This document shows positions 1 to 64,000 of a stretch of 64,000 bases of DNA, piece after piece. The stretch is taken from positions 1 through 64,000 of the forward strand of contig MPMP01000008.1 in assembly GCA_002238565.1 (NCBI GenBank). The letters are read 5' to 3'. The DNA comes from Albidovulum sp. bin36. GTDB lineage: Bacteria > Pseudomonadota > Alphaproteobacteria > Rhodobacterales > Rhodobacteraceae. Each line of letters opens with the position of its first letter. The stretch's first letter is position 1. The position numbers and the translations under genes are program-made. A model generated the notes under the pieces. That model made no database searches, was not told the origin of the DNA, and saw only the letters and a list, made by a program, of their open reading frames with translations.

Positions 1-1135
1 GTTTATACTTTGCCTGATTGGCCTCGGTCCAAGCCATGATAGCCTCCATCTGGTGTTACTTTCCTGATGGAATACCATGGTTCGGGGCCAATTGCCACTT
101 TAGGAACAAACTCTAAGGAAAACAGCGGCTGCCGGCGATGCCGGAATTGGTCCTGGCGGTCGCAGGAATCGGCGCTATTCCAGACTTTTCCGAAATAGGT
201 TCGAATAGACAGGACCAGCCTAGGCTGGTCCCAATTTTGGTATGTACTGGCGATCACGCGCTCCGCCAATCTCCGAAGCCGCTTCGGTAGAATTGAACGC
301 GCGCTCTCGAATTTCTCGCCGAGTGCGCTCCGACGGCTTTATGCCTGTTTGAGACAGCCGGAATTTGAATCGACGAGCTTGGTGCTCGTTCGTCCGAAAT
401 CCAACACCGTCTTGGCCTCGGTTCAAAAGTACCGGCATGAGTTGCAAGGGGATCAATGGATTTTGCGCAGAGCCCGCTAACAGCCCAAATTGCGCTTCGT
501 TGCCAAGGTTTAGTCCGACTCGCAAGCTCGAAACTAACAGTGCCTCAGGCGCGGCCTGATTGCAAAAGTATGACTGAAACCGGGGTGAAACTGATTATGG
601 ATGCCTTGCGGACAATACATTAGCCAGGACTGAAAGGCGAAATGCGATCCCTGAACCGGAAGTGCCTAGATATCGAAGCCAAAAATTTTCCGATCGGGAG
701 GAAGATGGACTCAAAGTTGGAAAGGATCGTGATTCAATGGCTTGATTATCGCGAGTCGGAATCCATGAAATGTACAATCAACGTTGGCAAATCGAGAATT
801 GCATAGCAAAAATCAAGGAGTCTCGCGCCATCGCGACGCGCTACGTAAACTCAGCCGAACACTACGCGGCGATTCACGTCCTTGCAGCGGGGCAGGGGCT
901 GTCGCGGCGCAACAGGGGGCGAAATGGGAAACAGTGGCATTAAAGTAACGACTACGCGTTTCCGGCTGACGCGACGAAGATTAATCGAGACCCCGCACGT
1001 CAAGAAAACATCCGAAATTGGAAATGCAGTTCGATTGAGAAACTGTTCCGGCCTATATACTTCAATCTTGGCTTTGACGAATCCTATATGTTCGCCAACT
1101 TTCCGTTCTCGAATTAACGAGCGCATATCGTCGCC

Positions 1136-1171
1136 GGTTCCAGGCGCTTGCTGATGGAAGCGCCTGGAACC
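1136..1171. terminator. Perfect 14-bp inverted repeat (8-nt loop) just downstream of the FMO gene
   Basis: ggttccaggcgctt-gctgatgg-aagcgcctggaacc; no T-tract. Confidence 0.5.
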
Positions 1172-1183
1172 GCGAAATCTCGC

Positions 1184-2530
1184 TTATGCGGGTTCTTGCA
1201 AATAGCTTTCCATGGAGTCATCCATAGCGTCGACCCACTTGGTATGGTGCGGCGGAGCCTTGTGGCCAGTCATGGGCGAAACATAGCCGTTGTCGCGGAA
1301 CGCCATGATGTCTTGCTTCTTATGCTTTTTCCACTGGAAAAAGGCAGTGTTCGCGGCATCGATGTCGAAGCTGGGATAATCGGTTTCGGCAGCCAGTTCT
1401 CGCACATAGTCGCCTTGGTACTCGATGCATGCGTAATCGTCCTTCAATGCATCCTCCGCTGCGACGCGCGCCTCTACGTCCGCAATTCGTTCGCCCTTGC
1501 CGGGCACTTGAATTCGTCCCAGTATGATGTCCCGAACGTACCAGGCCTGGGCGTCGAACATGTTGAACGTGTACCATTGGTCCTGCATGCCGAGATAGAA
1601 GAGATCCGGATCGTGAACCCATACGATCCCCTTGTACAGGTCTGCAGTTGCAAGGCGGTTAGCGCTGCGAAGGCGCAGCCTGTCCTCCAGAAACGGGAAA
1701 TGGTGCAGGTATCCCGTGCAAAGAATGATCGCGTCGACATCCGCCGAAGTACCGTCAATAAAATAAGCTGTCTTTCGGTCCACGCGCTCCAGTAGCGGAA
1801 CCTCCTTCCAGTTGTCCGGCCACTTGAAGCCCATGGGCGCCGTCCTGTGGCTGACGGTTACCGATTTGCATCCGTACTTCCAGCACTGCGACCCGATATC
1901 TTCGGCTGAATAGCTGGTTCCGATTATCAAGAGGTCCTGGCCCTTGAATTCGCGCGCGTCGCGGAAATCATGCGCATGTAAAATGCGTCCGTTGAATAAT
2001 TCGAACCCGGGAAATTCCGGTGCGTTCGGTACCGAAAAGTGGCCGGACGCGACGACGACGTGATCGAATTCCTCGTCGGTTTCCCGATCGTTGCGAATGT
2101 CTTGCGCGACGACCCTGAATTTTCCGTTCGACGCATCCCTTTCAACTCGGCGGACGGGATGCTGGAATCGAATCCAGTCGCGGATGCCCGCCTTTTCGAC
2201 CCGGCCCTTGATGTAGTCGTACAGTACGGCGCGTGGAGGGTAGGAAGCGATGGTTTTTCCGAAATGCTCCTCGAAAGTATAGTCGGCGAATTCCAGCCCC
2301 TCCTTCGGCCCGTTGGACCAAAGATAGCGATACATGGAGCAGTGAACGGGGTCGCCGTTCATATCCAGCCCCGTTCGCCAGGTGTAGTTCCATAAGCCTC
2401 CCCAGTCGGACTGGGTTTCGAAGCAGACGATTTCCGGGATGTCCGCGCCCGCTTGCTGCGCGGTCTGGAACGCTCTTAACTGCGCTAGCCCGGACGGTCC
2501 CGCGCCGATAATTGCAATGCGCTTTTTCAT
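1184..2530 (-). CDS. Flavin-containing monooxygenase (FMO-like NAD(P)/FAD protein)
   Basis: [21 protein letters not shown] Rossmann motif at N-term (internal ATG at 2530), FMO-type central region, [15 protein letters not shown] second nucleotide-binding motif. Confidence 0.85.
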
Positions 2531-2821
2531 GTTTAACTTCGCTCCTCTCCTATCCACATTCCAACCAATTTCAGTCCAATTGCCAGTCATCGCGATGACA
2601 ATTCGACTTGAGCTCCCTTATGCAGCGCTTGAGCGGCATATTCCATAAGAAATTTCAAATTTTGAACTTTTTGGCAAAATCAGTTCTTTTTATCCTTGTA
2701 AAAAGATATTCGTCCAGTAAAGTAAAGCATCCCGCAGTGTCGCCGCGGCTACTATTGGTCGAAATTGGTATGGAAATGGTCATACCAAAACGGCGGCGAA
2801 TTTACTCAGAGGAGATAAGTG

Positions 2822-4123
2822 ATGTTCGCAAATTTCATCGGAAAATCGCAGACCCGTCGAAAGTTTCTCGGCTCTGCGTCGGCGTTCGCGGGGCTCGGCA
2901 CCTTGAGCTCGGCGTTGCCGGGACGCGCATTGGCGCAGGGAGAGCCGATTAAAATCGGCTTTCTGGCACCCTTGACAGGGCCGGTTGCAGGCTGGGGAAA
3001 GCCGGGACTCGACGGCATTCAGATATGGGCGGAATGGATCAACGCCGCGGGAGGAATCAATATCGGCGGCGAGTCGCACATGTTCGAATTCATTCCGTAC
3101 GACAACGAGTACGATCCCTCCAAGGCGAGAACGGGCGCGACGAAGCTCATTCAGGAAGACGGCGTTAAATTCATCATGATGCTTGGCGGCGACACCTGGG
3201 CGGGCGTTCAGCCGGTTGCCGACAGAACGGGAATGCTGTTCTCGACGCTGCTGAACTCCGATCTCGGGCCGGAAACAACGACGTTGCTGGCGCCTGCGGA
3301 AAGCCATCCGGTCTACAACGTGACCGGCGTGGATTGGCTGGCCGAGAATCATCCCGATCTAAAGACCGCCGTCATGTGCGCTCAGGAGGATGCGCTGGGG
3401 CTTCCGTCGGTGGCCACCTATTTGGCCGCATTCGAAGCCGCCGGCATTGAAATGCTCGAAGATCCGATCCTGTTCGACCCGGCGGCGACGGATTTCGCGC
3501 CGATCGTCACTAGGATGATTTCCGGCAATCCGGACATCATCAGCCTCGATACCTGCTATCCGGACTACGTACATCCGATCATGGAGCAGCTGTTTCAGCA
3601 GGGATATGGCGGGCAGGTGATTTCATGCACGCTCGACTTCTACGGGCAGATCATCGAAAAGACGTCCGTCGAATTCCTGGAAGGCCTGGTCTTCCAGTTT
3701 CCGGATTTCGACGATCCGGCCATGAACCAGGACTTCATCAATTTCCAGAATCCGAACAAATTCTGGGATGTCTACAATGAGCGCTATCCCGGCCAGTGGG
3801 GCGCCGTAAGTTGGGAGTACGCCTCCATCATGGACATCTGGTCCGCAGCTGCGATGGAAGCGGGGTCGGTCGAACCCGAGGACGTCCTGTCGACCATGCT
3901 TGCCACCGGCACCGGCAAGCACGCTTTCGGCGACGCGACCTGGTGGGGCGAAGATCTTTTCGGCGTGAACCATACGCTGCTCGGCAACTGGCCCGTCGTG
4001 AGAGTGGAAGGCGGCAAGGCTCGCATCAAGGAATTCAGATCCGTTCCGGCCTGGTATGAAAAGCACGGCGAGATCTTGAAAAAGCACATGCGCGCCTACG
4101 GCCAAATGCCGGACCAGCGTTAG
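2822..4123 (+). CDS. Branched-chain amino acid/amide-type ABC transporter substrate-binding protein, Tat-like signal
   Basis: TRRKFLGSASAFAGLGTLSSALPGRALA signal, then PIKIGFLAPLTGPVAGWGKPGLDGIQIW; first gene of a Liv-type operon. Confidence 0.9.
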   Translation: MFANFIGKSQTRRKFLGSASAFAGLGTLSSALPGRALAQGEPIKIGFLAPLTGPVAGWGKPGLDGIQIWAEWINAAGGINIGGESHMFEFIPYDNEYDPSKARTGATKLIQEDGVKFIMMLGGDTWAGVQPVADRTGMLFSTLLNSDLGPETTTLLAPAESHPVYNVTGVDWLAENHPDLKTAVMCAQEDALGLPSVATYLAAFEAAGIEMLEDPILFDPAATDFAPIVTRMISGNPDIISLDTCYPDYVHPIMEQLFQQGYGGQVISCTLDFYGQIIEKTSVEFLEGLVFQFPDFDDPAMNQDFINFQNPNKFWDVYNERYPGQWGAVSWEYASIMDIWSAAAMEAGSVEPEDVLSTMLATGTGKHAFGDATWWGEDLFGVNHTLLGNWPVVRVEGGKARIKEFRSVPAWYEKHGEILKKHMRAYGQMPDQR

Positions 4124-4192
4124 CAAGTCATTAATCCAGCGGCCGGCGAGCGCGCTCCAGCCTTCGCCGGTCGCAAGCTGCAGGCCAATTGA

Positions 4193-5062
4193 ATGGTAGA
4201 GCTGCTGGCGCAGACCGGGCTTAACGCCATTTACGCGGCCGCCTACATGTCTCTCGTCGCCGTCGGGCTCGTGCTCGTATTCGGAGTGCTGGGAGTCATA
4301 AATTTCGCCCATGGCGAGCTATTCATGATCGGCGCTTATGTTGTCGTCGCGGTCTTCGCCGACTTTCAGATGCCCTATGTTCTTGCCGCGGCGGCGGCTC
4401 TCGTCTTCGTTGGCGCGGTGGGGGTGCTTATGGAGCGGGCCATGTTCGCTCCGCTGCGCGAGAATCCGCTCGGCGGCCTCGTCGCCTCCATTGGATTCCT
4501 GCTCATTTGCCAGGCGCTCGTTTCGGTTCAATTCGGGGTTCGAATGGAGCATGTGCCGCCGGTTACGCAGGAAGTTATCGTGATTTCCGAAAAAGTCCGG
4601 CTGCCGGTTCATCGGCTAACCGTGATTTTGGCCTCGATCGCCTTGCTGTCTTCGCTCTGGATTTTTCTCAGGAAGTCCAAGTTCGGCTGGGCGCTGCGCG
4701 CTAGCTCCCAGGATCGGGAAGCCGCATCGCTGCAAGGAATTTCAATTTCCCGCATTTCTATCATCGCCATGTTCATTGGAGGCGCTCTGGCGGGAATTGC
4801 GGGCGCTCTGACGGCGCCGCTGATATCCGTCAACCCGCATATGGGGCATTCGGTCATTGTAGCCGCCTTCATCGTCATCATCGTTGGCGGCGTGGGATCG
4901 CTGGAGGGAGCGGTCGTCGCATCCATAGCCTATGCCTTCGTACATACTGTAATTACGACATTTTGGGACGGCGTAATTGCGGACATCGTCGGTCTGGCGC
5001 TCATGCTTGCGGTACTGATCGTCAAGCCAACGGGTCTATTCGGAACAGCGGACCGTGCGTAG
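4193..5062 (+). CDS. livH: LivH-type branched-chain amino acid ABC transporter permease
   Basis: GVINFAHGELFMIGAY and GGVGSLEGAVVAS motifs, multi-TM; operon position. Confidence 0.88.
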   Translation: MVELLAQTGLNAIYAAAYMSLVAVGLVLVFGVLGVINFAHGELFMIGAYVVVAVFADFQMPYVLAAAAALVFVGAVGVLMERAMFAPLRENPLGGLVASIGFLLICQALVSVQFGVRMEHVPPVTQEVIVISEKVRLPVHRLTVILASIALLSSLWIFLRKSKFGWALRASSQDREAASLQGISISRISIIAMFIGGALAGIAGALTAPLISVNPHMGHSVIVAAFIVIIVGGVGSLEGAVVASIAYAFVHTVITTFWDGVIADIVGLALMLAVLIVKPTGLFGTADRA

Positions 5063-6038
5063 TTTCCCGGGGCGCGCAGGCGTCTGGCTCGGCTTCCTGG
5101 CGCTGCTGCTGCTTCTGCCGCATGCGCTTAGCTATTCCCAGCAGGAAATCCTTGTATTTCTCACGATCAACATCCTGCTCGTCGTGTCCTACCGGCTGTT
5201 AACGCTGACCGGAGAATGGTCGCTCGGCCATGCCGTCATTATGGGAGTCGGCGCCTACGCGTCCGCCCTCTACACCAAGGAGCTTGGAATTTTCGTTCCC
5301 GCGTCCATGATTCTGGGCGCGTGCACGGCCGCATTGGTTGCCTTGGTTCTGAGCTACCCGCTGTTTCGGATGAAGGGCTTCTATTTCCTAATCGGGTCAT
5401 TCGCTGCGGGCGAAATCATTCGGCTGCTGTGGAAAAGATTCCGCGAGCCGTTCGGCGGGCCCAAGGGCTTGAAGCGGATCGATCCGATGCCGGATTTCGA
5501 TATTGCCGTTTGGCGCTTCGATTTTTTCGAACCGGTTAGCTACTACTACTTCGCTGCAGCCGTCGTAGGGTTTTCGCTTTGGCTCATGCGGAGGATAGAG
5601 CGCAGTCCGGTGGGGCTGACATTTCACGCGGTTCACTGGCAAGACAAGCTGGCCGAAGCGTCCGGCGTCAACGTTCGAGCGTACAGGACGCTTGCTTTCG
5701 TCATCGCTTCGGGCTTCGCCGGACTTAGCGGAGCCTTGCTTGCCCACTACATCGGGGCTGTAAATCCGAATATGTTCGATCTGGAGCTTATGGTATTCAT
5801 TCTAACCTGGACGATCATAGGCGGTACGGCAACGATTTACGGGCCGGTAATCGGATGCATCGCACTTACGATCATCAACGAAATCGTTCTCCGCGAAATC
5901 GGGCTGGAGCAAATGCGGCCCTTCGTGTACGGGCTGCTGCTGATCGTCTCCGTGCTGTTTCTGCCCAAGGGATTGGAAAGCCTCGTGCAAAAGGGGCTGG
6001 CCCGCGTCGCAAGGGCGAAACGCGGCGAGGAATCGTAG
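5055..6038 (+). CDS. livM: LivM-type branched-chain amino acid ABC transporter permease
   Basis: GEWSLGHAVIMGVGAYASALYTKELG, GGTATIYGPVIGC; overlaps livH by 8 nt. Confidence 0.88.
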   Translation: MRSFPGRAGVWLGFLALLLLLPHALSYSQQEILVFLTINILLVVSYRLLTLTGEWSLGHAVIMGVGAYASALYTKELGIFVPASMILGACTAALVALVLSYPLFRMKGFYFLIGSFAAGEIIRLLWKRFREPFGGPKGLKRIDPMPDFDIAVWRFDFFEPVSYYYFAAAVVGFSLWLMRRIERSPVGLTFHAVHWQDKLAEASGVNVRAYRTLAFVIASGFAGLSGALLAHYIGAVNPNMFDLELMVFILTWTIIGGTATIYGPVIGCIALTIINEIVLREIGLEQMRPFVYGLLLIVSVLFLPKGLESLVQKGLARVARAKRGEES

Positions 6039-6039
6039 C

Positions 6040-6810
6040 GTGAGCGAGAAATTTCTTGAAGTCAGCGGTCTCGGCATGAGATTCGGCGGAATAACCGCTA
6101 TCGACAACCTGGGCTTCTCGGTGGAATACGGCGAGATTCGCGGCGTTATAGGCCCGAACGGCGCCGGAAAAACGACGACGTTCAATGTCATATCCGGATT
6201 CTACAAGCCGACCGCGGGGAGCGTAAGACTTCGCGGCGAAACAATTTCCGGGCTTCGAATGTACGAAGTCGCGCGGCGCGGCATCGTTCGGACGTTCCAG
6301 CATTCCACGCTCTTCACCGAAATGACGGTCATGGAGAATGTCCTGGTCGGAACGCATATGAGATATAGGCCGAATATTTTTTCGTCCATCGTAGGGCGGG
6401 ATGCCGAGGACCGCCGGCGCGCGAGGACGAGGGCGACGGAATCTCTCGAGTTTTTCGGACTGCTCGAGCGGGCGAGCGACCGCGCCGCCGATTTGCCGCA
6501 CGGGCATCAGCGCGCGCTAGGGCTTGCGATCGCGCTTGCGGCGCAACCCGAAGTCATGCTGCTCGACGAGCCTTTCGCCGGCATGAATCCGGAGGAAACG
6601 AAATCGATGATGAGCCTCATGTTCAAATTGCGGGACAGCGGAGTCACGATACTGATTGTCGAACACGACATGCGCGCGATTATGGGAATTTGCGATTACA
6701 TAACGGTTATGAATTTCGGAAGGCTGCTGGCGGAAGGACGGCCGGAGGAAATTCGCACCGACCCGGCGGTGGTCGAGGCCTACTTGGGCAGCGCTCGCGA
6801 TGTTGCTTGA
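6040..6810 (+). CDS. livG: LivG-type ABC transporter ATP-binding protein
   Basis: GPNGAGKTT Walker A, LLDEPFAGMNPEE Walker B, GTG start. Confidence 0.9.
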   Translation: MSEKFLEVSGLGMRFGGITAIDNLGFSVEYGEIRGVIGPNGAGKTTTFNVISGFYKPTAGSVRLRGETISGLRMYEVARRGIVRTFQHSTLFTEMTVMENVLVGTHMRYRPNIFSSIVGRDAEDRRRARTRATESLEFFGLLERASDRAADLPHGHQRALGLAIALAAQPEVMLLDEPFAGMNPEETKSMMSLMFKLRDSGVTILIVEHDMRAIMGICDYITVMNFGRLLAEGRPEEIRTDPAVVEAYLGSARDVA

Positions 6811-7507
6811 AGTCGACAACATCACCGTCGCCTTCGGCAAGGTATCCGCCGTGAAGGGCATTTCAATTAATGTTCGCGACGGAAGCATCGTTACGATTAT
6901 CGGAGCTAACGGCGCCGGAAAATCGACCACCCTGCGCGCCATTTCGGGGCTGGAGAAGCTGCGGGAAGGCCAGATCAGATTCGCCGGGGAGGTCATAAGC
7001 GATTTGCCGCCCGACAAGATCGTAGGCCGCGGCATTGCTCACGTCCCCGAAGGCAGGCGGGTTTTTCCGGATCTCACGGTCGAGGAAAATCTGCGAACGG
7101 GCGCCTTTCTCAGGAAGGATCTCGATCAGGCCGAGGCAGATCTGCGCTCCGTGTTCGAAAGCTTCCCGCGCTTGTCGGAAAGACTGGGCAAGAATGCCAA
7201 AACGCTTTCCGGCGGCGAGCAGCAGATGCTGGCGATCGGCAGAGCCTTGATGGCCAAGCCGAAGCTGCTGCTCATGGACGAGCCTTCAATGGGACTGGCT
7301 CCGGTCGTGGTCGACGAAATCGCCGTCATCATCAGGAAAATCTGCGCAGGCGGCGTGCCGGTCGTGCTGGTGGAGCAAAATGCCCAGCTGGCGCTGCGCC
7401 TTGCCGACTACGCGTACGTATTGGAAACCGGCCGCGTTGCCTTGGAAGGCGATCCGGATGCGCTGCTTGACGACGATCACGTACGGGCGGCCTACCTGGG
7501 TGTTTAG
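6800..7507 (+). CDS. livF: LivF-type ABC transporter ATP-binding protein
   Basis: GANGAGKST, LSGGEQQMLAIGRALMAKPKLLLMDEPSMGLAP. Confidence 0.9.
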   Translation: MLLEVDNITVAFGKVSAVKGISINVRDGSIVTIIGANGAGKSTTLRAISGLEKLREGQIRFAGEVISDLPPDKIVGRGIAHVPEGRRVFPDLTVEENLRTGAFLRKDLDQAEADLRSVFESFPRLSERLGKNAKTLSGGEQQMLAIGRALMAKPKLLLMDEPSMGLAPVVVDEIAVIIRKICAGGVPVVLVEQNAQLALRLADYAYVLETGRVALEGDPDALLDDDHVRAAYLGV

Positions 7508-7523
7508 CTATTCGGACAAGGAA

Positions 7524-8075
7524 ATGCGCGAAGCGCTGTATTCCGGCTGGAGCCGCTGGGACCTCGTTTGGGAACGCTTGCAGGAGAACGCGAACAGGGC
7601 TGTTTCGAACGGTCGCAGGCTGAGCCCGTCTTTTCGGTTTGCCGCCGCGAGAGCGCTGGCGGCGATTGCATTTTCAAGCGGAGATCCGAGGATCGCCACA
7701 AGCGTGGCGAATGTCGCGTTCGCGGCTCGCCTCTTCGGGGCGTCGCTTGTCGCGGATAGAATGTACGCATCGGCGAGGAGCTTGTGGGCAAGAGCGCCGG
7801 AAGCGCTGGACGACATGAAAATTCTGCCGAGGGCCAGGAGCTCGGTTTTCCACATGCGCATGGAAATTCGGCACAGGGACGCCTATCGGTCCAACGCGAC
7901 GGTCAGACTGGGCCGGTTTATCGCGGAAACAGGCGACTGCCTAGACTGTCTGAGCGCCGGGTCAAGCGCGCCTCACAGGCTATTTTCCAGATGGCGCGGA
8001 GAAAAGCCGCCTCTATTCGACGATACTAGGAAGATTCTGGGCGCTTGCCTGCTGGTGGCCTCATTGGATGAATAG
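7524..8075 (+). CDS. Hypothetical protein downstream of livF
   Basis: ORF with internal ATG at 7524 just after the livF stop; no family recognised. Confidence 0.5.
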   Translation: MREALYSGWSRWDLVWERLQENANRAVSNGRRLSPSFRFAAARALAAIAFSSGDPRIATSVANVAFAARLFGASLVADRMYASARSLWARAPEALDDMKILPRARSSVFHMRMEIRHRDAYRSNATVRLGRFIAETGDCLDCLSAGSSAPHRLFSRWRGEKPPLFDDTRKILGACLLVASLDE

Positions 8076-8208
8076 CCGAAAATCGAAATCGGTCGCCCGG
8101 CAGCATGCGCGGGCGTCGTTCCAAATAATCGATAGGGCGAGCCGGCTTGAAATTCGAAATCCGTTAATTTTCCGTTCCGGCTCGCATGCAAGGACTTGCC
8201 TGCAAAGG

Positions 8209-8230
8209 CCGGGCGGGTCGCGCCGCCCGG
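8209..8230. terminator. GC-rich hairpin between convergent genes
   Basis: ccgggcgg-gtcgcg-ccgcccgg, 8-bp perfect stem. Confidence 0.45.
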
Positions 8231-8252
8231 GCATTCGGTACGCGAATTCGCG

Positions 8253-8975
8253 TTATTCCCTGTTCCCGAACAGGTGCAGCAGGAGCATGAACATGTTCAG
8301 GAAGTTCAGGTAGAGCGAAAGCGCGCCCATGATCGCGGCTTTTTCGAGCCAGTCGGAACGGTGCCCGGTCGCCATCTGAAGATAGGTGTTCTTGATGTTC
8401 TGGGTATCGTAGGCGGTCAATCCGGCGAAAATCAGCACGCCGATGACAGAAATGGCGAACATGATCGCGGGCGACCCGAGAAAGATATTCACGATCATCG
8501 CGACGATCAGGCCGATCAGCCCCATCATGAGGAAGGTGCCCATCCCGCTCAGATCTTTCTTCGTCGTATAGCCGAAAAGGCTGAGGCCGGCAAAGGCGAT
8601 GGCCGTTACCAGGAAGGTCTGAGCAATCGAAAACCCGGTGTAAACCGCAAATATGTAGGAGATCGACAAGCCCATTAGGGCGGAGAAACCCCAGAATACG
8701 GCCTGAGCTGCAGCGACCGACAAACGATTGACCATTGAGCCGAACATGAAGATGACTCCGAGCGGTGCCAGCATCACGACCCATTTCAGCGGCGTGCCGA
8801 ATATCGCAGCCAATAGCTGCTCGTTTGTTCCTACGAAATAGGCGACCGCTCCGGTAATAACCATGGCTACGGACATCAAGCCGTAGACTTTGTTCATATG
8901 CGCCCGCAGTCCCGCGTCGACCTGCGCGCCCCGTGCGCCCGCAATCCCCCGGCGAACCGTGGTAAATTCGTTCAT
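8253..8975 (-). CDS. Bax inhibitor-1/YccA family membrane protein
   Basis: MNKVYGLMSVAMVITGAVAYFVG..., seven-TM pattern, AYDTQNIKNTYLQ signature. Confidence 0.92.
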   Translation of the reverse strand: MNEFTTVRRGIAGARGAQVDAGLRAHMNKVYGLMSVAMVITGAVAYFVGTNEQLLAAIFGTPLKWVVMLAPLGVIFMFGSMVNRLSVAAAQAVFWGFSALMGLSISYIFAVYTGFSIAQTFLVTAIAFAGLSLFGYTTKKDLSGMGTFLMMGLIGLIVAMIVNIFLGSPAIMFAISVIGVLIFAGLTAYDTQNIKNTYLQMATGHRSDWLEKAAIMGALSLYLNFLNMFMLLLHLFGNRE

Positions 8976-9111
8976 CGATGCCTCCATGTTGTTGAAGCCG
9001 GCGAATCGCCGCTTTGTTCACTCACTATATATATTGTGAACAAATACGCGCGTTTCAAGCCCCGCGCGCCTAGAATCAGTTCGGCGAATCCGGATCGGCG
9101 CCCGAGATCGC

Positions 9112-10098
9112 TTATGAATTCGCCTCGCCGACATCGATGACTATTCGGCCCGTGGCGGTTCTGTTGCCCAGCTTCTCGAACGCCCGGTTGGCCTTCTCGA
9201 ATTCGAAAACCGCGCAAATGTGCGGCTTGAGTTGCCCGTCCTCGTACCATGCGAAGAGCTTCTGCATGCTGCCTGCAGGAATGCTCGGCTTGTAATTGAA
9301 GTAGCCGCCCCAGAAAAAGCCGATTACGGTCAGGTTCTTGACCAATAGGATGTTGGCCGGGATATTGGGAATTTCTCCGGATGCGAATCCCACGGGAATA
9401 AGCCGTCCATCCGGATTGGCCGCTCGCAAAGCGGCCTTGAACAGGTCTCCCCCTACCGGGTCGTATACGACGTCGGCTCCTCCGAGGCGCTTGACCTCGA
9501 CCCGGATATCCGCAGTCGCAGTGTCCAGCAAGTGCTGCGCTCCCGCCTGTTCGGCTATGGCCAGCTTTTCGGCGCCCCGCGCCGCCGCTATGACCTCCGC
9601 GCCCATAAGCCGACCGATTTCGATCGCCGTTCTGCCGACGCCTCCCGCAGCGCCCAGTACGAGAAGCCGTTCGCCGCTTTTAAGCCTCGCCCTGTGCTCA
9701 AGCGCGACATGCGACGTTCCGTAGGCGATTTGAAAGCACGCGGCGTGCCGAGCGGCCATTGAATCGGGAATCGCCGTGCAGCTGGACTCCGGGTAGCAGG
9801 CGAATTCCGAAAGAGCGCCATGCGACCCGAAAGCGACAACTCGCTGGCCGACACTGAGATTTTCGACGCCCGCGCCGACCCTGTCGACGATTCCGCAAGC
9901 TTCCATGCCGAGCGCGAACGGCGGCTCCGGCTTGACCTGATAGGCGCCCTTCGCGATCAGCAGGTCGGCGAAATTCGCGCCGACGGCAAGAATCCTGAGC
10001 AGGACTTCCCGATCGCCCGGCGCGGGAACGGGCAATTCGCGCATTTCGGCAGGCCTGCCGAGTTCGGTGATCTGCATGGATCGCATAGTCTTTGCCAT
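9112..10098 (-). CDS. NADPH:quinone oxidoreductase family (zinc-less MDR) protein
   Basis: MRSMQITELGRPAEMRELPVPAPGDREVLLRI, VLGAAGGVGRTAIEIGRLMGAEVIAAARG. Confidence 0.88.
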   Translation of the reverse strand: MAKTMRSMQITELGRPAEMRELPVPAPGDREVLLRILAVGANFADLLIAKGAYQVKPEPPFALGMEACGIVDRVGAGVENLSVGQRVVAFGSHGALSEFACYPESSCTAIPDSMAARHAACFQIAYGTSHVALEHRARLKSGERLLVLGAAGGVGRTAIEIGRLMGAEVIAAARGAEKLAIAEQAGAQHLLDTATADIRVEVKRLGGADVVYDPVGGDLFKAALRAANPDGRLIPVGFASGEIPNIPANILLVKNLTVIGFFWGGYFNYKPSIPAGSMQKLFAWYEDGQLKPHICAVFEFEKANRAFEKLGNRTATGRIVIDVGEANS

Positions 10099-10211
10099 CG
10101 TAAAAATGCCGATTAATTTTCGCCTTGCATCGCAATTACCGCCAAATCCGCGCATTATCCAGCGCGAGAGCATTGACCTCGCCGAAATTTCAATGTCTTT
10201 CGCGCCCGAAG

Positions 10212-11036
10212 ATGTCGGCGAACTGGAAAGGCGCGGTCAATTTGAATTCCGTCCTCGCATCCGAGCTTGAAAGCGTGGCTCTGGAACTGGCCGATGCCGC
10301 CCGAACGTCCATCCTCCCTTTTTTCCGGCAGGAATCCCTGACGGTTGACAACAAGGCGGAGGCGTCCTGGGATCCGGTGACCGAAGCGGACCGGCAAGCC
10401 GAAAAATCCATGCGAGCCATCCTTTCAAATCGAAGGCCGGACGACGGGATACTCGGCGAGGAATTCGAACCTGTTCCGAGCGCAAGCGGACTGACCTGGG
10501 TCCTCGATCCGATCGACGGAACCCGGGGATTTCTTTGCGGAGCGCCGACTTGGGGGGTTTTGATTGCGGTTTCCAGTGAATCCGGTCCAATTTTCGGCAT
10601 CGTAGATCAGCCGTATATCGGGGAGAGGTTTGCGGGCGGATTCGGAAAATGCTGGATGGAGGGTCCGCTCGGCCGGCGGGATTTGCGGGCTAGATCGGGC
10701 AAATGCCTGGAGCAGGCGACGCTTGCGACTACCTATCCGGCGATAGGCACCGAGGCGGAATGCCTGGCTTTCCGGCGACTGGCCGACCGCGCGCTGCTGG
10801 TGCGGTACGGCTTGGACTGCTACGCCTACGCGCTGCTGGCCGCGGGGCAGATAGATTTGATCGTCGAAGCAGGCTTGAAGCCCTTCGACGTGCATGCGCC
10901 GATCGCGCTGGTTCGCGCCGCCGGAGGAATAGTTACGGACTGGAAGGGACGCGAGGCGCATGGCGGCGGGCGACTTGTAGCGGCCGCCACGGAATCGCTG
11001 CACGCGCTCGCTCTCGCGGAGCTAGGCGACGTCTGA
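10212..11036 (+). CDS. Inositol monophosphatase family protein (histidinol-phosphatase-like)
   Basis: DPVTEADRQAE, GEEF, WVLDPIDGTRGFLCGAPTWGVLIA metal-site motifs. Confidence 0.88.
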   Translation: MSANWKGAVNLNSVLASELESVALELADAARTSILPFFRQESLTVDNKAEASWDPVTEADRQAEKSMRAILSNRRPDDGILGEEFEPVPSASGLTWVLDPIDGTRGFLCGAPTWGVLIAVSSESGPIFGIVDQPYIGERFAGGFGKCWMEGPLGRRDLRARSGKCLEQATLATTYPAIGTEAECLAFRRLADRALLVRYGLDCYAYALLAAGQIDLIVEAGLKPFDVHAPIALVRAAGGIVTDWKGREAHGGGRLVAAATESLHALALAELGDV

Positions 11037-11230
11037 AAGAGGCTCGGCGCACGCGGCGCTTCGGCTGCGCGGCGACCGCGATTCTTCCGGACCGGCTCCC
11101 TCCGTCTGCGCCGCCGGCCCTGCCCGGGCCGCGAGAACCGGTTGCCCGGCTCGCCGGATGCGGCGAAATCTTCGAACATGCGGCGCGACCGACGTGGAAG
11201 GCGAACGAGGCTCCCGGCCGGAAGCCCGGC

Positions 11231-11515
11231 CTAGAGCAGCCGCGCAAGACTGGCGGCGGCGGAAAGATCGCCCTGCACCGAAAGGTCGCCCGACATCATC
11301 GCGTTCATTGGATCAAGGCCTCCGTTCAGAATCAGCAGGAAAGTTTCCGAACTCGCGGAAATCACGCAGTCGGCGTCGCCTTCGCCGATTCGAACTCCGC
11401 TGCCGTCGATATGCAGCGAGCCGCGGTCCTCGACATTGATTTGAACGCGAACCTCGATGCCGTCCCGCAGGCGGTCCGAAAGCGCCCTTGCCGCCTTTTC
11501 CATAAATTCGCTCAT
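11231..11515 (-). CDS. SCP2 sterol-binding domain protein
   Basis: VRVQINVEDRGSLHIDGSGVRIGEGDADCVISASSETFLLILNGGLDPMNAMMSGDLSVQGD. Confidence 0.8.
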   Translation of the reverse strand: MSEFMEKAARALSDRLRDGIEVRVQINVEDRGSLHIDGSGVRIGEGDADCVISASSETFLLILNGGLDPMNAMMSGDLSVQGDLSAAASLARLL

Positions 11516-11584
11516 TATTTGCCTCCGCGGAGAATAAACCGTAGACTTGCCGGGCACTCAAACTAGCGCTGGACTGCTCTGGCC

Positions 11585-12157
11585 ATGACTTCCCTAGCCA
11601 ACTGCCCTATTTTTCGTTTTGCCGCAACTATTGCGCTGGCGTTGCTCCTTGCCAATTCCGCGCCGGCGCAGTCGCAGGATATTCAGGATCTGGATGCGCT
11701 GTTCGAGCAGCTGCAAGGAGAAGATTCCGCCGCCGCGGCGCTGGCGGAGCAGCAGATATTCGATGCATGGTCGGATTCCGGTTCGGCATCGATGAATTTG
11801 CTGCTATATCGAGGGCGGCGCGCGATGCAGACGGGAGAATTCGACGAAGCGATCGAACATCTGAGCGCACTGATCGACCACGCGCCCGAATTCGCCGAAG
11901 GATGGAATGCCAGGGCGACCGCGTACTTCTACAAGGGCGAGTTCGCGCTGTCGGTTTCCGACATTTTCCAGACCTTGGCGCGCAACCCGAGGCATTACGG
12001 AGCCATTTCCGGACTCGGCATGATATTTGAACGGTCGGACGAGCCCGAGAGGGCGGCGGAGGCCTACGGCCACGCTCTAAGGCTGAACCCGCACAACCAG
12101 GGATTGCAAATTTCGGTCGAAAGGCTGAAACGGAAGCTCGACGAGTTGACCTACTAG
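11585..12157 (+). CDS. Tetratricopeptide repeat protein with signal peptide
   Basis: Hydrophobic N-term ending ANSAPAQSQ; repeats such as EFDEAIEHLSALIDHAPEFAEGWNARATAYFYKGEFALS. Confidence 0.82.
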   Translation: MTSLANCPIFRFAATIALALLLANSAPAQSQDIQDLDALFEQLQGEDSAAAALAEQQIFDAWSDSGSASMNLLLYRGRRAMQTGEFDEAIEHLSALIDHAPEFAEGWNARATAYFYKGEFALSVSDIFQTLARNPRHYGAISGLGMIFERSDEPERAAEAYGHALRLNPHNQGLQISVERLKRKLDELTY

Positions 12158-12178
12158 GCTTACCCGGAAAATCTTGGA

Positions 12179-15100
12179 ATGCCGAATCGCGGACAGGTTA
12201 CGACCGTAACCGGGCCAACAAATACTGGTAAGACCTGGTATGCGATCGAGCGCATGCTCGGCCATCGAACGGGAATGATCGGGTTGCCGCTAAGGCTCCT
12301 GGCGCGGGAAGTCTATGACCGCGTCGTCAAAATCCAGGGGCCGTCGGTCGCCGCGCTGGTTACCGGCGAGGAGAGAATAATCCCGCCGAACGCCAAGTAC
12401 TGGGTCTGCACCGTGGAAGCGATGCCGCAGGGAACGGGGGTGGAATTCCTTGCCGTCGACGAAATACAGCTCTGCTCCGACGCCGAGCGAGGCCACGTCT
12501 TTACCGACAGGCTGCTAAGGGCGCGCGGCCTCTCGGAGACGCTGTTTCTTGGCTCCGATTCCATGCGGAGCGTAATCGCCCAGGTCGTGCCCGGCACTAA
12601 ATTCAGGCGCCGGGACCGATTCTCGACGCTGCAGCATTCGGGCCATCGAAAAATCTCGAGGCTTCAGTCTCGTTCCGCGGTCGTCGGCTTTTCGGCCGAA
12701 AGCGTCTACTCGATCGCGGAGCTGATTCGACGCCAGCGCGGCGGCGCGGCGGTCGTGATGGGCGCTCTCAGTCCGCGGACCCGGAATGCGCAGGTCGAGA
12801 TCTACCAAAACGGCGATGTCGATTTCCTGGTTGCGACGGACGCCATCGGCATGGGCTTGAATCTCGATATCGTTCATGTCGCGTTCGCCGGGCTATCAAA
12901 ATTCGACGGTCGGCGCATGCGACCCCTTTTTCCCGGCGAGCTCGCCCAGATAGCCGGTCGAGCGGGACGATACATGTCCTCCGGCACGTTCGGCACGACG
13001 GCCGACGCGCCGAATATGGATCCCGCGATAGTCGAATGCATCCAGGACAACCGCTTCGCGCCGGTACGTAGGCTTCAGTGGCGAAATTCCGACCTGGAAT
13101 ACGGATCGACGGACAACTTGATCGCCTCCTTGGAAGTCGGGAGCGACAACCCGTTGTTCGCGCGGGCTCGGGAAGCCGACGATTTGATAGCGCTTCGCGA
13201 ACTTGCGGGCAGTCCGGGCATCCGTCGGCGAATTTGCAGTCCTCGGGATGTGAAGCTGCTTTGGGAAGTCTGCCAGATTCCGGATTTTCGAAAAGTTTCG
13301 GCTAGCGAGCACGCGGAACTGGTTTCGCGCATTTTCGAATTCGTGCAGAATGGATTCATTCCCGACGACTGGCTCGAAGGTCAAATGCGGAAAATCGATC
13401 GCGTCGACGGAGATGTAGACGCGTTGTCCAAGCGAATCGCCTATGTCAGAACCTGGACATTTGTTTCGCAGAGGGGGCACTGGCTCGAAGACGCCGCCTA
13501 TTGGCGAGAAAGGACGCGTGCGATAGAAGATCGCCTTTCGGATGCCTTGCACCTGCGCTTGACCCAAAGGTTCGTCGATCTTCGGACCAGCGCCCTAGTC
13601 AAGGGCATGAAGAGAAAGGATAGGCTAGTGGCGGAAGTCAACAGCAAGGGCGACGTTACGGTGGAGGACCAGTTCGTGGGCCGCCTGGACGGCTTCAGGT
13701 TCTTCCCGGATGCGGGCGAGGCGCCGGAAGCTTCGAAAGCGATCAAGTCGGCCAGCGCCCAGGCTCTGGTGCCGGAGCTGAATCTACGCGCCCAGAAATT
13801 TTCGAACGCGCCGAACAACGAACTCGGAATAACCGAGCAGGGCGGCCTAATGTGGGGCGATACGGCTATCGGAAAGCTCGTCGCGGGGGCGGACATGCTG
13901 TCGCCGAGGATCGAGGCGTTCGTTGACGAGGAAGCGGGCGCAGAAGTCAAAGGCAAGGTCGAGCGGCGGCTAAAGGTATTCGTGGATTTCCAGATCGCTT
14001 CGAATTTCGAGCATTTACTCGCTTTGAAAAACGACAGCAGCATCGAAGGCCTTGGCCGCGGCTTCGCTTTTCGGCTGATTGAGAATCTAGGGATCGTCAA
14101 CCGCTGGGCCGTCTCCGGGGAGGCCAAGGCGCTCGACCAGGACGCGCGCAAGCCGCTACGCGCGCACGGCGTCAGATTCGGACAGTACTCGATTTTTCTT
14201 CAATCGCTGCTGAAACCCGCTCCGACGCGCCTTAGAATACTTCTCTGGTCGCTTTCCCGAGGACTCGGGGAATTTCCGCCTTCGCCGCCACCGAGCCTCG
14301 TCACCATTCCGGCGCTGGAATCGGCGCCTGAAGGATATTATCCGATGTGCGGATTCCATCGCGCCGGAGACCTCGCGATAAGGGTCGACATGCTGGAAAG
14401 ACTAGCGGACCTGCTTCGTACCAAGGACATCCGCGCCGGTTTCGAGGCTTCGCCGGACATGCTCTCGATTTCGGGGCTGAATCTCGAGCAGTTCGCCGTC
14501 CTCATGCGCGGGCTCGGGTTCCAGGCGACGAGCGGAACCAGGCCGAAGGTCAATCCGCAGAAATCGGAAAGCCTGGAAAAGGAGCCGGCCTCCGGAAATT
14601 CCGCGCCGCCGAGCGAGGCGCCCGAGATCGCCGAGGCTGCCGCTGAATACTCCAAAGCCGAGGAAGTTCCGCAAGCGGAGGAAACGAAGCGCGCCGATTC
14701 CGCGCCGCCGACCGAGTTGCAGCCAGTATCGACCGAGCCCGTCGGGGACCCCGGTCAGGCAATCGGGAACGCCGTGCCGGATTCGGCCATCGGCAGCGAG
14801 AGTCTCGCGGCTGATGGCGCGCCGAAAGGGGATTCTGCTGGAACCGACCAGGAAAGTGCGGAGGAGAGCGACGAGGAAACGGTTGTTTTCTATACATTTA
14901 CCAAAATAGCGAGGCGGAAGTATCAGCCTCGCCGGGAAGCCGCCGGAGATTCGAAAAGAAGGCTTTCCAATCGAAAATCGCAGTCCGCCTCGGAGGCCGC
15001 GCCCGATTCTCGCGAAAAGCGCGATAAAAAGCCGACGCATAACGGATCTAGGAAAATTGGAGACTCCAAGACTGTACAACGAAAGCGCGACAAGGCTCCC

Positions 15101-15193
15101 GGCAAAAAGAATTTCCAAGGGAGTCCGCGAAAGATAGAAGTCGACCCGGACAGCCCGTTCGCCGCGTTGCTGTCTTTGAAGGATAAGCTGTGA
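12179..15193 (+). CDS. Suv3-like DEAD/DEAH-box RNA helicase with long low-complexity C-terminal tail
   Basis: GPTNTGKTWYAIERML Walker A, VDEIQ, ATDAIGMGLNLDIVHVAFAGLSKFDGRRMRPLFPGELAQIAGRAGR. Confidence 0.88.
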   Translation: MPNRGQVTTVTGPTNTGKTWYAIERMLGHRTGMIGLPLRLLAREVYDRVVKIQGPSVAALVTGEERIIPPNAKYWVCTVEAMPQGTGVEFLAVDEIQLCSDAERGHVFTDRLLRARGLSETLFLGSDSMRSVIAQVVPGTKFRRRDRFSTLQHSGHRKISRLQSRSAVVGFSAESVYSIAELIRRQRGGAAVVMGALSPRTRNAQVEIYQNGDVDFLVATDAIGMGLNLDIVHVAFAGLSKFDGRRMRPLFPGELAQIAGRAGRYMSSGTFGTTADAPNMDPAIVECIQDNRFAPVRRLQWRNSDLEYGSTDNLIASLEVGSDNPLFARAREADDLIALRELAGSPGIRRRICSPRDVKLLWEVCQIPDFRKVSASEHAELVSRIFEFVQNGFIPDDWLEGQMRKIDRVDGDVDALSKRIAYVRTWTFVSQRGHWLEDAAYWRERTRAIEDRLSDALHLRLTQRFVDLRTSALVKGMKRKDRLVAEVNSKGDVTVEDQFVGRLDGFRFFPDAGEAPEASKAIKSASAQALVPELNLRAQKFSNAPNNELGITEQGGLMWGDTAIGKLVAGADMLSPRIEAFVDEEAGAEVKGKVERRLKVFVDFQIASNFEHLLALKNDSSIEGLGRGFAFRLIENLGIVNRWAVSGEAKALDQDARKPLRAHGVRFGQYSIFLQSLLKPAPTRLRILLWSLSRGLGEFPPSPPPSLVTIPALESAPEGYYPMCGFHRAGDLAIRVDMLERLADLLRTKDIRAGFEASPDMLSISGLNLEQFAVLMRGLGFQATSGTRPKVNPQKSESLEKEPASGNSAPPSEAPEIAEAAAEYSKAEEVPQAEETKRADSAPPTELQPVSTEPVGDPGQAIGNAVPDSAIGSESLAADGAPKGDSAGTDQESAEESDEETVVFYTFTKIARRKYQPRREAAGDSKRRLSNRKSQSASEAAPDSREKRDKKPTHNGSRKIGDSKTVQRKRDKAPGKKNFQGSPRKIEVDPDSPFAALLSLKDKL

Positions 15194-15321
15194 AAGCCGG
15201 GAGCGCTATTCGGTCGCAATTTTGGAAGCCTCTTGACAGCTGTAGAATCTGGCTTGACATCACCAAATCATCCTTTTAGATTCGCCATAGCGTCTGGGAT
15301 GAGTCGCCAAGCGCCTCAACC

Positions 15322-15340
15322 TTAGGGCCCATGGCCCTAA
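15322..15340. repeat. Perfect 8-bp inverted repeat upstream of the DUF3800 gene
   Basis: ttagggcc-cat-ggccctaa. Confidence 0.5.
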
Positions 15341-15383
15341 CTGCCCAGTCGCATTTTTTTCTCTGTCTGTGGAGTGTGGGCTT

Positions 15384-16280
15384 ATGCATCTCTGTTATGT
15401 TGACGAGTCTGGCACTCCCGATGTTCCGGGCAACACGTCACATTTTGTTCTCGCTGGCGTCTCCATTCCGATTTGGCATTGGCGCCAAGCTGACAGCGCA
15501 ATTAGTAACATTAAGGTCAAATACAGCCTTCAGGAAGCCGAGATCCATACTGCATGGCTCCTGCGGAAATACTTGGAGCAATCACGCATAGCCGATTTCG
15601 AGCGGCTTTCCCGCGATCAACGCCGCGCTGCTGTTACCAGTGCGCGGACAACTCATTTGCTCGACCTCCAAAGACAAAATCGACATAAAGCCTACAGGCA
15701 AAGCAAAAAGAATTACGCGCAGACCGAGCCTTACATTCATCTCACCCTATCCGAACGGCAACGCTTCATCAATGATGTTGCCGATTGTGTTTCTGGCTTT
15801 GGTTTTGCTCGTCTATTTGCCGAATGTATTGACAAGGTACACTTTAACCCGCAGATTGCCCGTCTATCGTTGGACGAACAGGCCTTTGAACAGCTCATTT
15901 CTCGCTTCGAACGCTACCTTCAAAATATTGATGGGCCCAATGGCCAACGAGCTTTCGGCCTTCTAGTTCATGATAACAACCAAACTGTTGCTCGAAAACA
16001 TACCCGAATGATGCGCACTTTTCACGAGCGTGGCACCTTGTGGATTGACATACAGAGGATAATTGAAACGCCTCTGTTCGTTGACAGCAAACTCACGAGC
16101 ATGGTGCAAATTGCCGACTTGTGCAGCTATTCGCTACGGCGCTATGTAGAAAATGACGAGGAACACCTGTTTGCCAAAGTCTACGCTCGTGCAGACCGTC
16201 AATTTGATCGTGTCGTAGGAGTTAGACACTTTACCAACGAATCATGCCAGTGCATCATCTGCCTCGGTCATCGGCATTAA
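15384..16280 (+). CDS. DUF3800 domain-containing protein
   Basis: MHLCYVDESGTPDVPGNTSHFVLAGVSIP N-terminal signature and later VDSKLTSMVQIADLCSYSLRRYVE. Confidence 0.85.
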   Translation: MHLCYVDESGTPDVPGNTSHFVLAGVSIPIWHWRQADSAISNIKVKYSLQEAEIHTAWLLRKYLEQSRIADFERLSRDQRRAAVTSARTTHLLDLQRQNRHKAYRQSKKNYAQTEPYIHLTLSERQRFINDVADCVSGFGFARLFAECIDKVHFNPQIARLSLDEQAFEQLISRFERYLQNIDGPNGQRAFGLLVHDNNQTVARKHTRMMRTFHERGTLWIDIQRIIETPLFVDSKLTSMVQIADLCSYSLRRYVENDEEHLFAKVYARADRQFDRVVGVRHFTNESCQCIICLGHRH

Positions 16281-16674
16281 TTTGTTAAATCTCCATACGG
16301 TCGCCGCTCGCCATTTCCGCTTAGAAGGGTACGGACCGCAGCGGATTACGCGTATCCTCCCGAGGTGCTTTCAGGTTTCACGGCACCGCCTTACTCACAG
16401 GTCCATTCATAAGGGCAGAGGAGATTCGCTCCGAAGTCTGACAGCAAGTTCATAATTCGTGCTTGGCCGAAACCCCCCACTTTTTTTCTGCCGAAGCTTG
16501 CAAATTTAATCCTGACTAATTCAGTTGGATTTCCTTCGACGGCTTTTTCGGCGATATTGTGGCGGTTTTCGCCGCTTCGCGGCCTGGCGGGCCGGAAATC
16601 CGCAGTCCGGGCAATAGGCCGCCGCCCCGTCGCTGTTCCGGGGTCGGCACCGCGATGATCAGGGGGGCTTCGGG

Positions 16675-17319
16675 TCAGGCGGCGAGCCGGATCCCGCGCT
16701 TGCGAAGGCGCTCGAGGCGCTCGCGCTCCCGCCTTTGCGCGATCAGGCCGATCCGGTGCAGGTTCGCCGCCAGGATGGACAGGCCGACCGTTCGCTCGAA
16801 GCCGGCGGCGCCCCGCGTCCGAACCCGGTCCAGGCCGCGCTGCTCAAGATTGTTGATCGCCGATTCGACCGCCGGATGGCGCCGACGCCGCTCCGCGGCG
16901 CTCGGACGCCCCTTTTTCGGAAGCGCCGCCGTCTCCAGAAGCTTGCCCAGGCGCTTCTGGTTCTCCGGGCTGTGAAAGCCGCGGTCGAAGCTGCAGACGG
17001 CGATGTCGGGATACGCCTTCAGGCAGGATTCAAGCAGCGGCGCCGCGACGTCGACGTCGCCGCCCTTCCACATGATTCGGTGGTCGAGGATGAACTGGCG
17101 CTGGTCCTCGACGATGCACAGAGGCACCCCGAGCTCGACCGGGAGCCCCGCCTTCCCCTTGGATATCCATCGCGTGTGCTCCTCGAACACCGAGAACACC
17201 TTCTCGTCGTGCGGGATCGCCTCGCCCTTCAGAAGCCTTCTGTCGGCCTGTTCGATCTGGCGACGCGCAGTTCGGTCGCAAGCGATTTGAATCGGCCAAA
17301 AACTTGTGCGACTATGCAT
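16675..17319 (-). pseudogene. ISNCY-like DDE transposase, C-terminal fragment
   Basis: IPHDEKVFSVFEEHTRWISKGKAGLPVELGVPLCIVEDQ...CSFDRGFHSPENQKRL...RHPAVESAINNLEQRGLDRVRTRG; N-terminal half missing. Confidence 0.75.
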
Positions 17320-17396
17320 GGTCGCCGTCTTGAATGCGTCGCGGCGAGTAAATATCTACACTGCAACGCGCTTTCCTCCGGGATTTCCGATATCGC

Positions 17397-17735
17397 ATGA
17401 CCTACGTCGTTATTGATAGCTGCATTGCATGCAAATACACCGACTGCGTCGAGGTATGCCCCGTAGATTGCTTCTACGAAGGCGAAAACATGCTGGTCAT
17501 CCATCCGGACGAATGCATCGACTGCGGGGTCTGCGAACCTGAATGCCCGGTGGACGCGATCAGGCCGGATACCGAACCGGACATGGAGGGCTGGGTGGAG
17601 TTCAATCGGAAATTCTCCGAACTTTGGCCGGTAATTATAACGAAAAAGGATGCGCCGCCGAACGCGGAGAGCCACGAGTTCGAGGAAGGCAAATTGGAGA
17701 AGTATTTTTCCGAACGGCCGGGCGAGGGCGGCTGA
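17397..17735 (+). CDS. fdxA: Ferredoxin family protein (FdxA type, 3Fe-4S/4Fe-4S)
   Basis: [55 protein letters not shown]. Confidence 0.95.
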
Positions 17736-17856
17736 TTGCCATCGAATCGCGAATGCGGCGAAAGCGGAACGGAGTCTGCGGAATTGCTGAATTCGGCGCG
17801 GCGAGCGCGAGCGCCGGCAGGTGACAGGCCGCAAGAGTAACGGGAACTGAAAAAAC

Positions 17857-18375
17857 ATGGCTAGTCGGAAGAGAATTTCCAAATTCCGGGTCAACCAGCA
17901 TGTCGTATATCCGTCGCACGGTGTCGGCAAAATCGTGGCCGTGGAAAACATGATGATAGGCGACGAGGAGCACGAGCTCTACGTTATTTCAATCGCCAAG
18001 GAGAAGCTCACTCTCCGCGTGCCGACGGCAAAGGCGCGCGAAACCGGCGTGCGCGGGCTCGCTACGGCCGAAGAGATTGCCAAGGCACTGGAAACCTTGA
18101 AGGGCCGGGCGCAGGTCAAGCGCGCGATGTGGTCGCGAAGAGCGCAGGAGTACGATCAAAAAATCAACTCCGGCCTGCTTCAGAACATAGCGGAAGTTGT
18201 TCGCGATTTGCACCGTAGCGACGATCAAAGGGAGCAATCCTTCTCGGAGCGCCAGCTATATGAATCCGCCGTTGATCGGCTTTCGCGTGAAATCGCTGCC
18301 GTGGAGGGCGTGGATTTATCCGTCGCCCTGAAGCGCGTCGGCGAAGTTCTGGACGGCCGTTCAAGCCGTTCTTGA
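17857..18375 (+). CDS. CarD family transcriptional regulator
   Basis: NQHVVYPSHGVGKIVAVENMMIGDEEHELYVISIAKEKLTLRVPTAKA. Confidence 0.92.
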   Translation: MASRKRISKFRVNQHVVYPSHGVGKIVAVENMMIGDEEHELYVISIAKEKLTLRVPTAKARETGVRGLATAEEIAKALETLKGRAQVKRAMWSRRAQEYDQKINSGLLQNIAEVVRDLHRSDDQREQSFSERQLYESAVDRLSREIAAVEGVDLSVALKRVGEVLDGRSSRS

Positions 18376-18404
18376 TCGTCTAGGCGCAGGTTAGGGCCGA
18401 ATAG

Positions 18405-19172
18405 TCATAGAGCCGCGGCAAGGAAAACCAAAGCGGCGATTTCGGCGCATTGCTGCGCGGCGCCCAGCACGTCGCCGGTTTGCCCGCCGATGCGTTTAAG
18501 GGCCAGCCAGCAGACCGGCGCGACGGCTGCTCCCGCTACGACTATCAGCGGTATGGAAACCCAGCCGACGCATGCCGCCGAAACAGCCGCGGCAGCGGCG
18601 ATGCCGCATATGATCGAACCGCGCCCGGGCCGGCCGACGCTCGCGGAAAGCCCGTCGGTTCTCGCGGGCGGCACTAGATGCATCGCCGCCGCCATCGCGG
18701 CTCTCGAAACGGCGCACGCCGAAATAAGCGCGGCAACCGCTCGATTTGATTCGGCCAGCTCCGCGATACCCGACCATCGGCCAAGAAAAAACAACCCGAT
18801 CGCGACGACGCCAAACGCCCCGATTCGACTGTCGCGCATGATTTTCAAACGCGAGTCCTTGGAACTTCCGCCCCACAGCCCGTCCGCAGTGTCCGCAAGG
18901 CCGTCTTCGTGGAGCGCGCCTGTGGCGGCTACGAGAAACGCCAGCGCCATCGCGGATGCCAAGAACCCCGACATTCCGAGAAATAGCGAAATTTCGACGA
19001 CGGCCGCCGCAGCGGCGCCCAGGAGCGCGCCGATGAATGGCCAGGCCCAGGCGCTGTCCGGAGAGAATCGACCGAAGCTCCCCGCGACCGGGAAGCGTGT
19101 AAGAAACCCGAGCGCCGCCGCTAGGTCGCCCGGCCGAGGCCGCCATTCGCCGTCGGAATTTTCATCGGGCAT
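18405..19172 (-). CDS. cobS: Adenosylcobinamide-GDP ribazoletransferase
   Basis: LGFLTRFPV, ATGALHEDGLADTADGLWGG, MRDSRIGAFGVVAIG. Confidence 0.93.
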   Translation of the reverse strand: MPDENSDGEWRPRPGDLAAALGFLTRFPVAGSFGRFSPDSAWAWPFIGALLGAAAAAVVEISLFLGMSGFLASAMALAFLVAATGALHEDGLADTADGLWGGSSKDSRLKIMRDSRIGAFGVVAIGLFFLGRWSGIAELAESNRAVAALISACAVSRAAMAAAMHLVPPARTDGLSASVGRPGRGSIICGIAAAAAVSAACVGWVSIPLIVVAGAAVAPVCWLALKRIGGQTGDVLGAAQQCAEIAALVFLAAAL

Positions 19173-19234
19173 GGTGAATTTATTCCATAGCTAGATTTTA
19201 TTTGTCTGCTAAATTCGAGTTTGCTGCAATTCAA

Positions 19235-20278
19235 ATGATGAGGTCGGTCTTGGAGGCTGAAGCGCAACCGTTCGATTCGCTGGAAAAATTCGCTAAGGCA
19301 ATCGAAAATCCTCCGAGCGCGAGCAGGCGCGCTCGCGATGAAGCTCTTGAACGGAACAGCCGGCTAACCAAGCCGGCGGGGTCACTAGGACGTTTGGAGG
19401 AACTTGCCGTCTGGTTCGCAAGCTGGAAAGGATTAGCCGCTCCCGAGCTCCTATCGCCCCGAATCGTGGTCTTCGCGGCGAATCACGGCGTGGCGGCGCG
19501 CGGCGTTTCGGCCTATCCCGCACAGGTCACCGCGCAAATGGTAGCGAATTTCGAATCAGGCGGCGCCGCTATAAATCAGCTGGCAAGAACGGCTCAGGCG
19601 GAGCTTCGCGTTCACGTATTGAGTCTTGATCGGCCGACGCGGGACATCGCGGAAGGCCCGGCGATGAACGAGAACGAGGCGGTCGAGGCGCTCTGCTGCG
19701 GATGGCGCTCGGTTTCGGATTGCGTGGATCTTCTGGTTGTCGGCGAAATGGGAATCGGTAATACGACATCGGCATCGGCGATCGCGCTGGCTCTATTCGG
19801 AGGGTCGGCTGGCGACTGGACAGGGGCCGGTACGGGAGTCTCCGGCGCGCGGCTCAAATACAAGTCTCGAATCGTGGAACAAGCGGTCGGAGCCAACAAG
19901 ACGTCGCTTTCGAACCCGCTGGAAATACTTCGCTGCCTGGGTGGGCGAGAAATCGCGGCAATGGCGGGCGCCATTGCGCGAGCGCGCGTTCTAGGAATAC
20001 CTGTGATTCTCGACGGATTTGTTTGCACGGCCGCCGCCTCGGTATTGCATGCCGTCGACGCGTCGCTACTGGATCACGCGGTCGCGGGGCATCTTTCAAA
20101 GGAATCCTCTCACGGAAAGCTATTGAGCGAGATGGGCATGTCGCCGCTATTGGACTTGGGCATGCGACTGGGAGAGGCTTCGGGCGCGGCTCTGGCAATT
20201 GGTCTTCTACGCAGCGCGGTCGAGCTTCATCGCGGAATGTCGACATTCGAGGAAGCGGGGGTCTCCTCCGCTGATTGA
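19235..20278 (+). CDS. cobT: Nicotinate-nucleotide--dimethylbenzimidazole phosphoribosyltransferase
   Basis: NSRLTKPAGSLGRLEELAVWFASWKG, VVFAANHGVAARGVSAYPAQVTAQMVANFESGGAAINQLAR, GEMGIGNTTSASAIALALFGG. Confidence 0.95.
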   Translation: MMRSVLEAEAQPFDSLEKFAKAIENPPSASRRARDEALERNSRLTKPAGSLGRLEELAVWFASWKGLAAPELLSPRIVVFAANHGVAARGVSAYPAQVTAQMVANFESGGAAINQLARTAQAELRVHVLSLDRPTRDIAEGPAMNENEAVEALCCGWRSVSDCVDLLVVGEMGIGNTTSASAIALALFGGSAGDWTGAGTGVSGARLKYKSRIVEQAVGANKTSLSNPLEILRCLGGREIAAMAGAIARARVLGIPVILDGFVCTAAASVLHAVDASLLDHAVAGHLSKESSHGKLLSEMGMSPLLDLGMRLGEASGAALAIGLLRSAVELHRGMSTFEEAGVSSAD

Positions 20279-20451
20279 TGTTCGCTTGCCTTACGCGCGT
20301 CGAGGCGTCGCCCAATTGAATCAGCTTCGCGGAGGCTTCGAATCGATTGGGAAAGAATGGCTGGTGGACGGAAATCCTTTTCGGCCGGTCCGTTACGATT
20401 CGGCCGTGAACCAGGGCGACGCCCGCGCGACGCGGCGGAATTTCTTGAATT

Positions 20452-20535
20452 AAATTCAGATGTCCTGGCTTCGCGTTTTTCGCCTGTCAACTGTCATGAA
20501 GCCTTTTTTCCCGGTTCGGTACCGCTCCCGGGCAG
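20452..20535. repeat. 84-bp dispersed repeat, copy 1
   Basis: aaattcagatgtcctgg...cccggttcggtaccgctcccgggcag; 77/84 positions match copy 2 at 31634-31717 by hand alignment. Confidence 0.8.
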
Positions 20536-20973
20536 TTCGTAGACCATTCGCAGGCCAGTTCCGGGGAAGACCGTTCGGGTTTGGCTGAGTTCCTCTAGCA
20601 ACTCCTTGGCTCGCCGACCGGAATTCACTTTATTTTCGAAAGCGTAGGAACAGTGTGGAATTGGCCCTCCGAATAACTCGTTACGCATCAACGAATTGCA
20701 AGGTGACCTACGAAAAAGTCAGCCAGCTTAGGAAGAGCGGTTGCCTTGGTTTGCGGGGGGGAGGGGGGTGCCATTGATTGTCATTTGCAGCAGGCTGTAT
20801 TCATTCTCAAGGACAACCGTCTAACCATCCGGCATGCGTTGTTGCATTTCGATAATACGCGACTGTAATATTCAGCCGGATACTTGAAGGCTCGACCGAC
20901 AAACAAGCAGTGAGCTATCTTCATTACAGTTACTTGTCGCTGACCGGCAGGCACTCAAAAAAAGGGCGAATTC

Positions 20974-22869
20974 ATGAAATTCTACTCTGCGGAAAGAACG
21001 GAGCGTTTGACGCTTTCTCAAGCGATCGTCAAATATCTCCAGGTTCAGTTCAGCGAATTTGACGGTGAGCAGCAAAGGCTAATTCGGGGTATTTGGGGCA
21101 TATTCGGGCATGGCAACGTGTCTGGATTGAGCCAGGCATTGGTCGAATACGGACAGGAACTTCCCTACTATCAGCCAGCCAACGAACAATCTATGGTTCA
21201 TGCATCTACCGGGTTCGCGAGGAGTATGAGACGCAAATCCACGATGGCATGCACGACATCAATTGGACCGGGGGCAACCAACATGATCACCGGCGCGGCG
21301 ACGGCAACTATTTGCCGCATTCCGGTGCTATTGCTTCCATCAGACTACTATGCATCCCGCTTCGGCGGAGTTGTCCTCCAGGATATCGAGCACCTGACTT
21401 CGGACGATATGTCGGTCACGGACACGTTCCGCATAGTCAGCCGGTTCTTCGATCGGGTTACGAGGCCGGAGCAAATCCTGACGTCGCTGCCCGAGGCCAT
21501 GCGCGTCTTGACGAGCCCATCGGAAACGGGCGCGGTTACAATTGCTCTTCCGCAGGACATTCAGGGCTATGCTTTCGATTATCCTTCCAAGTTCTTTGAA
21601 AGGCGCGTCTGGAAAATCGAACGTCCAATGCCTAGCCCGGACGGAATCAGGGAGGCCGCTGCCGCTCTCCGGAATGCCGAGCGACCATTCATCATCGCGG
21701 GCGGCGGCGTCCACTATTCTGAAGCTTGGCGGGAACTAGCCAAGTTTTCCGGAAAATTCGGCATACCTGTCGGAGAAACTCATGCGGGTCGCGGAGCGTT
21801 GCGAGACGGGTCGGACATTCTTCTAGGAGGCACGGGTCATTTGGGCACGCCGGCGGCGGCAAGAATTGCAGAAGAAGCAGATCTCATTTTTTGCATAGGA
21901 ACGAGGCTTAAGGATTTCACAACAGGCTCCAATTCAGCGTTTCAGAACCCGAATGTCCGCTTCGTTTCAGTGAATGTCAACAGCCGCGATGCATACAAGT
22001 TAGGCGCGCTGCCGATCACTGCGGATGCCAAGCTGGCCTTGGATGCGCTTGCGGAAGCGGCGCATGCGCTGAAAGTTAAGGCAAATCCGGAGTGGGTCGC
22101 CCGGGCAAAGAATCTTCGCGCTGAATGGGAACAGGTTAAGAATTCAAAAGTATTCGTTCAGCGCCACAATGAAAAGGTTAGCCAAGGGCAGCTTGTCGGC
22201 ATCCTGAACCAGGAAATGCGAAGCGGAGACACGTTGGTTGCCGCCGCCGGGACTATACCGGCCGACCTGACGAAGCTATTCGACGCAACCGGCGGAAAAA
22301 ACGTTCACATCGAATTCGGCAACTCCTGCATGGGATACGACATTCCGGCAAGCATAGGCGTACGCTTGTCCGATCCCGACGGGGAGGTGCTAATTCTCAT
22401 GGGCGACGGAAACTACCAGATGCACCCGATGGAACTAGTCACTGCGATGCAGGAGAGAGTAAAGATCACGATCATTCTCAACGTGAACAACGGGTACCAG
22501 TCTATCCACGGGCATCAAAAGGCTCTGGTGGGCCATTCACTTGGCAACGAGTTCAAGATTCGAGACCCCGAAACGAACCTTCTGGACAAGGGTCAATTCA
22601 TCGATGTGGACTATGTAAAAAATGCTGAGAGCATCGGGCTGAGAGCTTGGCTGGCCGAAAGCGAAGACGACATTCGTCGGGCCTTGAGAGAAGCTCGCGA
22701 TGAAACCGTTTCATGCATGATCGTCGTTCCGACGGAGAAATACAGATTTCCGCCGGATTCCGGCGTGTGGTGGGAAGTCGTAGGCGCCGAAGTGACGAAT
22801 GATCCAAAAACCAAGTCGCTTGTCGCCGAGCGCGAAGCAGGAAGGAGCAAGCAGCGCCTATACTATTGA
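20974..22869 (+). CDS. iolD: 3D-(3,5/4)-trihydroxycyclohexane-1,2-dione acylhydrolase (ThDP enzyme)
   Basis: IWGIFGHGNVSGLSQALVEY...LPYYQPANEQSMVHASTGFARSM; GDGNYQMHPMELVTAMQERVKITIILNVNNGYQSIHGHQ. Confidence 0.93.
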   Translation: MKFYSAERTERLTLSQAIVKYLQVQFSEFDGEQQRLIRGIWGIFGHGNVSGLSQALVEYGQELPYYQPANEQSMVHASTGFARSMRRKSTMACTTSIGPGATNMITGAATATICRIPVLLLPSDYYASRFGGVVLQDIEHLTSDDMSVTDTFRIVSRFFDRVTRPEQILTSLPEAMRVLTSPSETGAVTIALPQDIQGYAFDYPSKFFERRVWKIERPMPSPDGIREAAAALRNAERPFIIAGGGVHYSEAWRELAKFSGKFGIPVGETHAGRGALRDGSDILLGGTGHLGTPAAARIAEEADLIFCIGTRLKDFTTGSNSAFQNPNVRFVSVNVNSRDAYKLGALPITADAKLALDALAEAAHALKVKANPEWVARAKNLRAEWEQVKNSKVFVQRHNEKVSQGQLVGILNQEMRSGDTLVAAAGTIPADLTKLFDATGGKNVHIEFGNSCMGYDIPASIGVRLSDPDGEVLILMGDGNYQMHPMELVTAMQERVKITIILNVNNGYQSIHGHQKALVGHSLGNEFKIRDPETNLLDKGQFIDVDYVKNAESIGLRAWLAESEDDIRRALREARDETVSCMIVVPTEKYRFPPDSGVWWEVVGAEVTNDPKTKSLVAEREAGRSKQRLYY

Positions 22870-23242
22870 CCTTCAGCCAATTGGAGGCGCGTCGGATCGA
22901 CTAGCCGCTGCTGCTGGAGCCTCGGAGTCCCAGTTTAATTCGATCGTCGAGACCGACCGCTGGCACTGCGTGCGATGATTGTTAACCGGTCAGTATCTTT
23001 CATGCATCTGCTTTTGCTTCCCCCGTTTTCCGCCGCCGCCTTTTTTTTGCTCGCTGGCGCGCAAGGCAACATCGAGGGAAGGGCAAACCGACCGGCGCGA
23101 CCGAGAAAGAAGGCTTCCCGGCGCGCCAATACTTCGGTTGTTGGATAAAGTGGTTCCCAACCCATGTATTCAGCGAGACCGGTAATCTGTTGACTAGATT
23201 CAAATGAACTGATTAAGTTGTTTTCAATTGGGTCGCCAATTG

Positions 23243-24091
23243 ATGATCCGCGAACTCGAGGCGGTGGAAGGAGCGGTGGATTTGAGATTCGACAATAAGG
23301 CAATCGTTGTAACGGGCGGAACGCAGGGCGTTGGCCGCGCAACCGCCAAATTGCTGGCCGAAAGGGGAGCGAGGGCCGTTGCGATTTGCGGGCGATCGGC
23401 TGATAACGGAAATTCGGTTGCCGAAGAAATCAGGGAGCTGGGATCAGAGGCATTATTCGTGCAAGCCGACTTGTCGCTTCCCGAAGACTGTTTCGCCGTA
23501 ATAGATCGCGCCGAAGAAGCGTTCGGCGACCTCGGCTGCCTCGTGAACTGCTGCGGCTGCACGACCCGGGGAACACTTGAAAGCACCACGCCCGATCTCT
23601 GGGATTATCTCTTCAACGTCAATGTACGAGCGCCGTTTCTCCTTACGCAGAGAGTCGTGCCCAACATCCGCAGGCATGGAAGAGGCGGGACGATTGCCAA
23701 CATTGGGTCTGTTGCCGCGTACGGAGGCCAACCTTACATTACCGCCTACAGCGCCGCGAAGGCCGCCCTGCTCACATTGACCAAGAATCTGGCCAATTCC
23801 TTGCGCTGGGACAAGATTCGGGTCAACGCTCTCAACATCGGCTGGACCGCTACGCCGACTGAACACGATCTGCAGGCGAATTACCACGGCTATGGGGAGA
23901 ACTGGCTCGAATCAGCTTCTGCAGCTCAGCCATTTGGACGCTTGCTTCTACCGGAGGATATTGCAAGGGCGTTGGCGTTCCTGCTGTCCGACGAATCCGG
24001 GATTATGACCGGTTCGATAGTGGATTTTGACCAAACTGTTGTCGGAGCTGTCGATGACAATCCGGTCGGAGATTCCATTGCCGATGCTTGA
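23243..24091 (+). CDS. SDR family oxidoreductase
   Basis: KAIVVTGGTQGVGRATAKLLAERGARAVAICGRS, TAYSAAKAALLTLTKNLANSL. Confidence 0.9.
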   Translation: MIRELEAVEGAVDLRFDNKAIVVTGGTQGVGRATAKLLAERGARAVAICGRSADNGNSVAEEIRELGSEALFVQADLSLPEDCFAVIDRAEEAFGDLGCLVNCCGCTTRGTLESTTPDLWDYLFNVNVRAPFLLTQRVVPNIRRHGRGGTIANIGSVAAYGGQPYITAYSAAKAALLTLTKNLANSLRWDKIRVNALNIGWTATPTEHDLQANYHGYGENWLESASAAQPFGRLLLPEDIARALAFLLSDESGIMTGSIVDFDQTVVGAVDDNPVGDSIADA

Positions 24092-24187
24092 GCATTATAC
24101 GCGCGATGCAGCTTTTCGGACCGGTTATGGAACAGGGCGGAGCACCGTCGGCGTCGGAATGACGGCCAGTTGCGCGGAGCTCGCAAC

Positions 24188-25720
24188 ATGCAGGAAGTGA
24201 GTTCTACTTCGCGCCGTCAATTGTTGTGCGCATTGCGCAACGTTTCAAAGCGCTTCGGCAACATTCAGGCCTGCCAAGGAATAGATCTAGAGTTGTTCAC
24301 GGGCGAAGTGGTTGCCGTCGTCGGAGAGAACGGCGCCGGGAAGAGCACTGTTTCAAAGTGCCTTTACGGCCTTTATTCGCCTAGCGAAGGGCATGTCGAA
24401 TTCGATGGAAAACCTGTCGAATTCAGGGGCCCCAGCGACGGAGAGAATGCTGGAATCGTAATGATTCCGCAGGAGCTGGATCTGTTTCCCGAGCTCTCGG
24501 TCGTAGAAAACATTTGGATGGGTCTCGAACGTCCGCGACGCTGGTTCGGAGCATTCGATGCCGGCGCGATGGAGAAGAGAGCCCGCGAACTGTTGCATCG
24601 GCTGGGACTGTTTGTCGATGTCAATACTCCGGCAAAACTCCTTTCGGCGGCAAACGGAAAGCTCGTTGAAGTGGCACGAGCGCTAAATGCCAATGCGCGG
24701 GTTATCATAATGGACGAGCCGACCGCGTCTCTTACGGAACGGGAAGTGTTTAATTTGTTTTCGGTTGTCCGCTCTCTCAAGAGAAGCAACGTGGCGGTGC
24801 TTTATATCACTCACAGGCTCGACGAGGTTTTCGAAGTCTGTGATCGGGCTGTCGTGCTGAGAGACGGAAGGATGATCTCGGACCGTCCTACAAGCGACGA
24901 AACGGTGTCCGGCCTTGTCAGAAAGATGGTTGGCCGCCCCGTTGAGCAACTGTTTGTGAGGCATCCTCATGAAATCGGCGACGTAGTGCTGGAAGTCGAG
25001 GGACTGGGTTCGGGCAGCGCATTCCAAGACGTTTCATTTCGGCTGCACGAAGGCGAGATTCTAGGAATATCGGGCTTGATTGGCGCGGGCAGATCGGAAA
25101 TCGCCGAAACGCTGTTCGGGCTGAGAGACCGAACCGCGGGAACGGTGAGGCTAAACGGAGAAATTTCCAACATTTCGAGCGTGCAGGGAGCCTTTCGCCA
25201 TGGAATAGGCATGGTTCCCGAGGAACGCAGGACTCTCGGACTGATCCTGCCATTTTCCGTCAAGCACAATGTTACGTTTTCCAGCTTGCTGAAATTCATG
25301 CGAAGCATCTTCATCGACACGTCGGCCGAGGACAAGTTCGCCGAAAACGCCGCCAAAGAGGTAACAATCGTCGGCGCCGGACTGGATGATCCTGTCTCGG
25401 CTCTTTCCGGAGGCAACCAGCAGAAGGTCGTTGTCGCCAAGGCTCTGGCGCGAAACCCGAAAATCCTGATACTCGACGAACCGACGCGGGGAGTGGACAT
25501 CGGCGCAAAGTCCGAAATCTATCGCATTATTGACGGACTGGCGAAGCAGGGGCACGCAGTCTTGATGATTTCTTCGGAACTGAACGAGATTCTTGCCATG
25601 TGCGACCGAACGCTGGTGATGCGCGAGGGACGTCTTGTTCGGTCATTTGATCGAAAGGACTTCTCGCCGGATGTGATTGGTTCGGCCGCAGCCGGAGTTA
25701 CGGTGGATTCCCATGCCTAG
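24188..25720 (+). CDS. Sugar ABC transporter ATP-binding protein (RbsA/MglA type, two ATPase domains)
   Basis: GENGAGKSTVSKCLYG, IIMDEPTASLTEREV, second domain LSGGNQQKVVVAKALARNPKILILDEPTRGVDIGAK. Confidence 0.92.
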   Translation: MQEVSSTSRRQLLCALRNVSKRFGNIQACQGIDLELFTGEVVAVVGENGAGKSTVSKCLYGLYSPSEGHVEFDGKPVEFRGPSDGENAGIVMIPQELDLFPELSVVENIWMGLERPRRWFGAFDAGAMEKRARELLHRLGLFVDVNTPAKLLSAANGKLVEVARALNANARVIIMDEPTASLTEREVFNLFSVVRSLKRSNVAVLYITHRLDEVFEVCDRAVVLRDGRMISDRPTSDETVSGLVRKMVGRPVEQLFVRHPHEIGDVVLEVEGLGSGSAFQDVSFRLHEGEILGISGLIGAGRSEIAETLFGLRDRTAGTVRLNGEISNISSVQGAFRHGIGMVPEERRTLGLILPFSVKHNVTFSSLLKFMRSIFIDTSAEDKFAENAAKEVTIVGAGLDDPVSALSGGNQQKVVVAKALARNPKILILDEPTRGVDIGAKSEIYRIIDGLAKQGHAVLMISSELNEILAMCDRTLVMREGRLVRSFDRKDFSPDVIGSAAAGVTVDSHA

Positions 25721-26723
25721 CGACCAGGGAGACGGAGTTGACGCCCGCAGCCCGAAAGATAGGCATGGACGTTCTATTTTATCCAACACATTGCTAGCGC
25801 GGCCCGAGACTCCGGCTCTTCTGTTTCTGATTTTGCTGCTCGCCGTATTCTCCGTGACGACGAAGGGCTTTTTCTCGGTCAACAACTTTATCGGAATACT
25901 CGAACAAGGCGTGATTATCGCCATCGTCGGCCTAGCCGTCAATCAGGTCATATTGTCCGCAGAAATCGACGTTTCCGTGGGGTCTGTTCTGGCTGTCTGC
26001 GCATTCATTTATGGAAACCTCGCGATGATGTTCGGCGGCAACTTGCTGCCGCTTTTTGCCACGTTGGCGGTCGGAACAGCCATCGGGCTCTTGAACGGAG
26101 TGCTGTCGACCTACGGAAAAGTGCCTTCGATTATTACGACTCTCGGCGCTCTTTTCGTCTACCGCGGCTTAATTCTTCTTCTTGCCGGGGCGCAGGTGCT
26201 CAATGTGCCCAAAACATCGAGAGTCCTTGGGTTGTCGGATGTCGCCGGCATACCGGTATCGGTGCTCCTCCTTGTCGTTTTAGCGGTAGGCTTCTACTGG
26301 GTAAGTACGAACACCGCTTGGGGGAGAAACATCTACGCCGTCGGAGGCAACGAGAGTGGCGCGACCACCCTCGGTCTTCCTGTCAACCGTACTCGCCTGA
26401 TTGCTTTCGTATTGTCGGGAGCGGCGTGCGGACTTGCCGCCGCGGGATTTCTGGGGCAAATCGGCCAATTGCAGGCAACTGCGGGGACGTCGTTCGAATT
26501 AAGGGTAATTACCGCGGTGGTGCTGGGAGGTACGAGCATTCGAGGCGGACGAGGCTCCGTATTCTCTCCGATCGTCGGAGCCCTTCTTGTTGGCGTCATT
26601 TTGAACGCAATGACTCTCAATAGGGTTCCGGGAACAATGGAACTGTTCGTATTGGGCGTCTTGATACTTCTTTCGGTCTCTTCCGAAGGCATTCGCCAAA
26701 GATACTTGGAGAAGAAGATATGA
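25713..26723 (+). CDS. Sugar ABC transporter permease (RbsC type)
   Basis: ILSAEIDVSVGSVLAV, RNIYAVGGNESGATTLGLPV, VVLGGTSIRGGRGS; overlaps ATPase gene by 8 nt. Confidence 0.9.
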   Translation: MPSDQGDGVDARSPKDRHGRSILSNTLLARPETPALLFLILLLAVFSVTTKGFFSVNNFIGILEQGVIIAIVGLAVNQVILSAEIDVSVGSVLAVCAFIYGNLAMMFGGNLLPLFATLAVGTAIGLLNGVLSTYGKVPSIITTLGALFVYRGLILLLAGAQVLNVPKTSRVLGLSDVAGIPVSVLLLVVLAVGFYWVSTNTAWGRNIYAVGGNESGATTLGLPVNRTRLIAFVLSGAACGLAAAGFLGQIGQLQATAGTSFELRVITAVVLGGTSIRGGRGSVFSPIVGALLVGVILNAMTLNRVPGTMELFVLGVLILLSVSSEGIRQRYLEKKI

Positions 26724-27706
26724 CTGAAAACCGTTCCGAGAAGGCTTGGACGGGCGCATCCTGGGGCAATCCGTTCGGCAAACTCGGGCGGACGACTGTT
26801 CTGGCGATAATCTTCATTTTCCAGATCATTCTTACAAGCGTTCTCGTTCCAGGCTACTTCAGCGTCTGGGGCCTTCTGGATGCGACCAGAGCATTCGTCG
26901 AAGTAGGTTTCATTTCCTTGGCGATGACTTTGATTATTATTACGGGCGGGATCGACCTGTCCGTCGGCGCGCTGCTGGCCCTGGTCTCGGTTACGATCGG
27001 GTTTTCCTATCAGGCAGGGCTGCCCTTAGGAGCGGCTTCCTTACTTGGAGTAATCGTAGGCGTCGCCGGGGGAACGCTTAACGGCTTGGTAACCACCTAC
27101 TTTCGCCTTCATCCGCTCGTGGTAACGCTTGGCACCTTCGCCTTGTTTCGCGGCATTGCCTTTGCCGTGTCCGATGCCGATGCCGTTTCCAATTTTCCGC
27201 AATGGTTTTCGGTCTTCGGCCAATACAAATTCGGCGGGATGGTTCCGGCGCAACTCGTCGTGCTCGTCATATGCGCCGTGATCTTCTGGCTACTGCTTTC
27301 CAAGACGCCATTCGGGAGATATGTATATGCGATAGGCCACAACGCTACCGCAAGCCGATTTTCAGGGGTTGCAACTCAAAAAGTTACGGTTGCCGTCTAC
27401 GCAATCATGGGACTCATGGTCGGGTTGGCCGGCCTGGTCCATACGTCGCGCATCTTCAGCGCTCGCGGGAATGCAGGATTTGGATTGGAACTTGTCGCCA
27501 TTGCGATTGTGGTTCTGGGCGGTGCGAGGATACTCGGCGGATCCGGCACTATCTGGGGAACGGTCATGGGCCTGCTGATACTTTCGTATCTGCAGGATGG
27601 CCTTAGCTTCGCCGGCGTAAGAGGAGATATCGGCCTCACGATCATCGGCTGCGCCCTGATTCTAGGCGTCTTCCTGAACGAGAATATCCAGAAGTTTCGG
27701 AAATAG
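26720..27706 (+). CDS. Sugar ABC transporter permease (RbsC type), second copy
   Basis: ITGGIDLSVGALLALVSV, RYVYAIGHNATASRFSGVAT, VVLGGARILGGSGTIWG; 4-nt overlap with preceding gene. Confidence 0.9.
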   Translation: MTENRSEKAWTGASWGNPFGKLGRTTVLAIIFIFQIILTSVLVPGYFSVWGLLDATRAFVEVGFISLAMTLIIITGGIDLSVGALLALVSVTIGFSYQAGLPLGAASLLGVIVGVAGGTLNGLVTTYFRLHPLVVTLGTFALFRGIAFAVSDADAVSNFPQWFSVFGQYKFGGMVPAQLVVLVICAVIFWLLLSKTPFGRYVYAIGHNATASRFSGVATQKVTVAVYAIMGLMVGLAGLVHTSRIFSARGNAGFGLELVAIAIVVLGGARILGGSGTIWGTVMGLLILSYLQDGLSFAGVRGDIGLTIIGCALILGVFLNENIQKFRK

Positions 27707-27907
27707 CGTTGACCGGTCCTCGGCTTCACGCCTTCCGCGCGCAAGGAATCGGTTGCGCGCATTCGCGATTCTGGCATATCGCGCCTGTGAGCGGACAAGC
27801 GCCGCTGCTGCGCATCGGCGCGATGATTGTTCGAGAAATCTCCGCGGGCAATGGCATTGCCGGCCGACGAGGGGACGGCCATGCGCGGCCGTATCCTAGG
27901 CGCGCGA

Positions 27908-28909
27908 CTAATTTGCGTCGACTTCAACCCGCTCGCCCGTCTCGTGCGACCGCCGCGCGGCATCCGCTAGCTGCAGCGCCCTGCGACCGCACCTGAAATC
28001 CGGTTGAACCGGCCGTCCAAGCTCAACCGCGGCAATAAACTCATCGAGTTCCGCTGCGTACGCCGGTAGGTATCGTGCTAGGAAATCCTGTTTCAACAAG
28101 CTTCTTGTAGCAGTACCCTCGCAAGTCCACGTCTCCACGCCAGTCATGTGATGATTGGTCGACGAAACCATGCCCTTGGACCCGAATACTTCGACGCGTT
28201 GATCATAGCCGTATGTGGTTCTGCGACTGCAGTCTATCCTGCAAAACGCGCCCGATTCGAAGCGCATCAATACGTGCGCCGTATCGGTATCGCCCAGACG
28301 GCCGATTTCCGGATCTACCAAATTGCTCCCCATCGAAAACACATCGATCTTTCCCGCTTCGCCGGACATCCAGAGCGCCATATCAAAATCATGGATCATC
28401 TGGTCGTGAAACTGGCCGCCGGATACGGCAATGTAGGAGCCTGGAGGCGGCGACGGATCTCTGCTGACAATCGCGATTGTTTCTATTTGTCCGATTTCGC
28501 CTCCGCCGACGAAACCCTTTACGGCTCTTAGAGATGCGTCGAACCGTCTTTGGAACCCTATCATGAGAGGAACAGGGCATTTGTCGAGTACGTCTTCGCA
28601 TTTCCTAACGCGGCCCATATCCAGATCAATCGGCTTTTCGCAGAGGATTGCTTTCTCCGCCTTGGCGGATTCGACGATCAATTCCGCATGAGTTTCGGTT
28701 GCAGATGCAATTATAACGGCATCGACCGATCTGTCCTCAAGGGCATCCGCGCCGCTTACAAGCGGGGTAGCGTTCAGCCGGTCCGCCAATCGGCGCGCCA
28801 GCTCCAGGTTCGGATCCACGACGTAGGCAAGTTCCGCGCCTTCGCGGGCGGCTACGTTGCCGGCATGAATCGATCCCATTCTTCCGGCGCCAAATACGCA
28901 AAATTTCAT
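27908..28909 (-). CDS. Gfo/Idh/MocA family oxidoreductase (inositol 2-dehydrogenase-like)
   Basis: MKFCVFGAGRMGSIHAGNVAA, CEKPIDLD, GGQFHDQMIHDFDMALWMSG. Confidence 0.88.
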   Translation of the reverse strand: MKFCVFGAGRMGSIHAGNVAAREGAELAYVVDPNLELARRLADRLNATPLVSGADALEDRSVDAVIIASATETHAELIVESAKAEKAILCEKPIDLDMGRVRKCEDVLDKCPVPLMIGFQRRFDASLRAVKGFVGGGEIGQIETIAIVSRDPSPPPGSYIAVSGGQFHDQMIHDFDMALWMSGEAGKIDVFSMGSNLVDPEIGRLGDTDTAHVLMRFESGAFCRIDCSRRTTYGYDQRVEVFGSKGMVSSTNHHMTGVETWTCEGTATRSLLKQDFLARYLPAYAAELDEFIAAVELGRPVQPDFRCGRRALQLADAARRSHETGERVEVDAN

Positions 28910-30129
28910 TCTTCAGCGTCTCGGCGCTGCGCCTTTCGAATCGGCGCCACATGCACCCATTCGCCGTTTCGGCTGTTTGACTCGACCGCGGCCTCGATAT
29001 GAGCCATCGTGCGCAAGCCGTCCAACGTATTCGGCAGAAGATCCAGAAAATGATGGTAGGGCTTCCCGAGTTTTCTAGCCGCTACGGCGCAGGCGAAATC
29101 GGAATAGAGATTGCCAAATGCCAAAATGTAGCCTTCGGGGTGCCCCGGCCTGAGACGCGACGCGCGATCGGCCGCGCCCGAAAGCTGGCCGTATCCCTTG
29201 GCAATTCGTATGGCCGCCTTCCCAATTGGCTTGAACCAGAGAACTTCAGGATCTTCCTGCACCCACGTGAGATTCCCTTTGTCTCCAAAGATTCTGAACC
29301 ACAGGCCGTGATCATTCCCGGCTGCAACATAGCTTCCCCAGACCCGGCCACGGGCGCCGTTTTCAAATCTGAGCATGACGTAGGAGTTATCGAATACTTC
29401 CCGTCTTTCAACGAATGTATTTAATTCGGCGGATACTTCGCTTGCATCATCGCCGACAACGTAAGTCAGCAAGTGGTGCGCGTGAGAAGAAACTTCTCCC
29501 AAGATCGCTCCCTCCCCCATCGTATCCCGGCGGAATCTCCAATGGCGATCATCGGGATCTTCCGGTTCGAAGCTGACGCCGGGATCGCCTGCGGCCAATT
29601 CTCCTTCAGCGATCCTTATCGTTCCCAATTCTCCGTTCCTAATCATTTCTCGCGCATGTCGGACCATGGGGTAGCCGGTGTAGCAGTGAGTGAGGCAGAA
29701 CAAGCGGTCATTCGCCAGCACCAGCCGATCAAGTTCCTCTGCTTCGGATAAACTGCGCGTCATCGGTTTTTCGCAGATCACGTCGATGCCGCATTCCAGG
29801 AACGACTTGGCAATAGGAAAATGCAGATTCGGAGGCGCCGCTATGGTCACTACGTCGATTCCGTCATCTCGTTCCGATTCGACGCGAGCCATATCATTGA
29901 AGTCCGAATACACGCGGTCGGAGGCAACGAACTCGGCGTCTGCGGTGGCTCGGGAAACGGCATGATCCACAGAAAATACTCCTGCGGTCAGTTCGTAGAA
30001 CCCATCCACTCGCGAGGCGGCCAAATGAGTGCCGCCGATTACCGAGTCGCGGCCGCCTCCTACAAACCCCAGACGCAGCTTGCGGCCGAACTCAATTCGA
30101 ATCCGGTCACTGGAAATTTTTTGAGTCAT
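28906..30129 (-). CDS. Gfo/Idh/MocA family oxidoreductase
   Basis: LGFVGGGRDSVIGGTHLAASRVDG, DVICEKPMTRSLSEAEEL, ILGEVSSHAHHLLTYVVG; 4-nt overlap with next gene. Confidence 0.88.
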   Translation of the reverse strand: MTQKISSDRIRIEFGRKLRLGFVGGGRDSVIGGTHLAASRVDGFYELTAGVFSVDHAVSRATADAEFVASDRVYSDFNDMARVESERDDGIDVVTIAAPPNLHFPIAKSFLECGIDVICEKPMTRSLSEAEELDRLVLANDRLFCLTHCYTGYPMVRHAREMIRNGELGTIRIAEGELAAGDPGVSFEPEDPDDRHWRFRRDTMGEGAILGEVSSHAHHLLTYVVGDDASEVSAELNTFVERREVFDNSYVMLRFENGARGRVWGSYVAAGNDHGLWFRIFGDKGNLTWVQEDPEVLWFKPIGKAAIRIAKGYGQLSGAADRASRLRPGHPEGYILAFGNLYSDFACAVAARKLGKPYHHFLDLLPNTLDGLRTMAHIEAAVESNSRNGEWVHVAPIRKAQRRDAEE

Positions 30130-30214
30130 AGGTGCACCGTTTGGATGAGTGCGAAATCCTGTTCATCCATTCGAACGCACTGCTGCTGACGGGCAGTGCC
30201 GCTGCGGACGGGTT

Positions 30215-30240
30215 GCTGCGGGGCACCTAAGCCCCGCAGC
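30215..30240 (-). terminator. 10-bp perfect hairpin between binding-protein gene and downstream dehydrogenase
   Basis: gctgcggggc-acctaa-gccccgcagc. Confidence 0.6.
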
Positions 30241-30248
30241 TACATTTG

Positions 30249-31280
30249 CTAAAAATCGAAATCGTCTACGTTTTCGGCCGTGAAGATAAATGGGTCACCT
30301 AGCAGGATGGTGTCCTCGCCGATGAACTGTAAATCCCCGAGTCTGCCGGCCGGCATGGACGCGTCTCCTCGTTTCACGGTGCCGTCGTGCAGCGCCTGTG
30401 CAATGTAGATTGCTCCGTAGCCTATGTCGATCGGGCTCCAAAGCGCAGCTTCCGTCAGCGAACCGTCCTTGAGGTACGGGCGGATAAGGCTGGGAACGCC
30501 AAGACCCGTAACCGCGACCTTGCCTTCCAGTCCAAGCTGCTTGACAGCTTCAATTACTCCGGGCGTGGCGATACCGGTTACGGTGAAAACGCCAGTCGTG
30601 TCGGGATTGCCTTGAAGGTAGTTGAGAGTGACGTTCTTGCTCTTCTCGAGGTCTTCATCGCCGGGCAGGGTCGCCATGAAATTCATGCCGGGATAATTCG
30701 CGGCGGCATATTCCTTGAGTTCCTTTATCCAGCGGTTCTGGTTCGGCGCAGTCAGGACGGCCGTTACAATCAGGAAGTCTCCCTCGGTGGTTCCGGCGGA
30801 GCGAACCATCATTTCGACGAAGGTTCGTCCCATTCCTTCGAAAGTGGCCTGGTTCAGGAACAAGGACCGCGCGTCGGGATTGACATCAGCATCCCAGGTC
30901 ATCGTTACGATCCCGGCATCCTGAGCTCTCTTCATTGCAGGCGCCAGCGCATCCGGGTCGTTTGCAGAAACCGCGATAACGTCGAACCGTCTTCGAACGA
31001 ACCGATCAATAATGTTCGCCTGTTCGGTGACATCCGCGCCGACCGGACCGTTGAACTCAACTGTAACTCCCAGTTCCGCCGCAGCTTCCTGCGCGCCTTG
31101 ATTGGCGGCAACAAAGTACGGATCGCTGGTAAATTTCGGTATCAGCCCTATAGTGATCCCCTGTGCCGAAACTGCAGACGCGCAGGCGATCGCGAGCCCC
31201 AATGCTGAAGCAGCGAGAAGAGCTTGTCTAATCTTCGATCCAATCAAGCCGAAGAGTTTTAATAACCCAATAAATTGCAT
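30249..31280 (-). CDS. Sugar ABC transporter periplasmic substrate-binding protein
   Basis: Signal peptide then ITIGLIPKFTSDPYFVAANQGAQEAAAELGVTVEFNGP; VIAVSANDPDALAPAMKRAQDAGI. Confidence 0.9.
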   Translation of the reverse strand: MQFIGLLKLFGLIGSKIRQALLAASALGLAIACASAVSAQGITIGLIPKFTSDPYFVAANQGAQEAAAELGVTVEFNGPVGADVTEQANIIDRFVRRRFDVIAVSANDPDALAPAMKRAQDAGIVTMTWDADVNPDARSLFLNQATFEGMGRTFVEMMVRSAGTTEGDFLIVTAVLTAPNQNRWIKELKEYAAANYPGMNFMATLPGDEDLEKSKNVTLNYLQGNPDTTGVFTVTGIATPGVIEAVKQLGLEGKVAVTGLGVPSLIRPYLKDGSLTEAALWSPIDIGYGAIYIAQALHDGTVKRGDASMPAGRLGDLQFIGEDTILLGDPFIFTAENVDDFDF

Positions 31281-31633
31281 GATTCCTCCTTTGGATAACT
31301 TTCATTAGTCTGTGCAATGAATCTAAAGTTCGCACGACATCCGAGCGCGCAAACTAACTTGAATTGTCATTTTAGGCAACCGAGGCTGAAACATTCGTAT
31401 TATCCAAATTTTGGCGGACAATATCCGGCATTGATGCGCGCCTTTCGAAATTCAGGTCGGACATGCTCTCGCCTATGGCTGCAACCGGCAATGGACTCCA
31501 AGGCCAATATTGGGGCCGACTGGAATCTGCGCGATCAGGGAGGCAAAGGAATTTTCAGTGCGCCGCGGTCCGCGGCAATCCGCAAATCGGTCGGCAAGGC
31601 GGCGAGCGCAACCGTACTTCGGACCGCGATTCC

Positions 31634-31717
31634 AAATTCAGGTGTCCTGACTTCGGGTTTTTCGCCTGCCAACTGCCATGAACCCTTTTTTCCCGGTTCG
31701 GTCCCGCTCCCGGGCAG
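31634..31717. repeat. 84-bp dispersed repeat, copy 2
   Basis: aaattcaggtgtcctgac...cccggttcggtcccgctcccgggcag; near-identical to copy 1 at 20452-20535. Confidence 0.8.
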
Positions 31718-31982
31718 CCGCGGCCCCGATCGCCCTGAGCTTGTTCGCCGCCCGCTACAGGGTCGACCGGCCGATGCCGAACGCGGCCTGAAGAGCCCCG
31801 CGCCGAACGCCGCTCTCGGCGAACTTGGCGACCCGCAAAAGCATCGCGCCGCGGTCGCTCTCGTCGTGAAAGTCGGGGCTCGAGGTTGGAGAATTACACG
31901 GTCCGGCCGTCCGCGAAGGCGAAGGAGAAGGAGGAATTGACGATGCGGACGGTATCCGGAGGGTGAATGGGGAGAATGTTCA
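31717..31982 (-). pseudogene. Decayed N-terminal (helix-turn-helix) fragment of a transposase-like ORF
   Basis: Minus strand reads MNILPIHPPDTVRIVNSSFSFAFADGRTV*FSN and, in a shifted frame, FHDESDRGAMLLRVAKFAESGVRRGALQAAFGIGRSTL*RAANKLRAIGA with in-frame stops. Confidence 0.5.
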
Positions 31983-32555
31983 TGGGCTTCGCCGCGCTAA
32001 TTGCAGGTTCATATTATATTGCCGTATTCCGATGCTCCCGCCACGCCTCAAATCCGCAATTCGCCCTTCTATTGCTAGAAAAATCCGCTTTCGGACAACT
32101 AGAAATCAATCCGCGAGGTCAGGATGTCTGAAAATGTTCATCTCGCTGCGACAGGCCCTCGGAAATTTCGACGGCGGTAGAACGATTGTTCCGCTCCGGG
32201 CATTTCGAGATTCGCGGTCGGCCGGGTTTTCTTCGAATTTTTCCGGAGGAGGGGCGCCGATGGTTTCGGCGAATAGAATTTCGATGCGCAGTTCGAATCG
32301 ATCGAGCGGAACTAGATTGCGCGCCGCGGATTCGGCGCCGGCTAACGCTGCTCCCGGGCGCGCGCATCGGGCTTTGCTCGCCGCGGTCCGACCCGGAATA
32401 AAGTCGCGCGGCTTTTTTGCGCGGCGGCGATTCGCTGGCAATATGGACCGAGAACCGGCCGGTCTCATTCGCCTATCTTTGGTTTTGCTGGCCAATACCA
32501 TTCAGTTTGGATAAAGCATAGGCTAGCCGCCAAGGGGTGCCGCAAGGATTGATCG

Positions 32556-35500
32556 ATGGAGCTTTTTTCTAGCAAGAATCGGGCCTTCCACCTTGGCCCG
32601 TATCCACTGGAAAAGCTTGCCCGCGCCAGCTCGGATTTGGACTTGTCGGGAATTCCGGATACTCCGCTGCCCAACTACGCGCCCGACCATCCCGATTCGC
32701 TTGCGCATGCAATGGGACGCTACGCCGCGATGATGGATACCGTGCGCGACGGTGCCGTCGCGCACGGAAAGGCCGATATTCCCGACGACCCGTCGGAGAG
32801 ATCAAGGCACCTAAAGGCCGCGGGGTATTACTTCGATTGCTCAATGGCGGGAGTTTCGCGCCTAGCGCCGAGCCATTTCTTGAACGAGCCGCGGCGAAAC
32901 CCGGATATCGAGGGAATCAGAAGGGAATTGGAGGCCGGGCAGCCGACTAGCTACGCCGCTGGCGTGGATGCCATTTACGCCGATATTCTCGCGGCCTCGC
33001 GAAATACTCCGAACCCGGTCCCTCACCACGGCCATGCTCTGGTTTTTCTTGTCGAATTCGCGCGCGAACCCGCCGAAGGCGAACCGGGCACCGAGTGGTT
33101 CCGCGGCACTCAGCTCGAGAGGGCGTCGCTGCTGGCCTCCAACACGGCGGTTGTCATCGCCAACTACATCAGGATGCTGGGATACGAAGCGCGAGCTCAC
33201 TCGATGTCGACTTCGGATGTCGACTTGTACAAGCTAAGCGTGTCGGCGGGCTTGTGCGGCATGGTGCGCGGACGGCTTTGCAACGCATTTGCGCGTCAGG
33301 GCTTCGGGCTCGCCGCCGTAACGACAGACCTCGAATTGGAGCCGGACAGGCCGCTGGCGAGGAATGCGGGGCGCGATGGCTTACGCAGCCACGGTCCGGA
33401 TTGGTGGCTTGGCCGCGGACTTGGCAAGCGGGCCGCTACCGAGATACCGTTCGCCAAGCGCGAATTCAGGCTGGGTCCGCACCCGTTCGAAAACCAGAGG
33501 CGCGTCGATAGCCCGACGACCTTTATCGACGAAGAGAGAGTGCCGAGGTTTCCCAAGCGCGCGGATTTTTTCGCAAGAGCTCTATTCGGCGACATGGGCC
33601 CCGCGGTTCAGGATGCCGCGAAGGGCGGGCACTACGTCATGAAAAGTCCGATTGGAGCCTGCGCAAGGCGCGCCCTCGGCGCTCTCCTCCTGCTTCAATT
33701 CGGCGACGCCCGGAATCCGCCAGCCGAAGATTCCGCCGACCCGGCGCGCAACGCCGACAACATCAAGGGTGCTTCCTATTATTTGACCACCGACGCCGTT
33801 GGTCTCTCCCGAGCGCCCGAATGGGCCTACTATTCCCATGATTCGGGCGGAAATCCGCTGTCTCCCTACCACGAAAATGCGATTTCGATGCTGTTCGACC
33901 AGGGATTCGACACAATGGAAGGCGCTTCCGGCGACGATTGGATATCGGTCGCCCAGTCGATGCGAGCCTATTTGAGGTTTTCGCTCGTCGGAGGCGTAGT
34001 GGCCGAGCAGATTCGCCGGAAGGGATTCTCGGCGCGCGTGCATTCGGTTCTCGACAGCGAAGTGCTTCAGCCGCCGCTATTGCTTCTGTCCGGGCTCGGG
34101 GAGGTTAGCAGAATAGGCGAAGTTATCCTCAATCCCTATCTAGGCCCGAGGCTCAAGGCCGGTACGGTAACGACATCGATGCCCATGAGCCACGACAAGC
34201 CAATCGATTTCGGCCTCCAGAAATTTTGCGAATCCTGCAACAAATGCGCGCGGGAATGTCCGTCGGGAGCGATCACCGCAGGTCCCAAGCTGATGTACAA
34301 CGGCTATGAGATCTGGAAATCGGACGCCGAGAAATGCACCCGGTACCGGCTAACGAACTCGGCGGGCGGCATGTGCGGCCGCTGCATGAAAACCTGCCCG
34401 TGGAACCTTGAAGGCCTGTTTGCCGAAGCGCCGTTCCGATGGCTGGCGAGCAACGTGCCGCGAACTGCCAAAACGCTCGCGAAACTCGACGACCGGCTGG
34501 GAAGGGGATCAATAAATCCCATAAAGAAATGGTGGTGGGATATCGAGCTCGACCGGCAAAAAGGGGCCTATGTCAAGGCGAAGTCTACGAACGAGCGCGG
34601 ACTGCAAACAAGCCTGGACCTTAAATACGAAGACCAAACGCTGGCGGTTTACCCTGCCGACACGATGCCGCCCCCGTACCCGCTCGCGCATCCTCTGGAT
34701 CGTGAAGAAGGGATAGAGCGATACAAAAGGCTGCTGGCGCCCGAAGAGTATCTGGACCGTCTCCGCCGCGGCGAATCCGAGGATTTGGCTCCCGCTCCGA
34801 AACCGCTGCGCGGACCGCCGCCGGTCGTTCCGGTGGTCGTCGCCAAGCGCGAGGATCAAGCGAACGGAATCGCGCGTTTCGAGCTTTCGGGAAAGCACGG
34901 CGAGTCTCTGCCTCGCTTCGAGGCGGGCGCCCATGTCGATGTGGTCGTCGCGCCCGAGTACCAGCGACAGTTTTCGCTGGCGGGCGACCCGGAGGATCGA
35001 TCCAAATACGTGCTCGGCGTGCAGCAGGAATCTTTGGGCAGGGGCGGTTCCGAATTGATGTTCAGGATTTTCCGGGAAGGTCGAAAAACATTCGTGTCCA
35101 GGCCGAGAAACCAATTCCCGCTCGACGAAAGCGCCAGTTTTTCACTTCTAATGGCCGGCGGCATAGGCGTAACTCCGCTGATCTCCATGGCCTACAGGCT
35201 TCACAGAATCCGCAGGCCCTTCGAACTTCACTACAGCGCGCGTTCCGCGGATTCGTGCGGCTTCGTCGATGAATTGCGAAACTCGCCGTGGTCGGACCGT
35301 GTCGCGTTCCATTTCTCGTCCCAGGGCGGACGGCCCCGGCTTGCGGATATCGTCCCGAGCTATCAGCCTGGATTCAAGATTTACGCTTGCGGGGGCAGCG
35401 GCTACATGGACGCGGTCTTCGATGCCGCGGAGGCGGCTGGCTGGCCGGAGGACGCTTGCCTAAGGGAGTATTTCTCGGTTCCCGAACTTCCCGAAAAGGA

Positions 35501-35771
35501 GCGATGGCCTTTCAAGCTTCGTCTGGCTTCAACCGGAATGGAAGTCGAAGTGCCCGCCGAGCATTCCGCCGTGGAAGCGCTGGCGGAGCGCGGGATATTT
35601 GTGGAAACGAAATGTTCCGACGGAATTTGCGGCGTCTGCGCGACACCGCTAATAGACGGCGAGGTCGATCATCGGGACTACGTTCTATCCAAAAAGGAGC
35701 GCAAGGAAAAAGTAATACTTTGCTGTTCGCGCGCTGCGGAGGAGAACGGCGAGCTAGTCGTCGGTCTATAG
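32556..35771 (+). CDS. Self-sufficient (catabolic, non-membrane) reductive dehalogenase fused to a flavin/NAD(P) and plant-type [2Fe-2S] reductase
   Basis: RdhA-like B12 domain; two ferredoxin motifs CESCNKCARECPSGA and CTRYRLTNSAGGMCGRCMKTCPWN; FNR-like RQFSLAGDPEDRSKYVLGVQQE and MAGGIGVTPLISMAYRL; C-terminal CSDGICGVCATPLIDGEVDHRDYVLSKKERKEKVILCCSRA. Confidence 0.88.
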   Translation: MELFSSKNRAFHLGPYPLEKLARASSDLDLSGIPDTPLPNYAPDHPDSLAHAMGRYAAMMDTVRDGAVAHGKADIPDDPSERSRHLKAAGYYFDCSMAGVSRLAPSHFLNEPRRNPDIEGIRRELEAGQPTSYAAGVDAIYADILAASRNTPNPVPHHGHALVFLVEFAREPAEGEPGTEWFRGTQLERASLLASNTAVVIANYIRMLGYEARAHSMSTSDVDLYKLSVSAGLCGMVRGRLCNAFARQGFGLAAVTTDLELEPDRPLARNAGRDGLRSHGPDWWLGRGLGKRAATEIPFAKREFRLGPHPFENQRRVDSPTTFIDEERVPRFPKRADFFARALFGDMGPAVQDAAKGGHYVMKSPIGACARRALGALLLLQFGDARNPPAEDSADPARNADNIKGASYYLTTDAVGLSRAPEWAYYSHDSGGNPLSPYHENAISMLFDQGFDTMEGASGDDWISVAQSMRAYLRFSLVGGVVAEQIRRKGFSARVHSVLDSEVLQPPLLLLSGLGEVSRIGEVILNPYLGPRLKAGTVTTSMPMSHDKPIDFGLQKFCESCNKCARECPSGAITAGPKLMYNGYEIWKSDAEKCTRYRLTNSAGGMCGRCMKTCPWNLEGLFAEAPFRWLASNVPRTAKTLAKLDDRLGRGSINPIKKWWWDIELDRQKGAYVKAKSTNERGLQTSLDLKYEDQTLAVYPADTMPPPYPLAHPLDREEGIERYKRLLAPEEYLDRLRRGESEDLAPAPKPLRGPPPVVPVVVAKREDQANGIARFELSGKHGESLPRFEAGAHVDVVVAPEYQRQFSLAGDPEDRSKYVLGVQQESLGRGGSELMFRIFREGRKTFVSRPRNQFPLDESASFSLLMAGGIGVTPLISMAYRLHRIRRPFELHYSARSADSCGFVDELRNSPWSDRVAFHFSSQGGRPRLADIVPSYQPGFKIYACGGSGYMDAVFDAAEAAGWPEDACLREYFSVPELPEKERWPFKLRLASTGMEVEVPAEHSAVEALAERGIFVETKCSDGICGVCATPLIDGEVDHRDYVLSKKERKEKVILCCSRAAEENGELVVGL

Positions 35772-36043
35772 GCGGATTCGAAAAAAGAATTGCGCAAATC
35801 CGGAATTTCGAGCCGAATCCATTCAAGCCGCGTGCAATGCATCGTCCCGGAGAGCCTGGAGCCGCGACGCTTAGGAACGGCTCTCGAATTCGCGAGTGGA
35901 TCTATGGCTGCCATTGCTTGGTTCGGAGCGCGCGACGATTTCGCTATGCGGGCGATTCGCCTGATTGCCAGTGTTCCGAATTCTCTTTACCCCACCGGCC
36001 TGGAACAATAGTAAGAGGATTCATTGAAAACTCGAGAAATCCA

Positions 36044-37024
36044 ATGCCCGACAAATCGCTAGAGAGAGTAGCTGTAACCGGTAAGATTGTGGATGCCAGG
36101 TGGCTTGAAAGAAAATTCTCGAACAAGTTCGAAGTTTTCGAAATGAACCATTCCGAAGCTGCCAGCTGTCCGGAATCGGTGGCATCACTGCGCGCATTGA
36201 TCGGAAACGGCGCGTCTGCAGCGGAGATCGACAATTACCCAAGTCTCGAGATCATTGCTCAATTCGGCGTCGGCTACGAAAATGTAGATGTCGCATACGC
36301 GGCGGAGCGAGGAATCGTTGTAACGAACACGCCGGGAGTATTGTCCGACGAAACGGCCGATACGGCAATGGCGCTGCTCCTGAACGCGGTGCGGGAGTAT
36401 CCTCGCGCCGAGGCCTACATGCGCGCGGGCAAATGGCGGAATGAAGGGGATTATCCGCTTACGCCCGGTACGCTTAGGGGAAGAAAGGCCGGAATTTTCG
36501 GCTTGGGACGAATCGGCAAGGCCGTTGCGACTAGGTTAACCGCATTCGGGATTCCCGTAAGCTACTGCGGGCGCTCCAGGCAGGCCGATGTAAATTATCC
36601 GCATTTCGAGCGCCTGGTTGATCTAGCCCATTCGGTCGACACTTTGATAGCGGCGGCTCCCGGGGGCGACGCTACTCGACATGCCGTCAATGCCGAAGTC
36701 TTGACGGCCCTCGGTCCGAATGGAGTGTTCGTCAACATTGGCCGGGGAACAGTCCTGGATGAGTCCGCATTGATTGCGGCTCTTTCTACCGGCGCGATAA
36801 TGGCGGCGGGCCTCGATGTTTACGATCGCGAGCCGGATATAAATCCGAAGCTTTTTTCATTGACCAACGCGTGCCTGCTGCCGCATGTCGGGTCCGCGTC
36901 GGTCGCGACCCGTCGAGCCATGGCGGACTTGGCCGCTTCGAATGTCGTGTCCTGGATCGAAGAGGGCAAAGCCCTGACGCCGGTCGCAGAAACTGCTCAT
37001 CTTGCTGTGAGGAGCGGCAGCTGA
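36044..37024 (+). CDS. D-isomer-specific 2-hydroxyacid dehydrogenase
   Basis: GVGYENVDVAYAAERGIVVTNTPGVLSDETADTAMALLLN, GIFGLGRIGKAVATRL, VNIGRGTVLDE; internal ATG 36044 taken as start. Confidence 0.9.
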   Translation: MPDKSLERVAVTGKIVDARWLERKFSNKFEVFEMNHSEAASCPESVASLRALIGNGASAAEIDNYPSLEIIAQFGVGYENVDVAYAAERGIVVTNTPGVLSDETADTAMALLLNAVREYPRAEAYMRAGKWRNEGDYPLTPGTLRGRKAGIFGLGRIGKAVATRLTAFGIPVSYCGRSRQADVNYPHFERLVDLAHSVDTLIAAAPGGDATRHAVNAEVLTALGPNGVFVNIGRGTVLDESALIAALSTGAIMAAGLDVYDREPDINPKLFSLTNACLLPHVGSASVATRRAMADLAASNVVSWIEEGKALTPVAETAHLAVRSGS

Positions 37025-37047
37025 CACGGTCTTGCGCGAGGGAAAGC

Positions 37048-37440
37048 ATGGCGAAGCGGCACATCCACCCATATGAAACTCGCTACCATGCGAAGGCGAC
37101 TTATTCAAAAGCAATTCGCGCAAGCGGCGATTTCGTGTTTATGCAGGGTCAGGTCGGCGTGGATGATGACGGCAGGCTTGTGGGAAAGGGAGACCCTGGG
37201 CTGCAGGCGGACCAGGCGTGCAGGAATATCGAGCGCTGGATGAAAGAGGCCGGCGGCGAACTGTCCGACGTATGCAAATTGACCGTCTACGTAACCGACA
37301 TCTCGTATCGCCCCGCCGTGTACGAATCGATCAATCGGTGGTTTGACGAGGTTATGCACTGCAGCACGGGAGTCGTCGTGAGCGGCTTGGCCGATCCGGA
37401 TTTTCTTGTTGAAATAGACGCGATCGCAGTTATCGATTGA
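37048..37440 (+). CDS. RidA family protein
   Basis: YSKAIRASGDFVFMQGQVGVDDDGRLVGKGDPGLQADQACRNIERWMKEAGGELSDVCKLTVYVTD. Confidence 0.88.
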   Translation: MAKRHIHPYETRYHAKATYSKAIRASGDFVFMQGQVGVDDDGRLVGKGDPGLQADQACRNIERWMKEAGGELSDVCKLTVYVTDISYRPAVYESINRWFDEVMHCSTGVVVSGLADPDFLVEIDAIAVID

Positions 37441-38289
37441 AAGTGCGTTCAAGGCGTGTCTGCTGGCGCTTTTTCCTATTGAACGCGCGACCGGCATCCT
37501 CGTCCAATGATCCCATCTTTCGCCAAGTTCGGAGAGTCCGAATCAACTAGGCTGGAAAAAGCGGCTGGATTCCGCGTTCTGGAAATGGAGAGCGGAAGAT
37601 CTGGCGTTGATTTCTGCCCGGCGCATTGCTCAGGCGGCTGATGTCGATGACTGCGCAGAAGTGCCGGGAATGGCCAAAATCCAGCCTGTTCAAGTAACCG
37701 CCACGAATTTTGATCCGCGCCCTCAGTTATACAAGCCGCCGGCAAAGTGCTTTATCTGAAAGCCTTGATCCGAGGAAACCGGGAAAAGTCGGCATCGGGC
37801 CAACTGCCCAAAAATTGTTTCGAAGTGCAATTCAATGCGAAATGATTCTGCTATCTCGCCGGGCGTACGAATTCGTGCAATGGAAACGAAGCAGCGCCAG
37901 CTGGCTTGCTCCGCGACCTGAACTGGATTTCGACTATTGCATGCCGTCCGACGCAATACCGGGAATCCGGCGATTGAAAGCTACGGAGCTGACAAAGCTA
38001 CCGAAGTTGAAGTTCTGTTTCCAATATTCGCAATGATTCTTTCAATTTGCCTTCTACCTCGCGGGAAAACCCAAAATTATTCCTGATTACAATTCCGCGT
38101 ATGCCGAATTTTGGCCGCGCCGCTCGCGGATTCGCCGCCTGAATTCCTGGATAGCCTAGTACGGAATGCTTTTTCGAGACCGGAACCGCTGAAACGGCGC
38201 CCGGGAGTGCGCCCTCGATCGCGTTCGGGTGGATTCGCGTTCTTCAGGAGTGAATTAACGGGCCGGTGCCGCCGAGGCGCATCGGATTT

Positions 38290-38631
38290 AGCGGCTGTAG
38301 CGCGCCGCTTGCCCTTCATGGAGTGGCAGGTGCTCCGAAGCGCCGCATCGGCATTGCCGATGACGGTGTTCGGCCAGACGAATTCCTTGACGCGAACGGA
38401 AGCCTTCCCGCCGCCGGTAACGACCGGGACGCGCAGGCAGCCGGCGGTGGCGACCGCGCCGAAGCATGGCGGACCGTCGCTGTAGACCCTGCTTAACGGG
38501 GCGACGCTCCGGCGGCACCGGTTCTCGATCGCCTTCAGGCGGAAGCCGGCCACAACCTGGAGCTTGATCCTGTGCGGAAGCCAATCCTCTGTCGTCTCCA
38601 GGGCCGCCGCGAACGGCGACTTCCCTTTCAC
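38290..38631 (-). pseudogene. IS1595-like transposase fragment
   Basis: MKGKSPFAAALETTEDWLPHRIKLQVVAGFRLKAIE...VYSDGPPCFGAVATAGCLRVPVVTGGG...FVWPNTVIGNADAALRSTCHSMK; frame lost afterwards. Confidence 0.6.
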
Positions 38632-38795
38632 CCCGCGCCTCCTGATTTTTTCGGAGTGGTCGCGGGTAAAGCGTTATTGACACGACGGAATTGTCAATCA
38701 ATAGTTCCCGTTTAAACGGTTGCTTTAAAGACGGCCGAGATGAGGCGCGGTTAGTTCAACTGACTGTCTTGGATTCCAACGCTAGAGTGTGAAAT

Positions 38796-39968
38796 ATGAA
38801 AACCACAATCCAATTTACAGGTCGGTCGCTCGTTGTGCTTGCCGCCGCTTCGGTTTCGGCGTGCGGCGGAGGCGGGTCCGGCCCGGCGCCGGTAATGAAT
38901 GCGCCTTCGGCGCCGATGGTCGCGGGCTACGATCTAAGCCTTGGAACGCCGTCTACGGAAGAGGCCGCGCGAAAGGCGCTCTTCGGAGGCGTATTCGAAG
39001 GGCTGCCGTATTATTCTCCAGACGAAGAAAAATTCGCCGACGTGAGCGCGGCGAATCAGGAACTGAATTCGGAAATCGAGTATTTGCCTGTAGCCGCGTA
39101 CGACACTCGAGCGGACAAGGCATGGGAGCTGGGATGGACCGGTAAGGGCGTCAAGGTTGGAATTTTGGACTATTTCAATTCAAACAATACAATAGATTCT
39201 CACGGCGATTGGGTTTCCGTCGTGATCCATTCGGTCGCGCCGGAAGCCGAGCTCGGTTTTGAAAGATTGGATGAATATCCTAGGAGAAGCGCCATTTTCA
39301 ACCAGTATGAAGCAGGCAGAAAGTTTGAAGAAAGCGGCTTCGACATTATTAACAATTCTTGGGGAATATTCAGATTCACTCGTGATTCCGACGGTAACGT
39401 CACTCCATCTGAACTCGAAGATTTCGATCAACTCGCTTCCGATTTCGCGGAGCAGCTAATTCAAGAATCTTTGACCGACGACGATGCCGACGATGATCGC
39501 GAAAACGTGCTGTGGATATACGCCGCGGGGAATTCCGGTAGGGTTTGCAAGCCTCGAACAGTCGACTACTGCAATTTTTTCGGTGCTGTCGAGATCGAGC
39601 TCAATGAACGCGACTACACGGGCGTAAATCAATTGATCTGGGTTGGAGCGCTCGAGGACGAAGATAGCGAGGAACTCGCCGAATACAGTCTCGAAGCGGG
39701 ACAATTGGCGAGCAGCTTCATTGTCGCGCATGACGATGTTCTGGCTATTGGCGATGCCGCCGGAACGTCGTTCGCCGCGCCGAGAGTTTCAGGCGCCGCC
39801 GCGTTGCTGAGGCATAAGTTTCCGAACTTAAACGGCGCCGACCTAAAGCAAGTGTTGCTTCAGACCGCGGAAGACCTGGGACCTGAAGGGGTGGACAGCA
39901 AGTTCGGCCATGGAAGGCTGGATCTGCTCAATGCGCTGAGTCCGCAAGGATCGCTTAGACCGAAATGA
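38796..39968 (+). CDS. S8 family (subtilase) serine peptidase, probable lipoprotein
   Basis: Lipobox LAAASVSACGGGG; VKVGILDYF (Asp), DSHGDWVS (His), INNSWG, AAGNSG, GTSFAAPRVSGAAALL (Ser). Confidence 0.85.
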   Translation: MKTTIQFTGRSLVVLAAASVSACGGGGSGPAPVMNAPSAPMVAGYDLSLGTPSTEEAARKALFGGVFEGLPYYSPDEEKFADVSAANQELNSEIEYLPVAAYDTRADKAWELGWTGKGVKVGILDYFNSNNTIDSHGDWVSVVIHSVAPEAELGFERLDEYPRRSAIFNQYEAGRKFEESGFDIINNSWGIFRFTRDSDGNVTPSELEDFDQLASDFAEQLIQESLTDDDADDDRENVLWIYAAGNSGRVCKPRTVDYCNFFGAVEIELNERDYTGVNQLIWVGALEDEDSEELAEYSLEAGQLASSFIVAHDDVLAIGDAAGTSFAAPRVSGAAALLRHKFPNLNGADLKQVLLQTAEDLGPEGVDSKFGHGRLDLLNALSPQGSLRPK

Positions 39969-40303
39969 AAGCCTTCGCCTGGATAGCTTTTCTGGGAATT
40001 CTCGCGGCCGGATGCGGTCACATCCCGCCCGGCAAGGACTCGGGTGCAAACCTGAATACGGAGGCCGAGAATGCTCTGTATCGCGGATGCCGAAGCGATA
40101 TCGAAAACGGAGATGATCCGCGGTGCGGAAACGGCAGCTCGTCGCCTAATCCAAGTGCTGTCGTTCCGATGCCGCCCTACGGCGGCAGAAATTCCCCACT
40201 GACGCGAGAATCGCTTGAGAACGTTTGCTCTGGCGAGCTGAATTGCTTGGAAGGATTCGTCATCGAGCGAATCGAGGAATCGGCGAAAAAGGGCGGCGGC
40301 TAA
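39965..40303 (+). CDS. Small hypothetical lipoprotein
   Basis: MKAFAWIAFLGILAAGCGHIPPG lipobox; 4-nt overlap with subtilase gene. Confidence 0.65.
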   Translation: MKAFAWIAFLGILAAGCGHIPPGKDSGANLNTEAENALYRGCRSDIENGDDPRCGNGSSSPNPSAVVPMPPYGGRNSPLTRESLENVCSGELNCLEGFVIERIEESAKKGGG

Positions 40304-40848
40304 AACCTATAGGCGATTCTGAATTCTATGAAATCTCGAATTTCGCTTTTCTTTAAAATGCCGCCGCCGACCGCATCGACCCAAGCCAGGCCCGTGCCGC
40401 AATGAAATTCACGGTTGAACTTGTCGATGCAGGGCTTTTCCGAAATTTTGCCGCCGATTTTCAGAACGTGGTGGCTGCCGAAGTAGAATCCGAAATTCCC
40501 GAAATTGCGGGTATAGCCAATTCCTAGCGAAAGAAGGGGGCCGGCGACGAACAGCGCGCTCTTATAGCCCGCATCGAATAGGAAGGGGATGATGACATCC
40601 CCTCGGTTGGCTATCGGATACGAAAGTATTCCTTCAAGATGGAAATTCGGATATTCGGGCTTATAGAATTCGCTTACGTCGAACGCTTGGCCGTTCAAGG
40701 CCGTAAACCGCCCGTGCCATACCTCCGACTGTACATAGTTCGCCGAACCGTCCAGCTTTTCCAGGACCAGGCTGCTTTCTGAAATCGCTGCGGTCGACGA
40801 CGCGATTAGAATCGCGAATGACCTCAAGAGGCAAATTTTCCACTTCAA
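40300..40848 (-). CDS. Putative secreted/outer-membrane protein
   Basis: MLKWKICLLRSFAILIASSTAAISES signal peptide; alternating hydrophobic pattern and C-terminal ...IAYRF. Confidence 0.55.
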   Translation of the reverse strand: MKWKICLLRSFAILIASSTAAISESSLVLEKLDGSANYVQSEVWHGRFTALNGQAFDVSEFYKPEYPNFHLEGILSYPIANRGDVIIPFLFDAGYKSALFVAGPLLSLGIGYTRNFGNFGFYFGSHHVLKIGGKISEKPCIDKFNREFHCGTGLAWVDAVGGGILKKSEIRDFIEFRIAYRF

Positions 40849-41345
40849 CATGCCCGAGATTTCGGTCGAAGCGCATTTCAATTCAATTCTCTGCCTTCGA
40901 AGCTTCGTCGACTTGCACTTAAAGTCATTCCGCAACACTAGCAATCCGCGGCTTTCGAGTTCGTGTAGCTATAAAATATTGCAATGGCGCGCATTTATAC
41001 CGGAATCGTATTTGCGCCGATAAAGTGACATTGTTTGCAAGAAAATCCAGTCGATAGGGAGCATCCCGTCGATGGCGGGCCGAAAGCGCAGGAACTCGCC
41101 AAAGTCGCGCGTTTATAAGTAACCGCCGACTCGCCCGCTTTCCTTTAGCCGGGCGACTCGCTCGCTTCAGAGTCAGCCTTTTTATCCAAGCCAATAGGAT
41201 TTGCCGTTCGAATTTAAGCTTCAGATATTTTTGGGCTTCGCAAGATGGCGAATAAGGGAAGCAGGATATCAATGGCTCTGCCGAGTGCCGGAAACCGGGT
41301 CGCGCCGAATACTTTGAAGCCTTGAAAAAGTTGCGCGAGCGGCAG

Positions 41346-42719
41346 TTAAGTCTGAATTCCCGACAAGGCGTCTTCGATTCCAAGCGACAGTTTGTCGAAG
41401 AGCTCATCCAGCTGCAAATCCGAGAGTATGAAAGGCGGGCACAATATAACGGAATCGCCCAGGGGCCGGCAAATAAGGCCGCGGTCTTCGCAGGCGCCGG
41501 CTATGCGCTCGGAGATTTTCAACTCGCTCGGAAAACTTTCCCTGGTCTCCTTGTCCGCAACGAGTTCCAGAGCGCCCATGAACCCGGCGACGCGAACTTC
41601 ACCGACATGGCGATGCGCCGCAAATTCATGCATCCTTTGATTGAATTGCGGCGAAAGGCGTTTAACGTTGCTTAGGAGCCCGCCGTTAAGGATCAAGTCG
41701 ATCGCCTCGAGCGCAACGGCGCATCCCACGGGATGGCCGGATGCAGTGAATCCATGCGGAAATTCGTCGCTGCCTTCGCTCGCGGCCTGAACCCGGTTCG
41801 CAAGGCTATCGCCAAGGATCACAGCCGCGAGCGGAAAGTAGCCGCAGGTTAGATTTTTGGACGAAATGATTGCGTCCGGCTTAAATCCGTAGGATTCGCA
41901 TCCCCAGATGCGTCCGGTTCTCCCGAAGCCGCAAATGACTTCATCCGCGATTAGCGGAATTTCGAATTCCGACAGAATAGCCGCGACAAGCTTGAAATAC
42001 CCTTCGGGCGGAGGAATTACTCCGCCCGCGCCTAGAACGGGTTCCGCAAAAAATCCGGCGATTGTTTCGGCGCCCTCCCGTCGAATAACGTCTTTCAATT
42101 CGTCGGCAAGCCGCCGCGAGAATTCGCGCTCCGACTCGCCCGGCTCGGCGAACCGCCAGTAGTGCGGGCACGAGAGATGAATGAATCCGTCGAGCGGCAA
42201 GCCGAAATGCCGGTTGTACGGCTTGCCGGTCATCGAGGCGGCGACAGCGGTAACGCCATGATAGCCGCCGGATCGAGTCAAAATTTTTCGACGATGCGGA
42301 AAACCTTCGAACCCGTTCGCTAGCCAGAGGATTTTGACCATCGTGTCGTTGGCTTCCGAACCGGAACTGCAGAGGAACACCTTCCCCGCCTCGAATGGAG
42401 AAACTTCGATCAGCTTTTCGCCGAGCGCGACGGCCTGGTCGGGTATCCGGCCGAAAAACGAATGGTATCCCGGCAACCGTTCGAACTGGCGCGTCGCCGC
42501 TTCGGCAAGCGCGGAATTCCCGAACCCGGCAACCATGTTCCAAAGGCCCGAATTCGCGTCGAGAAATTTCCGGCCGTGAACGTCGAATACGTAGGGGCCT
42601 TCGCCTCTCTCCAGGACCGCGGCGCCTCGCCGGGAAAGGATTTCCAGATCCGTGAACGGGAATAGCGTATTTCGAATCGCCCGCGCTTCCCAGGAATTGG
42701 CTTGTTCGACGTATTTCAT
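41346..42719 (-). CDS. Class III (PLP) aminotransferase
   Basis: VFDVHGRKFLDANSGLWN, SSGSEANDTMVKIL, SGGYHGVTAVAASMTG, IADEVICGFGRTGRIWG, SKNLTCGYFPLAAVILG. Confidence 0.9.
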   Translation of the reverse strand: MKYVEQANSWEARAIRNTLFPFTDLEILSRRGAAVLERGEGPYVFDVHGRKFLDANSGLWNMVAGFGNSALAEAATRQFERLPGYHSFFGRIPDQAVALGEKLIEVSPFEAGKVFLCSSGSEANDTMVKILWLANGFEGFPHRRKILTRSGGYHGVTAVAASMTGKPYNRHFGLPLDGFIHLSCPHYWRFAEPGESEREFSRRLADELKDVIRREGAETIAGFFAEPVLGAGGVIPPPEGYFKLVAAILSEFEIPLIADEVICGFGRTGRIWGCESYGFKPDAIISSKNLTCGYFPLAAVILGDSLANRVQAASEGSDEFPHGFTASGHPVGCAVALEAIDLILNGGLLSNVKRLSPQFNQRMHEFAAHRHVGEVRVAGFMGALELVADKETRESFPSELKISERIAGACEDRGLICRPLGDSVILCPPFILSDLQLDELFDKLSLGIEDALSGIQT

Positions 42720-42918
42720 GGTGTCGGCAGTCCGCGGAATTTTTCTTGATCATAATTCGCGCCGCGCCATGGCGCAATGGCGCCGGATTCGAAGCGGCTT
42801 TTCTTTGAAGCTCCGCAAGTGGCCTCGGTCTCGGAAAGGAATGCGGCGAGCGGTCCTCGAACTCCGAGATCGCGCAGGGCGCAAGCAGACGGCGAATTCC
42901 GGGGCGGGTTCGAGTGGG

Positions 42919-42995
42919 TGGTAGCGGAGGAGGGACTTGAACCCCCGACACGCGGATTATGATTCCGCTGCTCTAACCGACTGAGCTACTCCGCC
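42919..42995 (-). tRNA. tRNA-Met (CAT anticodon, elongator type)
   Basis: GGCGGAGTAGCTCAGTCGGTTAGAGCAGCGGAATCATAATCCGCGTGTCGGGGGTTCAAGTCCCTCCTCCGCTACCA folds as cloverleaf; anticodon stem GCGGA/TCCGC. Confidence 0.93.
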
Positions 42996-43281
42996 GAACG
43001 GAATTGGCCAATAATGGAAACTTCGGATTCGGTCAAGGAACCGCTGCGATTCCGAACCGAAAAATTTGCGATTCGGGATTTCACGCATTCGATCGCCTGC
43101 AATAAATTTCGGCTCAGAATTGGCGTGCCGCGCGATTCGGCGTCGTGGATCCCGGCTAAGCGATGCCCGGCGGCGCGGAGCTGCCGAATGCGGATTTATC
43201 GCAGGTTGCGCGACGACCGGCCGTCGAGCCCATGCGCGAATTTCTTCCCGAATGGGAGGCGGGCGCTGGAACCGCGCGGTT

Positions 43282-44034
43282 TTAGCAGGTGTAGTTCAAT
43301 GCAAGCCTGCCGCCATCAATAAAGATTGTTTCCCCCGTAATGTAGCTTGCCTTGCTAGACGCAAGGAATGCGACGACTTCGCCGACTTCGCGCGGCAATC
43401 CGGCTCGCCCAAGCGGGGTTCGGGAAAGGAGCCTCTCTATCGCGTCCGGATGGTCGTTTATGCCCGCCATCATTTCCGTATCGATTGCCCCCGGACCCAC
43501 GGCATTCACCCGGATGTTGTGGGGGGCGAGAGCAAGCGCGGATGCTTTCGTGATTTGAGCTACGCCGCCTTTCGAAGCGCAATAGGCAGGGATGGAGGGT
43601 ATCGCGACTTGGGCGTTGACTGAGGACATGTTTATGATCGATCCCTCGATCCCGTGCCGAATCATGGCCCTCGCGGCAATTTGCGTAGCGGCGAACACGC
43701 CGACAAGATTGACATCCAGGACTCTCCGGAACGAGTCTAGATCGTAGTCGAGAAACTCTCCCGGGAGAGCGATTCCCGCGTTGTTGACAAGCGTCCCAAC
43801 CGGGCCGCGGCTAGCCTCGACTTTCTCGAACAGCTCCTGCACGGCGGACGGGTCGCCCATGTCGCAGACGTAGCCGACTGCGGATCCGCCAAGTTTTTCG
43901 GCTGCTTCGGCGGCGCCGTCGCCGTTGATGTCGGCGAGAATCAGCGAATGTCCGTCTTCGCTAAGCGCTTCGGCGCAGGCGAAGCCGATGCCCTGGGCGC
44001 CGCCGGTTACCAATGCAACGGGTAGATCGTTCAT
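43282..44034 (-). CDS. SDR family oxidoreductase (3-oxoacyl-ACP reductase-like)
   Basis: VALVTGGAQGIGFACAEALSEDG, NNAGIALPGEF, AYCASKGGVAQITKASALALA. Confidence 0.9.
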   Translation of the reverse strand: MNDLPVALVTGGAQGIGFACAEALSEDGHSLILADINGDGAAEAAEKLGGSAVGYVCDMGDPSAVQELFEKVEASRGPVGTLVNNAGIALPGEFLDYDLDSFRRVLDVNLVGVFAATQIAARAMIRHGIEGSIINMSSVNAQVAIPSIPAYCASKGGVAQITKASALALAPHNIRVNAVGPGAIDTEMMAGINDHPDAIERLLSRTPLGRAGLPREVGEVVAFLASSKASYITGETIFIDGGRLALNYTC

Positions 44035-44044
44035 TTTTTCCTCC

Positions 44045-45691
44045 TCAGGGTTTGAATCCATAGCCTCGCTTGGCTTCTTCCAAAGAAATGTATTCGCCGT
44101 CCACATCGTGATTGATCGCAGCCGGATCGCGATTGCCGGGAGACCCGAGTCCGCCTCCGCCGGGCAGGGACAGCCGTAGCCTCTGACCGTTTTTCACGAG
44201 TTGCCGTCCCTTGGAACGAAGCTTCGTTCCGTCCGCCAATTCAACGACTCCCGCGCGGCCCGGCTCGCCTCCGTCTCTGCCTCTAGCCGGGTTGTCGACG
44301 CGATCGAACATCGCGTTGAACCAGAACTCGTACCCGTTCCGCGGTTCGATTTCGACAATCTGGCCGAGGCCGCCGCGATGTTCTCCGGCCCCGCCGGAAT
44401 CCTGCCGAAGTTCTTTCCGCCATACTGTAATAGGTCCGACCTGCTCCGTAGCCTCAACGCTCATCGTCGAGACGCCGGAAGGAAAAGCCGTTGCCGAAAG
44501 ACCGTCCGAATCCGGCCTCGCGCCGGTTCCGCCAGAATTGAACATCAGGATTTCGCGCGCGGGAAGCTTGCTGTCCGGATCCGCAGCTCTAGCCGACATC
44601 TGGATATTCCAGAGCGCGGAGGCCCCCTCCGCCGGAACTTTGCCCGGAAGGGCGAAATAAAGCGCGCCAAGAACGACATCAGGGATGAAATGGCCGAGAA
44701 CATGACGAATCGAAACCGGCGCGGGCCGCTTCGCGGCTAGAATGCAGCCCTCCGGCGCCGTTATCCTGAAAGGAGCGAGTGCGCCGGCATTATTCGGTAC
44801 GTCGGGGGCTATGGCGCATTTTAGAGCGTAGCAAGCGTAGGCGCGCGTGTAGACCTCCGGGACGTTCACTCCGAGGGAGCTCGTGCCGCTAGTGCCGGAA
44901 AAATCGGCCGACAGCTCTTCGCCCTCCACGTCGATTCGGATTTCCATTTCCACCGGACGGTCGTAGCCGTCGACGCGCATCCTGTTTCGGTATGTTCCGT
45001 CCGGCACTTTCGATATGGCGTCGAGAGTGGCGATCCGACTTGCCTCGACAATGTAGTCGGCGAGGTCCGAGATATCGCTGATCTCGAACTCGTTCAGCAT
45101 TTCCTTTAGCCGGCGCGCGCCCGCCTCATTGCAAGCGGCAAGGGAATACATGTCGCCGACCGTCTGGTTCGGAGTGCGGACATTCGCGCGAACCATCTTC
45201 AAGAGCAGGGAGTCTACCGATCCTCTTTCGGCGAACTTGCAAATTGGAATTTGCAGCCCTTCTTCGAAGACCTCGTGAGCGTCGGGCCCGAAACCGCGTC
45301 CGCCGATGTCGACAACATGCGCCGTGCACGCGAAAAAGCCTATGTGGCCGCCATTCCAGAATACGGGAGTAACCATTGTCACATCGTGTAGATGCCCGGT
45401 TCCCATCCACGGGTCGTTCGTAATGTAGACATCGCCGTCGAAAATGTTTCGCGGCCCTATCTCGCGTTCGAAGTGCGCGACGCTTTCAGCCATTGCGTTT
45501 ACATGCCCGGGCGTTCCCGTAACGGCCTGAGCCAGCATTCGGCACTTGCGGTCGAACATCCCCGCGGAAAGGTCGCCCGCTTCTCGGACGCTCGTCGAAA
45601 AAGCAGTCCGAACGAGAGTCGCGGCTTGCTCTTCAACCACGGCGATGAGGCGATTCCACATGATTTGAAAGTCGATCGCGGTCGGATTCAT
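44045..45691 (-). CDS. Hydantoinase B/oxoprolinase family protein
   Basis: MNPTAIDFQIMWNRLIAVVEEQAATLVRTAFSTSVREAGDLSAGMFD; ITNDPWMGTGHLHDVTMVTPVF. Confidence 0.92.
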   Translation of the reverse strand: MNPTAIDFQIMWNRLIAVVEEQAATLVRTAFSTSVREAGDLSAGMFDRKCRMLAQAVTGTPGHVNAMAESVAHFEREIGPRNIFDGDVYITNDPWMGTGHLHDVTMVTPVFWNGGHIGFFACTAHVVDIGGRGFGPDAHEVFEEGLQIPICKFAERGSVDSLLLKMVRANVRTPNQTVGDMYSLAACNEAGARRLKEMLNEFEISDISDLADYIVEASRIATLDAISKVPDGTYRNRMRVDGYDRPVEMEIRIDVEGEELSADFSGTSGTSSLGVNVPEVYTRAYACYALKCAIAPDVPNNAGALAPFRITAPEGCILAAKRPAPVSIRHVLGHFIPDVVLGALYFALPGKVPAEGASALWNIQMSARAADPDSKLPAREILMFNSGGTGARPDSDGLSATAFPSGVSTMSVEATEQVGPITVWRKELRQDSGGAGEHRGGLGQIVEIEPRNGYEFWFNAMFDRVDNPARGRDGGEPGRAGVVELADGTKLRSKGRQLVKNGQRLRLSLPGGGGLGSPGNRDPAAINHDVDGEYISLEEAKRGYGFKP

Positions 45692-47769
45692 TTGCTCGCG
45701 TCCTTGCGCTCGATCAGAATGGAAGCATCCTCCTGGATTTCGGCTGCGAATGCGGACGTTACAATCGTCGACGTTTCGTCTTCTACGATAATCGCCGGGC
45801 CGTCGATCAAATGCCCCGGCGCCAAGTCGCGCCGGTGGAATTCCGACGCGGACACGCTTCGGCGCCCCGCAGCTTCCCTTATGTCCCGCTTGCCGGCGGC
45901 TGCAATCCGCATGGTCTTCGCGCGCCGCCTTACCCTGTCGACGGGCGGGATGTCCGTTGAAACGGTTAGCGACCAATTGGTGATTTCAACCGGAAGGTTC
46001 TCGATTGTACGCCCGAATAGTTCCGAATACGATTTCTCGAAGGCTTCAATAATCGCAGATCGGTGCGCATCTTCGAATTTTCTGAAACCCAGGCGCACCG
46101 GTATTTCCCATCCCTGGCCCGAATACCGCATATGGGCGACAAGGCGCGTAAAGGTTCGGGTGTCGCCTGCTCCTTCTTCGACGAATGAGCGAGCCTCCGA
46201 TTCCATCGATTCGAGCGCCGCGTTAACTGCGCCGGGATTGAAATCGTCCATTCGCTGGAACTGGCCGCGCGCCGCCTCGTAGCTGAATGGCGCGCGAAGG
46301 AACCCGATCGCCGAACCGACCCCGGCTCCCGGCGGTACGATAATCCGTGAGATTCCAAGCTTTTCCGCAAGCCGGCACGCATGCAGCGGCGCGCCGCCGC
46401 CGAATGCGATTATCGTGAATATGCTTAAATCCCTGCCGTTCTCGATCGCGTGGGCGCGCGCGGCATTCGACATGTTCTCGTCCACCATTTCCGAAACCGC
46501 GAAGGCGGCCTCCTGAACGGTCAATCCGGAAGTGCTCCCGAGACGCGTTTCAATGGCTTCAATGGAAAGCTTCGTGTCGAGCGGAATCGCTCCGCCGGAA
46601 AAGCCATTCGGGTCGAGCTTGCCCAGAACTAGATTGGCATCGGTGACGGTAGGCTCGGTGCCGCCGCGCATATAGCAGGCGGGACCCGGTTCGGAACCGG
46701 CGGAACGCGGCCCAACTTTCATGCGTCCTATCGAATCCACCGTCGCGACCGATCCTCCGCCCGCGCCGATTTCGACCATTTCCACGACCGGCGCGGAGAT
46801 GACCATGCCGGAGCCTCTTTTAAATCGATAGGTTCTGGCGACCTCGAAAGTGGCAGCGGTTTTGGGAGCGCCGTTTTCAACGAGGCAGATCTTGGCAGTC
46901 GTTCCTCCCATGTCGAAACTAACGGCCCCGCCGATGCCGTGCGCCCTGGCAAGCCCCGCTGCGAATATTGCGCCGCCCGCCGGTCCGGACTCTAGCAGGC
47001 GCACCGGGTTTCTCGCCGCCGTTCGGAGGCTGATAAGGCCGCCGCCGGAATGAATAATCAGTATCGGGGCTTTTACGCCGGCATTGCGAAAGAGTTGCGA
47101 TAGCTCCTCGAGGTATTCCGCAATCCTGGGCCTAACGTAAGCGTTGGCGACGACAGTATTGAATCTGGGCAGCTCTCGCATTTGCGGCGACACCGCCGAC
47201 GACCGGGAAACCGACATCCGCGGCGCTGCCTTTTTCAACGCCCGCTCCATCATGATCTCGTGGGATTCGTTCGCATACGAATGTAGAAACCCGATCGCGA
47301 CCGATTCGAATCCCCCTCCGGCAACCCTTGCCGCCATTCGGTCGGCTTCTGCCTTTTCGAGGGGAAGCAAGACCTCGCCATCCGGCCCGATTCTTTCCCG
47401 AGCGGTGAAACGGTGCTTCCTAGGCACAAGTGGAATTGGCAGCTTGAGGCCGATATCGTACTGCTCGAACCTGTTTTCCGAACGCATCTCAATGACGTCT
47501 CTGAATCCCCGCGTCGTTATGAATGCGGTCCTAGCTCCTCGCCGCTCGATTAACGAATTCGTAACTAGCGTCGTGCCGTGGATAACCTGTTCGATGTCGG
47601 AAAGCTTGATACCGGAGCTCTCGGCTACGGATCTAATGCCCTTCAGGGTAGCGGCTGCGGGACGGTCGGTATCCGTCAGCACCTTGTATGTCGACAAGCC
47701 GCCGGGATGATCGAGCGCCACGTCCGTAAACGTTCCGCCTATGTCGACGCCGACCCGGATTCGCGTCAT
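45688..47769 (-). CDS. Hydantoinase A/oxoprolinase family protein
   Basis: MTRIRVGVDIGGTFTDVALDHPGG; GTTLVTNSLIERRGARTAFITTRGFRDVIEM; SFDMGGTTAKICLVENG; 4-nt overlap with HyuB. Confidence 0.93.
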   Translation of the reverse strand: MTRIRVGVDIGGTFTDVALDHPGGLSTYKVLTDTDRPAAATLKGIRSVAESSGIKLSDIEQVIHGTTLVTNSLIERRGARTAFITTRGFRDVIEMRSENRFEQYDIGLKLPIPLVPRKHRFTARERIGPDGEVLLPLEKAEADRMAARVAGGGFESVAIGFLHSYANESHEIMMERALKKAAPRMSVSRSSAVSPQMRELPRFNTVVANAYVRPRIAEYLEELSQLFRNAGVKAPILIIHSGGGLISLRTAARNPVRLLESGPAGGAIFAAGLARAHGIGGAVSFDMGGTTAKICLVENGAPKTAATFEVARTYRFKRGSGMVISAPVVEMVEIGAGGGSVATVDSIGRMKVGPRSAGSEPGPACYMRGGTEPTVTDANLVLGKLDPNGFSGGAIPLDTKLSIEAIETRLGSTSGLTVQEAAFAVSEMVDENMSNAARAHAIENGRDLSIFTIIAFGGGAPLHACRLAEKLGISRIIVPPGAGVGSAIGFLRAPFSYEAARGQFQRMDDFNPGAVNAALESMESEARSFVEEGAGDTRTFTRLVAHMRYSGQGWEIPVRLGFRKFEDAHRSAIIEAFEKSYSELFGRTIENLPVEITNWSLTVSTDIPPVDRVRRRAKTMRIAAAGKRDIREAAGRRSVSASEFHRRDLAPGHLIDGPAIIVEDETSTIVTSAFAAEIQEDASILIERKDASK

Positions 47770-48279
47770 TTTTCCCGGTCCCCGGCAAGCGAATTATCGT
47801 TCAAATGCAATCCCGTCATCCATGGCAAAGATTCCCGTGGCGGAGGCGTTCGCGAGAGGCGGCTTGAAATTGCAAGCGTTTGTTCCAATATCGGACCCTT
47901 GGAGCGACCGGCTTTGAATTCCTTCGAATTGCCTTAAATTCGGCAAGAATGGAATACGGGAATTTCGGCGCGGCGCCCGGCGGCGCAACAATATTCCGCC
48001 GAGAGCGATTGCGGCCGGATCGCGTTCGCTCGCTGAAAGATTGAGAAATTGCCGAATGCGAGCTCTCGGCTCGAATGCGCGACACCATGAAGCGGCTGCG
48101 CCGGATACCAGTCCAGGACCGAGGCCGGATACGGAAATTGGCCGAGGCGGATGCCGCCTATGTCGGTCCATAAGGCTTGCCGGATCGGACCATGCGACGA
48201 TCCGAGCACGCGAACTTGCGTTCATCCTGATCGTAGGTCAGTGTATGGCATCACTGGCCAAATAAATCGAAAGTGTGGC

Positions 48280-48687
48280 ATGCGCAAGCTGAAGAAATCG
48301 TCCGCTCAAATGGTCGCGGACGCGAGAGCAGGGATTGAAGAAATCGAATCCGAGAAACTTATTTCTATGCTCGGCGATCCGGATCTGGTGATTGTCGACA
48401 TCAGAGACATTCGCGAGCGCCAGCGAAGCGGATACATCCCGGGCAGCATTCATGCTCCGAGAGGAATGGTAGAATTCTGGGTCGATCCGGAAAGTCCGTA
48501 TTTCAAAGAGATTTTCGGCAATGACAGGAAGTTCGTTTTTCACTGCGCAAGCGGTTGGCGGTCGGCATTGACGGTATCGACGCTTCAAGACATGGGTTTC
48601 GAAGCCGCGCATCTAAAGAAAGGATTTTCCGACTGGGTCCGAAAAGGCGGGCCGATTGAAGGTAATCCCGACGAGACCGATTCCTAG
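48280..48687 (+). CDS. Rhodanese-like domain protein
   Basis: LVIVDIRDIRERQRSGYIPGSIHAPRGMVEFW; FVFHCASGWRSALT active-site Cys loop. Confidence 0.88.
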   Translation: MRKLKKSSAQMVADARAGIEEIESEKLISMLGDPDLVIVDIRDIRERQRSGYIPGSIHAPRGMVEFWVDPESPYFKEIFGNDRKFVFHCASGWRSALTVSTLQDMGFEAAHLKKGFSDWVRKGGPIEGNPDETDS

Positions 48688-49716
48688 TTGCATATCTGGC
48701 TGCCATCCGAATGATTCGGCTTGTACCAGCTAATCCCGCCGCCTCCATTTTTTGACTGCCGGCCGAAATCAAGATCGTTGGTATAGTCGGATTCACGGAA
48801 AAATATCTCGCTTTCCGATTCGTTCGCGCCTAATTGATTCTTGATGCCTCGGTTGCCGCGGCTTCTATTTCGCGTGGCCCGTCAAGCATCGCAAGAGCGC
48901 GCCTTTAATTTCTGCTTTATCCAGGCGGCGTGCTTCGGAGTGGAACGGACCGGCATTGTTTCAGCTGATCGGAGGATTATTCGCTAGGAAACGACAAGAG
49001 ATACGCGAGGATTGTTGGCGGCGGATGCTTCGCCGCAAGTCGACACAGATCCTCGGCCCGTCCGAATCATATTCGCGAGGGGCAGTGCACGGAAAGCACG
49101 CGCTCCGGCGGTCGCGTGTCAGGCGTAGGACGGCGCTGATGCGAGCAGCCCGGCGGAAGCGCATGGAAGAGCATTTGCCGGTAATTTTTCCGGGCTAGGC
49201 AGAGCAGACTCCGGCCGGCAGCTTGCTGTAGAACGAAGGAGCGCATTCCGGTTTCGAAATTCGAAAAGTCGGTTGGGCCCCGCGAAGGACAATTCGTCTT
49301 GTTCCAGTTATCGAGTATGCGGCCTCGCCGAACGGCATGTCACCGACGAAGATTTCGGTCCTTTAAGGTCCCGGCGGCGCCAACGACCCAAATTCGGTTG
49401 ATTTCGGCTCGTCCATTGCGATCCCCGAAGCTCCGGCGCAGGTAATCGAAAACGGATTTCCCCGGCATGCCTAGTCAAAATTCGAGGCGAACAGACCTGC
49501 AATTGCCAGAGGCGCATTTGCAGCGCCTGTCGAATTTTCGATCCGGTGGAAGCGGAGCGGCTCCGGCGGCGCGTTCGTTCGGAGGATTCGGCGGCGGGAG
49601 CCGAATAGAGGCAATAATCCAAAGGGATTTGGGCGGCGAAGGCCGGCTTCGGGCAAAAAAAGGCGCCTCCGCCGTGTTCCGCTTTGCGGTCGCCGACCGG
49701 GGAGAGGCTAGCGGCG

Positions 49717-50909
49717 CGAGGCGTTCAGCACCGCATCGAGGGCGACCACCCGTCCCTTCAGGTCGAGATCCTGCGGCAGCTGGCGCACGGCCGGGATCTC
49801 GTTGGTTTTCGAGCCGACCTGCAGCTGCCCGAGGTCCAGGCCGCTGCCGTGCTAGACGGCGGCCACCATCATCCGCCGTTCGCCATCGAGGCTTCGCGCA
49901 CGTCCTTGCCGTCGAGGGCGACCGGCGCGCCGGCCTCGCTGAACTGCTCGATCCACTCGCGCAGAGCCGTCTCCAGCGCGTCCGGCGGCATGGAGGACAG
50001 AACGTAGTGGAAGGTCGAGGTTGCCGGGGCCGTGAAGCGCTGTCGGCTCGGACTCCAGAACCCGCCGACGGCCCTGAGCTGCTCTTCGTCCAGGCGGGCG
50101 GCGTATTCGCCGAAGGCCGCAATGCCGCGGTAGCCGCTCAGCCGGGCGGCGATCATGATCGTCATGTAGCAGGCGATGCCGTAGCGCTGGCCGCGCTTCT
50201 TGCGAAAGTCGGGGATGGTCTGCAGATAGGTGCGCAGGCTGCGCAATTCCTCGGCCGGCATCGGCTCGCCCTTCGCGCCGACCTGCCATTCGGGCGCCGC
50301 CTGCTCGGAGCGCAGCTTCTCCCGCGCTCCGGCTTCAAGTTCGCGCATGTAGATCTCCTTCGGCTGCCCGTTCCGCCGCCAGCGCGCCGAGCCGCCCGGC
50401 AGCCGGGAAAACCCCTTCGTCAGGCCTAGCCGCCGCCAGTTCGTAGCTCGGTAGCAAATCCCTCCGAACCGCGACGGGTCGACGAACGTCTCGGCCAGAA
50501 GAACCGGAAAGCCGTGCAGCTCGCGCATGTCGCTCGACAGGCGGCGCAGGCTGAGGGCAAGTATCCGGGAAGCCAGGTTGGGAACCTGGCCGCGCTCCGT
50601 CAGCATCACGAACCGACTGTTGTCGGCAATCAGATGCAGGCGCGAGAACTGCTGCTCGGGCGACCAGCCGATCCAGGCATCCCGCGCGCCGACCTTGAAG
50701 GCGCCCGCCGTCCAGCCCAGAAGGGCCAGCCAGACCTCGCCCCAAACCGCCACGTGCCGAAGCGACTTGCCGAACAGGCTGTGGAACGGAAGATAGTGAT
50801 GCTCCCTGACCAGCGCATCCCAGCGGCGCTGTTCACCGGCACCGCTCACCGGGCGAACCGCGACCTCGCTTAGCACCGGCTCGCCGTCAAAAGCGCCCAG
50901 AATCTCCAT
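49717..50909 (-). pseudogene. DUF4338 (DruA-like)-ISAs1 family transposase, frameshifted and truncated
   Basis: N-term LSEVAVRPVSGAGEQRRWDALVREHHYLPFHSLFGKSLRHVAVWGEVWLALLGW...; ISAs1 part LRTYLQTIPDFRKKRGQRYGIACYMTIMIAARLSGYRGIAAFGEYA...APVALDGKDVREAS, then frame shift into MMVAAV*HGSGLDLGQLQVGSKTNEIPAVRQLPQDLDLKGRVVALDAVLNASRR*. Confidence 0.78.
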
Positions 50910-51068
50910 GTGGGATCAATAGCACGGCGACTTCTGAAAAGTCAGACCTAAATTTGGCTTCGGGATGAGTGCGGCTCGCTTTTGAGGAACCCTGCAGGTA
51001 CCTGTCGCAAAGAACGGCCTTTCCGGTGTATGATTGCGCAGGGGACATCACTGCTTCAGGAGCAAGCC

Positions 51069-51875
51069 ATGCGTTCTAGCAAAAGTGCCGATGCGGAATT
51101 ATCGGTTGGACAAAGAATCGAACTGCCGAAGATCGGTTCTCGCGATCGATACGACTCTCTTATGGAGGTTGTACGGAACCGCGTAACCGTACGGAAATTC
51201 GACGAAAATTTCGTAGTCCCGGAATGCCACTACGAACTTATACTCGATGCGGCGCGGCACGCCCCTTCGGGAGCGAACGCCCAGCCTTGGCATTACATCA
51301 TCGTCGACAATGCGGAAATCAAGAAACAAATCGCAAATTACTTCGTTGCCGAGCAGAGGTTCCGAGCCAAGGCAAAAATGAAATTCCCAACACCCGACTA
51401 TCGGGGGCTATCGACGGCGCCGGGATTTATTGTCGTTTGCTCCGACATGCGATGGGTCGAAGCTTTTCCCGTCCTGAAAGTGGAAACACCCGAAAATGCC
51501 GAGCTAAACCGGATGTATAAGGAAAACGCCGAGCGCATTCTGCTTCAATCCGTCGCCGCCTCGACGATGTCGGCGCACTTGGCTGCTGCATCACTCGGCT
51601 ACTGCGTATGGTGGGTTACGGCCATCGGCCAGGAAAACGCCCAAAAGGCCATGCGCCCGCTGCTCGGGATTCCGGATGAGATTTCCGTGCTCGACATTTT
51701 CTTGTTCGGGCCGCCAGCTCAGGAACCGTACAAGCGCTGGAAGAAGAGCATGGATGAAATCGCGAGCCAAGGCGAATTCAACCCGGCTCAGCGCCTCAGC
51801 CGCGACGACATTCGCGAATGGATCAAGAAGCGCAGGCATAAGGTCATGTACAGGGACGCGTCTCGAATCGATTGA
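51069..51875 (+). CDS. Nitroreductase family protein
   Basis: VVRNRVTVRKFDENFVVPECHYELILDAARHAPSGANAQPWHYIIVDN; AERILLQSVAASTMSAHLAAASLGYCVWWVTA; AGGAG-like RBS before ATG 51069. Confidence 0.88.
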   Translation: MRSSKSADAELSVGQRIELPKIGSRDRYDSLMEVVRNRVTVRKFDENFVVPECHYELILDAARHAPSGANAQPWHYIIVDNAEIKKQIANYFVAEQRFRAKAKMKFPTPDYRGLSTAPGFIVVCSDMRWVEAFPVLKVETPENAELNRMYKENAERILLQSVAASTMSAHLAAASLGYCVWWVTAIGQENAQKAMRPLLGIPDEISVLDIFLFGPPAQEPYKRWKKSMDEIASQGEFNPAQRLSRDDIREWIKKRRHKVMYRDASRID

Positions 51876-51959
51876 CGGAGACGTGAGATTTGGGCGCCGA
51901 GGATAGGCGAAATTTTCTGGGCGAGACGGATGCCGCTGGTTGCCGGATGCAAGATCTTG

Positions 51960-52199
51960 ACCACGCGTAGCTGCCATTCGTCCATGCCGTCCGCCGGGCG
52001 GATTTGCTCGGCCAACGTAGATCGGTTCATTTTCGCCCATACCAGCATAGGCTGAGAATCCGCCAACATAGCGAAAGGTGTAAATCCCACTGCCTTGAAT
52101 GGACTCGTCCGGAGGCAAGGCCGCTGCTGGATAGCTTATCAATGCTCGGGCTGCATTCTGACCCAGCTCGTACACGCTGAGAGGATCATAGGTGCGCAC
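51960..52199 (-). pseudogene. Eco29kI-like (GIY-YIG) restriction endonuclease N-terminal fragment
   Basis: TYDPLSVYELGQNAARALISYPAAALPPDESIQGSGIYTFRYVGGFSAYAGMGENEPIYVGRANPPGGRHGR; C-terminal part absent or out of frame. Confidence 0.55.
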
Positions 52200-52202
52200 G
52201 AA

Positions 52203-52776
52203 CTATCTCTCGCAACTGCGCCCGTTGCGACAGATTATCCAAAAGCAATGTCGCTTGCGGGCATGGTGCGCCGTCTTCCACTTTGTAGAAATCATCGGCC
52301 CGGTGCGCACCTTGACAATCATATCGCAGACCGTGAATCCCGCATCGTCAGCCATCCTCATGAAATCGCAATGCGGCCATTGTGAACGATGGCAATTCAC
52401 CATGTCGGTGATTTTAGCCAATATAAGGCCGCGCGGCTTCAGAACCCGCTTCGCCTGCTCTAAGAATGGCGGGTAGAGATAGCTGAGTGTCCAGCCCTGT
52501 TCCTTGCCGCATTCGACGGTGGCCCCGAAGTCCTCGTCGAATTTCTTTCGACTCTTGTCACGTCCCTGCGGACCGACATGTGGCGGATCATAAACTACGA
52601 CTCCGAAAGCGTTATCCGGCACACCTTCCATCTTCCGGTTATCGCCAATGATCATCGGTTTGAATTTCGGATCAATGTCCATCGACACGACATGCCGCGA
52701 CGAGCATTTTCACATTCGGCCTCGGTTGAAGGTAGCGTCCAAAATTGGTTCTGGCGGGATCGAAGGTTAGAAGCAT
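52203..52776 (-). pseudogene. Site-specific DNA methyltransferase, frameshifted
   Basis: MLLTFDPARTNFGRYLQPRPNVKMLVAACRVDGH* in one frame, then IDPKFKPMIIGDNRKMEGVPDNAFGVVVYDPPHVGPQG...LEQAKRVLKPRGLILAKITDMVN in another. Confidence 0.65.
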
Positions 52777-53235
52777 AGCATTTGCTCCAACAATTCGCCG
52801 TCGCTTCCTTCCCACACGCTGCTGATTGGAGCGTATCGAGACGCACTGCGAGCTTTCTGGCTAGCGCTACCAATGTCGTTACTTTCGAAGTGCCGAGCCT
52901 AGATGGTGGCGTTCATGCCCTTTGTGCTCCTGACAAAAGTTCGCTGTGCGCATTGAAGTCTCTATAACCTAGGATCTTGCCAATCGCTACTGAGAAAGGT
53001 TGCCGCGATGCTAAAACCGGCTGCACCTCTAAAATTGTGCCTCCCGGTAAGCTCTTCGACCAAATTATGAAGTTGCTTCGAGCCTACCATTCGGAAAATT
53101 CCGTTATACGCCCGATTGATTATCGGCCTTCCGTAGCCAGCGACTTGGTCGCGCTGAGCTGCTCGCTGAATTCCGTTTCCGATTTCTAGGAAATTGACTA
53201 TTCCCTAGACTGACCGATTTCTAGCTCAACCAGCC

Positions 53236-54885
53236 TTACCTTTGCTCAGTTCGCCAATTTGGATGAATCCACGGCTCGGCGTTCGAACGAGGCGGCGGCG
53301 CCTTTCCAAGCACGTGGTCGCTCGCCTTTTCTCCAATCATAATCGCAGGTGCGTTGAGGTTCCCATTCGTTATTCTCGGCAGGATCGAAGCATCGGCAAC
53401 CCTTAGGCGGTCCACGCCGATAACCCGGCATTCCGGATCGACAACCGCTTTCGGGTCATGCGAAGATCCCATTCTGCAAGTGCCGCAGGGATGATACGCG
53501 CTCTCCACGTTTTGGCGTACGAAAGCGTCGAGCTCCTGGTCCGACTCCTTGTCGCCGCCCGGTTGAATCTCCTTGCCAGCAAATGGCTTGAAGGCATCTT
53601 GAGCAAACAATTCGCGGGTAAGCCGGACGCAGGTTCGAAAGTCGCGCCGGTCCTTCTCCTCCTTGAGGTAGTTGAACAGAATTCTCGGTGGCTCGCGAGG
53701 GTCCGCGGACTTGAGCCAAACCCTGCCCCGGGAGTTGGCCCGCATCGGTCCTACATGCGCCTGAAAGCCATGCCCGCCCGCTGCGGACTTCCCGTCGTAT
53801 CGAACCGCTAGCGGAAGAAAATGGTACTGAATGTCAGGATAGCCGACGCCTGGCCCGGAACGGATAAAGGCGCAGGACTCGAACTGATTCGATGCTCCCG
53901 GACCCGTTTTGAAAAGCAGCCATCTTGCGCCGACCAGCGTCTTGCCGAACAAGTTCCAGTATCTGTAGAGCGAGACCGGCTGAACGCATTCCTGCTGAAC
54001 GTAGATTTCAAGGTGGTCCTGAAGGTTGTCTCCTACGCCCGGTCGGTCCGCGACGACTTCTATGTTCATGTCGGATAATTCCTTTCCGGAACCAATCCCG
54101 GAAAGCAGGAGGATTTTCGGCGAATTGATCGACGATGCGGAAATTATAACTTCTCGACGGGCGGAAACGCGTTCAATCCTGCCGTTTCGTTCGAATTCGA
54201 CCCCTGTCGCGCGCCGTCCTTCAAAAGTCACTCGCCGAACGAATCCCCGAATGAGCCGGACGTTCGGTCGTTTGATGGCCGGCCTGAGATAGGCTTTGGC
54301 GGCGGAGAACCTGCTGCCCCGCCAGGTGGTTCGCTCCATAACTCCGAAGCCTTCCTGCTTTTCGCCGTTGTAGTCGGACGTCAGCTCGTAGCCGGCCTGC
54401 TCTCCCGCCTCGACAAAGGCGCGAAAGAGCGGGTTCTTCATCTCGCCGCGCACGACGTGAAGCGGCCCGCCGCTTCCTCGCCACTCGGAATCGCCGCCGT
54501 GCCAGCATTCCATGCGCTTGAAATACGGCAGCACGTCCGCGTAGGACCAGCCGGTTGCGCCGTTTTCGGACCAGAAGTCGTAGTCTCGCGCGTGGCCCCT
54601 TACGTAGACCATGCCGTTGATGGACGACGACCCTCCGACAACCTTGCCTCTTGGCACCGCGAGCCGCCTGCCGTCCAGATACGGCTCCGGCTCCGTCGAA
54701 AACCCCCAATCATACTTCTTCATGTTCATAGGGTAGGATAGGGCGCCGGGCATTTGAATCAGCGGACCGGCATCCGAGCCGCCAAACTCGATTACGAGCA
54801 CCTTATTCCGGCTGTCTTCCGAAAGCCGGTTCGCCATGGCGCACCCGGCAGAGCCGGCGCCGACTATGATAAAATCCGTATCCAT
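53236..54885 (-). CDS. GMC family oxidoreductase (choline dehydrogenase-like)
   Basis: [62 protein letters not shown]. Confidence 0.93.
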
Positions 54886-54896
54886 GCCGTTGCCGC

Positions 54897-56462
54897 CTAT
54901 TCGCCTTTCGGAAATCGCTGGGCGTCGTCGATTTTGTTGAGATCCTTGTTGTTGCGCTGATACCGTTCGGAAGCGATTTGAAGCGGCTGGTAGTCCCACG
55001 GGTAATGCCCGCCAATTCGGAGAGCTTTGTTGACGGCGATGCGCCTAGCCTGGGATTCGCGTACTGCGCTGTCGAACGCGTCCAGGTCCCATCGGCTGGC
55101 GGCCAGAGACGAAAATCGTGCCAATTCCCTCGCGCAGTTCGGATCCTTTGCGAGATTTCGGGTTTCGCGCGGATCCGATTCCAGGTTGAATAGCTGGTTC
55201 GGATCAGTTTTGGAGCGGTTGAACTTCCAGCCCTCCGCGCGCACGGAGACCATGGGCGCCTTCGACGCTTCGGCGGCGTACTCCATCAATACCGGTCGCG
55301 CCTCGCTTCCCGAGCCGAGGCAGTCGGCTAAAAGGCTTTCGCCCTCCGTCCAGTGCGACACCTCCCCCATGTCGGCGCCGGCGATTTCCGCGAATGTCGG
55401 CGCAGCATCAATGGTGCTGACGGGCTTCTCCACTAGCCGCGAGTCCGCGGATGGCAGCGACATCATAAACGGAACCCGGCAGGATCCTTCGAAAAAGCTC
55501 ATTTTGAACCAAAGGCCTTTCTCGCCGATCATGTCGCCGTGGTCGGAGAGAAAAACGATGACGGTGTTTCGATCCTGGCGCGTGTCCTCGAGAATCGAAA
55601 GCAGATTGCCGATGATGTCGTCGATGTATGAGATGTTCGCGAAATACGCGCGCCTTGCGCGACGAACATCCTCTTCAGAATACTTATGGTTTTCTTCGTC
55701 GCACGCGGCCAGAATCCTTCGCGAATGATCGTCGAGTTCCGAATGCGGAATCGGCCCCTCGTCTGGATCCAGGTGTTCGCAGTCTTCGTACATATCCCAG
55801 AAACGTCGCCTCGCGACATACGGGTCGTGCGGGTGGGTGAAGCTAACGGTCAGGCACCACGGGCGCTCGTCGTGGCCGCGAGCAAGCTGGTACAGCTTCT
55901 GCGAAGCCATTGCAGCGACTTCATCGTCGTACTCGAGCTGGTTCGTAGTTTCCGCAATGCCCGCCGTGCTTACCGATCCAAGATTGTGGTACCACCAGTC
56001 GACTCTGGAATCGGGGTTTCTATAGTCGGGAGTCCACCCGAAATCCGCCGGGTAAATGTCCGTTGTCAGGCGTTCTTCAAAGCCGTGCAGCTGATCCGGA
56101 CCGACGAAATGCATCTTTCCCGATAGGCAGGTGTAATATCCCGCGCGACGCAAATGATGCGAGAATGTCGGCAGCTCGGATGAGAATTCCGCTGCATTGT
56201 CGTAAACTCGCGTGCGGCTGGGAAGCTGTCCCGTCATGAATGAAGCGCGAGCGGGCGCGCAAAGCGGCGACGGCGTGTACGCGTTGCTGAACCTTACCGA
56301 ACGCTCGGCCAGCCGCTTGAGGTGGGGCGCGTGCAGCCATTCCGCCGGACCGTCCGGAAAAAGCGTCCCGTTCAGCTGGTCCGTCATGAAAATGAGAAAA
56401 TTAGGCTTGCGCATCTGGACGGTCTCCTCGCCCGCTTCGCTATTCGAAATGGCTTCTGCCAT
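54897..56462 (-). CDS. Sulfatase, choline-sulfatase-like
   Basis: [34 protein letters not shown] (C-x-P-x-R formylglycine motif); [36 protein letters not shown]. Confidence 0.9.
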
Positions 56463-56682
56463 ACAGCGGTACTAAACCGAAAAATGTTTTTTTGGAACGA
56501 GTCAATTCTTAGGATCGTCGACGATTCCGGTCTTTGGCTACTATTGCAGCATGTTTCGCCGACTGTTCCAAATCGGCGGGGTTCCAGGACGGCGTCCTGC
56601 ATCCGTATGTATCATAGTCCCGATTTTCAGCGCGGATTCCGCCCTATCCAACAATTTGCGAATATTCCGTTGATTTCAGGCC

Positions 56683-57336
56683 GTGGCGCATCCATCCGGG
56701 ACGCTCGTCGAGTGCTGGCAGCCCGTCCCCGAAGGTAGCCATGCGCCAATGCTTTTAACGAGGTTGGTCCTTTCGGGAAGTCCGGATTGGACGCCTCTCC
56801 GCGAAAACCTTGTTGAATTCGGTAGAATGTCTGGTTTGCTCTCGGACATAGAAGTCCAAAACTTTCGAGGTACGCCGGACGCCCGCCTTCAAATTCAAGT
56901 AAAGGCTCATTCGATGTCCTACTATTATATTATGGAGGTCGGCCATGGAGCAGGCCAGAGCCTGCCGATCTTGGCGGATGTTCCGACCAGAGCGAGAAAC
57001 GGAGACAAACGAGTGTTTCCGCTTTAGCAGACAGAGGTCCATTTGCACCCCCGCGGGCAGGCCGAACCGGCTAGCTTTCTTGTTAGCGCCGCTTCCAAAT
57101 GCAACACTCGATTCATGATCGAGACACATGGCGATTACATTGTAGACCGCGTTCGCATATTGGCGAAAAAGGGAAAAATTGATGCCAATGACGTTTCAAT
57201 TCTCTACTTCGAGCCAAAGGGCGAATCAGTCGCCTTGCACAATATTTCGGTAGACGAGTCCGGGATTCCAGTGAATCCCCCGGTTGGCTATCGAAGCTTT
57301 TTCGAGCGACAGACAGACGATTTTCTCGAATACTAG
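56683..57336 (+). pseudogene. AAA ATPase (DUF3696-like) C-terminal remnant interrupted by one in-frame TAG
   Basis: ...MEVGHGAGQSLPILADVPTRARNGDKRVFPL*QTEVHLHPRGQAEPASFLVSAASKCNTRFMIETHGDYIVDRVRILAKKGKIDANDVSILYFEPKGESVALHNISVDESGIP; same frame on both sides of TAG at 57025-57027; Walker A part missing. Confidence 0.65.
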
Positions 57337-57361
57337 AGTTGTTTTTCGGAGAGTTTCCTGC

Positions 57362-57523
57362 ATGCGCATAATCGCTGTCAAAGGGACGCTCGGCTCTTTT
57401 TTGGGCGGTCGACCCGATACAAATTCGCGGCCAATTCATGATTGGATCAACGATCGAGCTAGAAGGCTTGCCTATTCCTCCGGCGGACTATTCGAATTGG
57501 AGCTGTCTGCCGGCGGTTGTTAA
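57362..57523 (+). pseudogene. Possible PIN-domain nuclease N-terminal remnant
   Basis: MRIIAVKGTLGSFLGGRPDTNSRPIHDWINDRARRLAYSSGGLFELELSA; resembles the start of PIN-like proteins but is truncated. Confidence 0.35.
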
Positions 57524-57651
57524 AAAGCGCGGGATTCCGGCAACTCGATGCGGCAAGTCGAACACCGGACTCCCCGGCTATGTCCAGTGGCGGGAAGCGG
57601 CTTGCGCATGAAATCCGGTCCGCGTCCAATGCGTCGCGATTTGGCGCGAAA

Positions 57652-58962
57652 TCAAAACTCCTTTCGAGCCGCGGCATGCAGCAATCCGCGCCGGATAGCG
57701 ATGCCGATATCTAGGAATGGACGCGGCGGAAGGCGGCTGGCGCCGGGAATTCCCAGCTGCAGGCTCAAAAGGTCGCTTTCTTCTCCCTCCATCAAATCCG
57801 CCAGCAGGCGCCCCGAGGCGGCGGCGCGGGTCATGGGTGAAACGTCGCTTGTCAGCACCGCGTAGAGGCCGGGAGCGTACTCGCCGAAAATCGCGCCGTC
57901 ATTCCGGGTGAACGCCATGGTCCCGCCCCAGCTATAGGCGAAGCGGGTGTCCCTCAGGGCGGGCCAGCGGTTGAGCATGCCGCTGCGGTGCCGCTTGCTA
58001 ATCCGCTTGACCCTCGGCGCCGGGGTCGGCGCATTCGGGGAGAATTCGTACAGGTTGCGAAAAAAGAGTCGCTTGTCGTTGGTCAACCGTATCGTCGCGC
58101 CGTATTCCGAACTGGCCAGAAGCCCGAACGGTGCGTTCGACCCCAGTGCCTCGAGTTCGCCGTCCGAAAGCGGGTCCGTGAGGCTGGCGTAGGTCGCCAT
58201 CGCCACGTAGCGGCCCGAGGCAATTCCGAACTGCCGCAGGAAAACCCCTGCGGCCAGCACTACGCGGTCCGCCGTGATCCGTCCGGCCTCGGTCTCGACT
58301 TCGAAGGCGTCGCCCTTGGTTGTGAACTCGACGACCGGAGATTCCTCGAAAAGCGAAACGTTGGCGGGCAAGTGCCGGGCGAGGCCGCGCATTAGCGCCG
58401 CGGGGTTCACCAAGGCGCTTCCCGCCGCATAGAGCCCGCGCCTGTAGAATCTTGTGCCTATGCGGGCCTCCAGGACATCGCGGCTCATCCAATCGTGCTC
58501 CAGCCCAAGCTGTTCGAGCGTGTCGGCGATCTCGTCGATATGCTTTTCGCCATCGGGCCCGGCCGAGCCATAGATGCGCCCGAATTCGTGCCAGCCGCAG
58601 TCGATCTGGAATTCGCGCGCCATGCGCCGCAGATCGGACAGCCCGCCTTCCCACAGCTGCATATTGCGGCGCAGGATATCGGCGCTCTTGGGCGGTCCGT
58701 GCGAGTGAACGTTCAGCATGAAGCCCGCGTTGCGGCCCGAGGCGCCGAATCCCGCTCTTTCGGCTTCGATCAGAGCGATTTCGTCGCTAGGGCGGAGCCG
58801 GCCTAGCCGGTGCGCCACCGCAATCCCGCAAATTCCGGCTCCGACTATAGCCGTTTGCACGCGGCGCCTGCCTGTCAGGAGTTTGGCGGGCGGCGGCGGC
58901 GGTAGAGTTTTCCACCAGCCATTGCTGTCGTCATGGCGGGGAATAATGGACGGGCGTGGCAC
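57652..58962 (-). CDS. FAD-dependent oxidoreductase (DAO family)
   Basis: VQTAIVGAGICGIAVAHRLGRLRPSDEIALIEAERAGFGASGRNAGFML; RYAWGGTMAFTRND-like C-terminal motif (FAYSWGGTMAFTRNDG); GTG at 58962 avoids overlap with upstream gene, start uncertain. Confidence 0.88.
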   Translation of the reverse strand: MPRPSIIPRHDDSNGWWKTLPPPPPAKLLTGRRRVQTAIVGAGICGIAVAHRLGRLRPSDEIALIEAERAGFGASGRNAGFMLNVHSHGPPKSADILRRNMQLWEGGLSDLRRMAREFQIDCGWHEFGRIYGSAGPDGEKHIDEIADTLEQLGLEHDWMSRDVLEARIGTRFYRRGLYAAGSALVNPAALMRGLARHLPANVSLFEESPVVEFTTKGDAFEVETEAGRITADRVVLAAGVFLRQFGIASGRYVAMATYASLTDPLSDGELEALGSNAPFGLLASSEYGATIRLTNDKRLFFRNLYEFSPNAPTPAPRVKRISKRHRSGMLNRWPALRDTRFAYSWGGTMAFTRNDGAIFGEYAPGLYAVLTSDVSPMTRAAASGRLLADLMEGEESDLLSLQLGIPGASRLPPRPFLDIGIAIRRGLLHAAARKEF

Positions 58963-58966
58963 AGGT

Positions 58967-59896
58967 TCAGTATCCGCGCTCCAAGTCGACGATGGGAGCG
59001 GGAGTGCCGCCGTCCATGCCAAGACGGATCTGCGCGGCAATGAATTCCGCGGCCGAGCGTTCATTCGTCGGCGCCGCCGAGTGGGGCGTTACCGAAACGG
59101 CGGGATGACGCCAGAAGGGGCTGTCCTTCGGCAGAGGTTCTTCTCGGAAGACATCGAGCGCGGCGGCTTCGATGCGGCCGCTGTCCAGCGCGGCCAGGAG
59201 GTCGGAGTCGTTTATGCTGGAGCCGCGGCCGCAATTGATGACGAAACTTCCTTCGGGCATCCGGTCGAATATCGAGGCGTTCAGGATGTTGGCCGTGGAT
59301 TCAGTCAGCGGAAGCAGGTTCACCAGGATATCCGCCCCGCTGACTACGGCGTCGAGCGCAGCGTCGCCCGCGAGGCAGCGGACGCCCTCGATCGACTTGG
59401 GAGTGCGCGCCCAGCCGGTGACCGGAAATTCCAGGTCGCGAAGCCGAATGCAGGCATCCTGCCCGGTCTGGCCGAGTCCGAGGATCGAGACGCGCCGCTC
59501 GGAATTCTCGGGATAGCGATGCCGCAGCCACTGATTAGCCGCCTGCTGGCGCGCGTAGCGGGCGTAGAACCGGTGGAAATGGAGAACCCAGTGTATGATA
59601 TGGCAAGACATATCCAGTACCAGATGCCGATCCTGAAGCCGAACGATGGGCACTTGGGACGGCCATTCCGGATCAAGCGTGATATGGGTAACTCCGGCGC
59701 CGATGGAGAAGATGTACTTTAGGTTCGGAAAGGCCTTCAGCCCCCCGGCGGGCGGCGCCCAGACGACGGCGAATTCGACATCGGCATGGTTTCCCGGCGC
59801 ATCGAAGGTGCGAATGTCGGTCCCGCATCCGGCGGCCTCGAATGCTCTGTGCCAATACTCGAGTATCGCGTCGCCCCAATGGAAAAGAATCGCCAT
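58967..59896 (-). CDS. 2-hydroxyacid dehydrogenase (glyoxylate/hydroxypyruvate reductase A-like)
   Basis: VSILGLGQTGQDACIRLRDLEFPVTGWARTPKSIEGV; FVINCGRGSSINDSDLLAALDSGRIEAAALDVFREEPLPKDSPFW. Confidence 0.9.
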   Translation of the reverse strand: MAILFHWGDAILEYWHRAFEAAGCGTDIRTFDAPGNHADVEFAVVWAPPAGGLKAFPNLKYIFSIGAGVTHITLDPEWPSQVPIVRLQDRHLVLDMSCHIIHWVLHFHRFYARYARQQAANQWLRHRYPENSERRVSILGLGQTGQDACIRLRDLEFPVTGWARTPKSIEGVRCLAGDAALDAVVSGADILVNLLPLTESTANILNASIFDRMPEGSFVINCGRGSSINDSDLLAALDSGRIEAAALDVFREEPLPKDSPFWRHPAVSVTPHSAAPTNERSAAEFIAAQIRLGMDGGTPAPIVDLERGY

Positions 59897-59966
59897 TTCG
59901 AGTGGCCTCCGATCGTCGAAAGTGAAGCGAGGCCCGCCCCGAAGGGCGAGCCGCAAGTCGTCGGGA

Positions 59967-60944
59967 TTATTCGCTGGCCATCGCCGCTGCGATCAATTCG
60001 TCCCAGTCGGCCTGGTTGTCCGCGATCCAGTCCTTGGCAATCTGCTCGAGCTGGTGCGGCTCTTTCTCGCCGTCGTTCATTCGCAGCATCATTGCGCTAA
60101 GGTCCGGAACCGAAATTCGCAAGCCGTTGAAAAACGCCATCGCCTTGGGATTGGCTTCCGCAAACTCCTTGTTGACCAGAACGTAGTTGTCGTTGACCCC
60201 GAAGCCCGGGTTGCGCCCGTCCGGCCATTCGGTATTGCTCCCCTGGTCGCCGGGCAGCGAGGAGAATGGCGCGTTCAGCCAAACTACGTCGCGCCCTTCC
60301 TGCAAGACGCCCATGATCCAGTTCGGCGCCCATGTCGTATAGAAGATCGGCTGGCCGGCCTTGTAGCGCTGGATCGTGTCGGCCATCAGGGCGAAGTATT
60401 CGCCCTTGTCATTGTTGATGTGGTCGCGCAGTTCGTAGGCGTCGAGATGGTGCTCGATCACTTTTTCGCAGCCCCAGCCTGGATTGCATCCGGTCAGGTT
60501 GGCCATGCCGTCGCCGTCGCTGTCGAAGAGCGCCTTGATCGCGTCGTCTTTCATTTGCTCCAGAGAGGTTATGCCGTGGGCCTCTGCAGTTTTGACGTCG
60601 ATGAAATAGCCCTGCATTGCGTTCGTATACATCGGACCGGCGCGCACCAGCGCGTCGTCGCCTCCGGAATTCGCGTAGAAGTCGTTATGCAGCGGTTTCC
60701 AATGCACGGCCGTGTAATGCGCGTCGCCCTGGCCGATGGACAGATGAATGGCCGGGTAGTTGCCGGTCAGCATCTCGCCGTTCTCGTAGCCAAGCGCGGC
60801 GAGGCCTTCCTCGATAACCTCGTAGATCAGCTGATGATCGGTACGCCCGGTGCTGATCGCGGTGATTTCGTCGGCGACGGCGGCGCTGGCCACTAGGCTG
60901 CCCGCCAGCGCGGCGATCCCCAATTTGATTTCAAATGTTTTCAT
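59967..60944 (-). CDS. Glycine betaine/proline-type ABC transporter substrate-binding protein (ProX-like)
   Basis: Signal peptide; CNPGWGCEKVIEHHLDAYELRDHI; IFYTTWAPNWIMGVLQEGRDVVWL. Confidence 0.9.
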   Translation of the reverse strand: MKTFEIKLGIAALAGSLVASAAVADEITAISTGRTDHQLIYEVIEEGLAALGYENGEMLTGNYPAIHLSIGQGDAHYTAVHWKPLHNDFYANSGGDDALVRAGPMYTNAMQGYFIDVKTAEAHGITSLEQMKDDAIKALFDSDGDGMANLTGCNPGWGCEKVIEHHLDAYELRDHINNDKGEYFALMADTIQRYKAGQPIFYTTWAPNWIMGVLQEGRDVVWLNAPFSSLPGDQGSNTEWPDGRNPGFGVNDNYVLVNKEFAEANPKAMAFFNGLRISVPDLSAMMLRMNDGEKEPHQLEQIAKDWIADNQADWDELIAAAMASE

Positions 60945-60963
60945 TGCGTCCTCCTTGGTTGGA

Positions 60964-61905
60964 TTAGGATTTGAATCGGCCATGCGGCTTGAAGCTTGCG
61001 CGCAGCCATCCGATCGGGCCGTGTTCCCAGAGCCCGAGGTTACCGCGATCACGGCGGGTGAAACCGAAACCTTGTGTAACGCGGTCGAATACGATTGCCA
61101 GTAAAACAATTCCGAGGCCGCCGACCGAAGCGCGGGCGAGATCGAGCTGGCTGATTCCCACCAGTACCAGCCGCCCCAGCCCGGCAACCGATATCATCGA
61201 GGCGATAACGCTCATTGCCAGCGACAGCATTACGGTCTGGTTGATTCCCGCCATGATCACCGGGCGCGCCAATGGAAGCTCGATTGACCAGAGTCGCTTC
61301 ATAGGCGAGACGCCGAACGCATCCGCCGCCTCTACCAGGTCGGCGCGCACTTCGCGCAGGCCGAGATTGGTCAGCCGCACGAGAGGCGGGGTGGCGAAGA
61401 ATGCGGTGACAATGACGCCCGGCACGTTGCCGATGCCGAAAAGCAGGATAACCGGTACGAGGTAGGTAAAGGACGGGATCGTTTGCATGAAATCCAGTGC
61501 CGGGCGAACGATGCCCCAGACCCAGTTGACGCGAGAGCACAGGATGCCCAGCGGCAGGCCTACCAATGTCGATATGGAAACGGCGGTGACCAGCACCGCA
61601 AGGCTTGTCATCGCCGGATCCCACGCGCCAATGATGCCGATTGTCGCCATTGCGCAGAATACCAGGATCGCGGTCGCTCTGTTCACGATCTGCCAGGCGA
61701 ACGCGGTGAAGAAGACCAGGAGCAGCGTCTGCGGCGTGTTGCGCAGCCCGTCTTCGACAAGGTCCAGAGCCAGTTTTACAATCGCCTTGATCGCTTGGAA
61801 TACGCTGCGGTAGTTCGAAGTAAGCCAGCGCATCCAGTCATTGGCCCAGTCCGCCAGAGGCAAATTGATGGTCGCGAACGGATCGAGGACGGAAGGCCAG
61901 TCCAT
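60964..61905 (-). CDS. ProW-type ABC transporter permease
   Basis: VRPALDFMQTIPSFTYLVPVILLFGIGNVPGVIVTAFFATPPLVRLTNLGLREV; VMLSLAMSVIASMISVAGLGRLVL. Confidence 0.92.
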   Translation of the reverse strand: MDWPSVLDPFATINLPLADWANDWMRWLTSNYRSVFQAIKAIVKLALDLVEDGLRNTPQTLLLVFFTAFAWQIVNRATAILVFCAMATIGIIGAWDPAMTSLAVLVTAVSISTLVGLPLGILCSRVNWVWGIVRPALDFMQTIPSFTYLVPVILLFGIGNVPGVIVTAFFATPPLVRLTNLGLREVRADLVEAADAFGVSPMKRLWSIELPLARPVIMAGINQTVMLSLAMSVIASMISVAGLGRLVLVGISQLDLARASVGGLGIVLLAIVFDRVTQGFGFTRRDRGNLGLWEHGPIGWLRASFKPHGRFKS

Positions 61906-61908
61906 GGC

Positions 61909-62778
61909 TCAAGCCCCCATTCTGGTTCGCGAACGCGCGGCGCCCAGCGCTTGTACGTAGCGGTCAACGGTGATCGCGGTCAGCACGATGCCGAGGCCTC
62001 CCACGGTGGCGGACCCGAAATCGAGCCGGCCGATGCCCTCCAGCACAATCCTGCCCAGTCCCGCGACAGAGATCATTGATGCCACCACGGCCATGGACAG
62101 TGACAGCAAGACGGTCTGGTTCAACCCCGCGAGTATGGAGGGGCGCGCCAAAGGAAGCTGCGTGCCGAAAAGCGTTCGCGCTTCGCTGGCTCCGAAAGCG
62201 CGGGCGGCCTCGACAAGATCTTCGCGAACCTCGCGGATTCCTAGATTGGTCAATCGAATAAGCGGGGAGATGGCAAAAAAACAGGTTACGATCACGCCCG
62301 GCGTGTCGCCGATGCCAAAGAGCATTACGACCGGCACTAGATAGACGAAGCTAGGGATCGTCTGCATCAGATCTAGTACGGGGCGCAGAACTCGGAAAAA
62401 CCTGTCGCTTCGCGCGGCCAGTATGCCGATCGGCAAGCCGAAGACCACGCAGATTGTGACGGCGGCAATCACAATGGAGAGAGTCGTCATCGCATATTGC
62501 CAGGTGCCCATCAGACCGATTAGCGTCAGGCAAACGAGGCCCGTCAGCGCCAATCGCCACCCTTCCAGAATATAGCCGATAACCGCCATGGCGATGATCC
62601 CGACGAGCGGCGGGATCGCTTCGAGGCTGCCTTGCACGAATTCGAGAAAGCTCTGAACGGGCACTTTCGCGGCCAGCAGGGTGGAGCGGCTGTGGCCGAC
62701 GATCCATTCAAGCGCTCGTTCGGCCCAGACTCCGAACGGCACATTGAAGTGGTCGAAGGGATTGAGGAACTGGTCCAT
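61909..62778 (-). CDS. ProW-type ABC transporter permease, second paralog
   Basis: LRPVLDLMQTIPSFVYLVPVVMLFGIGDTPGVIVTCFFAISPLIRLTNLGIREV; VASMISVAGLGRIVLEGIG. Confidence 0.92.
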   Translation of the reverse strand: MDQFLNPFDHFNVPFGVWAERALEWIVGHSRSTLLAAKVPVQSFLEFVQGSLEAIPPLVGIIAMAVIGYILEGWRLALTGLVCLTLIGLMGTWQYAMTTLSIVIAAVTICVVFGLPIGILAARSDRFFRVLRPVLDLMQTIPSFVYLVPVVMLFGIGDTPGVIVTCFFAISPLIRLTNLGIREVREDLVEAARAFGASEARTLFGTQLPLARPSILAGLNQTVLLSLSMAVVASMISVAGLGRIVLEGIGRLDFGSATVGGLGIVLTAITVDRYVQALGAARSRTRMGA

Positions 62779-62782
62779 CGCC

Positions 62783-63826
62783 TCACCTCCGCTCCAGGTC
62801 GCGTCCAACGGCAGCCAGGATCTCGGGCTGGCCAATCCGTCCGATCAGCCGATCGCCGTCCTTGACCGCCAAATGGTCGGCGCCGTTGGCGAGCTGCCTG
62901 ATGAGCACGGGCAGGGTCGCGTCCGGGCCGATGCCGGGGGCATCGGCGTCGACATTTCCGGCACTCGCGATTTCCGACGCGGAAAGGTATTTTAGCGTGG
63001 AGATGGAACCGACGAACCGCGCTACGTAATCGGTCTCGGGGCGCAGCACGATGGCCTCGGGCGAGCCGATCTGGTCGATGCGCCCGTCTTTCATCACCGC
63101 TATCCGGTGCCCTACGCGCATCGCCTCGTCGAGATCGTGGGTAATGAACAGCGTTGTCTTGTGCGCCTTCCTGGACAGCGCGAGGAATTCGTCCTGCAAG
63201 TCCCGGCGGATCAGCGGGTCAAGCGCGCTAAAGGGCTCGTCCATCAGCAGGATATCGGGATCGGCGGCAAGTGCGCGGGCGAGGCCAACCCTTTGCTGCA
63301 TGCCTCCTGACAATTCATCCGGATACCGGTGCCCCCAGCCGCGGAGCCCCACCTTCTCAAGCGCCTCCTCGGCGGCTTCGCGGCATTCCTTTTTTTCGGC
63401 TCCCTGCACTTCCAGCCCGAAGGCCACGTTGCCGGCGATCGTCTTATGCGGCCATAGCGCCATGTGCTGGAACACCATGCCGATCTTGCGGGCCCTCAGC
63501 GCGCGAAGTTCCTTGCGGGAAAGACTCATCACGTCCTGCCCGTCGACATGGACGGATCCTGCGGTGGGCTCGATCAACCGATTGACGTGCCTCAGGATCG
63601 TGGACTTGCCCGAGCCCGATAATCCCATGATACAAAAGATCTCGCCTTTTCGTACGCTGAAACTGGCGTCGGCCACCCCAATGACGCAGCCGAATTCCTT
63701 GAGCGCCTCGTCCTTGCTGACCTTGCCGCCGCGAGCCGCCGCGAGCACCTCGCTTGCGCGCTGGCCGAATATCTTCCAAAGATTGCGGCATTCGATTGAA
63801 CTCGCTTCGGGCGATCGATCGTCCAT
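62783..63826 (-). CDS. Glycine betaine/proline ABC transporter ATP-binding protein (ProV-like)
   Basis: GLSGSGKSTILRHVNRLIEPTAG; LSGGMQQRVGLARALAADPDILLMDEPFSALDPLIR; CBS-like C-terminus. Confidence 0.92.
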   Translation of the reverse strand: MDDRSPEASSIECRNLWKIFGQRASEVLAAARGGKVSKDEALKEFGCVIGVADASFSVRKGEIFCIMGLSGSGKSTILRHVNRLIEPTAGSVHVDGQDVMSLSRKELRALRARKIGMVFQHMALWPHKTIAGNVAFGLEVQGAEKKECREAAEEALEKVGLRGWGHRYPDELSGGMQQRVGLARALAADPDILLMDEPFSALDPLIRRDLQDEFLALSRKAHKTTLFITHDLDEAMRVGHRIAVMKDGRIDQIGSPEAIVLRPETDYVARFVGSISTLKYLSASEIASAGNVDADAPGIGPDATLPVLIRQLANGADHLAVKDGDRLIGRIGQPEILAAVGRDLERR

Positions 63827-64000
63827 TGGTGTTCTTCGCAGTTTCTTACGCGGGACAGTCTGGCACAATACAATGCCGGGCGGTATTGTGAAAAAATTGA
63901 CCCTCCGAGTAATCTGACGTTTCGCCTCCAAAGTTTAGGGGCGGCGATGAAGATCGTTCGCCTAGCCGTGTCGCAGGGACATTGACGCGGTCGATCGAAG

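Follow-up and report, generated by a model that had tools for sequence, protein, structure and literature searches.

Among the closest described reductive dehalogenases, BhbA of Comamonas sp. 7D-2 is cited in PMC13101508 as converting 3,5-dibromo-4-hydroxybenzoate to 4-hydroxybenzoate, and JtRdhA of Jhaorihella thermophila, a fused enzyme characterised in 2023, debrominates and deiodinates ortho-halophenols with NADPH (PMC10463259). JtRdhA contains cobalamin, FMN, two [4Fe-4S] clusters and one [2Fe-2S] cluster, couples the oxidation of NADPH 1:1 to debromination in air and is inhibited by chlorinated analogues (PMC10463259). For NpRdhA of Nitratireductor pacificus, the roles of residues Y426, K488, R552 and S422 are taken from PMC7565698, where the A419M substitution moved the relative preference of the enzyme toward the monohalogenated substrate. 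We analysed a stretch of 64,000 nucleotides from Albidovulum sp. bin36 (the window; contig MPMP01000008.1, positions 1 to 64,000), which carries a gene of this kind, here called rdhA, and compared the gene, its product and its surroundings with these systems.

A single gene for a fused RdhA and reductase

The rdhA gene lies at 32556-35771 on the plus strand (stop codon included), exactly where the original prediction had placed it, as a single intact ORF with an ATG start that encodes 1071 aa. An AAGGA sequence resembling a Shine-Dalgarno site is found upstream of the ATG, the codon-position GC (63/48/70%) is coding-like, the chance of an open frame of this length is P ~5e-16, and the product aligns with database homologues along its whole length. 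Together with the profile, PDB and BhbA alignments, this open frame is annotated as a self-sufficient catabolic reductive dehalogenase. The product scores 176 bits against the NCBIfam RDH profile (cut-off 160), and its best PDB match is NpRdhA (4ras, E=1e-167), which covers residues 1-740 in two stretches; residues 761-1069 match the phthalate dioxygenase reductase (PDOR) 2pia (E=4e-59). An AlphaFold model (pLDDT 77, pTM 0.77, with low values around the clusters) gave the same picture in a structure search, with NpRdhA first (TM-score 0.79-0.82, normalised by NpRdhA) and PDOR-type reductases after it.

The protein begins with a vestigial copy of the cobalamin-binding domain (~aa 1-300, 32556-33455, plus strand), recognised from its alignment to domain 1 of NpRdhA, from the match of the core described below and from a weak RDH profile match at 32787-33356; within it lies an insert (~aa 107-155) that is absent from NpRdhA in the alignment. 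The catalytic core follows (~aa 301-735, 33456-34760, plus strand; NpRdhA alignment and profiles) and also matches residues 81-222 of NpRdhA, the N-terminal copy of that enzyme, which shows the vestigial duplication that is a hallmark of catabolic RdhAs. The two [4Fe-4S] motifs, supported by Pfam 4Fe-4S matches and by cysteine conservation, are CESCNKCAREC (C558/C561/C564/C568, 34227-34259, plus strand) and C594/C607/C610/C614 (34335-34397, plus strand). Further on, a PDOR flavin/NAD(P)-binding region (~aa 757-975, 34824-35480, plus strand) is marked by the 2pia match and by the motifs RQFS at 804 and GGIGVTP at 868, and a plant-type [2Fe-2S] domain (aa 986-1071, 35511-35768, plus strand; Pfam Fer2, 1.9e-8) carries C1020/C1025/C1028/C1056. 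The cysteine, flavin/NAD(P) and [2Fe-2S] motifs previously quoted for this gene are thus all present, including an ILCC motif, in which only C1056 is a conserved cluster ligand.

Residues Y472, K534, R598 and S468 of the core align with Y426, K488, R552 and S422 of NpRdhA and are shared by all 91 fused homologues, so that the catalytic Tyr/Lys/Arg set is conserved; the 12 cluster cysteines (8 of them in the two [4Fe-4S] motifs) are invariant in 34 homologues. The substrate pocket differs from that of NpRdhA at four positions (A419 to V465, N452 to V498, F310 to Y360 and P311 to V361), and hence the substrate preference may differ as well. V465 is found in 86 and V498 in 89 of the 91 fused homologues; BhbA carries Ser and Ala at these sites. 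Given the effect of A419M in NpRdhA, the V465 site may matter.

A weak match to the QueG profile (aa 483-617, 28 bits) raises the alternative of an epoxyqueuosine reductase fused to a reductase. Such a weak match is expected among class III cobalamin enzymes. The protein stays far below the TIGR00276 cut-off of 200, however, and passes the RDH profile with 176 bits, the genome carries a genuine QueG gene on contig C130 (435 bits), and K534, R598 and S468 are of the RdhA type, whereas QueG has F in the K534 column. We therefore rejected a QueG identity on sequence and give it a vanishingly small probability. A respiratory RdhA was likewise rejected, since neither a Tat motif nor a hydrophobic segment was found at the N-terminus, and the short stretches flanking rdhA yielded no RdhB-like membrane ORF. 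Both exclusions, and the lack of a Tat signal and a nearby anchor gene, agree with what had been proposed from the sequence, and the proposed BhbA/NpRdhA class also holds (50% full-length identity to BhbA, E=1e-167 to NpRdhA, RDH above its cut-off), except that NpRdhA itself has no reductase module.

Scanning GTDB genomes yielded 284 confirmed relatives, and full-length homologues occur in 33 of the 81 genomes sampled from the host's family, of which only four match the window protein at 65% or more, the window itself included. The family is a known one, common in marine and freshwater bacteria. In a core-domain tree, built by a quick method and leaving out JtRdhA and the roseobacter debrominase Ros_A3X954, the window protein groups with fused RdhAs in a 35-row branch of Rhodobacteraceae and Burkholderiales (SH-aLRT 99). 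BhbA lies outside this branch, and so does a second branch of 52 rows, mostly alphaproteobacterial and of roseobacter type; the QueG outgroup is saturated (branch length 10), which leaves the root unsure, and so only unrooted groupings are read from the tree. A literature search found no characterised member of the window's branch, which includes Limnohabitans (Burkholderiales). The original prediction had judged the enzyme the most promising one in the window for a new biochemical activity. That goes too far: a fused enzyme already had its activity described in 2023 (PMC10463259), homologues are common, and rdhA adds a new member and not a new activity.

The 52-row branch holds a second self-sufficient RdhA of the same genome (contig C141, 1056 aa, 52% identical), which could perform the same job as the window enzyme; none of the other genomes among the 81 sampled from the family has two copies. 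By eye, in the region L089:584-6992, the C141 rdhA lies directly downstream of tctC-tctB-tctA-like transporter genes, a setting that recalls bhbA next to a tripartite-tricarboxylate-transporter binding protein. In addition, two class-level relatives (G031, locus L112, and G025, locus L109) have shorter RdhA-like proteins, and the 465-aa frame of L112 seems to start directly with the core, lacking the vestigial copy, and keeps the catalytic Y/K/R/S.

The neighbourhood of rdhA and its history

Two cobalamin genes upstream of rdhA and a gene remnant beside it had been overlooked in the earlier reading of the flanks. The genes cobS (adenosylcobinamide-GDP ribazoletransferase, 18405-19172, minus strand) and cobT (nicotinate-nucleotide--dimethylbenzimidazole phosphoribosyltransferase, 19202-20278, plus strand) are syntenic with rdhA in the subclade, where they lie just upstream of it in seven of the seven other members (L009, L011, L012, L013, L014, L018 and L067). 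The window's pair (18405-20278) is syntenic with that of the congener (L009), but a sugar/polyol-type catabolic cluster (20974-31280), identified by its gene content and absent from this place in L009, is interposed before rdhA. It comprises a TPP enzyme, an SDR, an ABC transporter, two Gfo/Idh/MocA dehydrogenases and a periplasmic binding protein, and is not part of the dehalogenase system. The linkage of rdhA to genes that complete the lower ligand of cobalamin is in keeping with a B12 enzyme, although an inherited ancestral position would look identical.

Immediately before rdhA, at about 32168-32332 on the plus strand, lies a decayed 3′ remnant of a 4-hydroxyphenylpyruvate dioxygenase (HPPD) gene with internal stops. 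This 165-bp stub matches the HPPD 3′ end at 60% over 40 codons, a score reached by no shuffled control. In L009, the space between cobT and rdhA holds genes for an Lrp-type regulator and for an intact HPPD (361 bits, cut-off 277), with HPPD directly preceding rdhA on the same strand at a distance of ~207 bp. As the stub occupies the matching spot, an HPPD gene most likely once lay upstream of rdhA in the window and has since decayed.

This decay, the 10-kb cluster that separates rdhA from cobT and the second RdhA copy in the genome could suggest that rdhA is itself a decaying or non-functional relic. Yet its frame is open, the catalytic residues and cysteines are all kept and a ribosome-binding site is present. 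Moreover, the comparison with L009 (dN ~0.11 and dS ~1.6, the latter near saturation) and a dN/dS of ~0.03 for the catalytic core, which has the same near-saturated dS and is undated relative to the HPPD loss, point to strong purifying selection on rdhA relative to L009. We consider a relic highly improbable.

Downstream, a D-2-hydroxyacid dehydrogenase gene (36044-37024, plus strand), at most a candidate for a role in dehalogenation, is found on the same side of rdhA in L009. By eye, a RidA/YjgF-like gene (37048-37440) follows it, and this pair is also present beyond rdhA in L009. Across 93 loci, no single partner gene defined a conserved catabolic neighbourhood; the recurrent genes were those for a TRAP transporter and MarR, seen mostly in other branches, and cobS/cobT, seen in the window's subclade. 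Genes resembling a Rieske-type oxygenase and a Rieske ferredoxin recur downstream of rdhA in the MAG loci L012, L013, L018 and L067, a possible substrate hint for these members.

Proposed activity and substrate

The rdhA product is very probably a cytoplasmic, oxygen-tolerant, self-sufficient reductive dehalogenase, with bromo- or iodo-4-hydroxybenzoates or similar ortho-halophenols as its likeliest substrates and with PobA and protocatechuate 3,4-dioxygenase as the probable drain for the product. The sequences establish the gene, its architecture, the conserved residues, the placement in the family and the presence of the downstream genes in the genome; the loading with cofactors, the tolerance to oxygen, the preferred halogen, the substrate and the drain are inferred, and the following mechanism is carried over from the characterised relatives. 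NAD(P)H would reduce the flavin of the PDOR module (FMN in JtRdhA), from which electrons would pass singly via the [2Fe-2S] domain and then the two [4Fe-4S] clusters to base-off cobalamin. With an ortho-halogenated phenol held at its hydroxyl by S468, K534 and R598, the reduced cobalt would engage the halogen, Y472 would give a proton, and halide and the dehalogenated phenol would be released, the latter to be drained by PobA and then by protocatechuate 3,4-dioxygenase.

The genome of the window encodes PobA (598 bits) and the protocatechuate 3,4-dioxygenase beta subunit (346 bits), both above their cut-offs, and both functions are also present in the congener. In the window genome, which is 94.6% complete, neither an HPPD above its cut-off nor hmgA was found, while the congener has both; together with the HPPD stub, this suggests that the window organism, unlike its congener, has lost the homogentisate pathway. 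No LigB-type extradiol dioxygenase was found in either genome. With pobA and pcaGH present and hmgA and HPPD not found, a halo-4-hydroxybenzoate processed via protocatechuate is the likeliest route; however, pobA and pcaGH are common genes of aromatic catabolism and are not adjacent to rdhA, and so they pick out no single substrate.

The HPPD gene could also mean that the same enzyme, in its ancestral job in this genus, acted before HPPD and the homogentisate pathway by dehalogenating a tyrosine derivative (halotyrosine or 3-halo-4-hydroxyphenylpyruvate), and that HPPD was since lost in the window organism. The intact HPPD gene and Lrp-type regulator directly before rdhA in L009, the decayed HPPD 3′ end at the matching position in the window, and hmgA in the congener with none seen in the window genome are all consistent with this. 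On the other hand, HPPD adjoins rdhA in one of ~90 relatives, plus the stub, the neighbourhood may be due to chance, and rdhA remained intact after HPPD had decayed. A literature search found no halotyrosine dehalogenation by enzymes of the BhbA/JtRdhA type, and nothing relevant that joins a reductive dehalogenase with halotyrosine or hydroxyphenylpyruvate. We regard a tyrosine-linked ancestral job as unlikely; it is also unlikely that the window's branch (Rhodobacteraceae and Burkholderiales, e.g., Limnohabitans) is specialised for a halogenated substrate of the tyrosine family that feeds HPPD and homogentisate, which, if true, would amount to an aerobic dehalogenation route for halotyrosines. 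The intactness of rdhA under purifying selection, despite the loss of HPPD, implies that the enzyme is probably independent of the homogentisate route here. The simplest route starts from a halo-4-hydroxybenzoate or a similar phenol and leads through PobA and PcaGH.

Comparison with known systems

Within a known, partly characterised class, the window's rdhA is unremarkable and well conserved, and the history of its locus is of modest interest; what is new here is its genomic context, namely cobS/cobT and the HPPD remnant. With it, a class that is of interest for the removal of bromo- and iodophenols in air gains an intact representative of a branch that has been little studied, and the cobS/cobT link and the HPPD neighbour provide testable hints on natural substrates.

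BhbA (WP_015585978) resembles the window enzyme in length (1071 aa) and domain order, is 50% identical to it end to end and shares the catalytic Y/K/R/S and the cluster cysteines. Unlike rdhA, its gene is plasmid-borne (pBHB, NC_021077) and adjoins genes for protocatechuate 4,5-dioxygenase and a tripartite-tricarboxylate-transporter binding protein; it also has a pocket Ser in place of V465 and stands on a separate branch of the tree. JtRdhA, as described in PMC10463259, is likewise a fusion of RdhA and PDOR with the vestigial duplication and the catalytic triad, and it also has no Tat signal and an alphaproteobacterial host. NpRdhA (4ras, 6zxu, 6zxx) shares the vestigial and core RdhA domains and the catalytic residues (44% over 685 residues), but it has neither the reductase module nor the insert at ~aa 107-155, and its pocket is formed with A419, N452, F310 and P311. 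The reductase module aligns over aa 745-1069 with 2pia and with the self-sufficient CYP116B P450s (6laa, 6kbh), in which the same plug-in reductase serves another catalytic partner. In summary, the true fused relatives of the window enzyme are BhbA and JtRdhA, and not NpRdhA.
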